Assembly: GCF_027942295.1 (NCBI RefSeq)
Contig: NZ_CP101416.1
Location: 4,665,582 to 4,729,581, forward strand
Source of the DNA: Pseudanabaena sp. Chao 1811
GTDB taxonomy: Bacteria > Cyanobacteriota > Cyanobacteriia > Pseudanabaenales > Pseudanabaenaceae
Length of the DNA stretch: 64,000 nucleotides
Reading direction: 5' to 3'
In this document: in pieces, positions 1-64,000 of the stretch
Numbering within the stretch: position 1 is the stretch's first letter
Layout: each line of letters begins with the position of its first letter
The notes under the pieces: model-generated
Databases searched by the model: none
What the model was told of the DNA's origin: nothing
The model's input: only the letters and a program-made list of their open reading frames with translations
Translations under genes and position numbers: made by a program

Positions 1-2
1 AA

Positions 3-1067
3 GCGCAACTCGCCAAAAGTTTTCCCAATATCAATCGCGTCTTGCCGCAGGAACAGTTTTTTGATTTTCTCCTGTGGGGCAGAACTCCTGATTGGCCATG
101 GGCAAAGCAGGGCATTGTCGTATTTCTGGGAGGGGATCAGTTTTTTGCCTTAGCGATCGCTAAACGACTGGGCTACAAAACTCTAATCTATGCCGAGTGG
201 GAGGCAAGATGGTATCACTGGGTGGATTTTTTTGCAGTGCGAAATGAGGCGATCGCCACTAAAATTCCTAGCTCATTTCGACACAAAGCACAGGTAATTG
301 GGGACTTAATGGTGGATCGCCTAGATTCCCAGCCGCAATCAGAATCGCTCTCCCAGAAGCGCATTTGTTTTATGCCAGGATCAAAGGGACACAAACTGAA
401 GATTGGTGTGCCTCTAGTTGTGGCGATCGCCGATATTTTGCACCAAAAGTATCCTGACATTGAACTAGCGATCGCCCTTGCGCCTACGACGACACCCGAA
501 ATTTTAGCGACCTATGCCCAGTTCAGTTTTCCGACCGCAGATAGTGAGGGATCGACGGCAAACTTGGTCGATAGCAACTTATTAACCACAAAGGGAACAA
601 CCATCAAGATTCATCGTGAATTCCCTGCCCATGCTCTCATCAAGAGTAGTCAACTATGCGTTACTACCGTTGGCGCAAATACTGCGGAGCTTGCCTCGCT
701 TCATCAACCGATGATCGTCCTTTTGCCAACAAATTTTGCGGATATAAAGGTTGGTTGGGATGGAATATTGGGATTATTGGCAACTGCGCCAATACTAGGT
801 AAGGTACTAGCCAAATTAATTAATTCCACCCTGATTTCTCAAATTCAGAAAAAAGGTCAATTACTAGCTTGGCCGAACATCTGGGCAGGTGAAGTGATCG
901 TGCCAGAACTTTTAGGAGAACTTACGCCCACCCAAGTTACGGAGCAAATTTTGTTTTATCTGGATCATCCTGAAGAACTAGAGAAAATGCGCGATCGCTT
1001 AAAACAAGTCTGCGGAGAAGCAGGTGCAGCCAGTAAACTCGCCGCAATGGTCATCAACGCAATATAA
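3..1067 (+). CDS. Lipid-A-disaccharide synthase-like glycosyltransferase (5' partial)
   Basis: The reading frame is open to the left edge, so the gene starts outside the window. The TTG at position 42 is not a convincing start because coding sense continues upstream of it. The protein looks like the cyanobacterial lipid-A-disaccharide-synthase-related family. It has a Rossmann-like region (VVFLGGDQFFAL) and a second-domain motif (ICFMPGSKGHKLK) where the related LpxB fold binds the nucleotide sugar. A TTVGANTAELASLHQPMIV stretch corresponds to the SGTVNLETAL region of LpxB. The true lpxB is elsewhere in this window (11146-12327), so this is a paralogue of unknown acceptor. It ends at a strong hairpin terminator. 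The substrate is not predictable from what is visible. Confidence 0.7.
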   Translation, partial: AQLAKSFPNINRVLPQEQFFDFLLWGRTPDWPWAKQGIVVFLGGDQFFALAIAKRLGYKTLIYAEWEARWYHWVDFFAVRNEAIATKIPSSFRHKAQVIGDLMVDRLDSQPQSESLSQKRICFMPGSKGHKLKIGVPLVVAIADILHQKYPDIELAIALAPTTTPEILATYAQFSFPTADSEGSTANLVDSNLLTTKGTTIKIHREFPAHALIKSSQLCVTTVGANTAELASLHQPMIVLLPTNFADIKVGWDGILGLLATAPILGKVLAKLINSTLISQIQKKGQLLAWPNIWAGEVIVPELLGELTPTQVTEQILFYLDHPEELEKMRDRLKQVCGEAGAASKLAAMVINAI

Positions 1068-1090
1068 AAGCCTCGCAATGCGAGGCTTTT
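1067..1090 (+). terminator. Rho-independent terminator of the LpxB-like gene
   Basis: A hairpin with stem AAAAGCCTCGC and its complement GCGAGGCTTTT lies directly at the stop codon and ends in a T run. Confidence 0.75.
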
Positions 1091-1099
1091 ATATTTGCA

Positions 1100-1170
1100 C
1101 TTTGAGAGAGGGTTTGCTACGCAAACCCTCTCTCAAAGACCGTTTTAAATTATCCCGAACTCGCGTTAAC
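1100..1170. repeat. Dispersed palindromic repeat, family R1, copy 1
   Basis: A near-perfect hairpin at 1100-1138 (arm CTTTGAGAGAGGGTTTG) is followed by an arm containing TATCCCGAACTCGCGTTAA. The same composite occurs in inverted orientation at 60947-61016, more than 59 kb away. Conservation extends beyond the hairpin, so this is a mobile or dispersed repeat and not only a terminator. Confidence 0.75.
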
Positions 1171-1200
1171 AAAAAAGAGTTCGCAATGCGAACTCTTTTT
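1171..1200. terminator. Hairpin terminator downstream of msrA
   Basis: A palindrome (AAAAAGAGTTCGC, short loop, GCGAACTCTTTTT) lies 6 bp beyond the msrA stop. It could serve both strands. Confidence 0.6.
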
Positions 1201-1205
1201 ACAAT

Positions 1206-1868
1206 TTAAGCGACTGTGGCAGCAGGGTAGCAAACATTTGTACCACCTAAACCACAATAGCCATTGGGATTTTTAGCAAGATATTGCTGATGATAGCCCT
1301 CAGCATAATAAAACTCGCCTACATCGCGAATTTCGGTAGTAATACCTTGCTTCATTCCCGAAGCCTTCAGGGCATCTTGATATACTTCTCGCGAATCCTC
1401 CGCTAACTTGCGTTGGACATCGTTGTATACATAAATGCCTGAGCGATATTGAGTACCATGATCATTGCCCTGACGCATCCCCTGAGTGGGATTATGGGAC
1501 TCCCAAAAGACTTTTAGCAAATCGGAGTAGCTAATTACCTTGGGATCGTACACAACTAGGACAACTTCATTGTGGCCAGTCATGCCAGAGCAAACCTCTT
1601 CGTAGGTAGGGTTAGGTGTTAAGCCTGCGGCATAACCGACAGCCGTTACATAAATACCCTTTTGTTGCCAGAAGCGACGTTCTGCCCCCCAAAAACAACC
1701 GAGTCCAAACACCGCCGTCTCCATCCCTTCAGGGAAAGGTGGTTTCAGTGAATTGCCATTCACAAAATGATGGGATGCCGTAGGAATAGCTGTAGTTCTA
1801 CCAGAAAGAGCATCCGCCGCAGTTGGAAGTGTTGATTTTTTACCAAGTCCAAATAACATAATGCTCAC
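1206..1868 (-). CDS. msrA: Peptide-methionine (S)-S-oxide reductase MsrA
   Basis: Repairs oxidised methionine (the S-sulfoxide) in proteins, using thioredoxin. The family signature GCFWG is present with catalytic Cys58. The aromatic and acidic substrate pocket follows ([33 protein letters not shown]), and a C-terminal resolving Cys sits in the NGYCGLGG region. The 220-residue length includes an N-terminal stretch ([11 protein letters not shown]) common to cyanobacterial and plant MsrA. The ATG at 1859 (MLFGLGKK) is an alternative start. The gene is monocistronic and faces hairpins at its 3' end. Confidence 0.95.
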
Positions 1869-2035
1869 TAAAAAAGTTAAAAATATTTAGCATTCGCATA
1901 AGAGGTATACCCCTCATTTGGTGCTGAATTGTTATATGAAAAAGTTCTAATAGTTAAACTGACATCCAGCGATCGCTGATATGCACAGATATAGATCTTG
2001 TAAAGATCCTCTTTATGCATTTATCTCATAAAAAA

Positions 2036-2053
2036 CTAGGGGCATCAGCCCCT
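2036..2053 (-). terminator. Small hairpin after the DUF1816 gene
   Basis: The GGGGCATCAGCCCC hairpin lies about 25 bp past the stop of the minus-strand DUF1816 gene. Confidence 0.45.
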
Positions 2054-2076
2054 GAATTCATTCATCAATTTAGTGA

Positions 2077-2373
2077 CTACAGAGTCTGACCGCTAAATGC
2101 AGGAAAACGGTCGAACTTAAAATCCAGTGAGTCGTCATAAATAGTCAGCTTTTCAGGCTTACAGCGTTTAACTGATACTGCCAAACCTTTCGAGCCTTCT
2201 GATTCCAAATCTTCTATATAGCCGATTTTTGCAGTCTCAGCTTCAGATTCATCAATGAAAGGACCAAAGTAATAGGTGCAACGTGGTGAATCGGTGACAA
2301 TTTCGACCCACACAGCCAAACCAAACGTTTCGAGAACTGAGGTAAAGATATTCTTAAACAAATTACCACCCAT
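2077..2373 (-). CDS. DUF1816 domain protein
   Basis: A 98-residue protein. The core WVEIVTDSPRCTYYFGPFIDESEAE matches the cyanobacteria-specific DUF1816 family, whose members are short and sometimes related to phycobilisome linker-like proteins. There is no signal peptide or membrane helix. The proline-cysteine-aromatic motif followed by an acidic helix and a basic SVKRCKPEKLTIYDD tail is typical. The function is unknown. It stands alone between msrA and rlmB, and the upstream 150 bp is AT-rich. Confidence 0.8.
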   Translation of the reverse strand: MGGNLFKNIFTSVLETFGLAVWVEIVTDSPRCTYYFGPFIDESEAETAKIGYIEDLESEGSKGLAVSVKRCKPEKLTIYDDSLDFKFDRFPAFSGQTL

Positions 2374-2521
2374 GAGTTTACATAGCTAAAGTGAATGGTT
2401 TAGGTGAATGAGAAAGACTTAAATTCAAGGCGGTTTCTACCTTAACTTAATATAACTTAAAAAAGCAGTGCTTCAATTTAAATCTTTCCCTCCATATGTT
2501 TATATAACTTAAAACATGACT

Positions 2522-4003
2522 TCAAGACAAATTGTTCAGGTTTAACGTATTGACCCAACGTTGTCTAAAAATCTCGTACAGAGCCATTCCAGTCGCCACC
2601 GATGCGTTTAAACTTTCTACTTTTCCATCTAAAGGTATAGATACGAGGAAGTCGCAATTTTTCTGAATAGAAAGACTCAATCCTTCTCCTTCTGCACCAA
2701 TTACTAAGGCGATCGCTCCAGTAAACTTGGCTTTGTGAATGGCATCACCTGCGCTTGCGACAGTTCCATAAACCCAGAAACCAGCTTCCTTAATTTTCTC
2801 AAGGGCACGATTGAGATTGACCACACGGGCAACGGGCAAGATTTCTAATGTACCTGCGGCAACTTTAGCGACAGTGGCAGTAATGCCTGCGGCACGACGT
2901 TGAGGAATCACGAGAGCTTGTGCGCCAAGGGCAGCAGCACTACGAATAATTGCGCCCAAGTTATGGGGATCAGTGATGCCATCAGCAATCACAATCACAG
3001 GGTTAGCAGATTTCTCTTTTGCCTTCACAATCAATTCATCAAGATCCGCATATTCATAGGCAGAAACTTGAACTGCGATCCCTTGATGTCTGCCATTTTC
3101 AGTAATCCGATCAAGGCGGGTATTGTCCACTTCATCAACTACAGCTCCTCCTGATTTTGCTTCATCAATGAGGGGCAAGAAGTCAGCAGAGTAGCGTAGT
3201 CTGGGTGTGACCCAAATACGGTTAATGCTGCGATCGCTATTTAGTACTGCTTCAACGGCATGACGACCATAGACAATATCAGGATTTGCTTCAGCTTGGC
3301 TGGGTGGCACAATCGCTAGCTCGCCATCGGGATCGAAGTTGCGCCCAACGGGTGGGAGAGAGCGTCTTTCAAAGTTGGGAACCGCTGGGCGATCGCCAAA
3401 ATTGCGATCGCGATCAAATTTGCGGTCAGGACGATCACCAAAATTGCGATCGCGATCAGAGCGATCAAATTTACGGTCAGGGCGATCACCGAAATCGCGA
3501 TTGCCACGATCAGAGCGCTCAGGGCGATCCCGATCAAACTTGCGATCGCCAAATTTCTTATCACCGAATTTTTTATCGCCGAACTTCTTTTCAGCAAACT
3601 TGTCCCCAATCTTTTTGGCGATCGGCTTGTCAAACTTGCGATCGAACCTAGGTTCAGATGCATCTGCTCGTCTCTCAAAACTCTTTTCGGGACGACGATC
3701 TGCATATTTGTCTGAATACTTGTCAGATTTGCCTGAATACTTAGAATCAGAGCGGCTATCTGAGCGCTTATCAAAGCTTCTATCTGAGGATTTGTAAGGT
3801 TTATCAAAGGACTTGTCAGAGGCTCGGTCTGGACGCTTATCCGAGCGCTTATCAGCATATTTGTCTGAATATTTACCAGCACGGCTGTCAGTACGCTTGT
3901 CCGAATATTTATCGAAAGACTTTTCTGGACGACTCTCGAAATTTCTATCTACGTCTCTATCGGACTTTTTCTTCTTCGATTTCAGTTTGGGTTGCGATGT
4001 CAT
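2522..4003 (-). CDS. rlmB: 23S rRNA (guanosine-2'-O)-methyltransferase RlmB-like, with long charged N-terminal extension
   Basis: A SpoU/TrmH-family 2'-O-methyltransferase. The C-terminal ~250 residues contain the substrate-binding domain ([12 protein letters not shown]) and the three SpoU motifs: [27 protein letters not shown] and [22 protein letters not shown]. These build the knotted SAM site. The first ~235 residues are a low-complexity Lys/Arg/Asp/Ser/Phe extension made of short repeats ([12 protein letters not shown], then repeated KKFGD units and DRPDRKFDR units). It is predicted disordered and may help bind RNA. The gene overlaps mrnC by 4 bp and is probably translated after it. Confidence 0.92.
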
Positions 4004-4392
4004 GGCGATGGGGGATCGATGTGGCTAAGTAGCTGAGTAAAAATTTGGTCGAGGCGATCGCGATCAGTTAAGTAAAGATAACCAATCAGCACCTCAAATC
4101 CTGTTGCCTTTTGATAAATACTAGGATCGACTTTACGTGGAACAGATCCCGCAGCGTTGCGTCCGCGTCTTACGAGATCGGACTCAAATTCTGTAAGATC
4201 AAGTTTTTCAAGAAGTTTGGCTTGTTGCTCTGCTCTAACTTGACTGACTACAAGTTGGTGATATTGCTTAGCAGTGCGTGGCGGGAGTAAGTAATGCAAT
4301 CGCATCTGCGTTTCATAGATAGCGTCTCCAATATAGGCTAGAGCAGAAGCTGGAATCTCAGCGATATTGTCAATGGTTAGGCTAAGAGACAT
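4000..4392 (-). CDS. mrnC: Mini-ribonuclease III (MrnC)
   Basis: A 130-residue RNase III catalytic domain without a double-stranded RNA-binding domain, as in Mini-III. In Bacillus this enzyme trims the 3' and 5' ends of 23S rRNA. The N-terminal motif [11 protein letters not shown] carries the metal-binding Asp23, and [12 protein letters not shown] supplies the second acidic helix. The [13 protein letters not shown] segment is characteristic. The gene lies directly upstream of the rRNA methyltransferase gene with a 4-bp overlap, so an rRNA-maturation operon is likely. Confidence 0.9.
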
Positions 4393-4817
4393 TACAGAAT
4401 AATGCCGTTACACGATAGTTAGTTTGCTTAAGTTACGTTTAGACAAAAATGTTTAGATACTGACTTAGATACTTAACATTTACATTTATTTTAGACACTG
4501 ATGGGCAAGCAATGCTTGCCCATCAGTGTTGATAAATTTTGTCTTACTTACATCATAAGTTGATTCTGCCTAAATCGGCACAATCTCAAGACAATAGATT
4601 TAGATAGAGGTTTTTATTCTTCGGTGAAATAACACTAGCAAGCCTATTGAATCCTGTAGTCTGATTTCACCATATATATAAAAACAAGAAGATTTGCCCC
4701 GTTTAATCTCCCCAAAGGTCTAGCACGAAATTTTGTTCAATTTTTTTGCTCGACTCAAGTATTAAATTTTTACGTCGAGTTTTATCTCGATATATCTAGC
4801 TGGTGATTGACTTTAGA
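4393..4817. other. Gene-poor interval between mrnC and the STAS gene
   Basis: I see no coding sequence. It contains one strong palindrome at 4495-4529 (ACACTGATGGGCAAGC arm, 3-bp loop) and AT-rich DNA elsewhere. The palindrome resembles the single-hairpin repeats scattered through the window. Confidence 0.5.
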
Positions 4818-5207
4818 CTAGTCCTTTTTGGGTTGATCAATTTTTGCCAGAGCTTCATCGATTGAGGTCTGGAGCGACAGGAATTGGTCTAAGCGAACTA
4901 GTTTGACAGTTTGAGTAACTCTAGGATTGGTAATAATCTGAAGAGTACCATTCAGTCCCTGAGTTTTTTTTGCCATTTGCACCAAAACCCCAAGACCAGA
5001 GCTATCGACAAAATCAATGGTTGACAGATCTAAAATCACGTTAGAAGGACCATCCTCAACGCATTTGCCAATTACCTTTTTAAAGGCTGGCTCAGAGAAA
5101 GCGTCGAGAAGACCTGTGAGGCGGATCAATTGATAGGTGTCCTTGACTTCGCGGCTGCCTCGTAAACTCACAGTCAGGGTTAGCGGTTCAGGAATAATGA
5201 CCTCCAA
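4818..5207 (-). CDS. STAS-domain anti-sigma factor antagonist
   Basis: A 129-residue single STAS domain (SpoIIAA/RsbV-like). The phosphorylatable Ser region is LSTIDFVDSSGLGVLVQMAK, where the DSSG motif marks the site used by the partner anti-sigma kinase. Such proteins release sigma factors or act in partner-switching two-component outputs. No kinase partner is adjacent here; another STAS and a HATPase gene lie at 62.6-63.4 kb. The product is cytosolic, and the gene is probably monocistronic and divergent from gatA. Confidence 0.9.
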   Translation of the reverse strand: MEVIIPEPLTLTVSLRGSREVKDTYQLIRLTGLLDAFSEPAFKKVIGKCVEDGPSNVILDLSTIDFVDSSGLGVLVQMAKKTQGLNGTLQIITNPRVTQTVKLVRLDQFLSLQTSIDEALAKIDQPKKD

Positions 5208-5353
5208 GCGGTGCGAACGTACCTTAATTTGCGGGTATATTGTATTTGCTTTCTCGGCACTTGTCCAGAAAATTTGTTAAATTACCCCATCGTTAGCATT
5301 AGCTGGTTTAGTTTTATAATTGGGATTCTGCCCAATAACCCATCAGATTGTTT

Positions 5354-6814
5354 ATGTCATCGATCGCCCAAATTCGGCAAACCTTAATCAATAAAGAGCG
5401 ATCAGCAACTGAAATTGCTCAAGAGTTTTTAGATCGCATTGATCGGCTAGAACCGAAATTACATAGTTTTGTCACTGTTACTCCCGAAGTGGCGATCGCC
5501 CAAGCAAAGGTCATTGATGCCGCGATCGCCGCAGGTGAAACCTTGCCAGCACTGGCAGGTGTCCCCCTTGGCATGAAAGACAATATGTGCGTCAAAGGGA
5601 TGCCTACCACCTGTGGCTCCAATATGCTCAGAAATTTTGTACCACCCTATGAAGCAACGATTACGGCAAAATTGCGCGAAGCTGGAGCCGTGATGGTTGG
5701 TAAAACCAACCTCGATGAGTTTGCAATGGGTAGCTCTACAGAAAATTCAGCGATCGCCCAGACTACGAATCCTTGGAATACGGACTATGTTCCGGGAGGA
5801 TCGTCAGGTGGCTCGGCAGCAGCAGTTTCTAGCGGTGAATGTGTCATTGCTACAGGTTCCGATACGGGTGGCTCGATTCGTCAACCTGCTTCCTATTGTG
5901 GTGTGGTAGGACTAAAGCCTACCTATGGACTAGTTTCCAGATTTGGGTTAGTTGCCTTTGCTTCATCCCTCGATCAAATTGGACCTTTTGCTAACACCGT
6001 TGAAGATGCAGCAATTTTCTTGGGCGCGATCGCAGGTTATGACCCTAAGGATTCAACAAGCATTAAGACAGAGATTCCTGACTATGCAGCTTTATTAACC
6101 CCTGATTTGACTCAATCCCTCAAGGGCAAAAAAGTTGGAGTGATTACCGAAACCTTCGGCGAAGGTTTAGATAGTGAAGTAGAAGCTGCGGTCAGAAAAG
6201 CGATCGCCCATTTCGAGAGCATGGGTGCAGAGGTCTACGAAATTTCCTGTCCGCGTTTCCGTTATGGATTGCCCACCTATTACATCATTGCTCCATCAGA
6301 GGCATCAGCAAACCTCGCTCGTTATGATGGCGTAAAGTATGGCTTGCGGGATGAAAATGCCGATAATTTGCTGAGTATGTATGAAAATACTCGCGAACAA
6401 GGCTTTGGGGCAGAGGTCAAGCGACGGATCATGATTGGGACATATGTATTGTCCGCAGGTTATTACGATGCCTATTACCTGAAGGCGCAGAAAGTCAGAA
6501 CTTTGATTGTGCAAGACTTCCAAAAAGCCTTTGAAAAAGTTGATGTTTTAGTCTGCCCCACAGCTCCGACTACCGCTTTCCAAGCTGGCAGTAAAACTGA
6601 AGATCCCCTTGGGATGTATCTATCGGATTTGATGACTATTCCTGTCAACCTTGCGGGACTACCTGGAATTAGCATTCCCTGCGGGTTTGACTCTAAAGGT
6701 TTACCCATCGGTCTCCAGTTAGTTGCTAATGTCTTGCGAGAAGACGTGTTGCTGCAAGTTGCCTACGCCTATGAGCAATCAACGGAATGGCACAAGCGCC
6801 AACCTACGCTATAA
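5354..6814 (+). CDS. gatA: Asp-tRNA(Asn)/Glu-tRNA(Gln) amidotransferase subunit A
   Basis: The amidase subunit of GatCAB, which hydrolyses glutamine to supply ammonia for mischarged tRNA in organisms lacking GlnRS. Amidase-signature residues are visible: Lys75 (GVPLGMKDN), Ser150 in [14 protein letters not shown] and nucleophile Ser174 in [11 protein letters not shown]. The 486-residue length is normal. I chose the ATG at 5354 (MSSIAQIRQ) over an in-frame TTG six bases upstream. It ends at a terminator shared with the convergent protease gene. Confidence 0.97.
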
Positions 6815-6848
6815 ACAAAAAAGCCTTGCAGAGCAAGGCTTTTTTGTT
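6814..6848. terminator. Bidirectional terminator between gatA and the protease gene
   Basis: AACAAAAAAGCCTTGC, a 3-bp loop, and the complementary arm ending in TTTTTTGTT. It is flanked by A and T runs on both sides, so it can stop transcription from either convergent gene. Confidence 0.8.
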
Positions 6849-6853
6849 GGGAT

Positions 6854-8314
6854 TTATCGCAACTTTTTCACAATAAGTTGATAAGCTCCTCTACCTGTGC
6901 GATCGAACGCATTGACTATCGTTTTATAGGTTCCTGTGAAAGGTAGTTCAACGGTCATAGAGGCATTATTACGGCTAGGTAAGCCATTGTTTTCCTTTAA
7001 AACTTTGCTATTTGGGGCAAATAGAACTAAATAAGGATGAAAATCAGCGCTAATTAGCTCAATTTTCACAACTTGCCCTGCTCGTCCATTAAAACTAAAG
7101 GTGTCGAAAAGACTGCCATCCCTAGCTAAAACACGACTTTGAGAGCCTAAAATGCCATTTTTTTGCAAAAGCACTTCGCGATCGCCTGTTGCATCTGCGG
7201 TGAAGTTATTGCTCAAACGTCCTGAGATTGTAAAGGAGCCAGCTTCCCCGACTTCGTAGGAATTAGCATAGAGCGTATATCTGCCTGTGCTAGGTAAGGT
7301 AATAGCAAGACGAGCATTTTTACCGCCACCGCCATCATCATCTTCTGCAATCTTGCGCCCTTTCGGATCAAATAACACTAAATAGGGATCGATACCATTA
7401 CCGCGCATCTCGATCACCACCGATTGACCTGCTTGACCTTGAAATTGATAAGCTTTGTAATAGCTACCATCGGGCAAGGTTTTGTCATTGGCATTGAGAG
7501 TGGCAGCGATCGCATTGCCATCAAGGGTCAAGGTACTGGGACTTGGCAGACTAGCTGTGGAATTATTCGTAATCGTGCCTTGGCGGACAGCCGCAATAAA
7601 TTGATTCACGGTATCTGCTTCGATCGCTAGTCCAATACCGCTATTAGTAGAGTTAGGTGTAAAAATTGCGGTATTTACGCCCACCAGTTCACCACGACTA
7701 TTGAGCAAAGGACCTCCCGAATTTCCAGGATTGAGGGCAGCATCGGTTTGTAATAATTTGCGATCGCGATCGATACGGCTGATGATGCCTGTGGTGAGTG
7801 TCCCCGCAAAGCGCCCAAAGGGATTCCCAATCGCAAAAGCTCGCTGCCCCACTTGAATACCACTGGAAGTCGCGATCGGAATTGTCGGTAAACTGGTCGT
7901 CACGCCCTCTAGCTTAATCAAGGCAAGATCTGGATTGCGGGTGCTAGCTATCACGACACCACGAAATCGACGCTTATCGCTGAGGACAACATTGACTGTA
8001 GTGACACCCCGCACAACATGGGCATTGGTCAAAATCAACCCCGTAGGATCAATGATTGAGCCACTGCCACTACCACTTTGAGATTGGATAGATACAACCG
8101 CAGGACTAGCTAATTTATAAACGCGAATATTCGTATCTTCATCGGATTGGGCATGAACTGGGGTGGATGCAACGAAAGGAAGGGTTGCGATCGCACTCAT
8201 ACCAATGCTAAGCAAAAAACTAGAGGCAAGCAAATTCACAAAGCTTGTTTTGATGCTCTTGTTGATCCCCTTTTTTATCTCTTTTTCCACAACGCCATCC
8301 TCAAACACAGTCAT
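6854..8314 (-). CDS. Secreted trypsin-like (HtrA-type) serine protease with two PPC domains
   Basis: 486 residues. A hydrophobic export segment lies around residues 27-55 (ending VHAQS). A trypsin-like protease domain follows with catalytic triad His99 (TNAHVV), Asp129 (NPDLALI) and Ser199 (NPGNSGGP). Two beta-sandwich prepeptidase C-terminal (PPC) domains occupy roughly 258-360 and 375-485, each with a YLVLFDPKG or YLVLFAPNS type strand. There is no PDZ domain, so it is not a standard DegP/HhoA despite the similar protease core. It is likely periplasmic or extracellular. The gene is convergent with gatA, and a MITE lies just upstream of its start. Confidence 0.9.
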   Translation of the reverse strand: MTVFEDGVVEKEIKKGINKSIKTSFVNLLASSFLLSIGMSAIATLPFVASTPVHAQSDEDTNIRVYKLASPAVVSIQSQSGSGSGSIIDPTGLILTNAHVVRGVTTVNVVLSDKRRFRGVVIASTRNPDLALIKLEGVTTSLPTIPIATSSGIQVGQRAFAIGNPFGRFAGTLTTGIISRIDRDRKLLQTDAALNPGNSGGPLLNSRGELVGVNTAIFTPNSTNSGIGLAIEADTVNQFIAAVRQGTITNNSTASLPSPSTLTLDGNAIAATLNANDKTLPDGSYYKAYQFQGQAGQSVVIEMRGNGIDPYLVLFDPKGRKIAEDDDGGGGKNARLAITLPSTGRYTLYANSYEVGEAGSFTISGRLSNNFTADATGDREVLLQKNGILGSQSRVLARDGSLFDTFSFNGRAGQVVKIELISADFHPYLVLFAPNSKVLKENNGLPSRNNASMTVELPFTGTYKTIVNAFDRTGRGAYQLIVKKLR

Positions 8315-8322
8315 TTTTTATC

Positions 8323-8500
8323 TATAGCAGTTTTCAAATGAGCATATAGCGCTTTGGGTTGTGTTCCCGCCTTCGGCGGGGACACAACCCTCTACTTCAC
8401 TAGATTGGTATACGCTATATGCTCATTTAAAAACAAAAAATTAATCTCGGTAAGGTTTTTGCTCTTTCATTTTGCTGACGGCAAATTGAAAACTGCTATA
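8323..8500. repeat. Two-hairpin MITE family R2, copy 1 (with an internal palindrome inserted)
   Basis: The element is bounded by TATAGCAG and its complement CTGCTATA. It has a first hairpin (TTTTCAAATGAGCATATAGCG against a matching arm at 8413-8432), a linker (ATCTCGGTAAGGTTTTT) and a second hairpin built on TTTTGCTGACGGCAAA. The first hairpin carries an extra palindrome at 8356-8391 (GGGTTGTGTTCCCGCC arm). Related copies lie at 31381-31485 and 58486-58576. The rest of the 8315-8669 gap is AT-rich and featureless apart from a small hairpin near 8600-8625. Confidence 0.7.
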
Positions 8501-8669
8501 ACACCAATGTAGACCATCTACTACAGCTTCTTGTTTCCAAAATCTATACTGCCTTACCAATTGTGAAAATATTTAGTATGTGCAGATTTTTGGGTTTATG
8601 GAAGCGTGAAGGGTTACGCTTCCATAAAACATTTAAAATTGCTATAGCTATATCAGATGTAGAAATCCT

Positions 8670-9194
8670 ATGGAAAGTCAGAAGATCAGAGCTCTACAAA
8701 ATATCTTCAGTTCTAGACTAGATACCTTGAGTCATCTCTTAGATGTAGCGGAGAGTCATTTCGGAGAGAGTATAGGGTCTCTATTGCAGCAACGTATAGC
8801 ACCTGATATGTTTCCTTTCGGTACACAGATTGCATTTACCTGCAACCAGCCCCGTAACTTTGCATTGTGGTGCTTAGGACAGGCGGAAAGCAACCTCAAC
8901 CCGAATGTAGACTCTTTAGCTGAAGCTCATGGTCATATTGCATCGACTCAAGAACTGCTGAAGAGTATCAATGTTGCTGATGTAAAACTTTCAGAGATAA
9001 AGCGCATTGATTTTGGACAAGGGTTGTATGCGGAAGTCCTTGGACTCATTTATGTAGATGATTTTCTGATGCCAAACTTTTATTTCCACATGACGACGGC
9101 CTATGACATTATGCGGATGGCAGGAGCACCAATCGGCAAGCGCGATTTTATGAAGCATTTCTTGCCCTTCGTAAAACATCAGGATAATGGATAA
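8670..9194 (+). CDS. DUF1993 family protein
   Basis: 174 residues, predicted all-helical and DinB-like. The DUF1993 features are visible: an N-terminal LDTLSHLLDVAESHFG, a central DMFPFGTQIAFTCNQPRNFALW and a C-terminal MPNFYFHMTTAYDIMRMAGAPIGKRDFMK. Family members resemble DinB metal-binding four-helix bundles, and no biochemical role is established. There is no signal peptide. It is isolated: MITE R2 lies upstream and palindromic repeat R3 overlaps its stop codon. Confidence 0.8.
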   Translation: MESQKIRALQNIFSSRLDTLSHLLDVAESHFGESIGSLLQQRIAPDMFPFGTQIAFTCNQPRNFALWCLGQAESNLNPNVDSLAEAHGHIASTQELLKSINVADVKLSEIKRIDFGQGLYAEVLGLIYVDDFLMPNFYFHMTTAYDIMRMAGAPIGKRDFMKHFLPFVKHQDNG

Positions 9195-9295
9195 GTAGCT
9201 ATGCATAATTAAAAAATAGAACCAAAAGCTGTGGCGCACGCTGCGCGTGCGCCACAGCTTTTAGGTTTTTATATTTAATTGCGCCCAACTACTTA
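9192..9295. repeat. Palindromic repeat family R3, copy 1
   Basis: A central palindrome at 9224-9262 (AAAAGCTGTGGCGCACGC arm) is flanked by TAAGTAGCT on the left and AGTTGGGCGCAATTAAATAT (read on the minus strand) on the right. A second copy in opposite orientation lies at 15633-15720. The left end overlaps the stop codon of the DUF1993 gene. Confidence 0.7.
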
Positions 9296-9313
9296 GTTAA
9301 TCACTGAAATAGT

Positions 9314-10105
9314 CTACAGTCCCCAATATTTCACCCTGTCTGTCAGCCAGCTATTTTTGCGCCATTTCTCCACAATAGCAAAGACCCGATCGCGAAAATC
9401 TAAATGTTGTATTCCACGCGGTAAAGCGATCGCTAAACTATGAACGGCTAAAGGTTGACCAATGATCGCGTAGTCAGGATGCTCTTTTAGCCATTGAGTG
9501 AGACTGCTACGATCACCCACAAAAGCTTTAACTTTGCCCGATTGCAAAGCATCTAAACCATCTTGATAGGAACTAGCTCCAATAATTGCTGCCTTAGGAA
9601 ATTGTGATTGAATCACAGCGATCGCTGCCGAATTTTTGAGAACGGCGATCGCTATCGGTTGTCGCAGTTCTTGGATGGAGAGGTCACGCTGAGCGATCGC
9701 AATGGTGCTGTCGGTGTAGTATGGCAACGAGAAATCAACTAGGCGTGAACGATTATTTGTGACCGTAATTTGGGCGATCGCTAAATCCACTTGATTATTT
9801 TGTAATGCGGACAGGCGATCGCGATTTTTTAATGGCACAAGCTCTATGGGAAGATTTAGCTCCTTGGCTAATTCACGGGCAATGTCAATTTCTAACCCTG
9901 ATAAATTGCCATCGCGATCGCGAAATCCTAAGGGTGGCAGATTATCTTTGACCCCAATCAATAACTTGCCGCGCTTTTGAATTTTATCAATGGTATTGAT
10001 TTCTGGAGTGATTTCCGAAGCAATCACCATATTTGCCCTGTTTAGAGGCAGCAAAAATATGGCGATCGTGACTAATACCCCAATATTCCTCTGCGCTTTC
10101 CTCAC
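9314..10105 (-). CDS. Periplasmic amino-acid-type substrate-binding protein (PBP2)
   Basis: 263 residues. An N-terminal signal peptide (hydrophobic GVLVTIAIFLLPL, cleavage near VIAS) precedes a complete SBP_bac_3 fold. The first lobe is RGKLLIGVKDNLPPLGFRDRDGNLSGLEIDIARELA, the ligand-loop region is QVDLAIAQITVTNNRSRLVDFSLPYY, and the second lobe carries AVLKNSAAIAVIQSQFP and KAFVGDRSSLTQWL. It probably captures a polar amino acid for an ABC importer or acts as a sensor. No permease or ATPase gene adjoins, so the partner must be elsewhere. Confidence 0.87.
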   Translation of the reverse strand: MRKAQRNIGVLVTIAIFLLPLNRANMVIASEITPEINTIDKIQKRGKLLIGVKDNLPPLGFRDRDGNLSGLEIDIARELAKELNLPIELVPLKNRDRLSALQNNQVDLAIAQITVTNNRSRLVDFSLPYYTDSTIAIAQRDLSIQELRQPIAIAVLKNSAAIAVIQSQFPKAAIIGASSYQDGLDALQSGKVKAFVGDRSSLTQWLKEHPDYAIIGQPLAVHSLAIALPRGIQHLDFRDRVFAIVEKWRKNSWLTDRVKYWGL

Positions 10106-10231
10106 AGAAGCTTCTCCTCAAAAAATCCAAAAAAATTTGGTCAAATCTGTCGTTTTTAAACACTTGACCAAGATAACTTATTTTAGGTGACATTTAGGTG
10201 ACAAAAAAGCTTAAGGGTTCTGCGATTTAAC

Positions 10232-10286
10232 AAGGAACCGATTTTTTGTGGTGCGGCAAAGCCGCACCACAAAAAATCGGTTCCTT
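10232..10286. repeat. Perfect 26-bp-arm palindrome
   Basis: Arms start AAGGAACCGATTTTTTGTGG, with a 3-bp AAA loop. It sits between the binding-protein gene and rplT. Its inner part resembles the hairpin at 12352-12387, which also ends in TTTTTGTGG and its complement. Confidence 0.7.
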
Positions 10287-10304
10287 ATTTTCCTGCGCGT
10301 CCCT

Positions 10305-10343
10305 AAACAAAAAAGCTCAGCTAATAGCCGAGCTTTTTTGTTT
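10305..10343 (-). terminator. Terminator of rpmI-rplT
   Basis: Stem AAACAAAAAAGCTC pairs with GAGCTTTTTTGTTT around an 11-bp loop, about 60 bp after the rplT stop. Confidence 0.7.
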
Positions 10344-10403
10344 AATTTTTTTATTCAACTAAGAGGATAAACACTCTACCGCTCTGCGGTGTGAGTACAT
10401 TCT

Positions 10404-10757
10404 CTAAGCAAGAGACTTGGCTTTATCGACAATCGCCGTAAATGCCTGAGGATCAAGGATCGCAATTTGCGAAAGCATCTTACGATTGATATCGATGTTT
10501 GCTTTCTTCAGTAGACCAGCAAATTTGCTATAGCTCAGACCTTGTTGGCGAGCCGCAGCATTAATGCGGGTAATCCAAAGACTACGGAAATCGCGCTTCT
10601 TCTTGCGGCGATCGCGGTAGGCGTTACGAAGAGCTTTCATTACCTGCTGGTTAGCAGTGCGGAACAGCTTAGAGTGCGATCCGCGAAAGCCTTTGGCTAA
10701 TTTTAATACCTTATTGCGGCGCTTTCTAGCTACGTTACCGCGTTTTACTCTCGTCAT
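10404..10757 (-). CDS. rplT: 50S ribosomal protein L20
   Basis: 117 residues, the normal length. The highly basic N-terminus ([24 protein letters not shown]) and [20 protein letters not shown] helix are diagnostic. L20 binds 23S rRNA early in 50S assembly. It follows rpmI with a 71-bp gap in the usual rpmI-rplT order. infC is not adjacent, as is common in cyanobacteria. Confidence 0.98.
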
Positions 10758-10828
10758 GGCTTCGTTATTATCGTGATTTGTTTTTTATTTAATTTTTTAC
10801 AGGATGCTTAGCACCCTGTAAAAACCTC

Positions 10829-11026
10829 TTAGGCGTAAGGCATCATTGCGCTTACTCTGTCATTATCAGTTTCGTCAACTATAGCCATTTGACCCAATCT
10901 GCTCTTACGGGCAGTGGACTTATGCTCTAGTAGGTGGTTGCGACCAGCGTGGCGGCGAGCAAACTTGCCGCTACCCGTCACCTTGAATCGCTTGGCGGCA
11001 GATTTACGAGTTTTGAGCTTAGGCAC
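10829..11026 (-). CDS. rpmI: 50S ribosomal protein L35
   Basis: 65 residues with the typical [20 protein letters not shown] start and [15 protein letters not shown] core. First gene of the rpmI-rplT operon. It is divergent from lpxB, and the short intergenic region must hold promoters for both directions. Confidence 0.98.
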
Positions 11027-11145
11027 TTCTTTCTAGTCCAAATTTTTGACCTTTACGAGTGTACCATAATGAAATGCGATATGTTGCACTTTAGATTGAA
11101 ATTTGAAGTGAAATAATATGGCACAAACTACTTTTACAATTCAAT

Positions 11146-12327
11146 ATGGAATCTAGCTCAGAAATTAAAATGAAACGCCGCATATTTATCAGTACAGGCG
11201 AAGTGTCAGGCGACTGGCATGGGGCGATTTTAATTGAAGCATTACAAGAACGGGCTGCCCTTAAAGGGATTGAGCTAGAGATTATTGGACTGGGTGGCGA
11301 TCGCATGGAAGCTGTGGGCGCAAAGCTACTTGGTAATACTGTGGGTATTGGTTCAATTGGTGCTGTTGAGGCTATACCGTACATTTTGCCAACGATTCGG
11401 CTACAGGAAAATGCCAAGAAATCCTTAAAAAATTCGCCACCCGATGTTGCCGTCCTGATTGATTACATGATGCCCAATCAAGGTATGGGTTACTTTGCCA
11501 AGCGCGTGCTAAATGTACCTGTAATTTATTACATCGCACCCCAAGAATGGGTCTGGTCTTTTAATGACAAAAACACCAAGGCGATCGCTGCTTTTACTGA
11601 CAAATTGCTAGCGATTTTCCCCCAAGAGGCAGTTTATTACGAAAAGCAAGGGACAAATGTGCAATGGGTCGGACATCCCTTTGTAGATTTGATGGCAAAA
11701 ATTCCCGATCGCATGGCTTCTCGGAAACTGTTAGGTATCGCTGATGATGATTTGGTCGTGACTTTATTGCCAGCATCTCGTACCCAAGAACTCCGATCAG
11801 TCATGCCCATCATTCTGAAGGCTGCCAAAATTATCCAAACCAAGTTACCCCACGTCAAATTTTGGTTGCCGCTATCCCTAGAGCGTTATCGCCCCGAAGT
11901 TGAGAAGTTACTCAAGGAATATGACATTAATGCCACAATTATTTCAGGACAATCTCAAGTAGCCATCAGTGCTGCCGATTTGGTACTGAGTAAATCGGGA
12001 ACGGTGAACTTAGAGACAGCTTTGCTGAATGTACCGCAGGTGATTTTATATCGAGTTAGTGCGATTACGGCTTGGATTGCCCGTTACATTGTTAAGCTGC
12101 AATTGCCATTCATTTCGCCAGTCAATTTGGTAAATATGGAATCAGTTGTCCCTGAATTTGTTCAAAATGATGCCATTCCTGAAGCGATCGCGGAGAGTGG
12201 CTTAGAGTTGCTAACTAATCCACAGGCGAGGCAGACTATGCTTGATGGCTATACAAGAGTAAGGTCAAGCTTAGGCGAACAAGGCGCTATTAACCGTGTA
12301 GCTGACGCAATTATTGATTATTTGTAA
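11146..12327 (+). CDS. lpxB: Lipid-A-disaccharide synthase
   Basis: A GT19 glycosyltransferase that joins UDP-2,3-diacylglucosamine and lipid X in lipid A synthesis at the inner membrane. Motifs seen are FISTGEVSGDWHGA near the N-terminus, IGLGGDRMEAVGAKLL, VIYYIAPQEWVW, and TLLPASRTQELRS followed by VLSKSGTVNLETALLNVPQVI. Length 393 is normal. The start could be 11146 or the ATG at 11170 (MKRRIFIS), which fits the family N-terminus better. A related gene lies at the left edge of the window. Confidence 0.95.
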   Translation: MESSSEIKMKRRIFISTGEVSGDWHGAILIEALQERAALKGIELEIIGLGGDRMEAVGAKLLGNTVGIGSIGAVEAIPYILPTIRLQENAKKSLKNSPPDVAVLIDYMMPNQGMGYFAKRVLNVPVIYYIAPQEWVWSFNDKNTKAIAAFTDKLLAIFPQEAVYYEKQGTNVQWVGHPFVDLMAKIPDRMASRKLLGIADDDLVVTLLPASRTQELRSVMPIILKAAKIIQTKLPHVKFWLPLSLERYRPEVEKLLKEYDINATIISGQSQVAISAADLVLSKSGTVNLETALLNVPQVILYRVSAITAWIARYIVKLQLPFISPVNLVNMESVVPEFVQNDAIPEAIAESGLELLTNPQARQTMLDGYTRVRSSLGEQGAINRVADAIIDYL

Positions 12328-12351
12328 ACAAGCACCTATCTATAGGACATA

Positions 12352-12387
12352 ATTTTTGTGGCACGGCTTCGCCGTGCCACAAAAAAT
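12352..12387. terminator. Hairpin between the convergent lpxB and GGDEF-EAL genes
   Basis: ATTTTTGTGGCACGGC, a TTC loop, and the complementary arm followed by A/T runs. It sits between two convergent stop codons and probably serves both. Confidence 0.65.
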
Positions 12388-12417
12388 CTAAATCACAGAA
12401 CCCTAAGCAGTTACAAA

Positions 12418-14184
12418 CTATAGGCGTTTGCCATCGGTAATAAAGGTACAGAACCTATCAAAGGGGAGTGGGCGACTGTAGTAATAGCCTTGAATGCTAT
12501 CACAACCTAAATCTTGCAGAACTTTGAGTTCACCTTGAGTTTCTACACCCTCAGCAACGGTCTTGAAGTCAAGACTCTTTGCCATCGTGATAATGGCTTT
12601 GGCGATCGCCCGATTTTGAGCATCAGTATCAATATGCTGCACAAAGCAGCGATCGATTTTGAGAGTATCTAAGGGAAACTTCTTGATATAGGCTAACGAG
12701 GAGAATCCTGTACCAAAATCATCAATGGATAGCTTTACACCAATCGCTTTTAATTCCATCAACTTAGCTAAACTAGCATCAATGTTATGGACAACTGTAG
12801 TTTCTGTAATCTCTAGTTCTAAATACTGAGGATCGAAAGAGGTTTCTTCCAAAATATCTAAGATGCGTTTATTGAGATTCTGTTGTTGAAATTGTCTTCC
12901 CGAAAGATTTACAGACACTTTGAGTGAGGGAACATTTAAATTTTGGAGATCCGTTCCAGCATTTTGAATGGCATTGTGGTAGATCAACTTTTGAGCTGCT
13001 TTTACCTGTTGACATGCAGTTTTGAGAACCCATTCACCAATTTCAATAATAGAACCATTGCTCTCAGCGATCGGGATGAACTTCATTGGAGAAACAGTCC
13101 CTTCAGAGGAGTGATTCCAACGAATGAGGGACTCCGACCCAAACATCTCTCCTGTGGCAATATTTACCTGAGGCTGATAGTGAAGTTCAAATTCTTGATT
13201 ATCAAGAGCATGGTGTAAGTCTGTCTGTAATTCTAAGCTTAGCGGCATCCTAATTTGCGCTTCATCAAAAAACTGATAACAATTACCACCCCGACGCTTA
13301 GCTTCTTGCAAGGCCAGATTAGCTCGCTGCATGATCCCATTGGCATCTTTGGGATAGAGAGAAATACCAATGCTCGCAGTGACATACACCTCAGTCATTC
13401 CCACAACAAATGGTGTAGCAAAAGATTCCAATAAAGATTTAGCAACATTATCAGCTTCTGCTTTGGGATTAGATGTTGATAGGATGATCGCGAATTCATC
13501 TCCACTGAGACGACAAATCGTATCATCTTCGTGAACTGTATCGATAATGCGTTGTGCAATTACTTGCAGAAGGATATCCCCAAATTCTTCTCCCCTTGAA
13601 TCATTAATCATCGCAAAGCGATCAATATCGATAAGCAGAATGGGAATCGGAGATAACGGTAAAGTCTCGGCAATTACCTTGTCCAAATGCTCTCTTAAAG
13701 CTAGTCGATTAGGAAGTTGAGTCAAGGTGTCAAAGTACAGGAGACGGTCTAACTGTTCTTGGGCAATATTTTGAGCAATATTTTGGGCAACTTCTTGATA
13801 ATGTTGATCGACTTTCGCTTTTTTACTAAGCTGAGCTGAGATCGCTTCTAGTAATTCCTCACGATTCAATGGTTTAGTGAGATAATCATCAGCCCCTTTT
13901 AACATACCTTGGCGTAAATCTTGGCGATCAGCTAAGGAAGTTAAAAAGATAAAGGGAATTATTGTCAGTCTTGGATCTTGACGAATTTCCGCCAAAAGAT
14001 CATAGCCATCCATTTCAGGCATTTGCACATCAGATAAAATTAAATCTGGTGTTTGCTGCTTGGCAAGCTCCAATCCCTCCCGTCCATTTGCTGCGGAAAT
14101 AACACGATATTTTGACAGTTCAAGAATGTCACAAATGTTATCTCGAATATCATCATCATCTTCTATAACTAGTAAGGCATACAT
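12418..14184 (-). CDS. Response regulator with GGDEF and EAL domains
   Basis: 588 residues from the ATG at 14184 (MYALLVIEDDDD); an upstream ATG at 14232 would add 16 residues. Domain order: a receiver (acidic EDDDD pocket, phospho-acceptor Asp in ILSDVQMPEMDGY, Lys in DYLTKPLNREEL), then GGDEF with an intact-looking RLSGDEFAI, then EAL. The EAL signature is ESLIRW, and the metal and loop-6 motifs ELEITETTVV and DDFGTGFSSLAYIKKFPLDTLKID are present. It probably makes and/or breaks cyclic-di-GMP under control of an unlinked histidine kinase. The ESL variant makes phosphodiesterase activity plausible but unproven. Confidence 0.93.
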   Translation of the reverse strand: MYALLVIEDDDDIRDNICDILELSKYRVISAANGREGLELAKQQTPDLILSDVQMPEMDGYDLLAEIRQDPRLTIIPFIFLTSLADRQDLRQGMLKGADDYLTKPLNREELLEAISAQLSKKAKVDQHYQEVAQNIAQNIAQEQLDRLLYFDTLTQLPNRLALREHLDKVIAETLPLSPIPILLIDIDRFAMINDSRGEEFGDILLQVIAQRIIDTVHEDDTICRLSGDEFAIILSTSNPKAEADNVAKSLLESFATPFVVGMTEVYVTASIGISLYPKDANGIMQRANLALQEAKRRGGNCYQFFDEAQIRMPLSLELQTDLHHALDNQEFELHYQPQVNIATGEMFGSESLIRWNHSSEGTVSPMKFIPIAESNGSIIEIGEWVLKTACQQVKAAQKLIYHNAIQNAGTDLQNLNVPSLKVSVNLSGRQFQQQNLNKRILDILEETSFDPQYLELEITETTVVHNIDASLAKLMELKAIGVKLSIDDFGTGFSSLAYIKKFPLDTLKIDRCFVQHIDTDAQNRAIAKAIITMAKSLDFKTVAEGVETQGELKVLQDLGCDSIQGYYYSRPLPFDRFCTFITDGKRL

Positions 14185-14232
14185 TTTGTGTAACCTCTGT
14201 AACATTCCATGTATTTTATGAGCTTTACTCAA

Positions 14233-14638
14233 CTAATGAGTCTATAATTTTAGCTTTCCAGAGTGGCAACGACAACTTAGAAGCTACGATACCTAACATT
14301 TTAGAAGCATACCGCACTTTCTAATACTTGCTAATCATACTCCTTTTCTATTTTAAAGTTGGTAAGAGGAATATATCTCAATAAATTTAAGACTGTGAAT
14401 AACTTTCATTCATTACAGAAAGAGATTCAAGAAAACTTACAGCTTATTTAAAAATCCTTATATTTAGCTATAATATCGATCCAGATTAACAACTTTTATA
14501 TGTAAAAAATTAGGATAATTTACGCAATTTATTGACCAGTTTTTGAATATCTGTAGAATATTTTAGTTTCAATAATTCGTCCTATAATCAATATTTTTAT
14601 AACCGAGTTTACAATAAATAAAAACTAAAATTTTATAG
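14233..14638. other. AT-rich intergenic region
   Basis: About 400 bp that I cannot assign. It is strongly AT-rich with no convincing ORF, hairpin or repeat. It contains the upstream region of the GGDEF-EAL gene on one side and the downstream region of a membrane-protein gene on the other. Confidence 0.5.
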
Positions 14639-15058
14639 TTATTTCTTAGGGAATAAAACGTTAGTAATATGACCAGGCATTATATCTATACCTAATGAAG
14701 ATTTAACAAGATAAACAATTAAAATTGTTACTGAGCTGATCAGGAGACTCATAGCAATAATCAATAAAATTGCCACAATGATATTAGCAATTTTGGTGAT
14801 TCCATTAACTTGATATTGCCTTTGTTGTTTACGAATATCTCTACCGATCAATAAAACAACAAAATAGCGAGCAAAAACTAGATCGATAATAAAGCGTAAA
14901 TCAATCAACTTTGGTGCAGGTCGAGGAATAGCAGTATTGATTACTGATTTTATATTTTCTCTTTCTTCCTCACTTAGTTTGTCTAGAATACCAATAGGAA
15001 TTTGATGCATGTAGTAGTTAGCATCCCTATCGTTATAATTTCTAATAGGTCTATCCAT
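14639..15058 (-). CDS. Small membrane protein with two C-terminal helices
   Basis: About 139 residues from the ATG at 15058 (MDRPIRNYNDR). A TTG at 15121 would add 21 residues and overlap the upstream gene. A cytosolic-looking N-terminal half (IPIGILDKLSEEERENIKSV, PAPKLIDLRFIIDLVFARYF) precedes two hydrophobic segments, around TKIANIIVAILLIIAMSLLI and VTILIVYLVKS. I do not recognise a named family. It is very AT-rich compared with neighbours and lies in a two-gene unit with the next membrane-protein gene. Confidence 0.6.
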   Translation of the reverse strand: MDRPIRNYNDRDANYYMHQIPIGILDKLSEEERENIKSVINTAIPRPAPKLIDLRFIIDLVFARYFVVLLIGRDIRKQQRQYQVNGITKIANIIVAILLIIAMSLLISSVTILIVYLVKSSLGIDIMPGHITNVLFPKK

Positions 15059-15092
15059 AAAACAATTATTAACTAATCTGATTAAATTTGTA

Positions 15093-15530
15093 TTAAAGCC
15101 ATTGGTATATACTCCAACCAAGTATCATTGCTGCCCAGACAATTACTACTAATCCATATTTAGATTGGTTTTTAGTTAGCCCTAATTTTGACATTCTCTG
15201 GTTAGCAAACCCTAACAAAAAAACTATGCTAATGGCTATTGTCCAAGATAAAAGTAACCATAGAGCAGTAGTTGGTCCATCAGTTTGTATAAGTTTAGAG
15301 GGCTTTGCCCATATAAATACACTAGCCCAAAACCATACAGATAGCCAAGCGATCGCCAAACTAATTGAAGAGCTGCCTGTTTGTACTAACCTCAGTGTAA
15401 CTAGATAGTTGCCTAGCCAAATCAACTGGTTCGCGTTATAGGCAGCAAGGAGAACCCCCCCAGATAGACATCCTAAGAATAAAATAATTAAATAAATAAT
15501 TGCATCATAAGCTATAGGTTTCATCTTCAT
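15093..15530 (-). CDS. Hypothetical four-helix membrane protein
   Basis: About 145 residues from the ATG at 15530 (MKMKPIAYDA). Four hydrophobic spans are visible: IIYLIILFLGCLSGGVLLAA, LAIAWLSVWFWASVFIW, LWLLLSWTIAISIVFLLG and YGLVVIVWAAMILGWSIY. No catalytic motif is seen. It is adjacent to and upstream of another small membrane protein on the same strand. The pair is of unknown function, perhaps a two-component membrane complex. Confidence 0.6.
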   Translation of the reverse strand: MKMKPIAYDAIIYLIILFLGCLSGGVLLAAYNANQLIWLGNYLVTLRLVQTGSSSISLAIAWLSVWFWASVFIWAKPSKLIQTDGPTTALWLLLSWTIAISIVFLLGFANQRMSKLGLTKNQSKYGLVVIVWAAMILGWSIYQWL

Positions 15531-15632
15531 AGTTTCAAAATACAAAGCAAAAAATATCTGCTTGAAATAGGAGCTTATAGAATCTTAAAACATAAAATAT
15601 ACATATCTCTTTAATCTAAGCATAAACACAGA

Positions 15633-15720
15633 TAAGTAGCTGGACACAATTAAATATAAACCCTAAAAGCTGTGGCGCAAGCTGCGCGTGCGCCACAGCT
15701 TTTGGTTCTATTTTTTCTTA
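15633..15720. repeat. Palindromic repeat family R3, copy 2
   Basis: TAAGTAGCTGGACACAATTA leads into the same AAAAGCTGTGGCGC palindrome and GGTTCTATTTTTT flank found at 9192-9295, in the opposite orientation. The right end is truncated or diverged. Confidence 0.7.
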
Positions 15721-15790
15721 TAGAAATCCTCAATGAACGTGAGTTCGGTATAAGTCAGTTGCACTGTACTTCTCACAGTGCAATGGCAAG

Positions 15791-15826
15791 AAAAAGCAAG
15801 AATCGGTAATCGATTCTTGCTTTTTT
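15791..15826 (-). terminator. Terminator downstream of the epimerase gene
   Basis: AAAAAGCAAGAATCG, a 5-bp loop, then CGATTCTTGCTTTTTT. It lies about 90 bp beyond the minus-strand stop at 15913. The rest of 15546-15912 shows only repeat R3. Confidence 0.55.
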
Positions 15827-15912
15827 CCACTTATAAAACTACGGATAGTATACCCAAAGAGAGTTGTGGCAATTTGTAACAGAATTCTCTTTAATTTTCT
15901 AAATTGCTTTAT

Positions 15913-16854
15913 CTATCTCAAGATTTGTTCATCTGTTGAAAAATCGATGTCAGCTTGATGACGATTTGATGGGAGATAGTCCTGCTCGAAGGAAGTTTTT
16001 AAGCCAGATAATAGATCGTAATTGGGCTGCCAGTTGAGATCTTGGGTTGCCTTGGTGACGGAGGCAAAGAAATGTTGGAGACGGAAAGGAAATGCTTTCT
16101 TTTTGCCAAAGTCAAAATCCTTAGGATTGTAATAGACAAAATTCAATGAGCTAGGATCTTTGCCTGCGGCGATCGCACATTGTTTGGCAAGTCCGATAAA
16201 GGTAACATAGCGCGTATCGGAAATATTGTAAATTTCGCCGATCGCTTTTTGATTGCCTAGGACTGCTGCCATAGCACTAGCAAGATCTGCAACATGACCA
16301 AGCTGGGTAATAAACTTGCCATTGCCGGGGATCGGAATCGGGAGATCGCGCACAATGCGATCAAAGAACCAAGCTTCTACATCGTTGTAGTTTCTGGGGC
16401 CATAAATGTAAGTGGGGCGAATGGAAGTATAGGGAAAGCCAGATTCGGCACGGACTTGTTGCAAATATGATTCTGTATCGAGCTTGCCCTTGTGACGACT
16501 CTTGGGATCAACGGCATCGGTTTCGTGGTAGGGCAGGATGTCACTATCAAGATAGACACCTGCCGAACTCATATAGACAAAATGCTGGAGGCGATCGCGA
16601 AAAATTTCGACGAGGGGCTGGGTATCGCTAAGTTCACGCCCATTGTTATCAAAAATTGCCTCGAAGGATTCGCCACTAAGTTTGTCGCGTAGTTGTTGGG
16701 GATCAGTGCGATCGCCAATAATTGTGCGGAGTCCTGCAACGGGTGAAGGCTTTTTACCACGGTTAAAGAGGGTTACTTCATGTCCTTGATCAACCAACAA
16801 TTTGACCAGTGACACACCAATAAATCTTGTGCCACCCATTACTAAAATTTTCAT
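15913..16854 (-). CDS. NAD-dependent epimerase/dehydratase, CSP41-like
   Basis: 313 residues, extended/atypical SDR fold. The nucleotide-binding loop is GGTRFIGVSLVKLL at the N-terminus. VYMSSAGVYLDSD and SIRPTYIYGPRNYND follow the epimerase pattern and resemble cyanobacterial and chloroplast CSP41 (RNA-binding stem-loop proteins derived from epimerases). The usual YxxxK catalytic pair is not obvious, which fits CSP41-type members that may not be sugar epimerases. It is likely cytosolic and stands alone. Confidence 0.8.
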   Translation of the reverse strand: MKILVMGGTRFIGVSLVKLLVDQGHEVTLFNRGKKPSPVAGLRTIIGDRTDPQQLRDKLSGESFEAIFDNNGRELSDTQPLVEIFRDRLQHFVYMSSAGVYLDSDILPYHETDAVDPKSRHKGKLDTESYLQQVRAESGFPYTSIRPTYIYGPRNYNDVEAWFFDRIVRDLPIPIPGNGKFITQLGHVADLASAMAAVLGNQKAIGEIYNISDTRYVTFIGLAKQCAIAAGKDPSSLNFVYYNPKDFDFGKKKAFPFRLQHFFASVTKATQDLNWQPNYDLLSGLKTSFEQDYLPSNRHQADIDFSTDEQILR

Positions 16855-17021
16855 TTTTGAATTAATTTAATTAGTTTTCTTGAAATTTACTAAATTCAGA
16901 ATATAGCGTTTTGTGCTGTAGATTCTGCTAAGTCCATCTGCTTAATGAACTCTAAGAAGCGGATTCGTCCACTTCGCGGGCAAATTTTAATTGTGACTGC
17001 CTAGTAGGCTGTTGGAATTAA

Positions 17022-17100
17022 ATGTAGGATGGGTTAGCGATCGCGTAACCCATCATCTTTAACTAATGGATGCGTTACGTTGCACTAACGCATCCTACAA
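17022..17100. repeat. Two-hairpin dispersed repeat (GTAGGATGGGTTA type)
   Basis: Two adjacent inverted repeats: GATGGGTTAGCGATCGCGTAACCCATC, given here by arms GATGGGTTA and TAACCCATC around a HIP1 site, and GGATGCGTTA with its complement TAACGCATCC. This type of repeat is common in cyanobacterial intergenic DNA. The rest of 16855-17185 shows nothing else I can name. Confidence 0.6.
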
Positions 17101-17185
17101 ATAATTAAGCCTAGCGACTTACTTATGGGGATAGTATTAAATAGCGATGCGTTAGATCTCTATTTTTAGATAAGCACTAGGAATT

Positions 17186-19015
17186 ATGCGGCGACAGATA
17201 GGAATTTTTCTAATTGGGATGTTGAGCTTTTTTATTGCTACCGCAACAAGCGCCCAAAACTTTATCCCACCCACACAACTACATCTCACCTATCCGCCGT
17301 TACAACATACCACCACCGACGATCGCCTATTTTTTATTGGTACTGCCCCCAAGGATGGTCAGGTCAGTATTAACGGCAAGGTGATATCACGGAGTAACGC
17401 AGGGCATTTCGCCCCAAGTTTGCCGCTTCGGATTGGTGAAAATATTTTTCAGCTCAAGTACACCAATCCTACGGGCGATCGCAATAGTGACAAGGAAATC
17501 ACAGTGAAGGTTGTGCGGGAATCAAGAATTACCTTACCGCCCAAGGACATAGGCTTTATCGGAAATTCTCTATTCCCTGCTGTCAATATTGCGCGACAGC
17601 CCAATGAAAGAATTTGCTTTGATGCGATCGCCACACCTAATGCCCAAGTTGTCGCTAGAATTGGCGATCGCGAAATTCCTCTCTTACCTCGCCGCCGTAA
17701 TATTCAACTACCCCCGAATTCATCGGTACTAACAGGGAATAACGCAGCTAGTGCCGAATCGCCTTCAGGTTATTTCCGTGGCTGCGCTACCTTTGAAACG
17801 CCTAGCCAACTTGGTCAGCCTGAATATGAAATGCGCCTAGGCGATCGCATTGTTAAACAAAAAGCGCAAGGCTCCGTCGAAATTCTCTCGCCGAAAAAAC
17901 TCCAGATTGCCGAAATTACGGCAACTGCGGATGCCAGAACTGGTGCAAGTACTGACTTTTCGCGCCTTACTCCCTTACCCCAAGGCGTTAAAGCTCTAGT
18001 CACAGGCAAACAGGGGGAATGGCTGCGGCTCGATTATGGTGGCTGGGTGAGAGAACGCTTTGTGAAAGTATTTGATACTGACACACAGCCGCGATCGCTA
18101 GTGCGCGGAATTAGTACAAGGATAGCGATCGATAAATACGATCCGCAGAATATTTGGACAGAGATCGTTGTTCCCCTGGAATGCAACGTCCCGATTTCTG
18201 TCAGTCAAGGCGATCGCACCTTTACATTGACTCTATATAACGTCACGTCTCAAACTGACACTATTTCCATTGTCCCCGAATCCATCATCAATAAATTGGA
18301 ATGGTTGCAGTCTGATCCTGATAAAGTCACCTATACAATTGGCCTCAAACCAAAACAGCAATGGGGTTATAAGGTTCGTTATCAAGGTACAAATCTGATT
18401 GTTTCTCTCAAGCATCCACCAGTTCTCTCTACTGCAAATAAAGAACCTCAACCTCTCAATGGCATGAAAATCCTCTTAGATGCAGGACATGGTGGTAATG
18501 AAGACTTAGGCTCACGAGGTCCAACGGGATATCCTGAAAAGGATGTCACCCTGATTGTTTCCAAACTCCTGCAAGAGGAATTGCAAAATCGTGGGGCGAA
18601 GGTAGTAATGACTCGTACCGATGATATTGATCTAGATTTAGCCCCCAGAGTTGCCAAAATCGAACAGGAGGAACCAACGGTCTCCATCAGCCTGCATTAC
18701 AATGCCTTGCCCGATAATGGTGATGCGATTAATACATCAGGAATTGGGGCTTTTTGGTACAATCCACAGTCTCAGGACTTCGCTAAGTTTATCCATAACT
18801 ATGTTTCCCAAAAGCTGCATCGCCGTGAATATGGCGTTTACTGGAATAACTTAGCATTAGTTCGTTCTACGGTTACACCAGCAGTACTTCTAGAATTAGG
18901 TTTTATGATCAATCCCGATGAATTTGAATGGATTATCGATCCGCAGCAGCAAAAGTTGCTTGCCAAAACCCTTGCTGATGGTATTACCGAATGGATGCTG
19001 AATGCTGCTAACTAA
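17186..19015 (+). CDS. N-acetylmuramoyl-L-alanine amidase (AmiC type)
   Basis: 609 residues: signal peptide (IGIFLIGMLSFFIATATSAQ), beta-rich N-terminal modules including an Ig-like part (residues ~30-110) and an SH3-like segment (~245-300), then a C-terminal Amidase_3 zinc domain from ~428. Zinc and catalytic motifs are visible: LLDAGHGGNEDLG (His), GYPEKDVTL (Glu), SISLHYNA (His) and VLLELGFMINPDEF (Glu). It cleaves the peptide stem from glycan during septation and remodelling in the periplasm. It overlaps the next gene by 14 bp, so the two are likely co-transcribed. Confidence 0.93.
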   Translation: MRRQIGIFLIGMLSFFIATATSAQNFIPPTQLHLTYPPLQHTTTDDRLFFIGTAPKDGQVSINGKVISRSNAGHFAPSLPLRIGENIFQLKYTNPTGDRNSDKEITVKVVRESRITLPPKDIGFIGNSLFPAVNIARQPNERICFDAIATPNAQVVARIGDREIPLLPRRRNIQLPPNSSVLTGNNAASAESPSGYFRGCATFETPSQLGQPEYEMRLGDRIVKQKAQGSVEILSPKKLQIAEITATADARTGASTDFSRLTPLPQGVKALVTGKQGEWLRLDYGGWVRERFVKVFDTDTQPRSLVRGISTRIAIDKYDPQNIWTEIVVPLECNVPISVSQGDRTFTLTLYNVTSQTDTISIVPESIINKLEWLQSDPDKVTYTIGLKPKQQWGYKVRYQGTNLIVSLKHPPVLSTANKEPQPLNGMKILLDAGHGGNEDLGSRGPTGYPEKDVTLIVSKLLQEELQNRGAKVVMTRTDDIDLDLAPRVAKIEQEEPTVSISLHYNALPDNGDAINTSGIGAFWYNPQSQDFAKFIHNYVSQKLHRREYGVYWNNLALVRSTVTPAVLLELGFMINPDEFEWIIDPQQQKLLAKTLADGITEWMLNAAN

Positions 19016-19958
19016 TCCTGATGACTTCTGGTCTATCTTCCATTTTGGTGATCTGATCAATGCATATATTCCTTTGCTTCTATGGACAGGGGTTGGTTTA
19101 TTAATTTCCCGATTCGCGCCAATCAATACTTCTAAATTTCTTGGAGTTGGTCTCTATTGGATAGGAGTCCCATTACAACTATTTGTCCTTGCTAGACATA
19201 CGCAGTTTTCGGATACACCCTACATTCCCTATGTGGCGATCGCCGCTTTAGTGCTTAGTTGGCTACTAGCCCTCATCGGTTGGCAATTTGCCAAGCAGGA
19301 ACATAGCGATCGCTCTAGTTTGGGCAGCTTCATTTTGGCGACGATGCTTGGTAATACGGGCTTTGTGGGCTTGACGCTGACTAATTCCCTTGCGAGTTCT
19401 AGCTATGCCGATTGGGCGGTTTTGTATAGCATTGCTAGTAATGTGGCGGGAAATTATGGGATTGCCGTATTTATTGCTAGCTATTTTGGGAAGAGCGAGG
19501 TCAAGCCACCTTGGTGGAAATTGTTGCTCGATGTAGCCACGGTTCCAAGTCTATGGGCTTTTGCGATCGGCTGGTATACTCGCCCCATTGGTTTACCCGC
19601 AGCGATCGAGTCGGGGCTAGATGCTGGAGTATGGGTGACGATCGCCTTTGCATTGTCTCTCGTCGGTTTACGCCTTGGCAAAATCGAGAAATGGGAAAGC
19701 CTCAAACCTGCGGCGATCGCCGCTTTTTTGCGAGTGGCGATCGTGCCTTTAGCGATCGGTTTAGGCTCGACTGCTTTTGGCTTAAGACATGATCCGCGTT
19801 TAATCCTCACCCTGATGTCAGGAACCCCTACAGGGCTATCGGTATTAATTCTGGCGGAAGTCTATAACCTTGATCGCGATTTGCTAATTAGCACGATCGC
19901 CTTCTCCTTCATTGGTTTATTTTTAATGCTACCGATTTGGATCATCTTTTTTGGTTAA
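19002..19958 (+). CDS. AEC family transporter (auxin efflux carrier-like)
   Basis: 318 residues with about ten hydrophobic helices in the AEC pattern: GVGLLISRFAPINTSKFLG early, ATMLGNTGFVGLTLTNSL in the core, and the C-terminal LMSGTPTGLSVLILAEVY with the conserved Asn/Gly-rich break. Secondary carriers of this family export organic acids or auxin-like anions; the substrate is unknown. The start codon lies inside the end of the amidase gene. Confidence 0.88.
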   Translation: MLLTNPDDFWSIFHFGDLINAYIPLLLWTGVGLLISRFAPINTSKFLGVGLYWIGVPLQLFVLARHTQFSDTPYIPYVAIAALVLSWLLALIGWQFAKQEHSDRSSLGSFILATMLGNTGFVGLTLTNSLASSSYADWAVLYSIASNVAGNYGIAVFIASYFGKSEVKPPWWKLLLDVATVPSLWAFAIGWYTRPIGLPAAIESGLDAGVWVTIAFALSLVGLRLGKIEKWESLKPAAIAAFLRVAIVPLAIGLGSTAFGLRHDPRLILTLMSGTPTGLSVLILAEVYNLDRDLLISTIAFSFIGLFLMLPIWIIFFG

Positions 19959-21415
19959 TTGGCGATCGCTACAAAACAAGCTCTGCCCCTAGATTTGGCT
20001 GCATATAGTCCTTGATCGGCTATTTGAATGAGATCATTGACAGTGGTTTCATATTGAGGAATACAAGCACAAATACCCGCGCTGACTGTCACATAGGGAC
20101 TAGCCTGTGAGTAGGCGTGAGGAATCTTTAAATCAGCGATCGCCTTGAGAGTAATTCCCACAAGTTTTTCGGCATCAGTCAAATTGGCTTCGGGTAGTAA
20201 CAGTACAAATTCTTCGCCCCCATACCTTGCTGCCATATCAGTTTTGCGCTTAGCCATGTTGTTAATCGTATGGGCAACCACTTGAAGACAATGATCGCCC
20301 GCCAGATGCCCATAATGATCGTTATAGCTTTTGAAATAATCGACATCAAACAGAATCAATGCAAGGGAATGCTTATGGCGATAGGCGCGTCCTAATTCTC
20401 TATCGATCGCAATATTGAAGGCTCGACGATTAGGGATTTCGGTTAAGCTGTCGATATAGGATAGTGTTTCTAATTGTTGATTCAACTCCAAAATTTCTGC
20501 TTGGGCAAGTCGCAGTGCTTGTAACTGCTCATAGGATCTAGACGCTAACCACACAGCGATCGCAATTACAATTGAGAAGATTCCTCCAAAAATCAAAATA
20601 CCTTCAGCAACAAAATTGGAAGTGGTAATCCCATATCTGGTCATCACATACAACTGCGAAGAATAAAGTGCTTGCCAAAGACAAATCGTAATCGTAAAAC
20701 CTAAAACAATGAGACTCAGGGGTAAAAATAGAATTGGCAATTTTTGCTTAATCTGCAAACTTAAATAGCGAGCTTCGAGCATCAGCATCAGCCCAGTCGC
20801 CATAAAGCCAACGGAAGTATGGAGCGCCATCTTTGTGAGTTTTCCCCACCCATAGGCTGTTTCCACATGGGACAAATATCCCAAAAAAGCAACACTACCT
20901 AACCCCATTGTTAAGGCTCCCAATACACTCCCAACCAAATATTGGTTGAGGTTAATATTTTTGACTGACATGACTAAGAGCGAAATGCCACTGAGCAGGA
21001 ATGCCAGAGCAGTATTAGGAGCCATACGTCCGGGTTGTGAAGTGTCAGTGACGATGTAATGTTCCATAAACAATTCATCAATATAGAAATTCACTCCTAA
21101 AATTTGTTGGGTTAGGGTTAAACCACCCAGCAATACCAACAATATCCCGATATACAGGGATACTTTCCTATATTGATTATTTAGTCCCATGAGTGCAAGA
21201 CTAGCACCAATAAAACCCAACGATGTATTAAATTGCATGGGTACAAATCGGGGATTGAGCTGAATTAATTGATGTGAGCCTGTATACCAACCAAACATCA
21301 CCGTTAATCCCAGTACCAGTAAAAGACCTGCACCGAAATTGACACAAAATCTCAAGGAAATATATTTACGCATCGTTGGTGATGATTTAGTAAATAGAGC
21401 GATCAGTCCGCTCAT
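19955..21415 (-). CDS. Membrane diguanylate cyclase
   Basis: 486 residues. The N-terminal ~310 residues form about eight transmembrane helices (MASE-like sensor), followed by a short coiled region (LRLAQAEILELNQQLETLSYIDSLTEIPNRR) and a C-terminal GGDEF domain. Catalytic motif ARYGGEEFVLLLPEA is intact (GGEEF), so cyclic-di-GMP synthesis is expected. The ligand sensed by the membrane part is unknown. The gene is convergent with the AEC transporter, their stops overlapping by 4 bp. Confidence 0.9.
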   Translation of the reverse strand: MSGLIALFTKSSPTMRKYISLRFCVNFGAGLLLVLGLTVMFGWYTGSHQLIQLNPRFVPMQFNTSLGFIGASLALMGLNNQYRKVSLYIGILLVLLGGLTLTQQILGVNFYIDELFMEHYIVTDTSQPGRMAPNTALAFLLSGISLLVMSVKNINLNQYLVGSVLGALTMGLGSVAFLGYLSHVETAYGWGKLTKMALHTSVGFMATGLMLMLEARYLSLQIKQKLPILFLPLSLIVLGFTITICLWQALYSSQLYVMTRYGITTSNFVAEGILIFGGIFSIVIAIAVWLASRSYEQLQALRLAQAEILELNQQLETLSYIDSLTEIPNRRAFNIAIDRELGRAYRHKHSLALILFDVDYFKSYNDHYGHLAGDHCLQVVAHTINNMAKRKTDMAARYGGEEFVLLLPEANLTDAEKLVGITLKAIADLKIPHAYSQASPYVTVSAGICACIPQYETTVNDLIQIADQGLYAAKSRGRACFVAIAN

Positions 21416-21430
21416 TTTTAATTGTTTTTC

Positions 21431-21467
21431 AAATAGAAAAGACGTGCATAGCGCGTCTTTTCTATTT
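21431..21467 (-). terminator. Terminator of mnmG
   Basis: AAATAGAAAAGACG and its complement CGTCTTTTCTATTT flank a GC-containing loop just after the minus-strand mnmG stop. Confidence 0.65.
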
Positions 21468-21471
21468 GCTT

Positions 21472-23403
21472 CTATTTTGTTTTGCTGGCAAGGCGATGTT
21501 GAATCTCTAGATAAACAAGTAAGGCATTAACATCCGCAGGGTTTACACCACCAATGCGACTTGCTTGTCCAATCGTCATGGGTCGAATTTTACTGAGCTT
21601 TTCTCTTGATTCTTTAGAAAGAGTCTCGATCGCATTGTAATCAATATCTGGTGGCAGCTTGCGATCGCTATGTTTGGCAACTTCCTCAATCTGATGCTCT
21701 TGACGCTGGATATAGCCGACATACTTTACTTCAATTTCGGCGGCAAGACGTTCAAAGCGATTCAAATTGTCATCGGCTAAGCCATAGTGAATTAACTCCG
21801 CATAGTTAAACTTAGGACGACGCAATAGGTCAGAGAGGGTAATTGCCCCACGAATTACTTCACCAGTCTCAGCAGTAATCCTTTGACCGAGTTCATCCTT
21901 TTCCTTGACGCGAGTTTCATTGAGACGTTGCACTTCCGCATGGACACGCTCTTGCTTGTCACAGAACATTTGCCAACGGCGATCATCGACTAGTCCGATT
22001 TCACGACCGATGGGTGTCAGGCGGCGATCGGCATTGTCTGATCGCAAAATCAAGCGATATTCAGAACGGCTCGTCAACATCCGATAGGGTTCGCGCAATT
22101 CCTTTGTACATAGATCGTCGATGAGCGTACCGATATAGCTACTGGCGCGAGGCAATACCACCATCTCTTTCCCTTTCGCATAGAGAGCAGCATTCATCCC
22201 TGCAATGAGTCCTTGTGCGGCAGCTTCTTCATAACCCGTAGTTCCATTAATCTGACCCGCACAAAATAGCCCTTCAATCAATTTGGTCATCAAAGTGGGA
22301 TAACACTGTGTCGCAGGAATATAGTCATATTCCACCGCATAGGCTGCACGGAGCATCTGACAATTCTCTAATCCGGGGAGAGTCCGCAACATTTGCAGTT
22401 GAATATTTTCAGGCATTCCCGTGGAGAATCCTTGAATATACAGCTCAGGAATAGTCCTCCCTTCGGGTTCGATAAAAATCTGATGGCTCTCTTTATCCGC
22501 AAAACGGACAATCTTATCTTCGATGCTGGGACAGTAGCGGGGGCCCTTAGCATCGATGAAACCTCCATACACAGGCGTAAGATGCAGATTTTCGCGAATG
22601 ATGCGATGGGTTTCCGCAGTGGTGCGCGTTAAATAGCAGTTCATCTGCTCCCGTTCCACCCATGCCGAAGGATCAAAACTAAACCAGTTCTGTTCTTCAT
22701 CCGATGGCTGAACTTCCATTTTGCTATAGTCTACACTGCGGCGATCGACTCGCGCAGGTGTTCCCGTTTTTAAGCGATCGGTGACAAAGCCCAAGGCATT
22801 CAGGGTTTCAGTAAGTCCTGTGACTGCAAATTCGCCTGCCCGGCCTGCGGACATAGAGCGATTTCCCACCCAGATCTTGCCATTGAGAAATGTACCTGTC
22901 GTTAAAATGACTGCTTTACAGCCATAGCCGACACCAAATTGAGTTTCAACACCATAAATCCCTTGATTGGCATCTAATAAAACATTAATGACCGTTCCCT
23001 CACGCACCGAGAGATTTGGTTCATTTTCTACCACCTGCTTCATTTCGGCGGCATATTCGCGCTTATCGGTCTGCGCTCGCAAAGCCCATACTGCGGGACC
23101 CCGCGAACTATTGAGAATTCTTTTTTGTAAATAGGTGCGATCGGTGATTTTGCCAATTTCGCCACCGAGGGCATCGACTTCATGGACGAGTTGTGATTTA
23201 GCAGGGCCCCCAACGGCGGGATTACAGGGTTGCCATGCAATGCGATCGAGGTTGAGGGTGAGGAGTAAAGTCTTGCATCCCATTCTCGCTGAAGCAAGGG
23301 CAGCTTCACAACCTGCATGACCTGCACCAACGACGACGACTTCAAATTCGTCTAGAAACTGGACTTGATTAGCTAAATTAATCGAATTCTTTATCTCGCT
23401 CAT
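21472..23403 (-). CDS. mnmG: tRNA uridine-5-carboxymethylaminomethyl(34) synthesis enzyme MnmG
   Basis: 643 residues, normal length. The FAD-binding motif [20 protein letters not shown] lies near the N-terminus, followed by [38 protein letters not shown] and the C-terminal [15 protein letters not shown]. With MnmE it installs cmnm5U34 in tRNAs reading A/G-ending codons. Conserved cysteines are present in CNPAVGG and [11 protein letters not shown]. Monocistronic. Confidence 0.97.
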
Positions 23404-23460
23404 TGCCTGACAGACCTGACCAACAAAACATTATTCTAGCCTAAAACCCCTAAATATACG

Positions 23461-23491
23461 ATGAAGCACCGTGCTTTGCACAGTGCTTCAT
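23461..23491 (-). terminator. Hairpin after pilT
   Basis: ATGAAGCACCGTGC pairs with GCACAGTGCTTCAT, with one mismatch, between the pilT stop and the mnmG start. Confidence 0.5.
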
Positions 23492-23542
23492 AGGGTTGTG
23501 CTATCCGTTACGTGGTTAGCACAAGAGCTATCTACATCAAAG

Positions 23543-25039
23543 CTACATACGACCACGCAACATTTGCGCCATTTCGTTGGGCTTCGGCGAGTTCTCTACG
23601 GCAGTTTCTTCCGTAATGCGTCCATCCTCATAGAGCTTATAGAGAGACTGGTTCATATTGACCATTCCCTCATAGGTACATTTAGGAATGATTGCCTCAA
23701 TCTCGTCTACTTCACCACGTTTGATATAGTCACGCACCGCATCGGTATTGATCATGATTTCATGAACAGCTGCACGCTTGCCATCGGTAGTTCGTACCAG
23801 CGACTGAGCAATAACACCCACCAAGGATTCCGCCACCTGAATTCGCATTGGTCCCTGTTGTTCAGGTTCATAGAGATTCAGAATCCGCTCAATGGTTTTA
23901 ACTGCGCTATTAGTGTGCAGCGTTCCGAATACTAAGTGACCAGTTTGTGCAGCTTTCAGTGCTGTGTTCACAGTTTCTTTGTCGCGCATTTCCCCAATCA
24001 GAATGATATCGGGATCTTCACGCAAAGCTGCCTTGAGTGCATTATCGAACTTGAGAGTATGAATACCTACTTCCCGTTGTTTGATCAGCGCTTTTTTACT
24101 TTGGTGGACAAATTCAATGGGGTCTTCGATGGAAATTAAGTGCTTCTGCATTTCCGTATTGATGAAGTCCACCATTGCCGCTAGGGTCGTAGACTTCCCT
24201 GAACCAGTAGGACCTGTGACAAGGATCAAACCCTTATGGGTGTAACAAAGTTCACGGAATACCTCAGGTAAACCAAGTTGATCGATGGACAGAATCTTGA
24301 GGGGGATCAGTCGCAAAACCATTGCAGATCCCCGTAACGAATCAAAGACATTAATCCGACAACGGGCAAAGTCGTACTGGGTTGCACCATCAAATTCTAA
24401 GGTGTCGCGAAATTGCTGGATTTGTTTATCATCCATAATTTCGGTCAGCCATGTATCAAAGGTTTGCTTGTCGGGAACGGGATATTGCTCCTGTGTCACC
24501 ATCAAGCCACGACTCCGAAAACGTACTGGTTCATTTACACCAGCATGAATATCGGAGCATCCTTGCTCATAAGCATCCTTGACAATTTGAGCAAGGGTGG
24601 GTTGCCCTGAACTACGCTGTAAAATCGCTGGTACACCTAGATTTGGTAGGTTGGGAGGTGGACCTGGCCGAATTGGAGGGCGGGGGTTAGGAGGAGGGGG
24701 AACGCTTGTAATCTGGGTATCTGTGGGGATTGCCATTTGGGCTTGGCGTGCTGCTGCTGCCACCTGAGCTTGCTTTGCTTGTAGTTGAGCCTGTTGTAGT
24801 TGAGCTTGCTGTGCAGCCTGCTGTTGAGCGGGATTTGGAACTGCACGCACTTGACCAGCAGCTCCTTGAGCAGTGGGAGCAACACGCTGCTGAGCTGCGG
24901 GATTAGGAGGTATTTGAGGATTGTTGGGAGGAGCGACACGCTGCTGGGCGGGTGGTGGTGCGGCGGGATTACGTGGCTGTTGTGGTACACCACCCCCAGA
25001 GGAAGGTGGCGGTACGGGAGGCATCCCAGATTGCGTCAT
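23543..25039 (-). CDS. pilT: Type IV pilus retraction ATPase PilT, with Pro/Gln/Ala-rich N-terminus
   Basis: 498 residues. Residues ~145-498 are a secretion ATPase of the PilT/PilU group: Walker A VTGPTGSGKSTTLAAM, an Asp box (SIEDPIEFVH), Walker B DPDIILIGEMRD, His box TGHLVFGTLHTNSAVKTIERI and a conserved AQSLVRTTDGKRAAVHEIM. The first ~140 residues are low-complexity and rich in Pro, Gln and Ala, absent in standard PilT, and could tether partners. Cyanobacteria have more than one PilT and I cannot say which paralogue this is. No pilB or pilC adjoins. Confidence 0.93.
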   Translation of the reverse strand: MTQSGMPPVPPPSSGGGVPQQPRNPAAPPPAQQRVAPPNNPQIPPNPAAQQRVAPTAQGAAGQVRAVPNPAQQQAAQQAQLQQAQLQAKQAQVAAAARQAQMAIPTDTQITSVPPPPNPRPPIRPGPPPNLPNLGVPAILQRSSGQPTLAQIVKDAYEQGCSDIHAGVNEPVRFRSRGLMVTQEQYPVPDKQTFDTWLTEIMDDKQIQQFRDTLEFDGATQYDFARCRINVFDSLRGSAMVLRLIPLKILSIDQLGLPEVFRELCYTHKGLILVTGPTGSGKSTTLAAMVDFINTEMQKHLISIEDPIEFVHQSKKALIKQREVGIHTLKFDNALKAALREDPDIILIGEMRDKETVNTALKAAQTGHLVFGTLHTNSAVKTIERILNLYEPEQQGPMRIQVAESLVGVIAQSLVRTTDGKRAAVHEIMINTDAVRDYIKRGEVDEIEAIIPKCTYEGMVNMNQSLYKLYEDGRITEETAVENSPKPNEMAQMLRGRM

Positions 25040-25196
25040 AGTTGAACCTCGTTCTTAAACATTTTGGTTAGGCAGCAGGCTTAGTAATGAGAGTTTTGCT
25101 AGTCAAATTGTGCGATTTGACCTAAAAATAACCAATCCTGTTACCTCATAGGCTAAAAATATATTAGCTGTTGTAAATACTATCCTCAAATAATTA

Positions 25197-26042
25197 ATGA
25201 ATATTCTTAGTGCCCTGCGATCAAAACCGAGCGCAGAAAGCAAAAAAGCTTCTAAGCAAGCAGCCCCTAAGCAAACTAAAGGTATTGAAATCAAGTCGCA
25301 ACGTGAGTTGGACTATATGCGTGAATCATCTCGCATTGTCGCTACGGTACTTAAGGAGATTTCCCAAATCATTGCCCCCGGTATGACGACGATGGATCTC
25401 GATGCTTATGCCGAGAAACGTATTCGGGAAATGGGTGCTGTCCCTAGTTTTAAAGGATATTGCGGTTTTCCTGCCAGCATTTGCTCTAGTATCAATCACG
25501 AAGTCGTTCATGGTATTCCTAACGCCAAAAAGGTAATTAAGCTAGGTGATCTGGTCAAGATCGATACTGGTGCTTTTAAAAATGGGTTTCATGGAGATTC
25601 TTGCATCACGGTGGGTGTAGGCACAATTAGCGAAAAGGCAGCTAAGTTGATGCGCGTAGCTGAGGAAGCACTATATAAGGGTATTGAGCAGGTCAAACCC
25701 GGTAACTGTATGCTCGATTTGGCTGGGGCGATCGAGGATCATGTCAAGGCTAATGGTTTTGCGATCGTTGAAGACTTTACGGGACATGGTGTTGGTCGGA
25801 ATCTCCATGAAGAGCCATCGGTATTTAATTTCCGTACCCATCAATTGCCTAATGTGCGTTTTCGTCCGGGGATGACCTTAGCGATCGAGCCAATTTTGAA
25901 TGCGGGAACCAAACGAGTCAGGATTTTGGCTGATAAGTGGACGGCTGTAACGGTGGACAATCAGCTTTCGGCTCAGTTTGAACATACGGTTTTGGTGACT
26001 GAGACTGGCTATGAAATTTTTACCGATCGCAACAAAATCTAA
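25197..26042 (+). CDS. map: Methionine aminopeptidase, type I
   Basis: 281 residues; M24 metalloprotease removing initiator Met. The N-terminal ~30 residues are basic and poorly conserved ([15 protein letters not shown]). The catalytic domain has metal ligands in [21 protein letters not shown] (two Asp), [12 protein letters not shown] (His), [10 protein letters not shown] (Glu) and [11 protein letters not shown] (Glu). It is followed 54 bp later by an atypical SDR gene on the same strand, perhaps co-transcribed. Confidence 0.96.
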
Positions 26043-26096
26043 ACCATTTCCAAGGCGCTGCAACGCAGCGTTTTGGGATTAGTAAAACTCAAGATT

Positions 26097-26774
26097 ATGC
26101 AGAATATTTTTTTAGCAGGTTCGAGTCGCGGCGTTGGGCGAGAAGTTGCCAAGCTTTTGCTGGAAAATGAACCACCATCGGTAAATTTAACTGTCCTTTT
26201 ACGCAATCCGACCTATGCGGTGGAGCTAGAAGCTCTAGGGGCAAAGGTTGTCTTTGGTGATGCGCTCAATGCTGCGGAACTAGAAGCGGCGATCGCGAAA
26301 GCAGGAGATGTCGATATCGTGATTACGACGATGGGTGGTCTGCCTAGCGATCGCGGCGAAAGAGCAGATTGTGAAGGCAATAAAAATCTGATCGATCTAG
26401 CTGTGAAGGCAGGAGTTCAGAAATTTATTCTCGTTTCTTCGATTGGTAGTGGCAATAGTGTGGTTGCCTTAGCGCCGCAGGTTTTAGCAACCTTAGGGGC
26501 AATTCTCAAGGAAAAGGAAAAGGCGGAGCAGCATCTCGTGGCAAGTGGCTTGACCTACACGATTATTCGTCCAGGAGGGCTAAAATCGGAGCCAGCGACG
26601 GGTAATGCTGTGCTTACGGAAGATCCTACGATATCGGGGATTATTCACCGTGCGGATGTTGCTAAGCTGGTCTGCAAATGTGTAAATTCAGAGAAAACGA
26701 ATCATAAAGTTTTTTCAGCGATCGATCGCAATATGCTCTTTAAGCCAGTAGAGTTTGAGACGTTCAATTTTTAA
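26097..26774 (+). CDS. Atypical short-chain dehydrogenase (NAD(P)H-binding)
   Basis: 225 residues from the ATG at 26097 (MQNIFLAGSS); the in-frame TTG at 26073 lies in a hairpin-like sequence and is less likely. The N-terminal nucleotide loop GSSRGVGREVAKLL, GAKVVFGDALNAAELEAAI and the central VQKFILVSSIGSG define an atypical SDR of the NmrA/SDR_a5 kind. The YxxxK dyad is absent; TYTIIRPGGLKSEPATG is typical of these forms. The substrate is unknown and a redox-sensing or binding role is possible. Confidence 0.85.
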   Translation: MQNIFLAGSSRGVGREVAKLLLENEPPSVNLTVLLRNPTYAVELEALGAKVVFGDALNAAELEAAIAKAGDVDIVITTMGGLPSDRGERADCEGNKNLIDLAVKAGVQKFILVSSIGSGNSVVALAPQVLATLGAILKEKEKAEQHLVASGLTYTIIRPGGLKSEPATGNAVLTEDPTISGIIHRADVAKLVCKCVNSEKTNHKVFSAIDRNMLFKPVEFETFNF

Positions 26775-26823
26775 GCTAATAGAGTGAGCTTGCTCGCTTT
26801 GTTAAAAATACAGTGAGGCAGCC

Positions 26824-27978
26824 ATGCAGGAATATATTGTCCAAGCTGGAGACACACTTTCTAATATAGCTAGGCGATTTTTGGGCACAAATGGAGATTG
26901 GCGCGAGATTGCAAGGATTAATAACATTACGAATCCTGCAAGTTTGCAAATTGGTCAGCGCTTACTGATTCCTAATCCTGCTACACCACCGATCGCCCAA
27001 AATCCTGAAGTGGCGATGGTGCGAAATACCTTGCAGGGAGTTTATCCGCACAATAAGATTGCGATTTCCTTTACGACGGTAGGCAGTGATCTGATCGCAA
27101 ATTTGCTCAATACTGGTCAGCAGGAGCGATTTGCCAAAACTAAGGATCTGGGACTGTATCGGTTCGGCATTTTTAAGCTGCGTGATTTCATTATCTATGG
27201 CTCTGGGTTGCTGCAACAGTTGCAAATGAGTCCCTCAGAAATCAATGTGATGTTGGTAACGTCTGCTAATGAAGGAAGTCTCGATGCCATTAATACTTGG
27301 GACAATCAATATTTGAGTTTTGGTATCTTTCAATGGACATTAGGCTCCGCAGGACAAGCTGGTGAGTTACCTGCTTTGTTGAGTAATTTAAAAAGACGGT
27401 ATCCTACGGAGTTTCAGTATTATTTTGGACAGTTTGGCGTAGATACCATATCAATGGATGGCGTGACGGGTTGGCTTTCCCTCAATGGCAAACAACTTGT
27501 TAACGCTGCGGATAAAAACATTATGCGTCAACCGATTTGGGCATTACGTTTTGCGATCGCAGGTATGGATGCGTTAGTGCAGTCAGTCCAAGTTCTCCAT
27601 GCAATTTCTCGACTCGATCAGTTCTATTTTCGACCCTCCCAGACGTTGCAGGGATTTGCGCTTTCGCAGTTACTCACCTCCGAGTTTGCCGCTGCTCTGT
27701 TACTTGATCACCATGTCAATCGCCCTAGTCATGTGATTGGTTGTGTGGCGGATGCGATCGCGCGATCGGGGTTAACGGCTGCTCAGATTGCTCAAGGTTC
27801 TGGCGATAATGAGGCTTTAATCATTCAAAATTATTTGATTTTGCGTGAAACCTATGGTGGAGCAAATGCGATGACCAAATCACGGGAACGTGCTGAGTCA
27901 ATTAGAAAGGCGATCTCCACTGGCAATCTCTCACCGCAAAGGTTTTCGTTCCGTTCTAATCGCCAAGTAAGAGTTTAA
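26824..27978 (+). CDS. LysM protein with a lysozyme-like domain
   Basis: 384 residues. An N-terminal LysM motif (YIVQAGDTLSNIARRFLG to LQIGQRLLIPNP, residues 3-50) binds peptidoglycan. There is no classical signal peptide. Residues ~140-300 contain ANEGSLDAINTWD followed by YLSFGIFQWTLG, an arrangement with a Glu and a downstream G-x-QWT typical of lysozyme-like glycoside hydrolases. The catalytic assignment is inference. An effector or autolysin exported by another route is possible. It lies just outside the integron attC. Confidence 0.7.
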   Translation: MQEYIVQAGDTLSNIARRFLGTNGDWREIARINNITNPASLQIGQRLLIPNPATPPIAQNPEVAMVRNTLQGVYPHNKIAISFTTVGSDLIANLLNTGQQERFAKTKDLGLYRFGIFKLRDFIIYGSGLLQQLQMSPSEINVMLVTSANEGSLDAINTWDNQYLSFGIFQWTLGSAGQAGELPALLSNLKRRYPTEFQYYFGQFGVDTISMDGVTGWLSLNGKQLVNAADKNIMRQPIWALRFAIAGMDALVQSVQVLHAISRLDQFYFRPSQTLQGFALSQLLTSEFAAALLLDHHVNRPSHVIGCVADAIARSGLTAAQIAQGSGDNEALIIQNYLILRETYGGANAMTKSRERAESIRKAISTGNLSPQRFSFRSNRQVRV

Positions 27979-28083
27979 GCTCTTAGCCTACAATTTATTG
28001 CAAAGCTAAACTTCTCAAACACACTTTTACATTGGATTAACTCGCTCTACGCGATCGGCGATCAGACTGCTTAGGAAATTTTA

Positions 28084-28153
28084 GCCTAACGACTCAAATC
28101 AGCGACTCAGCACCAACGGCTCTCAATTGTCCGCTGCATTTGAATTGTTGGGC
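28084..28153 (-). other. Integron attC recombination site
   Basis: A 70-bp imperfect palindrome with canonical core sites. Read on the minus strand it opens with GCCCAAC (RYYYAAC) and closes with GTTAGGC (GTTRRRY). The inner arms AATTCAAATGCAGCG and CGCTGATTTGAGTC pair except for a single unpaired G (an extrahelical base) and one mismatch, as in attC hairpins recognised by IntI. It lies 24 bp past the stop of the last cassette gene, in the expected orientation relative to intI at 30403. Length lies within the known attC range. Confidence 0.88.
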
Positions 28154-28176
28154 ATACGATCACAAGGTAGATACAG

Positions 28177-29109
28177 CTATTGCTGCTTAGATATACTGTT
28201 GATACGAAGTGCCATTGCGGCAGCCATCATGATAACAAGTGTTGTATGGTAACAAGCAAGAAACTTACGCCGCTGTGGTGAGTCTTTGTCAGTGTATAAG
28301 AAAGTTCCTGCTCCATCTGGCCCAGTAACAGAGCCATCTTCACATTGATTTTCAAGCACAGCAACCAATGGATGTTCAAAAGAGCTGCAAAAGCCGCTAC
28401 CAACACAGCTCCAAATCATAGCGAGTTCCCCTGCAACATCATTGTTGCAATCAGAAATAAAGACATTAGTCCAATACGGAATCCATATTCTTAAATAGGA
28501 GATAATACGCTGACTTCGAAGCGGACGAAACCCAAAATCCGATAGATAAAAAACTTCATGGGTGATTGCGTATGCAACTTCTGCAGATACAACCCATGGT
28601 TCTGGACATGCTTCGACGTAGAGACTAGCACGCCAAGTAGTTGGTCGTTTAGACAAACCAAGCTGCCACAAATTGTAATAGAGCGCAAGATGGGACCAAG
28701 GTTGCAGTGGCAACACTTTTGCCATGTCAGATTGAGATAACATTTTGAGGACGGCATGCAACCTCTTCGAGCGGTATCCGAGTTTGTACAAAGATGCATA
28801 GAACGCACAGCAGGGAAGAAAGTCGTTTCTTGCCAGTAGAAGGTGAGTTAAGTACTGACCATGATCGCACTCCTGCCACATCCATTTAGCTATCTCATCG
28901 AGTATAGGCAGTTGAACTCCACATCGCTTGAGGAGCCAAACGGTAAGTGCCAGCTCTGAAATTGGTTTTATTCGTGTAATATCTTGCTCGGAAGATACTA
29001 CCTGTCGTCCACGATTGATCGAAAACTCCTGCAATTGGCTGCTAACCCATGCCAACCCAAGCAACAAACTCCTTTTTAGGAACGAATCAAACACTAGGGA
29101 ATCGTTCAT
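28177..29109 (-). CDS. Unknown integron-cassette protein 3 (helical, possibly DUF6895-like)
   Basis: About 310 residues. The start at 29109 (MNDSLVFDSF) is chosen because its ATG overlaps the TGA of the preceding gene as ATGA. The protein looks all-helical: KPISELALTVWLLKRCG, ITHEVFYLSDFGFRPL, CNNDVAGELAMIWSCVG, ENQCEDGSVTGPDGAG and CYHTTLVIMMAAAMAL. These features recall toroidal alpha/alpha proteins and, less certainly, the DUF6895 family. A conserved His plus acidic residues (TDKDSPQRRKFLACYH) could form an active site. There is no signal peptide. Function unknown. Confidence 0.75.
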   Translation of the reverse strand: MNDSLVFDSFLKRSLLLGLAWVSSQLQEFSINRGRQVVSSEQDITRIKPISELALTVWLLKRCGVQLPILDEIAKWMWQECDHGQYLTHLLLARNDFLPCCAFYASLYKLGYRSKRLHAVLKMLSQSDMAKVLPLQPWSHLALYYNLWQLGLSKRPTTWRASLYVEACPEPWVVSAEVAYAITHEVFYLSDFGFRPLRSQRIISYLRIWIPYWTNVFISDCNNDVAGELAMIWSCVGSGFCSSFEHPLVAVLENQCEDGSVTGPDGAGTFLYTDKDSPQRRKFLACYHTTLVIMMAAAMALRINSISKQQ

Positions 29110-29666
29110 TTCACTTGAAGCACTGTTCTCTCCCATTCCAAATCTATGCACCTTGAAAGCTTCGATAGAGTTTCCAAAACAATTTTAGTTTGGCGGAGTA
29201 GTTGCGCTGCCGAACTAGTCCAAGAACCTGATCTCATAAATTTTGAAAGGACAAACTGCCAGCGCAAAATATCAACAGATGATAGCGTTTTTGCTGCATC
29301 AGATAGCGCATACATACATTCAACAGCACCGCATGTAAACTCGAACCCACATAGGTTAAGGCGCGAAGCAAGAAATGAGCCAAGCTCTGTGGGAAAAACT
29401 TCGATCTGCATGCCATGTTCCTCTGTAACAAGCAGCAACTCAAAGTACTGAATACAACTAGACGGTGCAACTAAGCTAATATCACAATCAATAACTTTGG
29501 CTTGCCCAATTCGCCTAGCCAGAATCATTGAATCAATTTCTATCTCAAGCTTCCGAAGTTCGGAGTTAGACGACAGGAGTTGCTTGGACGACAGGAGTTG
29601 CTTAAAAATTCTTTTTGAAGGATCTTTCCTGCTTGATCCTATACATCTGCGGGTAACCATAGGCAT
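29106..29666 (-). CDS. Unknown integron-cassette protein 2
   Basis: 186 residues; no family recognised. The basic N-terminus (TRRCIGSSRKDPSKRIFKQ) includes a short duplication (QLLSSKQLLSSN). A beta-like central part follows (KVIDCDISLVAPSSCIQYFELLLVTEEHG), then a helical C-terminal half (DILRWQFVLSKFMRSGSW, QTKIVLETLSKLSRCIDLEWER). The ATG lies 3 bp after the stop of cassette gene 1, and the TGA overlaps the ATG of gene 3, so the three proteins are probably made together, perhaps as a complex. Confidence 0.7.
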   Translation of the reverse strand: MPMVTRRCIGSSRKDPSKRIFKQLLSSKQLLSSNSELRKLEIEIDSMILARRIGQAKVIDCDISLVAPSSCIQYFELLLVTEEHGMQIEVFPTELGSFLASRLNLCGFEFTCGAVECMYALSDAAKTLSSVDILRWQFVLSKFMRSGSWTSSAAQLLRQTKIVLETLSKLSRCIDLEWERTVLQVK

Positions 29667-29669
29667 CTT

Positions 29670-30062
29670 CTAGGATGGTAAATTATTCAACCTAGCTGGC
29701 AATGCCTCCAGCTTTACACAGTGCAAGCAGAAATCACATACAGTTGCGACGAGTTCTCCTCGTGTGCCTAGCCGAACACCAAGCTCTCGAATGCTTTCAA
29801 ACTCATCAGTGGTTAAATATTGACTCGCAGGACCATTCATACCTCTCTCTTGACTGTGGCGATGCTCCTCATCCGTAACGACCAAAACTGGATTTTGACT
29901 AAAAAGCTTTAGAACAGTTCTTCGCTGTTCCTCAGTCATCGGTACTCTATCTAGATCAAAGTTAATGAAAACACTATCTTCGTTACCAAGAGCGACATAG
30001 TGAGAAACCTTGGAACGAAGAGCAGACCGAAGCTGAACTTTTTCAGACATATTGTCATTCAT
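29670..30062 (-). CDS. Unknown integron-cassette protein 1 with a CxxCxxC motif
   Basis: 130 residues from the ATG at 30062, preceded by GTGAGG as a ribosome-binding site; a GTG at 30074 would add four residues. The N-terminal half has SVFINFDLDRVPMTEEQRR and QNPVLVVTDEEHRHS. The C-terminus carries VCDFCLHC, a compact CxxCxxC that could bind a metal or cofactor. I recognise no family. It is the first gene of the cassette and so nearest to any promoter in the attI region. Confidence 0.7.
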   Translation of the reverse strand: MNDNMSEKVQLRSALRSKVSHYVALGNEDSVFINFDLDRVPMTEEQRRTVLKLFSQNPVLVVTDEEHRHSQERGMNGPASQYLTTDEFESIRELGVRLGTRGELVATVCDFCLHCVKLEALPARLNNLPS

Positions 30063-30106
30063 GGGAAACCTCACTTAGATATAACCATTTATCTGAAATC
30101 ATACTC

Positions 30107-30380
30107 ACCTAACGAAACCTGGTCAGATCAGTTAACAGAAATTGATGTTACGCCCTCTACGTTAAGAAAGTATGCCTAACTATGTATTAGACGGAAAATT
30201 TCTGTCTAATCTGACTATAGGGGATATAGGCTGAAAGTCAAATTTCTGTCTATATCCCCTATAAGGGACGTTATGCAGAAAAATTCTGTCTATTTACCTT
30301 ATAAGGGATGTTATACAGAAAAATTCTGCCTAATCACCTAAATGGCGTGTTAGCCCGACGATATCATGTATTATTTAGGC
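30107..30380 (-). other. Putative attI region with direct and inverted repeats
   Basis: Lies between intI and its cassette, where attI is expected. Core-like sites on the minus strand are GTTAGGT (30107-30113) and GTTAGGC (30174-30180). Between 30186 and 30337 are four related motifs: an ATTAGAC/GTCTAAT inverted repeat, a palindrome with arms TATAGGGGATATAG (30216-30263), and two direct repeats with 40-bp period (ATAAGGGAYGTTATRCAGAA at 30261 and 30301). These may be integrase-binding repeats, promoter/operator sequence, or remnants of cassette ends. The assignment is inferred from position. Confidence 0.5.
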
Positions 30381-30402
30381 TAGTTGCTTCATTATTTCAT
30401 TT

Positions 30403-31374
30403 ATGCAAACTGAGCTACAACCTCGGAAATTGCTAGATAGAGTCAGGGATCGCATACGGATTAAGCATTATTCCTCCCGCACCGAAGAAACCTATGTGCA
30501 GTGGATCAGACGGTTTATTTTGTTTCACAACAAGCGGCATCCTAGCGAGATGGGCGGCGATGAAGTCAATGACTTTTTGACCCATTTGGCAGTCAATGAA
30601 AACGTTGCTGCATCAACGCAAAATCAAGCCTTGAGCGCTATTTTGTTTCTATATCGAGAAGTCTTAGAACTTGAGTTAGGTCTTAACCTTGATGCAGTAA
30701 GGGCAAAGCGTCCCCGTAACTTACCGACAGTCTTAACTGTTGCAGAAATTTTAGAAATCTTAAATAATCTTACAGGTACTTATCAGATTATTGCTAAGTT
30801 ACTATATGGTTCGGGATTACGATTAAATGAGGCGCTACAACTGCGCGTGAAGGATCTGGACTTTGCTCAGCAACAAATAATTGTCCGTGATAGCAAAGGC
30901 ATGGAAAGCCGAGTTACGATGTTACCTCGCAATGTGATAGAACAACTTCAAGAACATTTACAAATTGTTAAACGTACTCATCAACAAGACCTAGCTAGAG
31001 GTTATGGTGAAGTGAATTTACCATTTACTTTGAACGAAAAATATCCCAATGCATCAAAAGAATGGATTTGGCAATATGTATTTCCTTCTAGCACGATCGC
31101 TAAAGATCCCCATAGTGAATTAATGTGCCGCTATCATATTCATGAAACTGGTATCCAAAAGGCATTAAAACAAGCTGTAAAGTCCGCCAAGATCGAAAAA
31201 CGAGTTGGCTGTCATACCTTTCGTCACAGCTTTGCCACGCATTTGTTACAGAATGGCTATGACATTCGCACGGTGCAAGAATTACTGGGACACAAGGATG
31301 TGAAGACAACGATGATTTACACCCATGTGCTAAATCGTGGTGGGAAAGATGTAATTAGCCCCCTCGATTTCTAA
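30403..31374 (+). CDS. intI: Integron integrase IntI
   Basis: A 323-residue tyrosine recombinase. Catalytic residues: Arg140 ([13 protein letters not shown]), Lys165, His271 and Arg274 ([13 protein letters not shown]), His297 (LLGHKDV) and nucleophile Tyr306 (TTMIYTHV). It has the IntI-specific insertion between boxes, [20 protein letters not shown] (211-230), that separates IntI from XerC/D and phage integrases. It recombines attC sites into attI, using folded single-stranded attC. It is transcribed opposite to its cassette, the standard integron arrangement. All catalytic residues are present, so it may be active. Confidence 0.95.
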
Positions 31375-31380
31375 AGGAAG

Positions 31381-31485
31381 TATAGCGGTTTTCAAATGAG
31401 TACACACTCATTTGAAAACAAAAAATCAGTCCCATTAAGAGTTTTGAGTTTTCATTTTGCCTACGGCAAAATGAAAACCGCTATA
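31381..31485. repeat. Two-hairpin MITE family R2, copy 2
   Basis: TATAGCGGTTTTCAAATGAG opens the element and CTCATTTGAAAAC forms the partner arm. A linker with an AAAAAATCAG core and a second hairpin (TTTTGCCTACGGCAAAA) end in CCGCTATA. It starts 7 bp after the intI stop codon. Confidence 0.75.
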
Positions 31486-31505
31486 GCGAAGTATTGCAAT
31501 GACAG

Positions 31506-31532
31506 AAAAGGGAGCGCTAAGCGCTCCCTTTT
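31506..31532. terminator. Terminator between intI and ahcY
   Basis: AAAAGGGAGCGC, a TAA loop, then GCGCTCCCTTTT. It is just downstream of the minus-strand ahcY stop and can act in either direction. Confidence 0.75.
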
Positions 31533-31548
31533 CGTTGACTTTATTGAT

Positions 31549-32880
<1,332 letters not shown>

Positions 32881-32890
32881 CTAATCCCCA

Positions 32891-33673
32891 TCACAGAGTT
32901 GCGGATCTTGCCCCTGCTTTTTTTAAGATGTCAATAATTTCGAGATGGCTTTTTTTAATGGCGATCGCTAAGGGTTTCGCAAAGCTATTACCAAAATTGA
33001 CATCCGCACCATGTTTGATCAGCAGACGGACAATATTTGTATATCCACGGCTAGCAGCATCATAAAGCGGCGTATATCCCTCCACATAATAGTTAGGGTT
33101 CATACCGCGTTCTAATAAAAATTGCACCACCTCAGCCCGATTTTCAGCGATCGCTTCATCAAGAGCCGTATATCCGCCATCGGCTGCCAGCTCCAGTTTG
33201 GCTCCTTTATTAACTAACAGTTTCACGATTTCCAGATGCCCCATAGCTGCGGCTGTAGATAAGGGAGTACCGCCAATATAGGTATATTTGGGATTGCCAT
33301 TCACATTTGCCCCATAGGCAATTAATAGTTTGGCAATTTCCAGACTATTGTTCTCAGCCACAATTTGTAAAATAGCTCTACCGTTTAAGGCTTCTTCCTC
33401 ATTTTTATCAAGAGTATTAGGATCAGCGTTTCGAGATAAAGCCAATTTAGCTAAATCCAAATCCTCATTCTTAACCGCTTCCAGTAGAATCGCATTCTGT
33501 GGAACGGAATAGACTGGGCTTGTTTGAGACTGCTTAGTTAAGGGTGAGTTTAGAGTCTGATTACTTTGCGTTTTCTGTAGACTGAGTTTCGGTAGAGCCT
33601 CAGCAGCTCTTGTGGAAAATGTGGTAGCGATCACGATCGCTAGTAAGACCGAAGAAGTTGATTTCATTATCAA
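32891..33673 (-). CDS. Secreted ankyrin-repeat protein
   Basis: 260 residues. A signal peptide (TSSVLLAIVIATTFSTRAAEA) is followed by a short linker and about five ankyrin repeats from residue ~80. Examples are GRAILQIVAENNSLEIAKLL, GTPLSTAAAMGHLEIVKLL, YTALDEAIAENRAEVVQFLL and YTPLYDAASRGYTNIVRLL. It is probably a periplasmic protein-binding scaffold. The partner is unknown and no toxin or immunity partner adjoins. Confidence 0.88.
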   Translation of the reverse strand: MIMKSTSSVLLAIVIATTFSTRAAEALPKLSLQKTQSNQTLNSPLTKQSQTSPVYSVPQNAILLEAVKNEDLDLAKLALSRNADPNTLDKNEEEALNGRAILQIVAENNSLEIAKLLIAYGANVNGNPKYTYIGGTPLSTAAAMGHLEIVKLLVNKGAKLELAADGGYTALDEAIAENRAEVVQFLLERGMNPNYYVEGYTPLYDAASRGYTNIVRLLIKHGADVNFGNSFAKPLAIAIKKSHLEIIDILKKAGARSATL

Positions 33674-33792
33674 AATGATGTTGATGCAAGTATTTTAAAT
33701 TTAGCCTCTGAACAGGTAGTCGGCTAAAATAATTAAACTTAAAAACGATCATTATCACGTTTAAAACAAAGATTTAGAGAGGACTTCGAGAA

Positions 33793-34224
33793 ATGGCAAG
33801 ATCGAAATCAAGATCAAACTATGGATGGGTATATTCTCCTAAAAAAGAGCCAAGTCCTAAAATACCCGAAGCTCTGAAAAAATTAGTACAGGAGCGTTTT
33901 CAAGAAGTTATTGACAACGATCTCAAACCTAATTGCATTCATCCGCCATCCCCCGAAGGCAAGCTCATGCACTTGGCAGATATTTTTGGCAAGTGGTATC
34001 GCAATTACTTTTACATTTGTGGAACCTATAAATATAAAAACCCCTTGACAGGTGAAGATTCTTCATCTGAGCACAAGTTTTCTCGATTTGAGTATATGGG
34101 AAGCGATCGCTTTAATGTTGCTTACATGCGCCACACAGAAAAGTTTTGGGAATTTATGCAAGATGTCACCCTAGAACAATGCCTTGAAGCATTGCAAACT
34201 CTACCGCATTTACGTCCGTTTTAG
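33793..34224 (+). CDS. Conserved hypothetical protein upstream of the HerA-like ATPase
   Basis: 143 residues. The N-terminus is basic (ARSKSRSNYGWVYSPKK), followed by KLVQERFQEVIDNDLKP, FGKWYRNYFYICGTYKYK and WEFMQDVTLEQCLEALQTLP. The many aromatics and charged residues suggest a small globular protein. I do not recognise a named domain. It lies about 120 bp upstream of the HerA-like gene on the same strand and may be its partner. Confidence 0.65.
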   Translation: MARSKSRSNYGWVYSPKKEPSPKIPEALKKLVQERFQEVIDNDLKPNCIHPPSPEGKLMHLADIFGKWYRNYFYICGTYKYKNPLTGEDSSSEHKFSRFEYMGSDRFNVAYMRHTEKFWEFMQDVTLEQCLEALQTLPHLRPF

Positions 34225-34343
34225 TTTGCTTTCTCTCATAGTTGCCTGTTTCCGCCATCAAAGGTGAGGAAGGAAACAATCCTCTGTACCTCACTTGTTG
34301 GGAAAGCGCTATATACTTGGGAAATAATGTAGAACATAGTGAC

Positions 34344-36080
34344 ATGATCGAGCCGATTGGATATATCTTGGGAACCAAAGATGCGACCCCCCTTGAGTTT
34401 TGGGTGGCGGTAAGTGATGGCAAAGTCCTACGTCTGGATGATGTCGTGCAAGTAAAAACCGATCGCCCCGATAAAAAAGGTGTCGTCAACTTCTATGGTG
34501 TCGTCGATCATGTGCGAACTATTCATGAAGGAACCCAATTTGATACGGATACATTTCTCGTTACCACTGGCAGTATGCCCGTAAATGTCTCCTATGCCGC
34601 CCATATCCAAGTCACCCGCATCGAGCCAGAAGAATATTTACCACCACAACCTAGCGATGCCGTCTATTTAGCCGAAGATGAGAATCTTCGCTTTGCGCTG
34701 AATTTTGATGGCATGGAGCAGCGCATCTCCGCAGGAATTATGCGAAATGGTAGTCCCGCCTATTTGAATTACGAATTTATCGATGGCACAAAGGGCGCTC
34801 ATGTTAATATTTCGGGCATATCAGGCGTAGCGACAAAGACTTCCTTTGCCCTGTTTATTCTCCATTCCATTTTCAATTCGGCAGCACTAGGTTCTAAGAG
34901 AGCGAATACGAAGGCGCTAATTTTTAACGTTAAGGGAGAAGATTTATTCTTCTTAGATAAGCCCAATAACAAAATGCGGGAAGAGGATCGGGCAAGCTAT
35001 CACATTCTCGATCTGCCCGTAGAGCCATTCCGTGATGTTAGGTTTTGCGTTGCGCCTAAGAAAAACACACAGGAAATCGAACCCCATCTCGATCAACGTT
35101 CCGATAATATTTCCGCCTATGTGTGGGGGATGCGTGAATTTTGTCGCGATCGCCTATTTCGGTTCTTGTTTGCAGGTGATGACCTAGAGCGAGGAAATAT
35201 TGGCTTTTTAGCGAGTATTGTCGAGGAACGCTTAGCGAGATTAGCTGCGGATAATGACAAATATGATAAGAAGTTAGGATTTTTGCCGAGAACGAGTCTC
35301 GATCTAGATGATAGCTATGGCGAAGATGGCAAGGATAAAGTGGAAAACTTTCGAGATTTGATTGAATTTCTCGAAGATAAGTTGGTAGAGAATCCCGATC
35401 AAAAATGGCTAGGGCGTAATGCTCCTGCGACAGCCGAGGCGCTCACCCGTCGGATGTGGGGGATTGCCGATGAAATGGGACATCTGGTGCGTGGCGATCT
35501 CCCTGCGGAGGAGTTACAAAAGTATAAGCTCGATCCTCTGGCGGCGGAATATCAATTAACGATCGCGGATATCAACAAACTCGGTAGCAAAGCACAAAAG
35601 TTTGTGGTGGGTGTATTGCTACAAAAGCTGTTCATGGAAAAGGAAAAGCGCGGACAATATCCCGTTGTCTTTATCGTGCTTGATGAATTGAATAAATACG
35701 CCCCCAAGGAAGGTCGTAGCCCGATCAAAGATTTGTTAGTGGAAATTGCTGAACGAGGGCGATCGCTAGGCATTATCTTAATTGGAGCACAACAAACGGC
35801 TTCAGAAGTTGAGCGTCGTGTCGTTGGTCAAGCCGCCGTGCGCGTCGTTGGTCGTCTTGATTCTGCCGAGGTAGAGCGTCCTGAATATAACTTTTTAACA
35901 GGAGCCTGTCGGAAGCGATCGCTTCTTTTAAAGTCTGGCAGTATGTTTATCCACCAACCCGAAGTTCCATCACCTTTGCTAGTTGGTTTCCCTTTTCCTG
36001 CCTATGCAACGCGATTGCGCGAGGTGCAAATCAATGAAGTTGAGGAGAAGATTCTCAAAAGTAAAGTTAAGCGGCTTTAA
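34344..36080 (+). CDS. HerA/VirB4-like hexameric ATPase
   Basis: About 578 residues from the ATG at 34344 (MIEPIGYILG), which starts the typical HerA barrel domain (GTKDATPLEFWVAV); an in-frame TTG at 34242 adds 34 poorly conserved residues. The P-loop is ISGISGVATKTSFAL and Walker B is PVVFIVLDELNKYAP, followed by LLVEIAERGRSLGIILIGAQQ, typical of DUF87/HerA translocases. These ATPases pump DNA with NurA-type nucleases in end resection or take part in defence. No NurA or Sir2 gene is adjacent. Its stop overlaps the convergent 685-residue gene by 4 bp. Confidence 0.85.
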   Translation: MIEPIGYILGTKDATPLEFWVAVSDGKVLRLDDVVQVKTDRPDKKGVVNFYGVVDHVRTIHEGTQFDTDTFLVTTGSMPVNVSYAAHIQVTRIEPEEYLPPQPSDAVYLAEDENLRFALNFDGMEQRISAGIMRNGSPAYLNYEFIDGTKGAHVNISGISGVATKTSFALFILHSIFNSAALGSKRANTKALIFNVKGEDLFFLDKPNNKMREEDRASYHILDLPVEPFRDVRFCVAPKKNTQEIEPHLDQRSDNISAYVWGMREFCRDRLFRFLFAGDDLERGNIGFLASIVEERLARLAADNDKYDKKLGFLPRTSLDLDDSYGEDGKDKVENFRDLIEFLEDKLVENPDQKWLGRNAPATAEALTRRMWGIADEMGHLVRGDLPAEELQKYKLDPLAAEYQLTIADINKLGSKAQKFVVGVLLQKLFMEKEKRGQYPVVFIVLDELNKYAPKEGRSPIKDLLVEIAERGRSLGIILIGAQQTASEVERRVVGQAAVRVVGRLDSAEVERPEYNFLTGACRKRSLLLKSGSMFIHQPEVPSPLLVGFPFPAYATRLREVQINEVEEKILKSKVKRL

Positions 36081-38134
36081 ATAGACTCAACGCCAACTGT
36101 ACTACTAATTTCAATTAATGGAATTAATACACCATTTTGAATTTGTCCATTAGTACTCAACTCACTGTGACAGAGATAGAGGCGATCATCTGTGCGATCA
36201 AGTAAATCTCTGAGTAACCTTTGCAATCTCTGCATATCAGCTTGATTCTGCGATTCAACTGTCCACTTTTCACCATTCCAGCCCTTGAGGAATAAGGGTG
36301 CAGCAAATAGAGCTGCCGAGCCACCCTGTAACCACAGATCAGAGCTAGCATCCAGCCAAAATTGCCAACGATGGGAAAGTCTTGCCATGCGATATTGAAA
36401 AATCGTAGCCAGAACAACACTATCTTCAGGTAGGTTAGGCGCATAGGGATTGGCGGTAACAGTACCTTGGCGGATTAGCTGAATAAAATTTTCGAGAATT
36501 ATCGACTCTTCCAAATCGAGACGATATCCTAATTGCCAATAATACTGAGCAGTTTCAATCAATGCTTGCAATGTGGCGGTATGCTCGTAACTGAGTTTAC
36601 GCGGTTTAAAAAAGGATTGAATAGCGCGATCGATAAATAGAAGGGGTGCATCCTTAGGAGACTGTTGTTCTAGCCATTGACACAATTTTGTATAGGCTTG
36701 AGTAGCTTCATAGCCAAGGCGATTCCATTGGTTATAGGTTTCGGCAGCGAGCAAGTGGGGATTTTCAGGATGAGGAACAAAACAATAATTTGCAAGCATT
36801 CCCGCCCTTACGGGATCGATCGCTTCCGTCAGTACCACTAACATCTCGGCAATGTGATCACGGCTGACAAGTTTACCAAGATTGGGATAGCCCAAAGTGA
36901 TCAATGTGAGAAGAGATCGCACTTGAGCTGAATGGGATAGTGGGCGCTGGTCGTTGAGGGGGAGAATATTAATTTCTTTTTTACGGAGAATTTCAGCGAT
37001 CGCATAGTTAGCAATATTATCTAATCCGGGGGCAATAATGGCGATATCACTAGCCTTGACTTCTCCAGAGGCGATCGCCAAAGCAATCATATCAACGACA
37101 TTTCGGAACAACTTGGCACGGGAAACTGATTCAATCGAGCGCACAGTTTCATAAGGTTCTATAAATTGCAAAATTGGCTCATTGACAATCGATAGAACAG
37201 ATTCGGCAATCTCATAACCTAAGGTATTTTGAGAATGAGAAAGTTGAATCACTTCGCATTCCGCTTTGATTTCCTGCCAATAGTTAGGATCAGCTCCCAA
37301 ACCTAACCTTGCGGAACCATCAGGATTAAAGGTAAAGATTCCTTGAGCATTATTTTTCAGCAAGAACTTACTTAAATCACAGGCGATCGCTGGCATTTCA
37401 TCGGCGCGATCGATCATGACATAGCCAAATCTCTGTTTGAGTTTACGCTGATATTGAGGATTAGGAAGTAAGTGATGGGCAAATAAATCCGTAATAATCC
37501 CATAGGTTAGTAATCCCCTTTCCCAGCAATATTTTCGCCATTCCTGCAACGCTTCCCCTATCTCTTGCCACTGTTCTAATATGTCATTGGTTTCTATACT
37601 AGACTCCGCCTCATCAGAGTTTATAAGCAAATTAGTCTCAATACCTGCGTTCAAGATTGTAGGTATTTCATCAATATCGCGTACTGCATAGGCAGCCAAC
37701 AGAAATAAATCTAGTAATCGCCGCACAAGACGTTCTCGCCCCACACCCTCCATTCTCAAAGTTCCAGTCTCAATTCGAGACTTCCATACTTGATCAGCTA
37801 ATTCCTGTTCATTCTCAACACGCAATAGCAAAGGGAACTGCGCTTTTAAATCTAATTTCTGTACTAATAATGTCCAAAACAGGCGCACTTCATCACGAAA
37901 AAAGCTGAGGGGTGTAGCAGCCGTGACAGGATATTGCCCATGAGTTGCGAGTATTAGGCGATCGCTTAAATTCTGCCTTTGTCGTGAATCAACGGCTAAA
38001 ACCAAAACTTTTTGAGAGGCAGCCTGAGGGTTAATCTGTTGAGCAAACTCAGTTTCCGACCAATGACAAAATTGCTGAATCATGCGCTCAGTTTTGCCGC
38101 TACGACTACCACCCTCAATCCACAAATTAGCCAT
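36077..38134 (-). CDS. Large P-loop protein, AddB/UvrD-like recombination factor (tentative)
   Basis: 685 residues. The N-terminus has a clear Walker A (WIEGGSRSGKTERM) in the position seen in AddB and Rep/UvrD-like proteins, then VLVLAVDSRQRQNLSDRL. FGYVMIDRADEMP resembles a degenerate Walker B (Asp instead of Glu), and AIIAPGLDNIANYAIAEILRKKEI resembles helicase motif IV regions. I see no nuclease motif or Fe-S cysteines. Cyanobacterial homologues are usually annotated only as recombinase-like. A DNA repair role is inferred. Confidence 0.6.
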   Translation of the reverse strand: MANLWIEGGSRSGKTERMIQQFCHWSETEFAQQINPQAASQKVLVLAVDSRQRQNLSDRLILATHGQYPVTAATPLSFFRDEVRLFWTLLVQKLDLKAQFPLLLRVENEQELADQVWKSRIETGTLRMEGVGRERLVRRLLDLFLLAAYAVRDIDEIPTILNAGIETNLLINSDEAESSIETNDILEQWQEIGEALQEWRKYCWERGLLTYGIITDLFAHHLLPNPQYQRKLKQRFGYVMIDRADEMPAIACDLSKFLLKNNAQGIFTFNPDGSARLGLGADPNYWQEIKAECEVIQLSHSQNTLGYEIAESVLSIVNEPILQFIEPYETVRSIESVSRAKLFRNVVDMIALAIASGEVKASDIAIIAPGLDNIANYAIAEILRKKEINILPLNDQRPLSHSAQVRSLLTLITLGYPNLGKLVSRDHIAEMLVVLTEAIDPVRAGMLANYCFVPHPENPHLLAAETYNQWNRLGYEATQAYTKLCQWLEQQSPKDAPLLFIDRAIQSFFKPRKLSYEHTATLQALIETAQYYWQLGYRLDLEESIILENFIQLIRQGTVTANPYAPNLPEDSVVLATIFQYRMARLSHRWQFWLDASSDLWLQGGSAALFAAPLFLKGWNGEKWTVESQNQADMQRLQRLLRDLLDRTDDRLYLCHSELSTNGQIQNGVLIPLIEISSTVGVESI

Positions 38135-38143
38135 GATCCCTTT

Positions 38144-38180
38144 TAGAATAGAATTGTGCTTCGCACAATTCTATTCTAAG
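38144..38180. repeat. Hairpin between divergent genes
   Basis: TTAGAATAGAATTGTGC, a TTC loop and the full complementary arm. It lies between the start of a minus-strand gene and the start of a plus-strand gene, so it is not a terminator for either and is more likely a dispersed palindrome. Confidence 0.55.
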
Positions 38181-38187
38181 TGTTTTT

Positions 38188-38775
38188 ATGTGGCGATCGC
38201 ATTTAGCTCGAAGTTTACATCAACACCGCAATCAGCCTGAAGCCAAGTTTTTACAGCTAGCAACCGTAGGACTCGATCAACGTCCGCGCAACCGCACCGT
38301 TGTATTTCGAGGCTTTCTCGAAAATGGCGATCGCTTCCAAACGCCTCTACAGGATTGTCTCAAAATCGTCACCGATCTTCGTAGCCAAAAACCTGCTCAA
38401 ATTAATGCCAATCCTTGGGCGGAAGCAAGTTGGTATTTTACGAAAACGAGATCGCAGTTTCGGATTGCAGGAAAATTGCTATTGATCGATCAAGATTGCC
38501 CCAATGCAGAACTGCAATCTGCTCGTAATGAAACATGGCAAGCTCTGTCAGATCCTGCAAGAATTCAATTTTCATGGCCCTATCCTAAAGAAACAAGGGT
38601 ACATTTCCCAAAAACCGAGCCACCTGATCCTGAAAAGCCGTTATCTTCTTTTTGTTTAATTTTATTAGAGCCTACGGAAGTCGATCGCCTTGAATTACGC
38701 GGCAATCCCCAAAATCGCTATCTATATTTTCGCGATGATCAAGGTAATTGGATAGAGCGGGAAGTCAATCCTTAA
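38188..38775 (+). CDS. Alr4036-type PPOX flavoprotein
   Basis: 195 residues; pyridoxamine-phosphate-oxidase-like split barrel. The N-terminal FLQLATVGLDQRPRNRTVVFRGF is the FMN-contact strand, followed by SQKPAQINANPWAEASWYF, QFRIAGKLLLID, and a C-terminal LEPTEVDRLELRGNPQNRYLY that ends in the usual Arg-Tyr pattern. Members of the Npun_F5749/Alr4036 family bind FMN, but their substrate is unknown; this is not PdxH itself. Monocistronic. Confidence 0.88.
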   Translation: MWRSHLARSLHQHRNQPEAKFLQLATVGLDQRPRNRTVVFRGFLENGDRFQTPLQDCLKIVTDLRSQKPAQINANPWAEASWYFTKTRSQFRIAGKLLLIDQDCPNAELQSARNETWQALSDPARIQFSWPYPKETRVHFPKTEPPDPEKPLSSFCLILLEPTEVDRLELRGNPQNRYLYFRDDQGNWIEREVNP

Positions 38776-38937
38776 AGCATAGTAATAAAGGGTGACAATT
38801 TGCTCTGCCCTTTATTACCTCTAAAATTCTGCCATCTTTAGCATTATAGAAAAAAGATGTTATCTTAGAAAAATCATCCAAAAAAGACAAAATATTCACA
38901 TCAAAAGTTAAGATTGCCGCTATTTAGGAGTTGCATT

Positions 38938-40431
38938 ATGTCGAGATTGCTGGTTACACAGTATCAGGCGGAGGTTGAAAAAATTATTCGCTATGGTGGC
39001 TCGAAAAAAGAAACCAGCATTCGCAATGCTTTTGAGCGATTATTAAATGATTATTGCAAGCCTCGCAATTATTTGTTAGTTCCTGAATTGGACTTTAAGA
39101 CTAAGTTCAATACGACGGTTTTTCCTGATGGCACGATTAAGGACGCGATTAGGCTAGAGCATGGCTGGTGGGAAAGTAAGGATGAATACGACAAACTGGA
39201 TCTAGAAATTGAGAAGAAGTTTGAGAAGGGGTATCCCGATGAAAATATTTTGTTTGAGGATTCTCAAAATGCGGTTTTAATCCAGAATAGCCGTGAGGTG
39301 GGGCGCGTGGCGATGCGGGATGCGGATGCGCTCGATCGCCTACTCAATATTTTTGTCGATTATGAACGTCCAGAGGTGCGGGACTTTCGGGCGGCGATTA
39401 CCAAGTTTAAGGAAGATATTCCCAGTATTCTCGATAAGTTGCGCGAGACGATTCAGGCTGCGGAGAAGGAAAATCAACAGTTTCGCGATCGCCGCAATGC
39501 GTTTTTAGAGGTATGTCGGCAGTCGATTAATCCTGAGATTGAGATTTTTGATGTCCATGAGATGTTGATTCAGCACATTCTCACGGAGGATATTTTTACA
39601 AATATTTTCCATGAGTCACAGTTTCATCGGGAGAATAATATTGCCCGTGAGTTGTCGGCGATGATCGATACGTTTTTTACGGGGACGACGCGCCGCAATA
39701 CGTTGAAGAGTATTGAGTATTACTATGCGGTGATTCGCCGTAGTTCAGAGAATATTGCGAATCATCATGAGAAGCAGAAGTTTCTCAAGGCTCTCTATGA
39801 GAATTTTTACAAGGCTTATAATCCGAAGGCGGCGGATCGGTTGGGTATTGTGTATACGCCGAATGAGATCGTGCGATTTATGATCGAGAGTGCGGATTAT
39901 CTGGTGCATAAGCATTTTGGCAAGTTGTTATCGGATGAGGGGGTGGAGATTCTCGATCCTTGTACGGGGACGGGAACCTATGTGACGGAGTTGATTGAGT
40001 ATTTGCCAGCGCATAAGTTGGAGCATAAGTATAAGCATGAGATTCATTGTAATGAGATGGCGATTCTGCCCTATTACATTGCGAATTTAAATATTGAGTT
40101 TACCTATGCTCAGAAGATGGATAAGTATGAGGAGTTTAAGAATATTTGTCTAGTGGATACGCTGGATCATTGTGGGTTTGAGGGGAAGCAGTTTGATTTG
40201 TTTGCGATGAGTGTGCAGAATACGACAAGGATTCAGAATCAGAATGATCGCAAGATTTCGGTGATTATTGGCAATCCGCCGTATAACGCATGGCAAGAGA
40301 ATTTCAATCAAAATAATGCGAATCGGGTTTATGGACAAATAGATAAACAGATTAAGGCGACTTACATCAAGCAGGGAACGGCGCAAAACCAAATCGCTGT
40401 GAGATTGTCAAGTAAAATGTGTAAAGTCTAG
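38938..40431 (+). pseudogene. Type ISP restriction-modification enzyme, N-terminal segment (interrupted)
   Basis: Start at the ATG at 38938 (MSRLLVTQYQ). The N-terminal PD-(D/E)XK nuclease-like domain carries GTIKDAIRLEHGWWESKDEYD. A helical coupler (RLGIVYTPNEIVRFMIESADYL) leads into an amino-methyltransferase with motif I LDPCTGTGTYVTELI and motif IV VIIGNPPYNAW. Single-chain ISP enzymes cut DNA after ATP-driven translocation. The helicase motifs are not obvious here, so it may be a shorter Eco57I-like relative. Coding sense stops at codon 488, where an IS256-family element is inserted at 40401; the last ~10 codons are IS sequence. The gene continues at 41847. Confidence 0.88.
40393..40400 (+). 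repeat. 8-bp target-site duplication, left copy
   Basis: ATCGCTGT abuts the IS left end at 40401. The identical octamer flanks the right end at 41839-41846. Confidence 0.9.
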
Positions 40432-41838
40432 AAGCTAGACGTGGAGACGATCCTCGAAGAGGATGGCAAAGCGATTAAGAGCAGGTTTCCAATCACGAAT
40501 CGGCATCGTCCGAGACTGTCAAGTAAAATGTGTAAAGTCTAGAAGCTAGACGTGGAGACGATCCTCGAAGAGGATGGCAAAGCGATTAAGAGCAGGTTTC
40601 CAATCACGAATCGGCATCGTCCACTTCTTCGAGATATTCCGCATTGCTAAATAAACGAGCTTGAAAGCAGCATCATCAGAGGGAAAAATCTGTTGGGATT
40701 TAATCACCTTCCGCAAACTACTGTTCATCGACTCAATCGCATTGGTGGTATAAATCGCCCTGCGAATCTCGGTCGGGAAAGCAAAGAAGGGGATAATGTT
40801 TGCCCAATGACTGCGCCAAGACTTGGAGATTGATGGATATTGCTTGTCCCACTTTTCAGCAAAGAGTTCGAGATTAAACTCAGCCTCCGATTCCGTCGCC
40901 GCGCTATAAATAGCCTTGAGGTCAGCACAAACTTGCTTGCGTTGTTGCCAAGGTACAAAAGCGACCGAGTTTCTGACCATGTGGACAATGCATAACTGCA
41001 CCTGAGTTTTAGGAAATACCGTCTCAATCGCATTAGGGAAACCAGTCAAGCCATCGACACAGGCAATCAAAATATCTTTGACCCCACGGTTGTGAATTTC
41101 GGTGAGTACTGACAACCAGAATTTCGCACCTTCATTCGGAGAAATCCACATACCCAGTAATTCCTTGTACCCGTCCATATTCACGCCCAAGGCAAAGTAC
41201 AAGGATTTGTTAATCACTCTGCCATTGTCTCGGACTTTGATGACTAGACAGTCCAGAAAGACGATTGGATAGACTGCTTCAAGGGGACGGTTTTGCCATT
41301 GCTTCACCTCGTCAATTACTGCATCTGTAACATTGGAAATAAGTGTTGGTGATACTTCAACACCATACATTTCTTGCAACTGGGCTTGAATATCCCTGAC
41401 ACTCATACCTCGTGCGTAGAGAGCAATGATCTTTTCATCTAGTCCTGACAAGCGACTTTGTCCTTTCTTCACCATCTGCGGTTCAAACTCCCCTTGCCGA
41501 TCTCGGGGGACTGCGATTTCGGCTACGCCAAAGTCACCTTGCACTTTTTTCTGGCTATAGCCATTGCGACTGTTGGTTTGTCCTTCTGGTCTTGGTTCGT
41601 GCTTACCGTATCCCAGATGGGTTGATAGTTCTGCTTCCAAGGCTCTCTCCACCAACGCGGTTGTCAGTTGTTTCAGAATGCCTCCTTCTCCGAATAGGTC
41701 AGGTGGTGTTTTACATTCTTGCAGCAATTCGTCGAGCAATTCTTTGCGTATATTCATCAGTTTTAGTGTTGGTAATTGTGTGTCTAGATCATCTCTCTGT
41801 ATATATCCCAGACTTTACACACTTCACTTTACACTCTC
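40401..41838 (-). mobile_element. IS256-family insertion sequence with duplicated end
   Basis: 1438 bp between 8-bp direct repeats (ATCGCTGT). The ends are imperfect inverted repeats: GTCAAGTAAAATGTGTAAAG on the left, and the right end read inward has TGTAAAGTGAAGTGTGTAAAG. The left 111 bp (40401-40511) is repeated almost exactly from 40512, one visible T/C difference, so a unit of about 1327 bp carries an extra copy of its terminus inside one pair of target duplications. Joining the flanks across one octamer restores the ISP reading frame (QNQIAVYDMYTRF). Confidence 0.93.
40546..41757 (-). CDS. IS256-family transposase
   Basis: 403 residues, full length. The DDE catalytic residues are visible in [16 protein letters not shown] (Asp), [20 protein letters not shown] (Asp) and [20 protein letters not shown] (Glu). 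The N-terminal helix-turn-helix region contains [22 protein letters not shown]. No frameshift is seen, so the element may still be mobile. The last codons are duplicated in the extra IS end at 40435-40511. Confidence 0.95.
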
Positions 41839-41846
41839 ATCGCTGT
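41839..41846 (+). repeat. 8-bp target-site duplication, right copy
   Basis: ATCGCTGT directly after the right inverted repeat, matching 40393-40400. Confidence 0.9.
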
Positions 41847-42126
41847 CTATGATATGTATACGCGCTTCTATCGTTGGGCAAGCGATCGCCTTGGTAAAAA
41901 TGGTTTAGTTGCATTTATCACCAATCGCTCATTTATTGATTCGCAAACATTTGATGGATTTCGTAGGTGTTTGGCAGATGAGTTTGATTATATTTACATT
42001 GTTGATACGCAGTCAGATGTGAGAAGTAATCCTAAAATTTCTGGCACAAAAAATAATGTCTTTGGTATCCAAACTGGCGTTGCTATAATGTTTTTAGTTA
42101 AAAATCATGAGGAGAAAAGAAAATGA
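41847..42126 (+). pseudogene. Type ISP restriction-modification enzyme, middle segment
   Basis: Continues the same reading frame after the IS: YDMYTRFYRWASDRLG, then LVAFITNRSFIDSQTFDGFRRCLADEFDYI and GTKNNVFGIQTGVAIMFLVKNHEE, the conserved post-NPPY region of type ISP/Eco57I methylases. It has no start codon of its own at the junction; an ATG at 41854 is incidental. The frame ends at a TGA (42124-42126) that overlaps the ATG of an inserted two-gene cassette. Confidence 0.85.
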
Positions 42127-42365
42127 ACGCTCAACTTATGGTTCAACCATCTTCTTTTGTTGATTCTGGAATACAGATGAAGCGAGTCCGTAATTTGTAT
42201 TTATTCAAGTTTAATGATGATTTACAGGATCGGCTTGAATTTTTGAATGAGAAAAAAAGAGATTTAAAATTAACCTCAGAAGAAGATTCTGAGTTAAAAG
42301 GAATCCTTGAACTAGACCGCATTTTTACATTATTAAACGCTAAAGTCATTGCTGAGTCTGCTTAA
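42123..42365 (+). CDS. Small protein encoded with the HNH endonuclease
   Basis: 80 residues. Helical: LYLFKFNDDLQDRLEFLNEKKRDLKL, then SEEDSELKGILELDRIFTLLNAKVIAESA. Short ORFs of this kind commonly precede free-standing HNH genes in cyanobacteria; a partner or inhibitor role is inference. The ATG overlaps the TGA of the ISP middle segment, and the HNH gene follows 2 bp after its stop. Confidence 0.75.
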   Translation: MNAQLMVQPSSFVDSGIQMKRVRNLYLFKFNDDLQDRLEFLNEKKRDLKLTSEEDSELKGILELDRIFTLLNAKVIAESA

Positions 42366-42367
42366 AC

Positions 42368-42832
42368 ATGTCTATTTCTAAAGAGATTCGTCAGCAAGTT
42401 CGAGACAGAGCCAATTATTTATGTGAATATTGTCATTCTTCAGAAGATGCGAGTGCAGCAAGATTTGAGATCGATCATATTAAACCGCGTTCTTTAGGTG
42501 GTTCAGACAAACTTGATAATTTAGCTTTGGCTTGTCAAAGATGTAACGGCTATCGTTATAATTTCACAGAAGGACTTGATCCTAATTCTTTGATTTCTGT
42601 GATCTTATTTAACCCACGTTTAGATAGTTGGAACGATCACTTTATCTGGACAAGTGACAGATTAAAAATCAAAGGTAAAACTTCAATTGGTCGTGCAACT
42701 TGCGATCGCTTAGATTTGAATGATGATAAACATAATGATAGTGCGATCGTGACGGCGCGACGTTTATGGATTCGTGGCGGATGGCATCCTCCATTAGGTG
42801 ATGGTATAGAGGTTAATAATGGAAAAGGATAA
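42368..42832 (+). CDS. HNH endonuclease
   Basis: 154 residues with a complete HNH fold: zinc CxxC (YLCEYCHSSED), EIDHIKPRSLGG (His-containing catalytic strand), NLALACQRCNGYRYN (Asn, second CxxC and Asn). The C-terminal half (HFIWTSDRLKIKGKTSIGRATCDRLDLND) is the usual tail of cyanobacterial free-standing HNH proteins. It is placed between two parts of a methyltransferase-nuclease gene, where homing-type HNH enzymes often insert. No catalytic loss is visible. Confidence 0.92.
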   Translation: MSISKEIRQQVRDRANYLCEYCHSSEDASAARFEIDHIKPRSLGGSDKLDNLALACQRCNGYRYNFTEGLDPNSLISVILFNPRLDSWNDHFIWTSDRLKIKGKTSIGRATCDRLDLNDDKHNDSAIVTARRLWIRGGWHPPLGDGIEVNNGKG

Positions 42833-43557
42833 AGCGAGAATTTTTTACTTTACGTTGAGGGATGAGCAAACTAAGGATGAAAAGCTAGATTGGTTTGCAA
42901 ATATAAAGATTGAGAATATTCCTTTTGAGCAGATTAAGCCAGATAAAAAGGCTAATTGGGTAAATCAAACTGATAATGATTTTGATGATTTATTGCCTTT
43001 GGTTGATAAAGAAGTAAAAGCAGGAAAATCGGAAGAAGCAATTTTTCAATTTTTTTCAGCAGGAATTAAAACTCAGCGTGATGAATGGGTTTATGATTTC
43101 TCAGAAGATATTTTAGTCAAAAAAATCAAATATCTTGTTAGTGCTTATATGGAGCAGTTAACAAAAGGTTCAACAAGAGATTTTGACGTTAAGTGGGATC
43201 GAGAAACAACTAAGTATTTAGTTCGTAATATCTCCAAAACCTTTAAAAAATCTCAGATTTTTAAAGGTTCATACCGTCCCTACACAAAGCAATATTTTTA
43301 TTTTGATAAACATTTCAATGGGATGACTTATCAATGGTTCAATATTTTCAATCCAGAAACTCAAGATAATTTATATTTATCTTTTGTCGCCATAGGAAAT
43401 AATTTACCTTTTCATTGTTTGGCTAGTAATACAATTATAGATCTTCATTTTACAGGTGATTCTCAATGTCTTCCTCTTTTTCGTTATGATGAAAATGGAG
43501 ATCGCATTGAGAATATTACTGATTGGGCTTTGGAGAGGTTCCGCGAGCGTTATCTGC

Positions 43558-43643
43558 CCTCACCCCCAGCCCCTCTCCCGCAGGAGAGGGGAGCAAGAGA
43601 ACCCTCACCCCCAGCCCCTCTCCCGCAGGAGAGGGGAGCAAGA
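43558..43643 (+). repeat. Two direct copies of a palindromic repeat left of DUF559
   Basis: CCCTCACCCCCAGCCCCTCT with the palindrome CTCTCCCGCAGGAGAG occurs at 43558 and again at 43602. Translated in frame it gives two PAPLPQERGA blocks. It is the inverse of the repeats on the right at 44043-44203. Confidence 0.9.
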
Positions 43644-43734
43644 TTGGAGCAGGAGAGGGATGGAGGATTAGATCCTGATTTGGTGCGTTTGGTGGGGGCT
43701 AGACGGGATATTCCTGAAGCTTTGTTGCAAAAGG

Positions 43735-44025
43735 CTAAAGAGTTGCGGCAAAAGCAAACTCCAGCAGAACAGGTGTTATGGCAGTGTTTACGCGCAAATC
43801 AGCTACATGGTGCAAAATTTCGCAGACAACACAACATTGGTCAATATATCGTTGATTTTTACTGCCATGCAGCCAAACTCGTCATCGAGCTAGATGGTGG
43901 AATCCATGAATTACAAAAAGACCGAGACAGCGATCGCGACACATACCTAAAAGCCAACGGCTTACAAGTCCTCCGCTTCCAAAACGAAGAAATTACCCAA
44001 AACCTCCCCCAAATCCTCCAAACCA
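43735..44025 (+). other. DUF559 nuclease domain (homing-type) inside the ISP frame
   Basis: The segment encodes KELRQKQTPAEQVLWQCLRA, KFRRQHNIGQYIVDFYCHAAKLVIELDGG and YLKANGLQVLRFQNEEI. It is the complete Vsr-like PD-(D/E)XK core of DUF559, with the catalytic pattern IVDF and LVIELDG. The domain normally exists as a free-standing ~110-residue protein. Here it has no start or stop of its own and reads through into the host gene. Confidence 0.88.
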
Positions 44026-44042
44026 TCTCGCAATTTCTCTTT

Positions 44043-44203
44043 CTCCCCTCTCCTGCGGGAGAGGGGCAGGGGGTGAGGGCAGAAACTCCTGCGGGAGAGG
44101 GGCTAGGGGTGAGGGCAGACTCTCTTGCTACGGAAGAGTTGAGGGCAGAAACTCCTACTCTCTTGTCCCCCTCTCCTGCGGGAGAGGGGCTAGGGGTGAG
44201 GGC
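44043..44203 (-). repeat. Three inverted copies of the palindromic repeat right of DUF559
   Basis: CCTCTCCTGCGGGAGAGGGG followed by a GGGTGAGGGCAGA tail occurs at 44043-44080, shortened at 44086-44118, and again at 44165-44203. They are inverted relative to the copies on the left of the nuclease domain. Confidence 0.88.
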
Positions 44204-44749
44204 AGAAACAATCACCAAACTCGACATCTTCCATTACACCTACGCCGTCCTTCACCATCCAGCCTACCGCACCAAATACGAACTCAACCTCAAACGCGAA
44301 TTTCCTCGACTTCCCTTTTACGAAGACTTCCATCAATGGGCATCATGGGGCAAAGCTCTAATGGACTTACATCTCAACTACGAAACCATCGAACCCTACG
44401 GACTACAACGAGTCGAAATTGCCACCAAAGACAACCCCAAAGCCAAACTCAAAGCCGATAAAACCAACGGTGTGATTAGCCTTGATGATAATACCCAGTT
44501 AACAGGTGTACCAGCGATCGCATGGGAATACAAACTCGGAAATCGTTCCGCCCTTGAATGGATACTCGATCAATACAAAGAAAAGAAGCCCAAAGATCCC
44601 ACTATTGCCAAGCTTTTCAATACCTACAAATTTGCTGACTATAAAGAGCAAGTCATCGATTTACTACAAAGAGTCTGCACAGTCAGCGTCAAGACAATGG
44701 AAATTATTCAACTTATGTGAGCTTCCAAAATATGAAAATTATAATCGAG

Positions 44750-46375
44750 CTATTTAGACTGTTTATTACCGTAACGGATAAAATCAACTAACCGCTTTGG
44801 TAAATTAATCAAGCCCTTCCACAACCTAATAAAGAAATTTTCGATTTTGAGAATAATGGCATCGAGCCAAAAGATTACGGTCATTACAGGGTTATAGACA
44901 TAGCCTAAAAGCGTTGCCTTAGCTTCAATCCATGCTCTTAACGGGCGCTCATTTTCTGTATCTGAAGTTGAATTTTGATAGGCTAATGTTTCTTCTTCAA
45001 AGAGCAAACTTCCTTCGATTCGATCTTGAGAAATTTGTGTAGTTGTGGTTTCAAAACTTTGTAACTCTCCTGAAGAGTTAATTGCTGTCATATCTTGAGA
45101 CTTCGTAAAGGCATGAGATTCATATTCCAAAGGAAGCGGCCAAGGTCCATTATCATCACCAAAGACATCTTCCATTGTTAGCCATGATTCCTCGCTGGGA
45201 GCTATATCAGAAGTTTCATCTAGAGTAGGTTTTGATAACTGTCTCCCAAAGAAATAGGCAATCGCTTCGGCAATCAATCTCTGTAAACGTTCAAGCTGAT
45301 CGTCAACTTTGAGTTCATCGGAACTTTCAGAACTAGATTTTTTAGCTTTATTTGGAGATTCCTGAGAACTGGTTTGGAGCTTATCGGCAGCTTCTCCCGA
45401 TAGAAATTCTGACGCTTTTTCTTGGAAATCCTCAAGGACATCACTAGATGTTACTGCCTCGCCATCAAGCACACGTTTACCAATAAAATAGGCGATCGCG
45501 GCAGCAATCAATTCTCGTAATCGCTCTAGATTGATATTTTGAGTTAATGGTGCATTTTCTTTGATCGCACCCGTTGATTTAGCACGTCGTCGCCGCAATT
45601 TGGGACTAGAGGGTAAAGCATCAGATTCTGTACCTGATAAATCTATTAATTCTTCATCACTAGCTAAATTTTGTTCTTGAGTATTAGCTTGATTGCCATG
45701 ACCAAAAAAATAGGCGATCGCTGCTTCGATCAAACGGCGCAATTGCTCTAGACTGCGATTTTTCCCTAGGGCGACATTTTCCGCCAAACCATTACTTTCT
45801 TTTAAGGCATTCTCCTCAGCTTGACGTTGCTCCACCTGTTGCTGCCAGATTTCCGCAAAGATCCGATTGGCAATTATTCTTGGCTCTAATTCAGGATTAT
45901 CGATGTTCGCGAGATTATCAGGCTGGCGCTTGACGATCGCGGCAATATTGCGATCTAGTTGGATTTTGGTACGATCGATCCAATTTAAAAATTTGACTAA
46001 AGGTCTTAAGAGTAAAGGAATTTCTGGGGAGATTTCGGGCTTTGGTAACTCTTGCTCAATTGCCTGCTCAATATTTTCAGTATTTGCCTCAGATTCCGAT
46101 AATAACCCGACGGACTCAGGTTGCGATCGCAGTTTTTCTCTATCCTCAGTTTTAGTACGACCTAGTGCAGGAAAAATCCGCTTAGTCGTCGAAGCAACCA
46201 GATACACAGGATATAAAGCCGCTTTTGCTACTTGATAGGCAAGCAAGCGCGGTAAGTCCTTCACGCTGGGCATCTGCTTTAATTGGCGATCAATTAATCG
46301 TCTTGCACTGCGTCCTAATTTGGCAGGCAAGGATTGATCGATCCAATTAAAGAGGCGGCTTTGAAAACGTGGCAT
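44750..46375 (-). CDS. Large hypothetical protein with a triple LIxAAIAYFxG repeat
   Basis: 541 residues. The N-terminus is basic and helical (LFNWIDQSLPAKLGRSARRLID). Three near-identical amphipathic motifs are spread over the middle: LRRLIEAAIAYFFGHG, LRELIAAAIAYFIGKR and LQRLIAEAIAYFFGRQL. Each is separated by acidic, disordered stretches rich in Ser and Glu. The C-terminus has a possible helix (YVYNPVMTVIFWLDAIILKIENFFIRLWKG). I know no function. The motifs look like membrane-surface binding helices or protein-docking sites. Confidence 0.75.
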   Translation of the reverse strand: MPRFQSRLFNWIDQSLPAKLGRSARRLIDRQLKQMPSVKDLPRLLAYQVAKAALYPVYLVASTTKRIFPALGRTKTEDREKLRSQPESVGLLSESEANTENIEQAIEQELPKPEISPEIPLLLRPLVKFLNWIDRTKIQLDRNIAAIVKRQPDNLANIDNPELEPRIIANRIFAEIWQQQVEQRQAEENALKESNGLAENVALGKNRSLEQLRRLIEAAIAYFFGHGNQANTQEQNLASDEELIDLSGTESDALPSSPKLRRRRAKSTGAIKENAPLTQNINLERLRELIAAAIAYFIGKRVLDGEAVTSSDVLEDFQEKASEFLSGEAADKLQTSSQESPNKAKKSSSESSDELKVDDQLERLQRLIAEAIAYFFGRQLSKPTLDETSDIAPSEESWLTMEDVFGDDNGPWPLPLEYESHAFTKSQDMTAINSSGELQSFETTTTQISQDRIEGSLLFEEETLAYQNSTSDTENERPLRAWIEAKATLLGYVYNPVMTVIFWLDAIILKIENFFIRLWKGLINLPKRLVDFIRYGNKQSK

Positions 46376-46539
46376 AGATACATCATAAAAAAGAAAGGCG
46401 CGATCGCCAATAAAAAAGGTCTGTCAATGGGTGAAGGGGGAGGTAAACTTCAAACAATGGGTAAAAGTTATAAGAAATTCACATGCTGTCATTTCGGCAA
46501 AGCGATGGGAATGATAGTCTCAGTGGGCTTTGTCCAAAG

Positions 46540-47190
46540 TCATGAGTTTATCTGTTCCCTTATCCATTTCCTAAACTCACGGATCAATTTATTATCGTCA
46601 TTGACTGACTGTTGCAAAAATTGATTAAGAACCTCACTAGAAACCATCGGGAATGCAAGACTAAACTCGCTCTCTAAATATTCACTAGCTTCCAATTTAT
46701 AAATGCGAATACTCGAAGCACTATACTTCCATATCTCAGGTACACCTAAATCCCGATAAATTGCAAATCTACGGTTGCTAGGACTAGTGATATCAACTTC
46801 CACCACTAAATCAGGAGGCGGATCAATCGCAAGGTCAATTTCACGCCCATTAATGCGATCGTAGTTTTGGATATAAAAGCAACAGTCTGGCTCTACACCC
46901 ACAGCCAAGTCTTCCCGATTTAACGTTGTGGAACCAAATCCCCTTATCCCTAAATCTAATTCCTCTGTCAGTGCAATGATTATTCTCTCTAGAAGATAAT
47001 TAATGGCTTCATGCAATCCCAAAGGCATTTTTATTTCTAAAACTCCATGATAGTAAGCCAAAAGAATTGATCGCTGGTCGCCCATATCATTCAGCATGGA
47101 TTGATAGGTTTGCCAACTAATATTGGGCAATACAGCGTTATTAGCCGAAGATGCTGTGGTTTCGGGTTTTATGATTGGTGTAATAGTCAT
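46540..47190 (-). CDS. Uma2 family endonuclease
   Basis: 216 residues, the PD-(D/E)XK-like Uma2 (DUF820) family, greatly expanded in cyanobacteria. Motifs: ILLAYYHGVLEIKMPLGLHEAI, LAVGVEPDCCFYIQNY, DPPPDLVVEVDITSPSNRR and YRDLGVPEIWKY. The ExD and PDLVVEV elements form the putative active site. The C-terminal part adds a helix. The biological role of Uma2 proteins is unknown. A second copy lies at 57823-58413. Confidence 0.9.
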   Translation of the reverse strand: MTITPIIKPETTASSANNAVLPNISWQTYQSMLNDMGDQRSILLAYYHGVLEIKMPLGLHEAINYLLERIIIALTEELDLGIRGFGSTTLNREDLAVGVEPDCCFYIQNYDRINGREIDLAIDPPPDLVVEVDITSPSNRRFAIYRDLGVPEIWKYSASSIRIYKLEASEYLESEFSLAFPMVSSEVLNQFLQQSVNDDNKLIREFRKWIREQINS

Positions 47191-47280
47191 AACGGGTTGC
47201 TACTACGACTTTATTTAAAGTTGCTGAAAATTTGAGATGCATTAAATAACTTGTAGCACAAAACAGCAAAATGCCCCTTT

Positions 47281-47321
47281 ACACAAAAAGACTTCGAGCG
47301 TTGCTCGAAGTCTTTTTGTGT
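47281..47321 (-). terminator. Terminator of petB-petD
   Basis: ACACAAAAAGACTTCGAGC, a GTT loop and the complementary arm ending in TTTTTGTGT, about 37 bp past the petD stop. A second short inverted repeat (AAATAATTTGC) follows. Confidence 0.75.
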
Positions 47322-47357
47322 TTTCAAATAATTTGCAAAGCAAATTATTTAAACAAA

Positions 47358-47843
47358 TTAGAACAAGCCCAAGGTCAAAGACTTGTCAATGGGCAAGGTG
47401 GAACCGATACCCAAGTAAAGGGTAAAAGCAGTACCAAAGAGGAATACTGCCATCGCTACAGGACGACGGAAAGGATTTTGGAACTTGTTAACATTCTCGA
47501 TGAAGGGAATGAGGATCAAGCCAACGGGAATCAAGCTTTGGAGCAGTACACCCAAAAGCTTGTTAGGTACGATCCGCAAAATTTGGAATGCAGGATACAA
47601 GAACCACTCTGGCAAAATTTCCAAAGGAGTTGCGAAAGGATTTGCAGGTTCGCCAACCAAGGTGGGGTCAAGCACTGCCAAACCAGTAATCAAAGCGATC
47701 GTGCCAGTAATTACAACGGGGAACATGTACAACAAGTCATTCGGCCAAGCTGGTTCGCCGTAGTAGTTGTGACCCATGTTCTTTTCCAACTTGGCGCGCA
47801 AGATTGGATCATTCAAATCGGGGAGCTTTTCAGTCTTTGCCAT
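47358..47843 (-). CDS. petD: Cytochrome b6-f complex subunit IV
   Basis: 161 residues. It starts [13 protein letters not shown] and has three membrane helices. The N-terminal motif [20 protein letters not shown] and the [24 protein letters not shown] segment with the conserved PEWY-like (here PEWF) quinol-site loop are diagnostic. Subunit of the complex linking photosystems II and I. It lies 82 bp after petB in the usual order. Confidence 0.98.
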
Positions 47844-47925
47844 TTTATTGCTCTACTATTGCAATGTATTTTTTCTAAAATTATCTAATACGAAAATCCT
47901 AAATTTGGTTGTAAGATAACAAACC

Positions 47926-48573
47926 TTACAAAGGACCAGAAATACCTTGCTTACGGATCATCAAAAAGTGAGCAAGCATGAATACAGCGATCAACCAAGG
48001 CAATACAAAGGTGTGCAAGCTGTAGAAACGGGTAAGGGTTGCTTGACCAACGCTTTGACCGCCACGAAGTAGTTCAACTAAGGTTCCGCCAACGACAGGA
48101 ATTGCTTCAGGTACGCCAGATACGATCTTTACCGCCCAGTAGCCGACTTGATCCCAAGGTAAGGAATAGCCAGTTACACCGAAGGTAACGGTGATTACGG
48201 CAAGGATTACGCCAGTAACCCAAGTCAATTCGCGGGGTTTTTTGAAACCCCCAGTCAAGTACACACGGAAAACGTGCAAGATCATCATCAAGACCATCAT
48301 GCTAGCTGACCAACGGTGGATTGAGCGAATCAACCAACCGAAGTTAACGTCGGTCATGATGTAGCGGACTGAGTCAAATGCTTCAGTAACCGAGGGCTTG
48401 TAGTAAAAGGTCATCGCGAAACCTGTCGCGAACTGAATTAGGAAGCAGGTGAGGGTGATGCCACCTAAACAATAAAAAATATTGACATGGGGGGGAACGT
48501 ACTTACTAGTAACGTCCTCGGCGATCGCCCCGACTTCAAGGCGATCGTTAAACCAATCGTAAACTTTACTCAT
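47926..48573 (-). CDS. petB: Cytochrome b6
   Basis: 215 residues, four membrane helices. The start [20 protein letters not shown] is conserved. Heme-ligating His residues lie in [34 protein letters not shown] and [29 protein letters not shown]. Part of the thylakoid cytochrome b6f complex, translated with petD. Confidence 0.98.
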
Positions 48574-48739
48574 GTAATTGAAAAACCCAAGATTGCTGAA
48601 CTAGTTAACAATTTTTTGATAGCTGTAACTTATTTTAATACTTATGACCGAGTGAAGGCAAACCTAAAGACGGTTTTTAACAAGTTTCACTAAATATATA
48701 GAAAGATATAACAAGTTTTCTTGTTCTTGGTGAGCCTGC

Positions 48740-49411
48740 ATGAAAATACATTTGCGTTTCAGATTAGCAGTTTTTGTGATTTCTCTATCCTGCTCTTGTG
48801 TGACTCCTTTATTTGCTCAAGTTTGCTCCAAGGATTCTCAGGCAAATCTGGGACATAATAACGAGGAATATCCACCAACTCAACGTGTTGCTTCTGTTCG
48901 TAGCGATCGCCGCTTGACTTTGAATTGGGCTATACCCGCAGAATTTACTGCAATCGAGCCATTTATAGGCAAGGACTATCAATTAGCGGAGCATGAAGGC
49001 ATTGATTTCATTCATAGCAATCCGTTAGTTACTAAGGTTTTGGTGCGATCGGTTGCCGATGGCACGGTTATGTATGTGCGTCGTGACTGCCCACAATCGA
49101 ATTCCTTTGAGCCAAATAGTTTACATCGTGACTGTGGTGGTGATTGGGGCAACCATATCGTGATTCGGCATCCGAATGGACTATTCACCCGTTATGCTCA
49201 CCTCTACCCTGATAGCATTCAAGTAAAAGTTGGGCAGAGAATCACTCGTGGTCAAGTGCTTGGCTATATGGGCAATTCAGGACGCAGTGATACTAGACAT
49301 TTACACTTTGAGTTAGGCGTGGCAATTAAGATTAATCCCTGTGCGCCAGCACAATCTTTTCACTATGTTTACAATCCAGCCACTTATCTACAATGGAAAG
49401 ATACCCAATAG
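48740..49411 (+). CDS. M23 family metallopeptidase
   Basis: 223 residues. A signal peptide (RLAVFVISLSCSCVTPLFAQ) precedes an LytM-type domain. The zinc motif HEGIDF (His/Asp) is followed by GDWGNHIVIRHPNGLFTRYAHLYPDSI and TRHLHFELG (second HxH). It cleaves cross-bridges of peptidoglycan or acts as an amidase activator. The domain is nearly the whole protein, so it is a compact enzyme. Divergent from petB. Confidence 0.92.
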   Translation: MKIHLRFRLAVFVISLSCSCVTPLFAQVCSKDSQANLGHNNEEYPPTQRVASVRSDRRLTLNWAIPAEFTAIEPFIGKDYQLAEHEGIDFIHSNPLVTKVLVRSVADGTVMYVRRDCPQSNSFEPNSLHRDCGGDWGNHIVIRHPNGLFTRYAHLYPDSIQVKVGQRITRGQVLGYMGNSGRSDTRHLHFELGVAIKINPCAPAQSFHYVYNPATYLQWKDTQ

Positions 49412-49474
49412 AAAGTTGTGGCGCTTACTGCTTATTGGGTATTAACTATAGCTAACCTAGCAAAACTTAAATGT

Positions 49475-50056
49475 ATGAATGATTTAACTGATAAATCTCC
49501 TGAAAAAGATAGCGATCGCCATGAAGGTAATAGCGTTGATATTCGCGAGATGAATATTGATGATATTGCACCAATTTTTCACTTAGGCGAGCAATTATTT
49601 ACCAGTGACTTATATCCATATCTCTATCGCACATGGGACGAGTGGGAGGTGATTGGGATGTATAACACTGATTCGGAATATTGCCTAGTTGCCGAAATTG
49701 ATGATCAGCTTGCAGGATTTATTCTCGGTACGATCATCAATAAGGCTTCATGGAAATATGGCTATATTACTTGGCTCGGTGTAAATCCCAATTTCCAACG
49801 GCGAGGAGTAGCCGATCGCTTAGTCGATAAGATCATCGAACGCATGATTGAAGATAATGTACGACTCATGCTGGTCGATACCGATCCTGCAAATACGCCT
49901 GCCATTAATTTCTTTAATCGCAAAGGTTTCGGCAATGCCAGAGAACATGTTTTCCTATCGCTAAATCTCGCCAAACATGAATATTACGGTAGGCTGATCA
50001 ATTACGAACGCGATAAAGCCGAACGCAACCGTCCGCGATCGCGCCGCCGTACTTAA
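49475..50056 (+). CDS. GNAT N-acetyltransferase
   Basis: About 193 residues from the ATG at 49475 (MNDLTDKSPE); an earlier GTG at 49418 would overlap the preceding sequence and is less likely. The acetyl-CoA fold is clear: EYCLVAEIDDQLAGFILG, then the P-loop YITWLGVNPNFQRRGVADRLVDKIIERM and VDTDPANTPAINFFNRKGF. The C-terminus is basic (RDKAERNRPRSRRR). The substrate could be a protein N-terminus or a small amine. Confidence 0.88.
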   Translation: MNDLTDKSPEKDSDRHEGNSVDIREMNIDDIAPIFHLGEQLFTSDLYPYLYRTWDEWEVIGMYNTDSEYCLVAEIDDQLAGFILGTIINKASWKYGYITWLGVNPNFQRRGVADRLVDKIIERMIEDNVRLMLVDTDPANTPAINFFNRKGFGNAREHVFLSLNLAKHEYYGRLINYERDKAERNRPRSRRRT

Positions 50057-50122
50057 ATGGGAAGTCGCTTTTTGAATTTTTGATAATGTTAAAGTACTTA
50101 GTGAACACACTCAAGAAAATCC

Positions 50123-50407
50123 ATGACGCTAACTCTTAACCTACCGTCAGAAGTTGAGCAATATCTTTTGCAGGAAGCCAATCAAAAGGGGATTTCGATT
50201 GAGTCCGTAACGTTGGATTTATTAACAAGCTTTATTCTGTTAAGGCAAAAGCAAGCTAAAGCGGTTAACTTAATTCAGTCTTGGATAGATGATGAAGATA
50301 TTGAGGAACAGCAAGAAACTGGTGAATATTTGATCCATGCGTTGGATGAAGATCGCCTTTCTGAGCGTAAATTGTTTCCAGTTGAGATGAAGGGTATAAC
50401 TTGGTGA
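50123..50407 (+). CDS. Antitoxin-like protein of a PIN toxin pair
   Basis: 94 residues. The N-terminal half (TLTLNLPSEVEQYLLQEANQKGIS) looks like a ribbon-helix-helix DNA-binding antitoxin, with an acidic C-terminal half (IDDEDIEEQQETGEY) that could wrap the toxin. The stop overlaps the start of the PIN gene. The assignment as antitoxin is from context and fold guess. Confidence 0.75.
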   Translation: MTLTLNLPSEVEQYLLQEANQKGISIESVTLDLLTSFILLRQKQAKAVNLIQSWIDDEDIEEQQETGEYLIHALDEDRLSERKLFPVEMKGITW

Positions 50408-50856
50408 GTCGAGTCATAATGTTGGATGCGGGTCCACTTGGTCTAGTCACCAATCCCAAACTGTCTCCCGAAAGTGTGGCTTGCGCTCAGTGGCTGCAAA
50501 ATCACATCACAGCAGGGAGCCGAATTATCATTCCAGAGATTACTGACTATGAGGTTCGCCGTGAATTATTGAGAGCAAACAAGATTAAAGGGCTTACTCG
50601 TCTAGATGATTTAGCTAAGTTGATTGAGTATTTGCCGATTGGAACGGTGGCTATGCGTCAAGCTGCAAAACTTTGGGCGCAGGCGCGTCAGCAAGGGAAA
50701 CCAACATCGGGGGATAAAACGATTGACGCTGATGTGATTTTGGTGGCTCAAGCTATGACTCTTGGTATTTCAGATATTGTAATTGCGACAACGAATGTGG
50801 GACATCTATCAAGATTTATTTCCGCCGAGTTATGGCAAAATGTCACTGTTGATTGA
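50404..50856 (+). CDS. PIN-domain nuclease (VapC-like toxin)
   Basis: About 150 residues from the GTG at 50404, which overlaps the TGA of the upstream gene; a TTG at 50401 is also possible. PIN motifs: an Asp in VIMLDAGPLG, a Glu in IPEITDYEVRREL, and an Asp pair around KTIDADVILVAQAMT plus VIATTN. These residues form the metal site of an RNase. As the second gene of a small pair it fits a type II toxin-antitoxin module. Confidence 0.85.
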   Translation: MSRVIMLDAGPLGLVTNPKLSPESVACAQWLQNHITAGSRIIIPEITDYEVRRELLRANKIKGLTRLDDLAKLIEYLPIGTVAMRQAAKLWAQARQQGKPTSGDKTIDADVILVAQAMTLGISDIVIATTNVGHLSRFISAELWQNVTVD

Positions 50857-51100
50857 GTTTGAACAAATTTAATGCGATCGCTTTTTGAATTTTTATTAAA
50901 GGCAATAAGTGACTCGAAAATTTAGTTAATAGTAAAGGGATAAACAATTATGAGTAAATTCTGAAAAAACTGGCATTTCAAAATTTACGGCTTTGCGGTA
51001 GTTTAGAAGTAACTCAATGTTTATATCGCAGTTGCGGATAAATTATAAGTTAGCATCCCATATGAGATCGCACATTTAAATTTAAGGAGCCGAAGAATAA

Positions 51101-51471
51101 ATGTCAAATATGTTTTCAGCTTTGGGTGACATTTTTCAACAGATTGCTGACCACACAGGCGATGTACGTCAGCGTCAGCAAAAAATGGCAAAAGTGGAAC
51201 AAGCTCAAAAACGTATTTTTACCCTTATGGACCTTAATCGCTATGAAGAGGCAATTAAATGTATTGAAGATTTAATGGTTGAAATTCCAGAAGTTGCTTC
51301 ATCTGGGAGGGCTTGGGCGTTCAGAGCTTTTTTTTGGTTCAATGTAGTCAGCCTGAAAAAGCCTCTCAAAGCCTTGACAAAGCTTTCCAACTAGACCCTA
51401 GTTTAAGGAATGACAAAATGTTGGTCGATCTCTCAATTCACGCCAAATCAGGTAATGGTCCGCTTAAGTAG
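51101..51471 (+). pseudogene. Small helical-repeat (TPR-like) protein with a frameshift
   Basis: The ORF reads SNMFSALGDIFQQIADHTGD, then KRIFTLMDLNRYEEAIKCIEDLM, a TPR-like helix pair, up to a run of eight T (51328-51335). After it the frame gives a short tail. One more T would continue as FLVQCSQPEKASQSLDKAFQ and LDPSLRNDKMLVDLSI, a clear second TPR-like pair ending at 51471. Either the gene is damaged or the T run is miscounted in the sequence. A good ribosome site (AAGGAG) precedes the start. Confidence 0.7.
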
Positions 51472-52193
51472 GTGAATAGTTCGATGACCAATCTTGAATA
51501 TGGTGAAATTCCGAGGTGCTGCTGTAATAAGAGCGTGTTTGAGAAGTTAATCCATACAAAACTTTTGGCTAAAGATAATATTTCTGACCCCTAAATCTCC
51601 CAATTCTGGGGGACTTTAATCTGGTTCCCCCCAGAATTGGGGGGCTAGGGCAAAACTTCTCAAACACGCTCTAACTAGTCGTTAGTGTAATCGCTGATCT
51701 TTTAAGTTGGGTTTCATACCTGATGCTGTTGGCAAAATGCTTCTTAACACCTCTGAAAGTCTTGAAATACAGTTGCTCCTTGACCGCAATTAGATAGCGC
51801 TTTGTAAACTGACAACGCAAGAATCAGCGTTTCAGGAGTGAAGTAATATTTCGCCAACAGCACCCGTACCTCAATCCGACCTATAAGCTTGAGCAGAATC
51901 TAGATATCGGGTTTTCAATATCTAAGCAATCTTACTCACAGACAGCAGACACAAGCTAACAACGCCCATACACACCGACCGCCGAGAGTTGATCGGTTAT
52001 GATGCAAAGATTATCTACGGCGGGTGATGGGAAACTTTATGCGAAAGTTTGTTTCTTGGAGTGTGATCGCTTTGTTGGTTAATTGATCGCGCATTCGTTA
52101 CTACAGTTACTAGCGATCGCTATTTGTTAAGAAGAACACCTGAGCCAAGCAATCTGCTAAATTAAAAAAGTTAGCCAGTATTAACGGCAAATT
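51472..52193. other. Long intergenic stretch containing a MITE
   Basis: About 720 bp with no convincing gene. It contains the inverted-repeat element at 51531-51671. The rest has short broken ORFs, several stops and an isolated HIP1-like site. It looks like decayed or accessory DNA. Confidence 0.55.
51531..51671. repeat. MITE with 18-bp terminal inverted repeats
   Basis: GAGCGTGTTTGAGAAGTT at the left is exactly inverted as AACTTCTCAAACACGCTC at the right, 141 bp in total. An internal palindrome CCCCAGAATTGGGG lies in the middle. Flanks TAA on both sides suggest a 3-bp target duplication. A diverged single end (AACTTCTCAAACACACTTTT) lies at about 28011, beside the integron attC. Confidence 0.8.
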
Positions 52194-52733
52194 ATGCGTT
52201 CAAATGTCGATTCTCAGAAAATCGAACAACTTATGGAAGCATTAGGCAAAGAAGCTCGTAGTTCAGGATGTATCTACTTTACAGGCGGTGCGAGTGCTTT
52301 ACTCATTGGTTGGCGTAGTTCTACTGTCGATATAGATATTCGTCTAGATCCAGAACCATCAGGAATTTTCCAAGCGATCGCCAAGCTCAAACAAGAATTA
52401 AACATAAATATTGAACTTGCCTCTCCACAGGACTTCTTGCCACCTCTTCCAAGATGGCGTGACAGAAGCGTATTCATTGGTAAACGGGGGCAGATTTCGT
52501 TTTATCACTATGATTTTACAGCCCAAGCTCTTTCTAAACTATCCAGAGGATTTGATCGTGATATTAAGGATGTTGAAGCTATGTACGCTCAGAAATTATT
52601 CTCTCTGAGTACGCTGCGCGATTGCTTTGAGGCGATCGCACCCGAAATAATTCGCTTCCCTTCTCTTAACCCTGACGTACTTAGAAGCAGAGTCGAAAAC
52701 TTCATCGAACGATTTGAAGGGCAGGAGCCATAA
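52194..52733 (+). CDS. DUF6036-type nucleotidyltransferase
   Basis: 179 residues. The N-terminal TGGASALLIGWRSSTVDIDIRLDP has the polymerase-beta-like GG/GS...DxD motif. SPQDFLPPLPRWRDRSVFI and a helical C-terminus (DIKDVEAMYAQKLFSLSTLRDCFEAI) follow. This is the DUF6036/AbiEii-like fold used by MNT-type toxins or antitoxins. The next gene starts on the last base of its stop codon. An MNT-type toxin-antitoxin role is inferred. Confidence 0.82.
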   Translation: MRSNVDSQKIEQLMEALGKEARSSGCIYFTGGASALLIGWRSSTVDIDIRLDPEPSGIFQAIAKLKQELNINIELASPQDFLPPLPRWRDRSVFIGKRGQISFYHYDFTAQALSKLSRGFDRDIKDVEAMYAQKLFSLSTLRDCFEAIAPEIIRFPSLNPDVLRSRVENFIERFEGQEP

Positions 52734-53026
52734 TGAGTCTCAATGATTTGCCAGGAGCCGAAATAATATTACCTGGATTAAGTGATCTTCATAGTGGTAA
52801 TTCCAATACAACTGGGGCTTTACTAGTTGCGATCGCCTCAACACGCTTAACCGAAGCAGGTTTAGATATTCCAAAATATTACTTAGCATCAGAGCCAGAA
52901 CTAACCTTGTATGCTCGTCTCCAAGAAGAACGAGAAGATGCTTACCCTTACTATAATGCTTTACTGAATAGCCTTAATAGCTTTTGCAATGCACTTGAAA
53001 TCAGTTATAGATACAATCGTAATTAG
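52733..53026 (+). CDS. Small partner of the nucleotidyltransferase
   Basis: 97 residues: NDLPGAEIILPGLSDLHSGN, then NTTGALLVAIASTRLTEAGLDIP, and a helical end (EREDAYPYYNALLNSLNSFCNALE). No named domain recognised. Its ATG overlaps the stop codon of the DUF6036 gene, so the two are translationally coupled and probably work together. Confidence 0.75.
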   Translation: MSLNDLPGAEIILPGLSDLHSGNSNTTGALLVAIASTRLTEAGLDIPKYYLASEPELTLYARLQEEREDAYPYYNALLNSLNSFCNALEISYRYNRN

Positions 53027-53064
53027 GTAACCTAATAATCCTCTGCTTTGTTGTGGAGAATGGG

Positions 53065-54006
53065 TTAAGCCAAAACTGCAAAATGACTTAAGGCAGTCTG
53101 ACAATCAGCTTGAATCTGGTCTTTGAGGGCTTCAAGTGACGAGAATTTATGTTCAGGTCGAATAAACTTAACAAGATCTACATTTAACTCTTGATCATAT
53201 AGATCACCTTGCCAATCGAATAAATGCACCTCAACCGATCGCCGATCACCATTAACTGTTGGTCTTAAGCCAATATTCATCACGCCGAATAGGGGTTTAG
53301 GGCTAGAGCTAATACTTACCTGTACAGCATAAACACCATCGCGGGGCAAACATTTTTGAGCAGGGAGATCGAGATTTGCGGTCGGGAAGCCGATGGTGCG
53401 TCCTAACTGCTTGCCTTGAATGACTTTGCCCACCAGATTATAAGGACGACCTAGCAACGCATTGGCAAGATCAACATCACCCTTAGCTAGAGCCGCACGA
53501 ATATTTGAGCTACTAATTCTGATCGGAGTTGGATCTTTGAGGAGCATCGTCTGCTCTGGAATTACCGTGAGGCGATCGCCCCAAATACTTTTTAAGTCAG
53601 TAATATTACCCTGACGTTTCTGCCCAAAATGAAAATCAAAGCCAACGCTGATTAATTCCACCTGCAAAGAATCAATCAAAATTTGCTGCATAAATTCCGC
53701 AGCCGTTAGTTTGGCAAGATCCGCATCAAATGCCAGCAAAACTAGCTGCTCCACCCCAAGGGATTCAAGTAGGGCAACTTTTTCGTCAAAGGGGGCAAGT
53801 AGCGATCGCGGTTGTTTACTAAAAAATTCTTGAGGATGAGGCGAAAACGAAACAACGGTACTCGTTAAATGTTGATCGTGATTGCTCAAAGCAGATGGCA
53901 AAATCGGCTCAATCACATGGCGATGCCCTATATGCACGCCATCAAAGTTACCGAGGGCGATCGCAGTAGGACGGGAAATCTGGGTTGGGTCAAATATTAC
54001 TCTCAC
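53065..54006 (-). CDS. ribF: Bifunctional riboflavin kinase/FAD synthetase
   Basis: 313 residues. An N-terminal nucleotidyltransferase domain has IALGNFDGVHIGHRHVI (HxGH-type), SFSPHPQEFF and ISSSNIRAALAKGDV. A C-terminal flavokinase domain has GKVIQGKQLGRTIGFPTANLDLP and SVEVHLFDWQGDLY. It converts riboflavin to FMN and FAD. Standard length. Divergent from pyk, with a large nested palindrome between them. Confidence 0.96.
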   Translation of the reverse strand: MRVIFDPTQISRPTAIALGNFDGVHIGHRHVIEPILPSALSNHDQHLTSTVVSFSPHPQEFFSKQPRSLLAPFDEKVALLESLGVEQLVLLAFDADLAKLTAAEFMQQILIDSLQVELISVGFDFHFGQKRQGNITDLKSIWGDRLTVIPEQTMLLKDPTPIRISSSNIRAALAKGDVDLANALLGRPYNLVGKVIQGKQLGRTIGFPTANLDLPAQKCLPRDGVYAVQVSISSSPKPLFGVMNIGLRPTVNGDRRSVEVHLFDWQGDLYDQELNVDLVKFIRPEHKFSSLEALKDQIQADCQTALSHFAVLA

Positions 54007-54050
54007 ACTTAATATTTTGACACAATTCTGGGATGTGATCTCAGTACTAA

Positions 54051-54205
54051 TTTTGGGTTTTGTTGCACCTATAGCAATGAAAGAGATAGCTAGGGCAAAT
54101 CAAAACCCAAATAAACAAAGACGGCGCTTCGCGCCGTCTTTGTTTATTTGGGTTTTATCTCCTAAGCAAAACTTTCACTGCTATATGATGCGACAAAACC
54201 CAAAA
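54051..54205. repeat. Nested long palindrome between ribF and pyk
   Basis: An outer arm TTTTGGGTTTTGTTGCA pairs with TGCGACAAAACCCAAAA, with partial pairing continuing inward. The inner arm AAAACCCAAATAAACAAAG with a GACGGCGC stem and TTC loop forms a perfect hairpin (54102-54156). The whole can fold into one cruciform of about 155 bp. It is a repeat element, not a simple terminator, because it lies between divergent genes. Confidence 0.75.
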
Positions 54206-54263
54206 TTTAGTTTTTGTCATGACATTCTGGTATGTTTGAGATCCCGCCGTTAGCTTACTATCC

Positions 54264-56036
54264 ATGACCGTTAGAGAAACATTTCGCCGCACCAAAATTG
54301 TCGCTACTATTGGTCCCGCAACCAGTAGCCCTGATATGATTCGCCAGCTTATTGAAGCAGGCGCAACTACATTTCGTTTAAACTTTTCCCACGGAACCCA
54401 TGCAGATCACCATCGCAGCATCTGCAATATTCGCCAAGTATCTAGCGAACTAAATCAACCCGTCGGTATTCTACAAGACTTACAGGGTCCCAAAATTCGC
54501 CTTGGGGTATTTAAAGATGGGCCCATTACTTTAAACAAAGGCGATAAATTTACCCTAACTAGCCGCCAAGTTCCAGGAACCTCGGAAATTAGCTGCATTA
54601 CTTATGAAACCCTTGCTGAAGAAGTACCTGTTGGTGCGGTCATCATGCTCGATGATGGCAAGGTAGAAATGGTCGTCGAAGCTGTTAATGCAGAATTAGG
54701 CGATCTTTATTGTCGTGTGGTTATTGGTGGCACACTATCGAATAACAAAGGTGTCAATTTTCCAAATGTCCACTTATCTGTCAGTGCTATGACAGATAAG
54801 GATCGCGAAGATTTGCGCTTTGGTCTGTCGGAAGGTGTGGATTGGGTAGCATTGAGTTTTGTTTGCACACCTGAAGATGTACTTGAAGTTAAAGATTTAA
54901 TTGCTGCCTCGGGGCGTAAGGCTAGCGTCGTTGCCAAAATCGAGAAGCATGAAGCGATCGCCAATATGGAAGCGATTCTCTCGGTATGTGATGGCGTAAT
55001 GGTGGCGCGGGGTGATTTGGGTGTAGAAATCCCTGCTGAAGATGTACCGATCGCCCAAAAGCAATTAATTAAAACCGCTAATCGTTTGGGTATTCCCGTC
55101 ATTACGGCTACCCAAATGCTCGATAGCATGGTGAACAATCCCCGTGCGACCCGTGCCGAAATTTCCGACGTAGCCAACGCGATCATCGATGGAACCGATG
55201 CTGTCATGCTTTCTAACGAAACTGCGGTCGGTAAATATCCGATCTTGGCAGTAGAAACGATGGCAAGAATTGCCGTTCGCATCGAAAGAGAACAGGATCT
55301 CCAAATGCAACCCCTTGAGAGTATGGGTCGCGCCGTACCTAATGCGATCAGTCAAGCGGTTGGTAGTATCGCCATGCAGCTAAATGCCGCCGCGATCGTG
55401 ACTTTAACAAAAACAGGTTCGACAGCCCGCAACGTTAGCAAATTCCGTCCCCCGATTCCCATTTTGGCAGTTACGCCCAATGTCCAAGTCGCTCGACGCT
55501 TGCAAATGGTTTGGGGGGTGCAGCCCTTAGTCCTAGTTTCCTTGCCATCCGCCCGACAAAACTTTGAAGCGGCTCTCAACCTTGCTCAAGAAATGAAGTT
55601 ACTTTCCGCAGGTGATTTAGTAGTTATGTCCGCAGGTACGTTACAGGATGTGGCTGGTTCAACGGACTTAATTAAGGTTGAATTTGTATCATCGGTAGTG
55701 GGCAAAGGCTTAAGCATTGGCTCTGGCATGGTTCATGGTCGTGCTAGGGTTGCTTTCCATCATCTCGATGTACGTGACTTTAACGAAGGGGAAATCCTTG
55801 TAATTGATCGTACTGATGCTGACTTTATTGATGTAATTCGTAAAGCAGCAGCAGTCATTACTGAAGATGCCAACCTTGATTCCCATGCAGTGGTCATTGG
55901 CAGAAGATTAGGTATCCCTATCCTAGTTGGGGTCAAAAATGCCACAGGCTTTATTCGTGATGGTGAACCGCTGAGTATTAATTTCAGCAAAGGCATGATT
56001 TATTCTGGTTCGCGATCAGACGATTTGGCATTTTAG
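54264..56036 (+). CDS. pyk: Pyruvate kinase
   Basis: 590 residues. The TIM-barrel core includes RTKIVATIGPATSSPDMIRQLIEAG, RLNFSHG, ILQDLQGPKIRLG, VMVARGDLGVEIPAEDVP and ATQMLDSM. The alpha/beta C-domain follows. It ends with an extra ~110-residue PEP-utiliser-like (phosphohistidine swivelling) domain (EGEILVIDRTDADFI, ITEDANLDSHAVVIGRRLGIPILVG), typical of one cyanobacterial Pyk form. Catalyses ATP formation from PEP. Confidence 0.97.
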   Translation: MTVRETFRRTKIVATIGPATSSPDMIRQLIEAGATTFRLNFSHGTHADHHRSICNIRQVSSELNQPVGILQDLQGPKIRLGVFKDGPITLNKGDKFTLTSRQVPGTSEISCITYETLAEEVPVGAVIMLDDGKVEMVVEAVNAELGDLYCRVVIGGTLSNNKGVNFPNVHLSVSAMTDKDREDLRFGLSEGVDWVALSFVCTPEDVLEVKDLIAASGRKASVVAKIEKHEAIANMEAILSVCDGVMVARGDLGVEIPAEDVPIAQKQLIKTANRLGIPVITATQMLDSMVNNPRATRAEISDVANAIIDGTDAVMLSNETAVGKYPILAVETMARIAVRIEREQDLQMQPLESMGRAVPNAISQAVGSIAMQLNAAAIVTLTKTGSTARNVSKFRPPIPILAVTPNVQVARRLQMVWGVQPLVLVSLPSARQNFEAALNLAQEMKLLSAGDLVVMSAGTLQDVAGSTDLIKVEFVSSVVGKGLSIGSGMVHGRARVAFHHLDVRDFNEGEILVIDRTDADFIDVIRKAAAVITEDANLDSHAVVIGRRLGIPILVGVKNATGFIRDGEPLSINFSKGMIYSGSRSDDLAF

Positions 56037-56041
56037 CTATA

Positions 56042-56070
56042 TTACAGTTGGTGCTAAGCACCAACTGTAA
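56042..56070 (+). terminator. Terminator of pyk
   Basis: TTACAGTTGGTGC, a TAA loop, GCACCAACTGTAA, right after the pyk stop. Confidence 0.65.
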
Positions 56071-56087
56071 TGTTTTTTGAGTTAGTC

Positions 56088-57242
56088 ATGGAAAATTTTG
56101 CTTTTTATAATCCAGTCAAAATTCTATTTGGCAAAGGTCAAATCGCGAATATTGCAGCAGAAATTCCTGTTGATGCCAAAATCCTTGTCACCTATGGTGG
56201 TGGCAGTATCAAAACCAATGGAGTTTATGAGCAAGTAAAAGCTGCCCTAACAGGACGAACCTTTCTAGAATTCGGCGGGATTGAAGCCAATCCACATCTG
56301 GAAACATTACTCAAGGCAGTTGAGTTGATTCGTGCTGAAGGAGTTAATTTTTTACTAGCTGTTGGTGGTGGTTCAGTCGTTGATGGGACAAAATTTATTG
56401 CCGCAGCAGTTCCCTTTGATGGCGATCCTTGGGACATTTTGGCAAAACATGCCCCCATCAAGGCGGCGATCCCATTTGGTGCAGTTTTGACCCTGCCAGC
56501 AACAGGCTCAGAAATGAATACTAGTTCTGTAGTAACTAAGTGGGAAACCCAAGAAAAACTATTTTTCTCTAGTCCCCTTGTATTTCCTAAATTCTCGGTA
56601 CTAGATCCTGAAACCACTTTCTCGCTGCCTCCAAGACAGGTAAGTAATGGCATTGTTGATGCTTTTACCCATGTAATGGAACAGTATTTGACCTATCCCG
56701 TTAATGCCCCACTCCAAGATAGGATGGCAGAATCAATTCTACAAACCTTGATCGAGGAAGGTCCCAAAACCTTGTTAGATCTCCGTGATTATGAGTCCAG
56801 AGCTAACGTGATGTGGTGCGCCACTATGGCTCTGAATGGTCTGATTGGTGTCGGTGTCCCTCAAGATTGGGCAACACATATGATTGGTCATGAACTCACA
56901 GCTCTGCATGGACTGGATCATGCCCAAACCTTGGCGATTGTTTTACCGAATATGCTAACGATTAAGCGCGATCGCAAGCGTGAAAAACTACTGCAATATG
57001 CTGAGCGCGTTTGGGGTCTGGTCGATGGTGATGAAGACGTGAGAATTGATCAGGCAATCCAAAAAACTCGTGACTTTTTTGAATCCGTCGGCGTTCACAC
57101 CAAGCTTTCAGATTATGGTGTGGGCTTAGATGTCATTCCCTTAATCACCGATCGCTTCGAGAAGCGTGGCTTTGTGGCTTTAGGTGAACATCAAGATGTC
57201 ACACCCAAGGTTGTCGAGCAAATTTTAGCACTCTGTGCTTAA
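56088..57242 (+). CDS. Iron-containing alcohol dehydrogenase (YqhD/BdhA-like)
   Basis: About 384 residues from the ATG at 56088 (MENFAFYNP). The NAD(P)-binding loop is LLAVGGGSVVDGTKFIAAA and TLPATGSEMNTSSVV follows. Metal ligands lie in VDAFTHVMEQYL, HMIGHELTALHGLDHAQTLAIVLP. The GGGSVVDG motif and the metal His/Asp pattern point to an NADPH-dependent aldehyde reductase. An ATG at 56070 lies in the terminator hairpin and is unlikely. Confidence 0.93.
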   Translation: MENFAFYNPVKILFGKGQIANIAAEIPVDAKILVTYGGGSIKTNGVYEQVKAALTGRTFLEFGGIEANPHLETLLKAVELIRAEGVNFLLAVGGGSVVDGTKFIAAAVPFDGDPWDILAKHAPIKAAIPFGAVLTLPATGSEMNTSSVVTKWETQEKLFFSSPLVFPKFSVLDPETTFSLPPRQVSNGIVDAFTHVMEQYLTYPVNAPLQDRMAESILQTLIEEGPKTLLDLRDYESRANVMWCATMALNGLIGVGVPQDWATHMIGHELTALHGLDHAQTLAIVLPNMLTIKRDRKREKLLQYAERVWGLVDGDEDVRIDQAIQKTRDFFESVGVHTKLSDYGVGLDVIPLITDRFEKRGFVALGEHQDVTPKVVEQILALCA

Positions 57243-57246
57243 CTTC

Positions 57247-57272
57247 TAAAAGTGCTGCATAGCAGCACTTTT
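57247..57272 (+). terminator. Terminator of the alcohol dehydrogenase gene
   Basis: TAAAAGTGCTGC, an ATA loop, GCAGCACTTTTA, directly after the stop codon. Confidence 0.7.
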
Positions 57273-57298
57273 AGCTATTTATTTTGATGTTGATCAAT

Positions 57299-57769
57299 AT
57301 GACTAAGAAACTGTTATTTGTTTGTCTCGGAAATATTTGCCGATCGCCTGCTGCGGAAAATATCATGAATCATCTGATTGAGCAGGAAGGACTAAGCGAT
57401 CGCTTTATTTGTGATTCCGCAGGTACAGGTGGTTGGCATGTAGGCGCACCACCTGATCGCCGAATGCGAGCTGCCGCCAAAGAACGAGGTTTAAATTTTG
57501 TTGGTTCCGCTAGACAATTTGAAGCGATGGACTTACGGGAATTTGACCTAATCTTGGCAATGGACAGAGACAACTATCACAATATCCTTGCCCTCGATCC
57601 ACAGGGGAAATTCAAGGACAAGGTGAAAATGATGTGTGACTATTGCCAAACCCACAATGACAAAGAAGTGCCAGATCCCTATTATGGTGGTGCAGATGGC
57701 TTTAATTATGTCATCGATCTCCTCTTCGATGCCTGTGGTGGACTTCTCAAATCCTTGAAAAGTCGCTAA
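57299..57769 (+). CDS. Low molecular weight protein-tyrosine phosphatase
   Basis: 156 residues from the ATG at 57299 (MTKKLLFVCLGNICRSPAAE). An in-frame ATG at 57287 is also possible. The P-loop CLGNICRS (Cys-X5-Arg) is complete; the general-acid Asp lies in VPDPYYGG. A typical small cytosolic phosphatase, probably acting on tyrosine-phosphorylated proteins. Confidence 0.95.
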   Translation: MTKKLLFVCLGNICRSPAAENIMNHLIEQEGLSDRFICDSAGTGGWHVGAPPDRRMRAAAKERGLNFVGSARQFEAMDLREFDLILAMDRDNYHNILALDPQGKFKDKVKMMCDYCQTHNDKEVPDPYYGGADGFNYVIDLLFDACGGLLKSLKSR

Positions 57770-57822
57770 AGTCATGTAATGCTCTGCCCAACCAGAATAA
57801 ACAGCGCAAAGGAGCAAAAAAT

Positions 57823-58413
57823 ATGTCTGCTTCAGTTACAGAAGATCTCATAACACCAAACGCAAAAGTCTGGACAGATCGGGCATTCATGGCTCTTCCC
57901 GATGATGAATGTCGTTATGAAATTGTAAATGGAGAACTAGTTGTCATGGGCAACTCAGGTGCTTTACATGGCTATATTTCCATTGTTTTGAGTTCCGCTT
58001 TGTTTGCAATTGTGTCACCGCAAAAGCTGGGGGTGTTATTTGACTCTAGCACCGCCTTCAAGATGAAAAATGGTAATAAACGCTCCCCTGATATTTCTTT
58101 TTTTGCAAAAGAGAGATTCCAAGGGATTGCAGATCTGCCCATTGGCTTTTTAGAAGGTGCACCTGATCTAGCCGTGAAAATCCTATCCCCTGGAAATACG
58201 GTCGAAGAAATTAGTACCAAACTTGTGGAATATTTTGAAAATGGTACAAAGTTAGTTTGGGTAATTAATCCTATCCAACACTATGTCTTAGTTTATCGTT
58301 CTGCCCAAGAACCCGATCGCCTACTTAAACGTGGTGATTTTCTGGATGGAGAAGATGTTATTAATGGGTTTAGTTTTGCTGTTGATCAGTTATTTCAAAG
58401 ACTTTCATTCTAG
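57823..58413 (+). CDS. Uma2 family endonuclease
   Basis: 196 residues. Motifs: LPDDECRYEIVNGELVVMGN, GNKRSPDISFFAKERFQ, APDLAVKILSPGNTVEEIS and KLVEYFENGTKLVWVINP, which place it in Uma2 (DUF820). The A-D-L-A-V-x-I strand is the catalytic core. A good ribosome site (AAAGGAG) precedes the start. This is the second Uma2 gene in the window and is only distantly similar to the first. Confidence 0.88.
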   Translation: MSASVTEDLITPNAKVWTDRAFMALPDDECRYEIVNGELVVMGNSGALHGYISIVLSSALFAIVSPQKLGVLFDSSTAFKMKNGNKRSPDISFFAKERFQGIADLPIGFLEGAPDLAVKILSPGNTVEEISTKLVEYFENGTKLVWVINPIQHYVLVYRSAQEPDRLLKRGDFLDGEDVINGFSFAVDQLFQRLSF

Positions 58414-58485
58414 GCAAGCTTTGATTTCCAAGAAATATTGGGAATGTTGTTATAATTCAGTGGCAATTGCTGAATATTTAATACC

Positions 58486-58576
58486 AATTCACAAAAATGC
58501 TGACGCACGTTTGTGAATAAAAAACAGATCTCAGTAAGGTTTTTAAAAGCTAAAAATAGAATGCCATTTTTAGCTT
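58486..58576. repeat. Two-hairpin repeat, family R2, copy 3 (diverged stems)
   Basis: Hairpin one (ATTCACAAA and its complement TTTGTGAAT), a linker (AAACAGATCTCAGTAAGGTT) and hairpin two (AAAGCTAAAAAT and ATTTTTAGCTTT). The linker matches copy 1 at 8441-8460 although both stems have different sequences. Confidence 0.6.
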
Positions 58577-58639
58577 TGTTATATGTAGCTTTAAAGATAA
58601 TCCTTTTTAAGGCTAGGAAATATCATTTTTTAAAGAGTA

Positions 58640-59536
58640 ATGACAGAGACGAAAGCATTGAAATACGCCTACTATTCTGGTTGTGTTGCTAAGGGTGCTT
58701 GCAAAGAACTCCATGCATCGACAACAGCGATCGCTCAAGCCTTAGGTATTGAATTGGTGGAATTAACTAAGGCAACCTGTTGCGGTTCGGGAACCTTTAA
58801 GGAAACCGATGAGCTAATGGAAGATGTTGTCAATGCGCGAAATATTTCTCTCGCCGAAGAATTGAATCTTAATGTGATGACGCAATGTAGCACCTGTCAG
58901 GGTGTACTTGGTCGTGTCAATGACAAGCTCAAAAGCTCTGACTCCAGTCGCAAGGATGAAGTTAATGCCTTACTGAATACCCAAGGTCATCATTTCCAAG
59001 GCTCGACGGAAGTTTTGCATTTACTCTGGATTCTCATTCGTGACTATGGCTTGGAAAATATAGCGGCTAAAGTCACGCGATCGCTTGCCAATCTGAAATG
59101 TGCTGCCTTTTATGGTTGTTATCTATTGCGATCGCAAACCGTTACGCGCTTTGACGATCCCTTTAAGCCAGAATCCCTAGAAAACATTTTTCGTACAGTT
59201 GGTGCAACTCCTATTTATTACGATGGTCGCGTACAGTGCTGCGGTTGGCCGATTTCCAGCTATGCCCCAAAGGAATCTTTCTCAATGGCAGGAAGACATC
59301 TCACTGACGCGATCGCCGCAGGTGCAGATTGTATTGTTACCCCATGTCCTCTTTGTCACTTAAATCTCGATTCCCGCCAACCTGAAGTTGAGAAGGTAAT
59401 TGGTCAAAAATTGGGTATCCCAATTTTGCACCTACCTCAATTAATTGGCTTAGCGATCGGCATTGATCCGAAAGTACTTGGCTTAGATCGCCACATCGTT
59501 TCTACAAGTTCAGTTTTACAAAAACTTGCTCTATAA
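58640..59536 (+). CDS. HdrB-like protein with two CCG domains
   Basis: 298 residues. Two cysteine-rich CCG modules are visible: YAYYSGCVAKG with LTKATCCGSGTF and TQCSTCQGVLG, and KCAAFYGCYLL with GRVQCCGWPIS and VTPCPLCHLNLDSRQPEV. Such modules hold unusual [4Fe-4S] clusters in heterodisulfide reductase subunit B and related enzymes. In cyanobacteria the redox partner is not settled. Followed by a strong terminator and a tRNA gene. Confidence 0.92.
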   Translation: MTETKALKYAYYSGCVAKGACKELHASTTAIAQALGIELVELTKATCCGSGTFKETDELMEDVVNARNISLAEELNLNVMTQCSTCQGVLGRVNDKLKSSDSSRKDEVNALLNTQGHHFQGSTEVLHLLWILIRDYGLENIAAKVTRSLANLKCAAFYGCYLLRSQTVTRFDDPFKPESLENIFRTVGATPIYYDGRVQCCGWPISSYAPKESFSMAGRHLTDAIAAGADCIVTPCPLCHLNLDSRQPEVEKVIGQKLGIPILHLPQLIGLAIGIDPKVLGLDRHIVSTSSVLQKLAL

Positions 59537-59577
59537 ACAAGAAAAGGTTTTCACTTTGTGAAAACCTTTTCTTGTTC
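59536..59577. terminator. Terminator between the HdrB-like gene and tRNA-Leu
   Basis: AACAAGAAAAGGTTTTCAC, a TTT loop and the complementary arm ending in TTTTCTTGTT. It serves the plus-strand gene and lies just after the minus-strand tRNA. Confidence 0.8.
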
Positions 59578-59580
59578 TTA

Positions 59581-59664
59581 TGGGCAAAGAGAGAATCGAA
59601 CTCTCATGACATCGCTGTCGTCAGATTTTGAGTCTGATGCGTCTACCAATTCCGCCATTCGCCC
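59581..59664 (-). tRNA. trnL-CAA: tRNA-Leu (anticodon CAA)
   Basis: 84 nt on the minus strand. The acceptor stem GGGCGAA pairs with TTTGCCC (one G-T), discriminator A. The D-arm has AATTGGTAGACGC, and the anticodon stem-loop is TCAGA-CTCAAAA-TCTGA, giving anticodon CAA for the UUG codon. A long variable arm (class II) follows and the T-arm GAGAGTTCGATTCTCTC is typical. The 3' CCA is not encoded. Confidence 0.95.
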
Positions 59665-59942
59665 TGACTTCAGGATTTATATAGTAGCCAACAATAATGG
59701 TCTTTGTCAAATATTTTTTTGAAAAACTCTATCATTGAGTGTTTCGTTAACCCAGAACTGAGATGCGGCGCTTTTCAGCATATCTAAGTTCTGGATTTTA
59801 TAGCAATAAATGAAGGCGGCGCTTCGCGCCGCCTTCATTTATTGCTATAGATTGAAAAACTACTATAGGAGGGATATATCTGAACCTCTATGACAGCTAC
59901 TATGAAGGCTAATCTTAAACAAACTTAACTTTTCAGCAACCT

Positions 59943-60338
59943 ATGTCCAAGCTCGAACGCCTAATTATGCTGGCGGAAGATGAATTAGTTCAGTACAGCA
60001 CCACCGCTCGCAAGATCGAAAAACTGCGCCAAAAAGTCAGCTTATCTCTGAATGTTGCTGAACAAAAGCAAGCTAAAGCGGAACTAATTGCCGCAATGCC
60101 CACCGATGACATTAGCCAAGTAGTCGAAAAAAATCGTCAGACTATTTCTCTACCTTTCTGGGGGATCGCAGGGCTAGGACTGCTATTAGGTATATCAATG
60201 GAACAGCCCCTAGATTTTATCGCTACGGGGATCGGCACTGTTGCCGCGATCGCCTTGCAAAAGTGGGGATGGCAACTACAGGCCAAGCGACTAGTTTTAC
60301 AAACCCTAGAAGACATCGAAGAACGGACAAAGCGTTAG
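59943..60338 (+). CDS. Small coiled-coil membrane protein
   Basis: 131 residues. A helical, charged N-terminal part (SKLERLIMLAEDELVQYSTTARKIEKLRQKV) leads to two short hydrophobic segments (FWGIAGLGLLLGISM and FIATGIGTVAAIALQKWGW) and a basic C-terminal helix. I do not recognise a family. It is probably an inner-membrane accessory protein. Confidence 0.65.
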   Translation: MSKLERLIMLAEDELVQYSTTARKIEKLRQKVSLSLNVAEQKQAKAELIAAMPTDDISQVVEKNRQTISLPFWGIAGLGLLLGISMEQPLDFIATGIGTVAAIALQKWGWQLQAKRLVLQTLEDIEERTKR

Positions 60339-60351
60339 TCAAACAGTCTAA

Positions 60352-60455
60352 GTAGAAGCGCACCCCAAAGGGGTGCACTTCTACAAACTAAAAAATCTAC
60401 AAATGATTTAGGACTGCTATATTTAAAGACTGTGCTACAACCACAGTCTTTAAAT
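60352..60455. repeat. Two adjacent palindromes upstream of trmL
   Basis: GTAGAAGCGCACCCC around an AAA loop (60352-60384), then ATTTAAAGACTGTG with a 7-bp loop (60421-60455). The first can terminate the upstream gene; the second lies just before trmL. Confidence 0.55.
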
Positions 60456-60469
60456 TTCCTGAATCGTCA

Positions 60470-60916
60470 ATGCTGCAAGTCGCTCTCATCTATCCCGAAA
60501 TTCCGCCCAATACTGGCAATATCGCTCGCACCTGTGCCGCCACAAATACCCATTTGCACTTGGTTGAGCCTCTAGGCTTTGAAATTAGCGATCGCCAACT
60601 AAAGCGAGCAGGCATAGACTATTGGGACTATGTAAACGTGACTGTACATCCCAATATCGAATCCCTACGCGAAGCATCCAAAGGGGGAAGGTGGATTTGC
60701 TTTAGTGCGCGTGGAGCAAAACATTTTCGAGAATTTCAATATCAAGATGGTGATTGGCTATTATTTGGCAGTGAATCCAGTGGCTTACCTCAAGAAGTCC
60801 TTGCCAATAATCCTGCGGTTTATATCCCTATGGAAAATCCCAACGTCCGCAGTCTCAATCTCTCCGTGAGTGCTGCCCTCGGCTTATTTGAAGCCAGACG
60901 ACAATTAGGAATTTAA
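60470..60916 (+). CDS. trmL: tRNA (cytidine(34)-2'-O)-methyltransferase TrmL
   Basis: 148 residues, SPOUT fold. Motifs: VALIYPEIPPNTGNIARTCAAT near the N-terminus, LLFGSESSGLPQEVL, and the knot-forming IPMENPNVRSLNLSVSAALGLFEARRQ. It methylates the wobble position of tRNA-Leu. A substrate gene (tRNA-Leu) lies under 1 kb away, which is probably coincidence. Confidence 0.95.
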   Translation: MLQVALIYPEIPPNTGNIARTCAATNTHLHLVEPLGFEISDRQLKRAGIDYWDYVNVTVHPNIESLREASKGGRWICFSARGAKHFREFQYQDGDWLLFGSESSGLPQEVLANNPAVYIPMENPNVRSLNLSVSAALGLFEARRQLGI

Positions 60917-60946
60917 AAAGAGGCGAACCTCTCTTTTTAAATTTAC

Positions 60947-61016
60947 TTAACATGAGTTCGGGATGATTTGAAACTGGCTTTGAGAGAGGGTTTGTTACAC
61001 AAACCCTCTCTCAAAG
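60947..61016. repeat. Dispersed palindromic repeat, family R1, copy 2
   Basis: TTAACATGAGTTCGGGATGA followed by the CTTTGAGAGAGGGTTTG hairpin, the inverse of the copy at 1100-1170. Confidence 0.75.
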
Positions 61017-61064
61017 CCCAAAAGCAAAAGCCTTGCGTAGCAAGGCTTTTGCTTTTGGGCTTTG
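61012..61064 (-). terminator. Long hairpin terminator of dnaE-C
   Basis: CAAAGCCCAAAAGCAAAAGC with CTTGC, a short loop and the complementary arm, about 25 bp of stem. It lies between the convergent trmL and dnaE-C genes. Confidence 0.7.
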
Positions 61065-61093
61065 AAAATTTGCCAGCTTAATCCGAAATAACG

Positions 61094-62461
61094 TTACTTA
61101 GTAACTAGTGCATCGTAACTAGCTTTAAATCCTGCTTGCTGTAAAGCTTTAACGGCAGTTTCTTCATCTTCAACCCAGAATTGATTGCCTAGGCGCACTA
61201 ACTTTGGCATATATTCGATCGCTGCAATTACAGGAATTTTGGCAGAAGTATCAGGCTCATTTCTGCCATAGTTAGAATTGCCTTGGTTAGAGTTGCTATA
61301 GCTAGGATTAGGATTTAAGGCGGTTTTTAGCTGTTGCAAAACTTGGCGATCGCTAGCCTGTTCGCGAGTTAGCTCAACCCGCACCATTCTTACTGACTCA
61401 ATCGGCTGCATATTGTCAATAATTAATTGCGTTTGTTCATCGCGACGATCAATCTTGCCCCACACCATCACCCGTTTATCCTTTTCCAAGAGATGCTTGA
61501 CCTTATCAAAGGTCTTGGGGAACACGACAGCTTCAGTACTACCTGTGAGATCTTCGAGTTGCAAAATTGCCATCTGATCGCCTTTTTTGGTAGTTACGGC
61601 TTTGATATCAAGAATCAATGCGATCGCTGTAACGGTTTTAGTTTCTGAGGAATCAGGAATATCACAGAGATTAATCGGAGCCATTACCCTCGCCGAACGA
61701 CTGACTACACTGAGGGGATGATCAGAAATATAGAAACCGAGTAATTCCTTTTCCATCCGTAACTTTTCCTGAGAGGAATAGTCCTGAACGCGATTGGTTG
61801 TAGGAGCAGTGTCGAAGGTCTTAGTATTACTACTTTCGCCAAAGAAATCAAACAGATTGCCCTGACCTGATGCTAGCTCTTTGGCGCGGCGTGAAGCCCA
61901 TTCCATCGTGATATCAAGATCATTCATCAACTGATGACGATTTGGCTCTAGCAAATCTAACGCCCCAGTTTGGATCAATGCTTCTAAAGCTTTCTTATTG
62001 AGCGATCGCGAATCAAGGCGGCTACATAAATCAGCTAGCGAGGTAAAGGCTCCATCCTGCTGTCTAGCTTGTAGAATTGCAGCGATCGGGCCTGCCCCAA
62101 GGTTTTTAATTGCCGCCAAGCCAAATAAAATTTGCTGTCCCCTTGGCGTAAAGTCTTCACCTGAACTATTCACATCGGGGGGCAATACCTGAATCCCCAT
62201 ACTGCGACAGTTGGCAATATAGCGCTGTACCTTGTCTTGGTCGCCACTGACCGAAGACAACAAAGCTGCCATATATTCAACGGGATAGTTCGCCTTAAGG
62301 TATGCAGTTTGGTAAGTTACATAGCCATAGGCAACACTATGGGACTTATTAAAGCAATTGGAAGCTATATAGCCATTATCAAGTAAAAAATTATGATCGC
62401 GTTCTAAGCCAATATCGAAAACAGGTTGTACTCCTAACGATTTACGGCTAACGATTTTCAT
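61094..62461 (-). CDS. dnaE-C: DNA polymerase III alpha subunit, C-terminal half with split-intein Int-C
   Basis: 455 residues. Residues 1-35 are the C-terminal fragment of the DnaE split intein ([22 protein letters not shown]), ending with Asn35; Cys36 ([16 protein letters not shown]) is the first C-extein residue. The rest is the C-terminal DnaE part: the fingers and helix-hairpin-helix region, an OB-fold ([39 protein letters not shown]) and a tail. The N-terminal gene with Int-N is elsewhere in the genome. Trans-splicing joins the two halves into a working polymerase. Confidence 0.97.
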
Positions 62462-62643
62462 TTTTATGACAGCCCATTTATGTTGAATTTAGTCCAGAAA
62501 GACATGTAAAAACCTTGCCAAATAAGCTTTTTACATGTCTTTCTAGGTTTTAAGAAAGCGCATAGCGCTGTAATTATTTCAAAAATGCAAAAAATTAGCG
62601 CCCAGAGATAGCAACTATACCTAAGCGCTGATTGTTATGAGAC

Positions 62644-62993
62644 TTATGGTTCAAAACCTTCTAATTCGGGTACTTCAGCAACAAGATGTACACCTTGAAT
62701 GTAGAGAGAACGACCATACTTACCAACATTCTCTAAACGTAACTTGCCACCTTGTTTCTTGGCTTGTACCGCCATATCGATCGCAGCGCCTACTCCCCTA
62801 CTGACAATCTTAGTTACACCTTCAAAGTCTAATACGATCGCCACTAATTTCTGATCAATAAATGGCTGCACTGCTTGTCGAAAGTATGGAACTGTGGTTA
62901 CGCTCAAAGCACCATTCAGTTTGAGAATAACTTGATCGCCATCAATTTGTTCAACGATCTTGAGTTCATCTTGTAAAATGAGGAATGAGTCAT
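62644..62993 (-). CDS. STAS-domain anti-sigma antagonist, apparent 5' frameshift
   Basis: The visible STAS core (VTTVPYFRQAVQPFIDQ, VLDFEGVTKIVSRGVGAAIDMAV, LRLENVGKYGRSLYIQG) has no ATG, GTG or TTG in frame before residue ~23 of the domain. In frame, the DNA encodes DELKIVEQIDGDQVILKLNG, the first STAS strand. An ATG at 62993 overlaps the TGA of the preceding gene but is one base out of frame; adding one T to the TTTT run (62975-62978) restores MTHSSFLQDELKIVEQ. The DSSG-type serine motif is replaced by KIVSRGVGAA. Short alternative start: TTG at 62907. Confidence 0.78.
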
Positions 62994-63433
62994 GGTTGGA
63001 GAATGGGTTTGGGGATAGACAAAAACTTACTCATACGGACTGTTGTACCTTGATCAGTAGATTCGATCTCTACTTTATCAACTAATGCTTTGATCATATG
63101 TATACCAAAACCGCCATTTTTGACACCAATCTCGGATATCAAATCAAAATCAGGTGGTGGAACACTGTCAACATCAAAGCCAGAGCCACGATCATGGACT
63201 TCTAAGATTAGGCTAGTATTGGCTGCGAAAACAACAACCTCCACGTCAAGGTCTGATGTACTGTAAAGAACCGCATTCACTAAAGCTTCCGTAAGAGCTT
63301 GTACGATGTCTTGCACAGCATTAGGACTAAACCCCATTTTTGTAGCGAGTACTTCGACTGCCGCGATGGGAATGTCCTCGATTCCCTCAACGGGTGGAAT
63401 TGAGATTCGCAGCTTTAAAGGCTTCTCACTCAT
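62990..63433 (-). CDS. Anti-sigma regulatory factor, HATPase type (RsbW-like)
   Basis: 147 residues. A GHKL ATPase domain: NAVQDIVQALTEALVNAVLYS (N box), LILEVHDRGSGFDVDSVPPPDF (G1 box) and GVKNGGFGIHMIKALVDKVEI (G2 box), with TTVRMSKFL at the end. It probably phosphorylates the STAS protein encoded directly downstream; the two overlap in an ATGA. This is a partner-switching pair, likely regulating a sigma factor or another output. Confidence 0.92.
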   Translation of the reverse strand: MSEKPLKLRISIPPVEGIEDIPIAAVEVLATKMGFSPNAVQDIVQALTEALVNAVLYSTSDLDVEVVVFAANTSLILEVHDRGSGFDVDSVPPPDFDLISEIGVKNGGFGIHMIKALVDKVEIESTDQGTTVRMSKFLSIPKPILQP

Positions 63434-63560
63434 GGGGAGTCATTCTTTAGCTTTGATTAGCTTTGCCAGATGTAATATACCACACGTTCTCAACGGATGC
63501 GGGTAAACCCAATAAATTTTTGCTAACAATCATGGGTATATAAGGTGATTGTTTAATGTT

Positions 63561-64000
63561 CTAATCATGGGTTCCCCAACTTCTAACAGCTTCGGCAATT
63601 GCCGCAATAGATCCTGAGGCTAGGATGAGCAAAACGCTAAGAGCATTTAATTCGGGAGTAACCCCACCACCACTGCGTAGTGACGAAAAAATTGCTATAG
63701 GTAATGTGGTTGAGCCAACACCTGCGGTAAAGTAAGCAATCACAAAATCGTCCATACTCAGAATAAATGCTAATAAGCATCCTGAGAGTATGCCTGGTAA
63801 AAGCTGTGGCAAAAGCACACGCAAAAAGGCTTGAACAGGGGTCGCCCCAAGATCGAGAGCAGCTTCTTCGAGTTTAGGATCAATACTCGCAAGTCGGCTA
63901 GAGACCACAACCGCCACATAGGCTAGACAAAAGACAATATGGGCAACCACAATTGTGCCAAGACTTAGAGGTAGCTTAATTGCTGCAAAAAATACAAGGG
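63561..64000 (-). CDS. ABC transporter permease, PotC-like (5' partial)
   Basis: The frame is open to the right edge, so the start is outside. The last ~147 residues include AAIKLPLSLGTIVVAHIVFCLAYVAVVV and the EAA-loop motif LEEAALDLGATPVQAFLRVLLPQLLPGILSG, which docks on the ATPase, then FILSMDDFVIAYFTAG typical of spermidine/putrescine permease PotC. Partner genes lie outside the window. Transport of a polyamine is likely, but not certain. Confidence 0.9.
   Translation of the reverse strand, partial: LVFFAAIKLPLSLGTIVVAHIVFCLAYVAVVVSSRLASIDPKLEEAALDLGATPVQAFLRVLLPQLLPGILSGCLLAFILSMDDFVIAYFTAGVGSTTLPIAIFSSLRSGGGVTPELNALSVLLILASGSIAAIAEAVRSWGTHD

Follow-up and report, generated by a model that had tools for sequence, protein, structure and literature searches.

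An in-frame DUF559 nuclease domain bounded by inverted palindromic repeats recurs in unrelated host genes and is a putative mobile element

The repeat-bounded nuclease of the window ISP gene

The window analysed here, a stretch of 64,000 nucleotides of the Pseudanabaena sp. Chao 1811 genome, carries on its plus strand an open reading frame of 633 amino acids (42819–44720) in which a Pfam scan finds Type_ISP_C (PF18135), the C-terminal part of a Type ISP restriction–modification (R-M) enzyme, in two stretches with DUF559 (PF04480) between them. With 131.9 bits for a curated cut-off of 20.6 (E = 1.1e-38), the inserted domain belongs to the DUF559 family (PF04480, PRK09767); family libraries give this family as of unknown function, and the repeat-bounded in-frame layout described below lies outside its definition. 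The host parts upstream (42819–43556) and downstream (44210–44720) of the module cover profile positions 1–184 and 183–342, respectively, and are therefore adjacent in the family profile. The initial annotation had described these flanks as normally adjacent in ISP proteins, which is correct for the profile, where they abut, but about four residues (QDPK) lie between them in empty relatives.

The module itself, a Vsr-like DUF559 domain in frame with its repeats, occupies positions 43557–44206. It opens with two copies of a palindromic repeat of 42 nt (43557–43598 and 43602–43643, 100% identical), composed of a CCCTCACCC tag and a CCCCTCTCC hairpin (−18.9 kcal/mol for the first copy, folded with RNA parameters) and translated with the host. 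A leader (43644–43721, ..DPDLVRLVGARRDIPEA), which by sequence comparison resembles the leaders of other ISP-hosted modules, precedes the nuclease domain (43722–44039), recognized by its Pfam match, its conserved acidic and histidine residues and its predicted fold. Repeat search and folding place three further copies on the minus strand, inverted relative to the left ones, at 44045–44079 (inverted-match arm 44035–44083), at 44086–44119 (arm of the same extent), where the hairpin is shortened, and at 44168–44206 (arm 44159–44206). The right arms are 34–49 nt long and 94–97% complementary to the left repeats, and all stems of the window fold well except that of the second right copy. Repeat search and translation agree on the arrangement that had been read from the letters, two left repeats and three inverted right copies, all in frame (PAPLPQERG). 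The inverted-repeat score of the module is 40.5, compared with 13.0 for the 99th percentile of 2992 control windows. The repeat hairpin at 43556–43592 and 44044–44080 has some resemblance, far short of the reporting threshold, to the Rfam entry whalefall-1 (19.9 bits for a threshold of 37 bits).

The window copy of the host is probably not a working enzyme, because its gene is interrupted twice, by an IS256-family transposase gene (40546–41757, minus strand), which separates two ISP parts, and by an HNH cassette (42123–42832), which splits the gene. The latter marks a second fixed slot of ISP genes, after ..GVAIMFLVK, where the gene is cut in two and where different genomes hold different small cassettes: an HNH protein and an ORF of no recognised family in the window (42123–42832), a DUF4258 protein and a weakly MqsA-like protein at locus L069, with similar ORFs at L066, and DUF2281 and PIN proteins at L073, with similar ORFs at L152. 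The latter cassettes look like toxin–antitoxin pairs nested inside an R-M gene.

Six residues of the nuclease domain (E16, D45, E56, D58, H62 and D69) are identical in 129 of 129 DUF559 domains, a set to which the decayed domain of L297 (see below) does not belong and in which 80 domains come from a scan whose search patterns pre-fix some of these residues. The DUF559 part is under purifying selection, with group medians of omega of 0.06–0.15 in six host-embedded groups, four of which rest on one to three pairs; the nuclease is therefore not a dead passenger. Foldseek ranks the gonococcal protein NGO0050 (3hrl, 'putative endonuclease-like') first for the model of the isolated domain (pLDDT 83.7) and the homing endonuclease I-Bth0305I (3r3p) second and third, with E values of about 1e-4 and TM scores of 0.75–0.77 of the target; the match to E. 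coli Vsr is much weaker. The predicted model has the catalytic-domain fold of the EDxHD homing endonucleases. In the AlphaFold model of the whole host (mean pLDDT 55), DUF559 is a better-scored block and most repeat-coded stretches score low, and nothing further is drawn from this model.

Dispersal of the repeat and recurrence of the module

The repeat can be written as CCCTCACCCC-nnn-CCCCTCTCC-loop-GGAGAGGGG. Its asymmetric half is present in 53 exact copies in the 4.73-Mb genome, for 0 copies of a reversed-pattern control, and only this exact count is clean, because allowing up to two mismatches gives 66 matches to the repeat but also 54 to the reversed control. Of 30 copies sampled in this genome, nine fall within open frames of at least 250 amino acids, whereas 66% of positions drawn at random from these loci do so; most repeats are therefore outside genes. 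The repeat is also abundant in two draft genomes in which DUF559 was not detected, with 38 exact copies for G016 and 92 for G035, so that a strict need of the repeats for DUF559 in the same genome is not borne out.

DUF559 has three matches in the Chao 1811 genome, all three in frame in different R-M genes: the ISP gene, a gene for an MmeI-like methylase, in which the module lies just before the NPPF motif, and a gene for a second methylase of 1190 amino acids. Each module is flanked by inverted palindromic repeats, the sequence variant of which is particular to that module. At the level of the order, 38 genomes yielded 66 DUF559 matches, of which the 49 strong ones were kept, the 17 below 40 bits (six of them L111–L116) being outside all counts. 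Thirty of the 49 are embedded in long host frames, every one of which was read as coding for an R-M or DNA-methylase protein (nine MmeI-like, six ISP, four Eco57I-like, three HsdR, three of the L035 group, two PglX-like, two DUF1156 and one HsdS), with insertion points that vary between host families. The inverted-repeat test is passed by 29 of these 30 modules. In a combined test with control families of the same genomes, inverted repeats accompany 42 of 49 DUF559 domains, 1 of 28 HNH genes and 8 of 24 Y1 genes, and frames of more than 500 amino acids contain 30 of 49, 0 of 28 and 0 of 24, respectively (28 of 30 HNH and 24 of 30 Y1 loci were usable). Together with the control windows, the HNH family rules out a chance origin of the repeats. 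One host, at L091, looks chimeric at the module, as its right part matches the methylase of L093 and its left part resembles a different R-M protein.

Beyond the order, a prokaryote-wide genome scan with fixed peptide patterns gave 547 relatives, of which the best 80 were retained and 79 could be scored (L213 was dropped); the sample is, owing to this selection, not random. In this broad sample 57 of 79 modules exceed the inverted-repeat threshold that 1% of control windows pass (n = 2992), and long frames hold 40 of the modules, 32 of them with inverted flanks, while the other 39 stand alone, 25 of them with such flanks. Five of the eight long-frame modules that miss the threshold are in LeuRS, in the flanks of which short G-run palindromes are visible by eye. 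The hosts are HsdM (7), LeuRS (7), HsdR (6), HsdS (4), M14 peptidase (3), RecJ (2) and PurL-like (2) proteins, with one each of Eco57I-like, ISP, ValRS, Mfd and BioA, counts which leave out four long-frame loci (L179, L196, L235 and L236). The long-frame loci with an assigned host represent 16 named phyla, and one of their sources is an archaeal MAG. Pfam scans of 20 broad-sample proteins back the host type in 18; L235 has an SMC-like domain, and L196 has DUF559 and a weak nuclease relative only. The names ValRS (class I synthetase), BioA (class III aminotransferase) and PurL are readings of broader Pfam matches, and host names outside the scanned proteins are our own motif readings. DUF559 is at the C-terminal end, and not in the middle, of the two PurL-like proteins (L220 and L229). 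Among stand-alone modules, none of 58 lies antisense inside a longer frame that runs through both flanks.

Protein databases give a similar range of hosts. A search with the ISP module returned 13 proteins, of which seven are ISP, one (P0130) belongs to the class I synthetases and was read as IleRS, and one is HsdS-like, while the LeuRS module returned 361 proteins, with the LeuRS editing domain in 120 of 120 among the matches listed, many of them from named Flavobacteria. The DUF559 part of an R-M protein retrieved 194 long proteins; by our reading, in which DUF1156 and MmeI-type domains are included, 107 of 120 among the matches listed have a methylase-associated Pfam domain, and the other 13 comprise two helicase-like proteins, two TPR proteins and nine without another informative domain. 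Part of the Pfam names in these protein lists are those which we presume to correspond to the entries matched. P0001, from a reading that covered all but about 22 of 133 proteins, combines two tandem DUF559 copies, flanking repeats and a host stretch in one protein.

Filled and empty sites, and the extent of the unit

The ISP slot was compared among pattern-matched loci of the order, in which it is empty in nine distinct cases, holds DUF559 in six and holds a Y1 transposase in two. The latter (L147 and L148, from two species) carry a RAYT-like Y1 transposase in frame at the same ISP profile position as DUF559, with a different palindrome (GGGGCTTAAGCCCC). The coexistence of these three states supports the original view of the domain as an insertion, rather than an ancestral part of the ISP family, with the reservation that, in a comparison made by eye rather than on an ISP tree, the empty and the filled alleles fall into different subfamilies.

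LeuRS provides a second host in which the site can be followed. In a survey of 90 Flavobacteriaceae genomes, 88 of which have a strong editing-domain match, this match is unbroken from its start in 81 and starts late in seven. Thirty unbroken loci were fetched, and 29 are empty at the site, the last one (L286) being unmatched by the pattern. The seven late-start genes comprise four with an intact DUF559 (one of them from the chosen centre genome), one with a decayed DUF559, one with a mini-element and one with a longer loop devoid of DUF559. In the decayed copy (L297, genome G056) VEFEG replaces VIELDG..H and repeats are absent; it looks like a dead module that LeuRS has retained as a loop. 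The mini-element (L298, genome G137) is an in-frame palindrome-like insert (..NQVQHD..CHSALDAESTCH) without nuclease, in the same loop as DUF559 elsewhere. LeuRS filling is scattered over the host tree: on a tree of 41 rows constructed with the insert excluded, filled and not-filled states change at least seven times, and supported branches force at least five changes for intact DUF559. Five filled rows were added from the broad scan (L193 dropped out), so the share of filled rows on this tree is meaningless. DUF559 is somewhat clustered (12 of 500 shuffles are as low), as expected if inheritance accounts for some copies.

Comparison of R-M alleles from sister species (DNA pairs) indicates that repeats alone are also gained or lost in frame, as a lone repeat or an inverted repeat pair is found in place of a short loop. 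The host loop is replaced in these alleles rather than cleanly interrupted. By eye, no target-site duplication is seen in ISP, LeuRS or sister R-M alleles, but in these the host loops have been replaced, and none of the alleles compared is a close pre-insertion form.

The extent of homology was determined for 17 module pairs. When the hosts are unrelated, the main match ends at or within the module, as in the ValRS/Mfd pair of one Rickettsiales genome and in RecJ/LeuRS and HsdR/HsdM pairs, in which homology stops short of the hosts. In the L035/L102 pair it runs from about 150 nt before to 120–147 nt after the domain, repeats included; in several pairs only part of the DUF559 domain is common. 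A module match is absent from two of the 17 pairs, HsdR/HsdS L074/L068 and RecJ/LeuRS L215/L211. L074 and L068 also match outside the module, and other short matches in the compared loci were taken as dispersed repeats. On a DUF559 tree, based on a short alignment and with many unresolved forks, the 17 host groups require at least 25 changes of label, compared with 64.5 after shuffling, a pattern which suggests that modules mostly keep one host type but switch repeatedly. The CCTCACCC tag precedes the domain in the expected orientation in 17 of 80 broad loci and in the opposite one in 11 of 80 (21 and 16 of 1803 control windows), and follows it in 12 of 80 and 5 of 80, respectively.

The proposal that repeat and nuclease form a joint unit is thus strengthened by their co-occurrence across unrelated hosts and phyla and by the module-limited homology of the unrelated-host pairs compared, and that of an in-frame mobile unit which keeps the host frame open is backed by its recurrence in unrelated genes and by empty and filled orthologues. 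Mobility of the unit over evolutionary time is, on these sequence comparisons, well supported.

Proposed mode of spread and alternative explanations

The explanation that we favour, with a confidence somewhat above even, is that the repeat–leader–nuclease–inverted-repeat module recurring in frame in unrelated genes is a selfish, non-spliced element, spread by repair that its nuclease provokes. The nuclease would nick or cut at or near palindromes, or in the empty host allele, and a module copy would then serve as the template for repair, the palindromes acting as homology arms, so that either a repeat or a repeat–nuclease–repeat unit would be inserted. Survival would be restricted to insertions that leave the host readable, and we propose that for this reason the repeats serve both as ends and as linkers, encoding Pro/Gly/Ser-rich peptides in frame. 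R-M genes, which are addictive, and essential genes such as LeuRS would offer the element a shelter, because deleting or shifting it would cost the host. DUF559 as the putative driver of movement and the palindromes as its candidate targets are our best guess. Several observations weigh against this explanation: the abundance of the repeat in genomes where DUF559 was not detected, the location of most repeats outside genes, the weak correlation between repeat and nuclease similarity, the CCTCACCC tag in the opposite orientation, the long-frame modules below the inverted-repeat threshold, the replaced loops without visible target-site duplication, the subfamily difference between empty and filled ISP alleles, and the Y1 transposases that could move some repeats. 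More tentatively, and with a confidence slightly short of even, these modules may represent a new class of mobile elements, in which selfish Vsr-like nucleases of bacteria and archaea (one MAG) persist as permanent translated domains in loops of restriction enzymes, aminoacyl-tRNA synthetases and repair proteins, with palindromes acting as cutting sites, recombination ends and linkers, with REP-only non-autonomous forms, and with exchange with RAYT modules in the same slot.

A different explanation, which we consider rather unlikely, puts the movement of the repeats down to another agent, either a RAYT-type Y1 transposase or general recombination, with DUF559 as cargo caught between copies and selected for another cell function. 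Y1 transposase matches are present in 27 of 38 genomes of the order and could be movers of some repeats, and this possibility accords with the inverted flanks of a minority of Y1 loci, with the Y1 protein that takes the same ISP slot in two species and with the repeats of G016 and G035, where no nuclease was detected. However, the Y1 module of the ISP slot has a different repeat, HNH genes of the same genomes are rarely flanked in this way, and similarity of the nuclease and of the repeat rise together across phyla, albeit weakly. This correlation between repeat-arm similarity and nuclease identity is weak (rho = 0.15 between phyla, 0.13 with different hosts and 0.28 within a phylum; permutation p = 0.001 each).

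We consider it improbable that DUF559 is a domesticated accessory domain, fused to R-M enzymes as an aid to restriction, with the repeats as leftover linkers. The uniformly R-M or DNA-methylase hosts of the long-frame modules in the order, the preponderance of methylase-associated domains among the matches listed in the protein search and the strong purifying selection on the nuclease accord with domestication, but a restriction nuclease is of no evident use to LeuRS, other class I synthetases, Mfd, RecJ or an aminotransferase, insertion points vary by host family, and empty orthologues exist for both ISP and LeuRS.

Mobile elements inside genes are normally spliced out, as introns and inteins are, or else the gene is broken, and inteins are endonuclease-coding in-frame inserts, found in essential genes with a sporadic distribution. 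The modules share these latter features with inteins, and an in-frame nuclease in essential genes is also the usual look of intron-encoded endonucleases, but removal of the insert, as an intein or a self-splicing RNA intron, to leave a host protein without it is very improbable, given that neither the window protein nor any of 20 broad-sample proteins showed a Hint splicing domain in Pfam scans, that an Rfam scan of window positions 42000–45000 (E up to 0.1) found no group I or group II intron RNA, only the sub-threshold hairpin match, and that in the fused cases read the reading frame of the host runs on through repeats and linkers. Intein or intron identity was rejected on these Pfam and Rfam results, and the host protein is expected to keep the insert. 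Host genes, the essential LeuRS among them, appear to tolerate an enzyme-coding insert of this kind as a permanent domain.

Several known systems resemble this element in part. REPINs are short dispersed palindromes in inverted pairs that flank a nuclease gene. The present repeats have the same organization, with 53 dispersed copies and an enzyme flanked in inverted order, and a Y1 protein can occupy the same ISP slot; in contrast with RAYTs, the enzyme of the window is a DUF559/Vsr-like domain in frame in a host protein and not an HUH Y1 transposase, Y1 modules being those of L147 and L148. Palindromic DNA in frame in protein-coding genes is described for Rickettsia palindromic elements, reviewed in PMC10969869, and for intragenic REPs, reported in 2013 in genes that include tRNA synthetase and repair genes and encoding peptides of 20–82 amino acids (PMC3733652). 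Those elements, as presented there, encode short peptides, whereas the module encodes a whole nuclease; the short, enzyme-free form has its counterpart in the lone in-frame repeats of sister alleles. One DUF559 gene has already been assigned to the EDxHD homing endonucleases (PMC9403480), whose catalytic-domain fold (3r3p) the nuclease shares. I-Bth0305I is intron-encoded and has an added DNA-binding region (PMC3943268), whereas the Rfam scan of the window gave no intron, and retention of the DUF559 domain by its host protein is predicted. No description of an in-frame nuclease module was found in the literature searched, which included papers mentioning DUF559 or PF04480, mostly judged by their title and the start of their abstract; within that literature in-frame REPs are already known and the composite nuclease module is apparently undescribed.

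To our knowledge, no mover of the palindromic repeats found inside proteins is established. If the nuclease drives the spread of the element, it would provide such a driver for one set of intraprotein palindromic repeats, would point to a way in which proteins gain domains and would give part of DUF559 a function that can be tested. R-M enzymes and tRNA synthetases annotated as a 'DUF559 fusion' might in that case carry parasites rather than new activities. In the PADLOC defence library the hosts match R-M entries, and the DUF559 part alone matches only DpdF and a methyl-directed REase, weakly.
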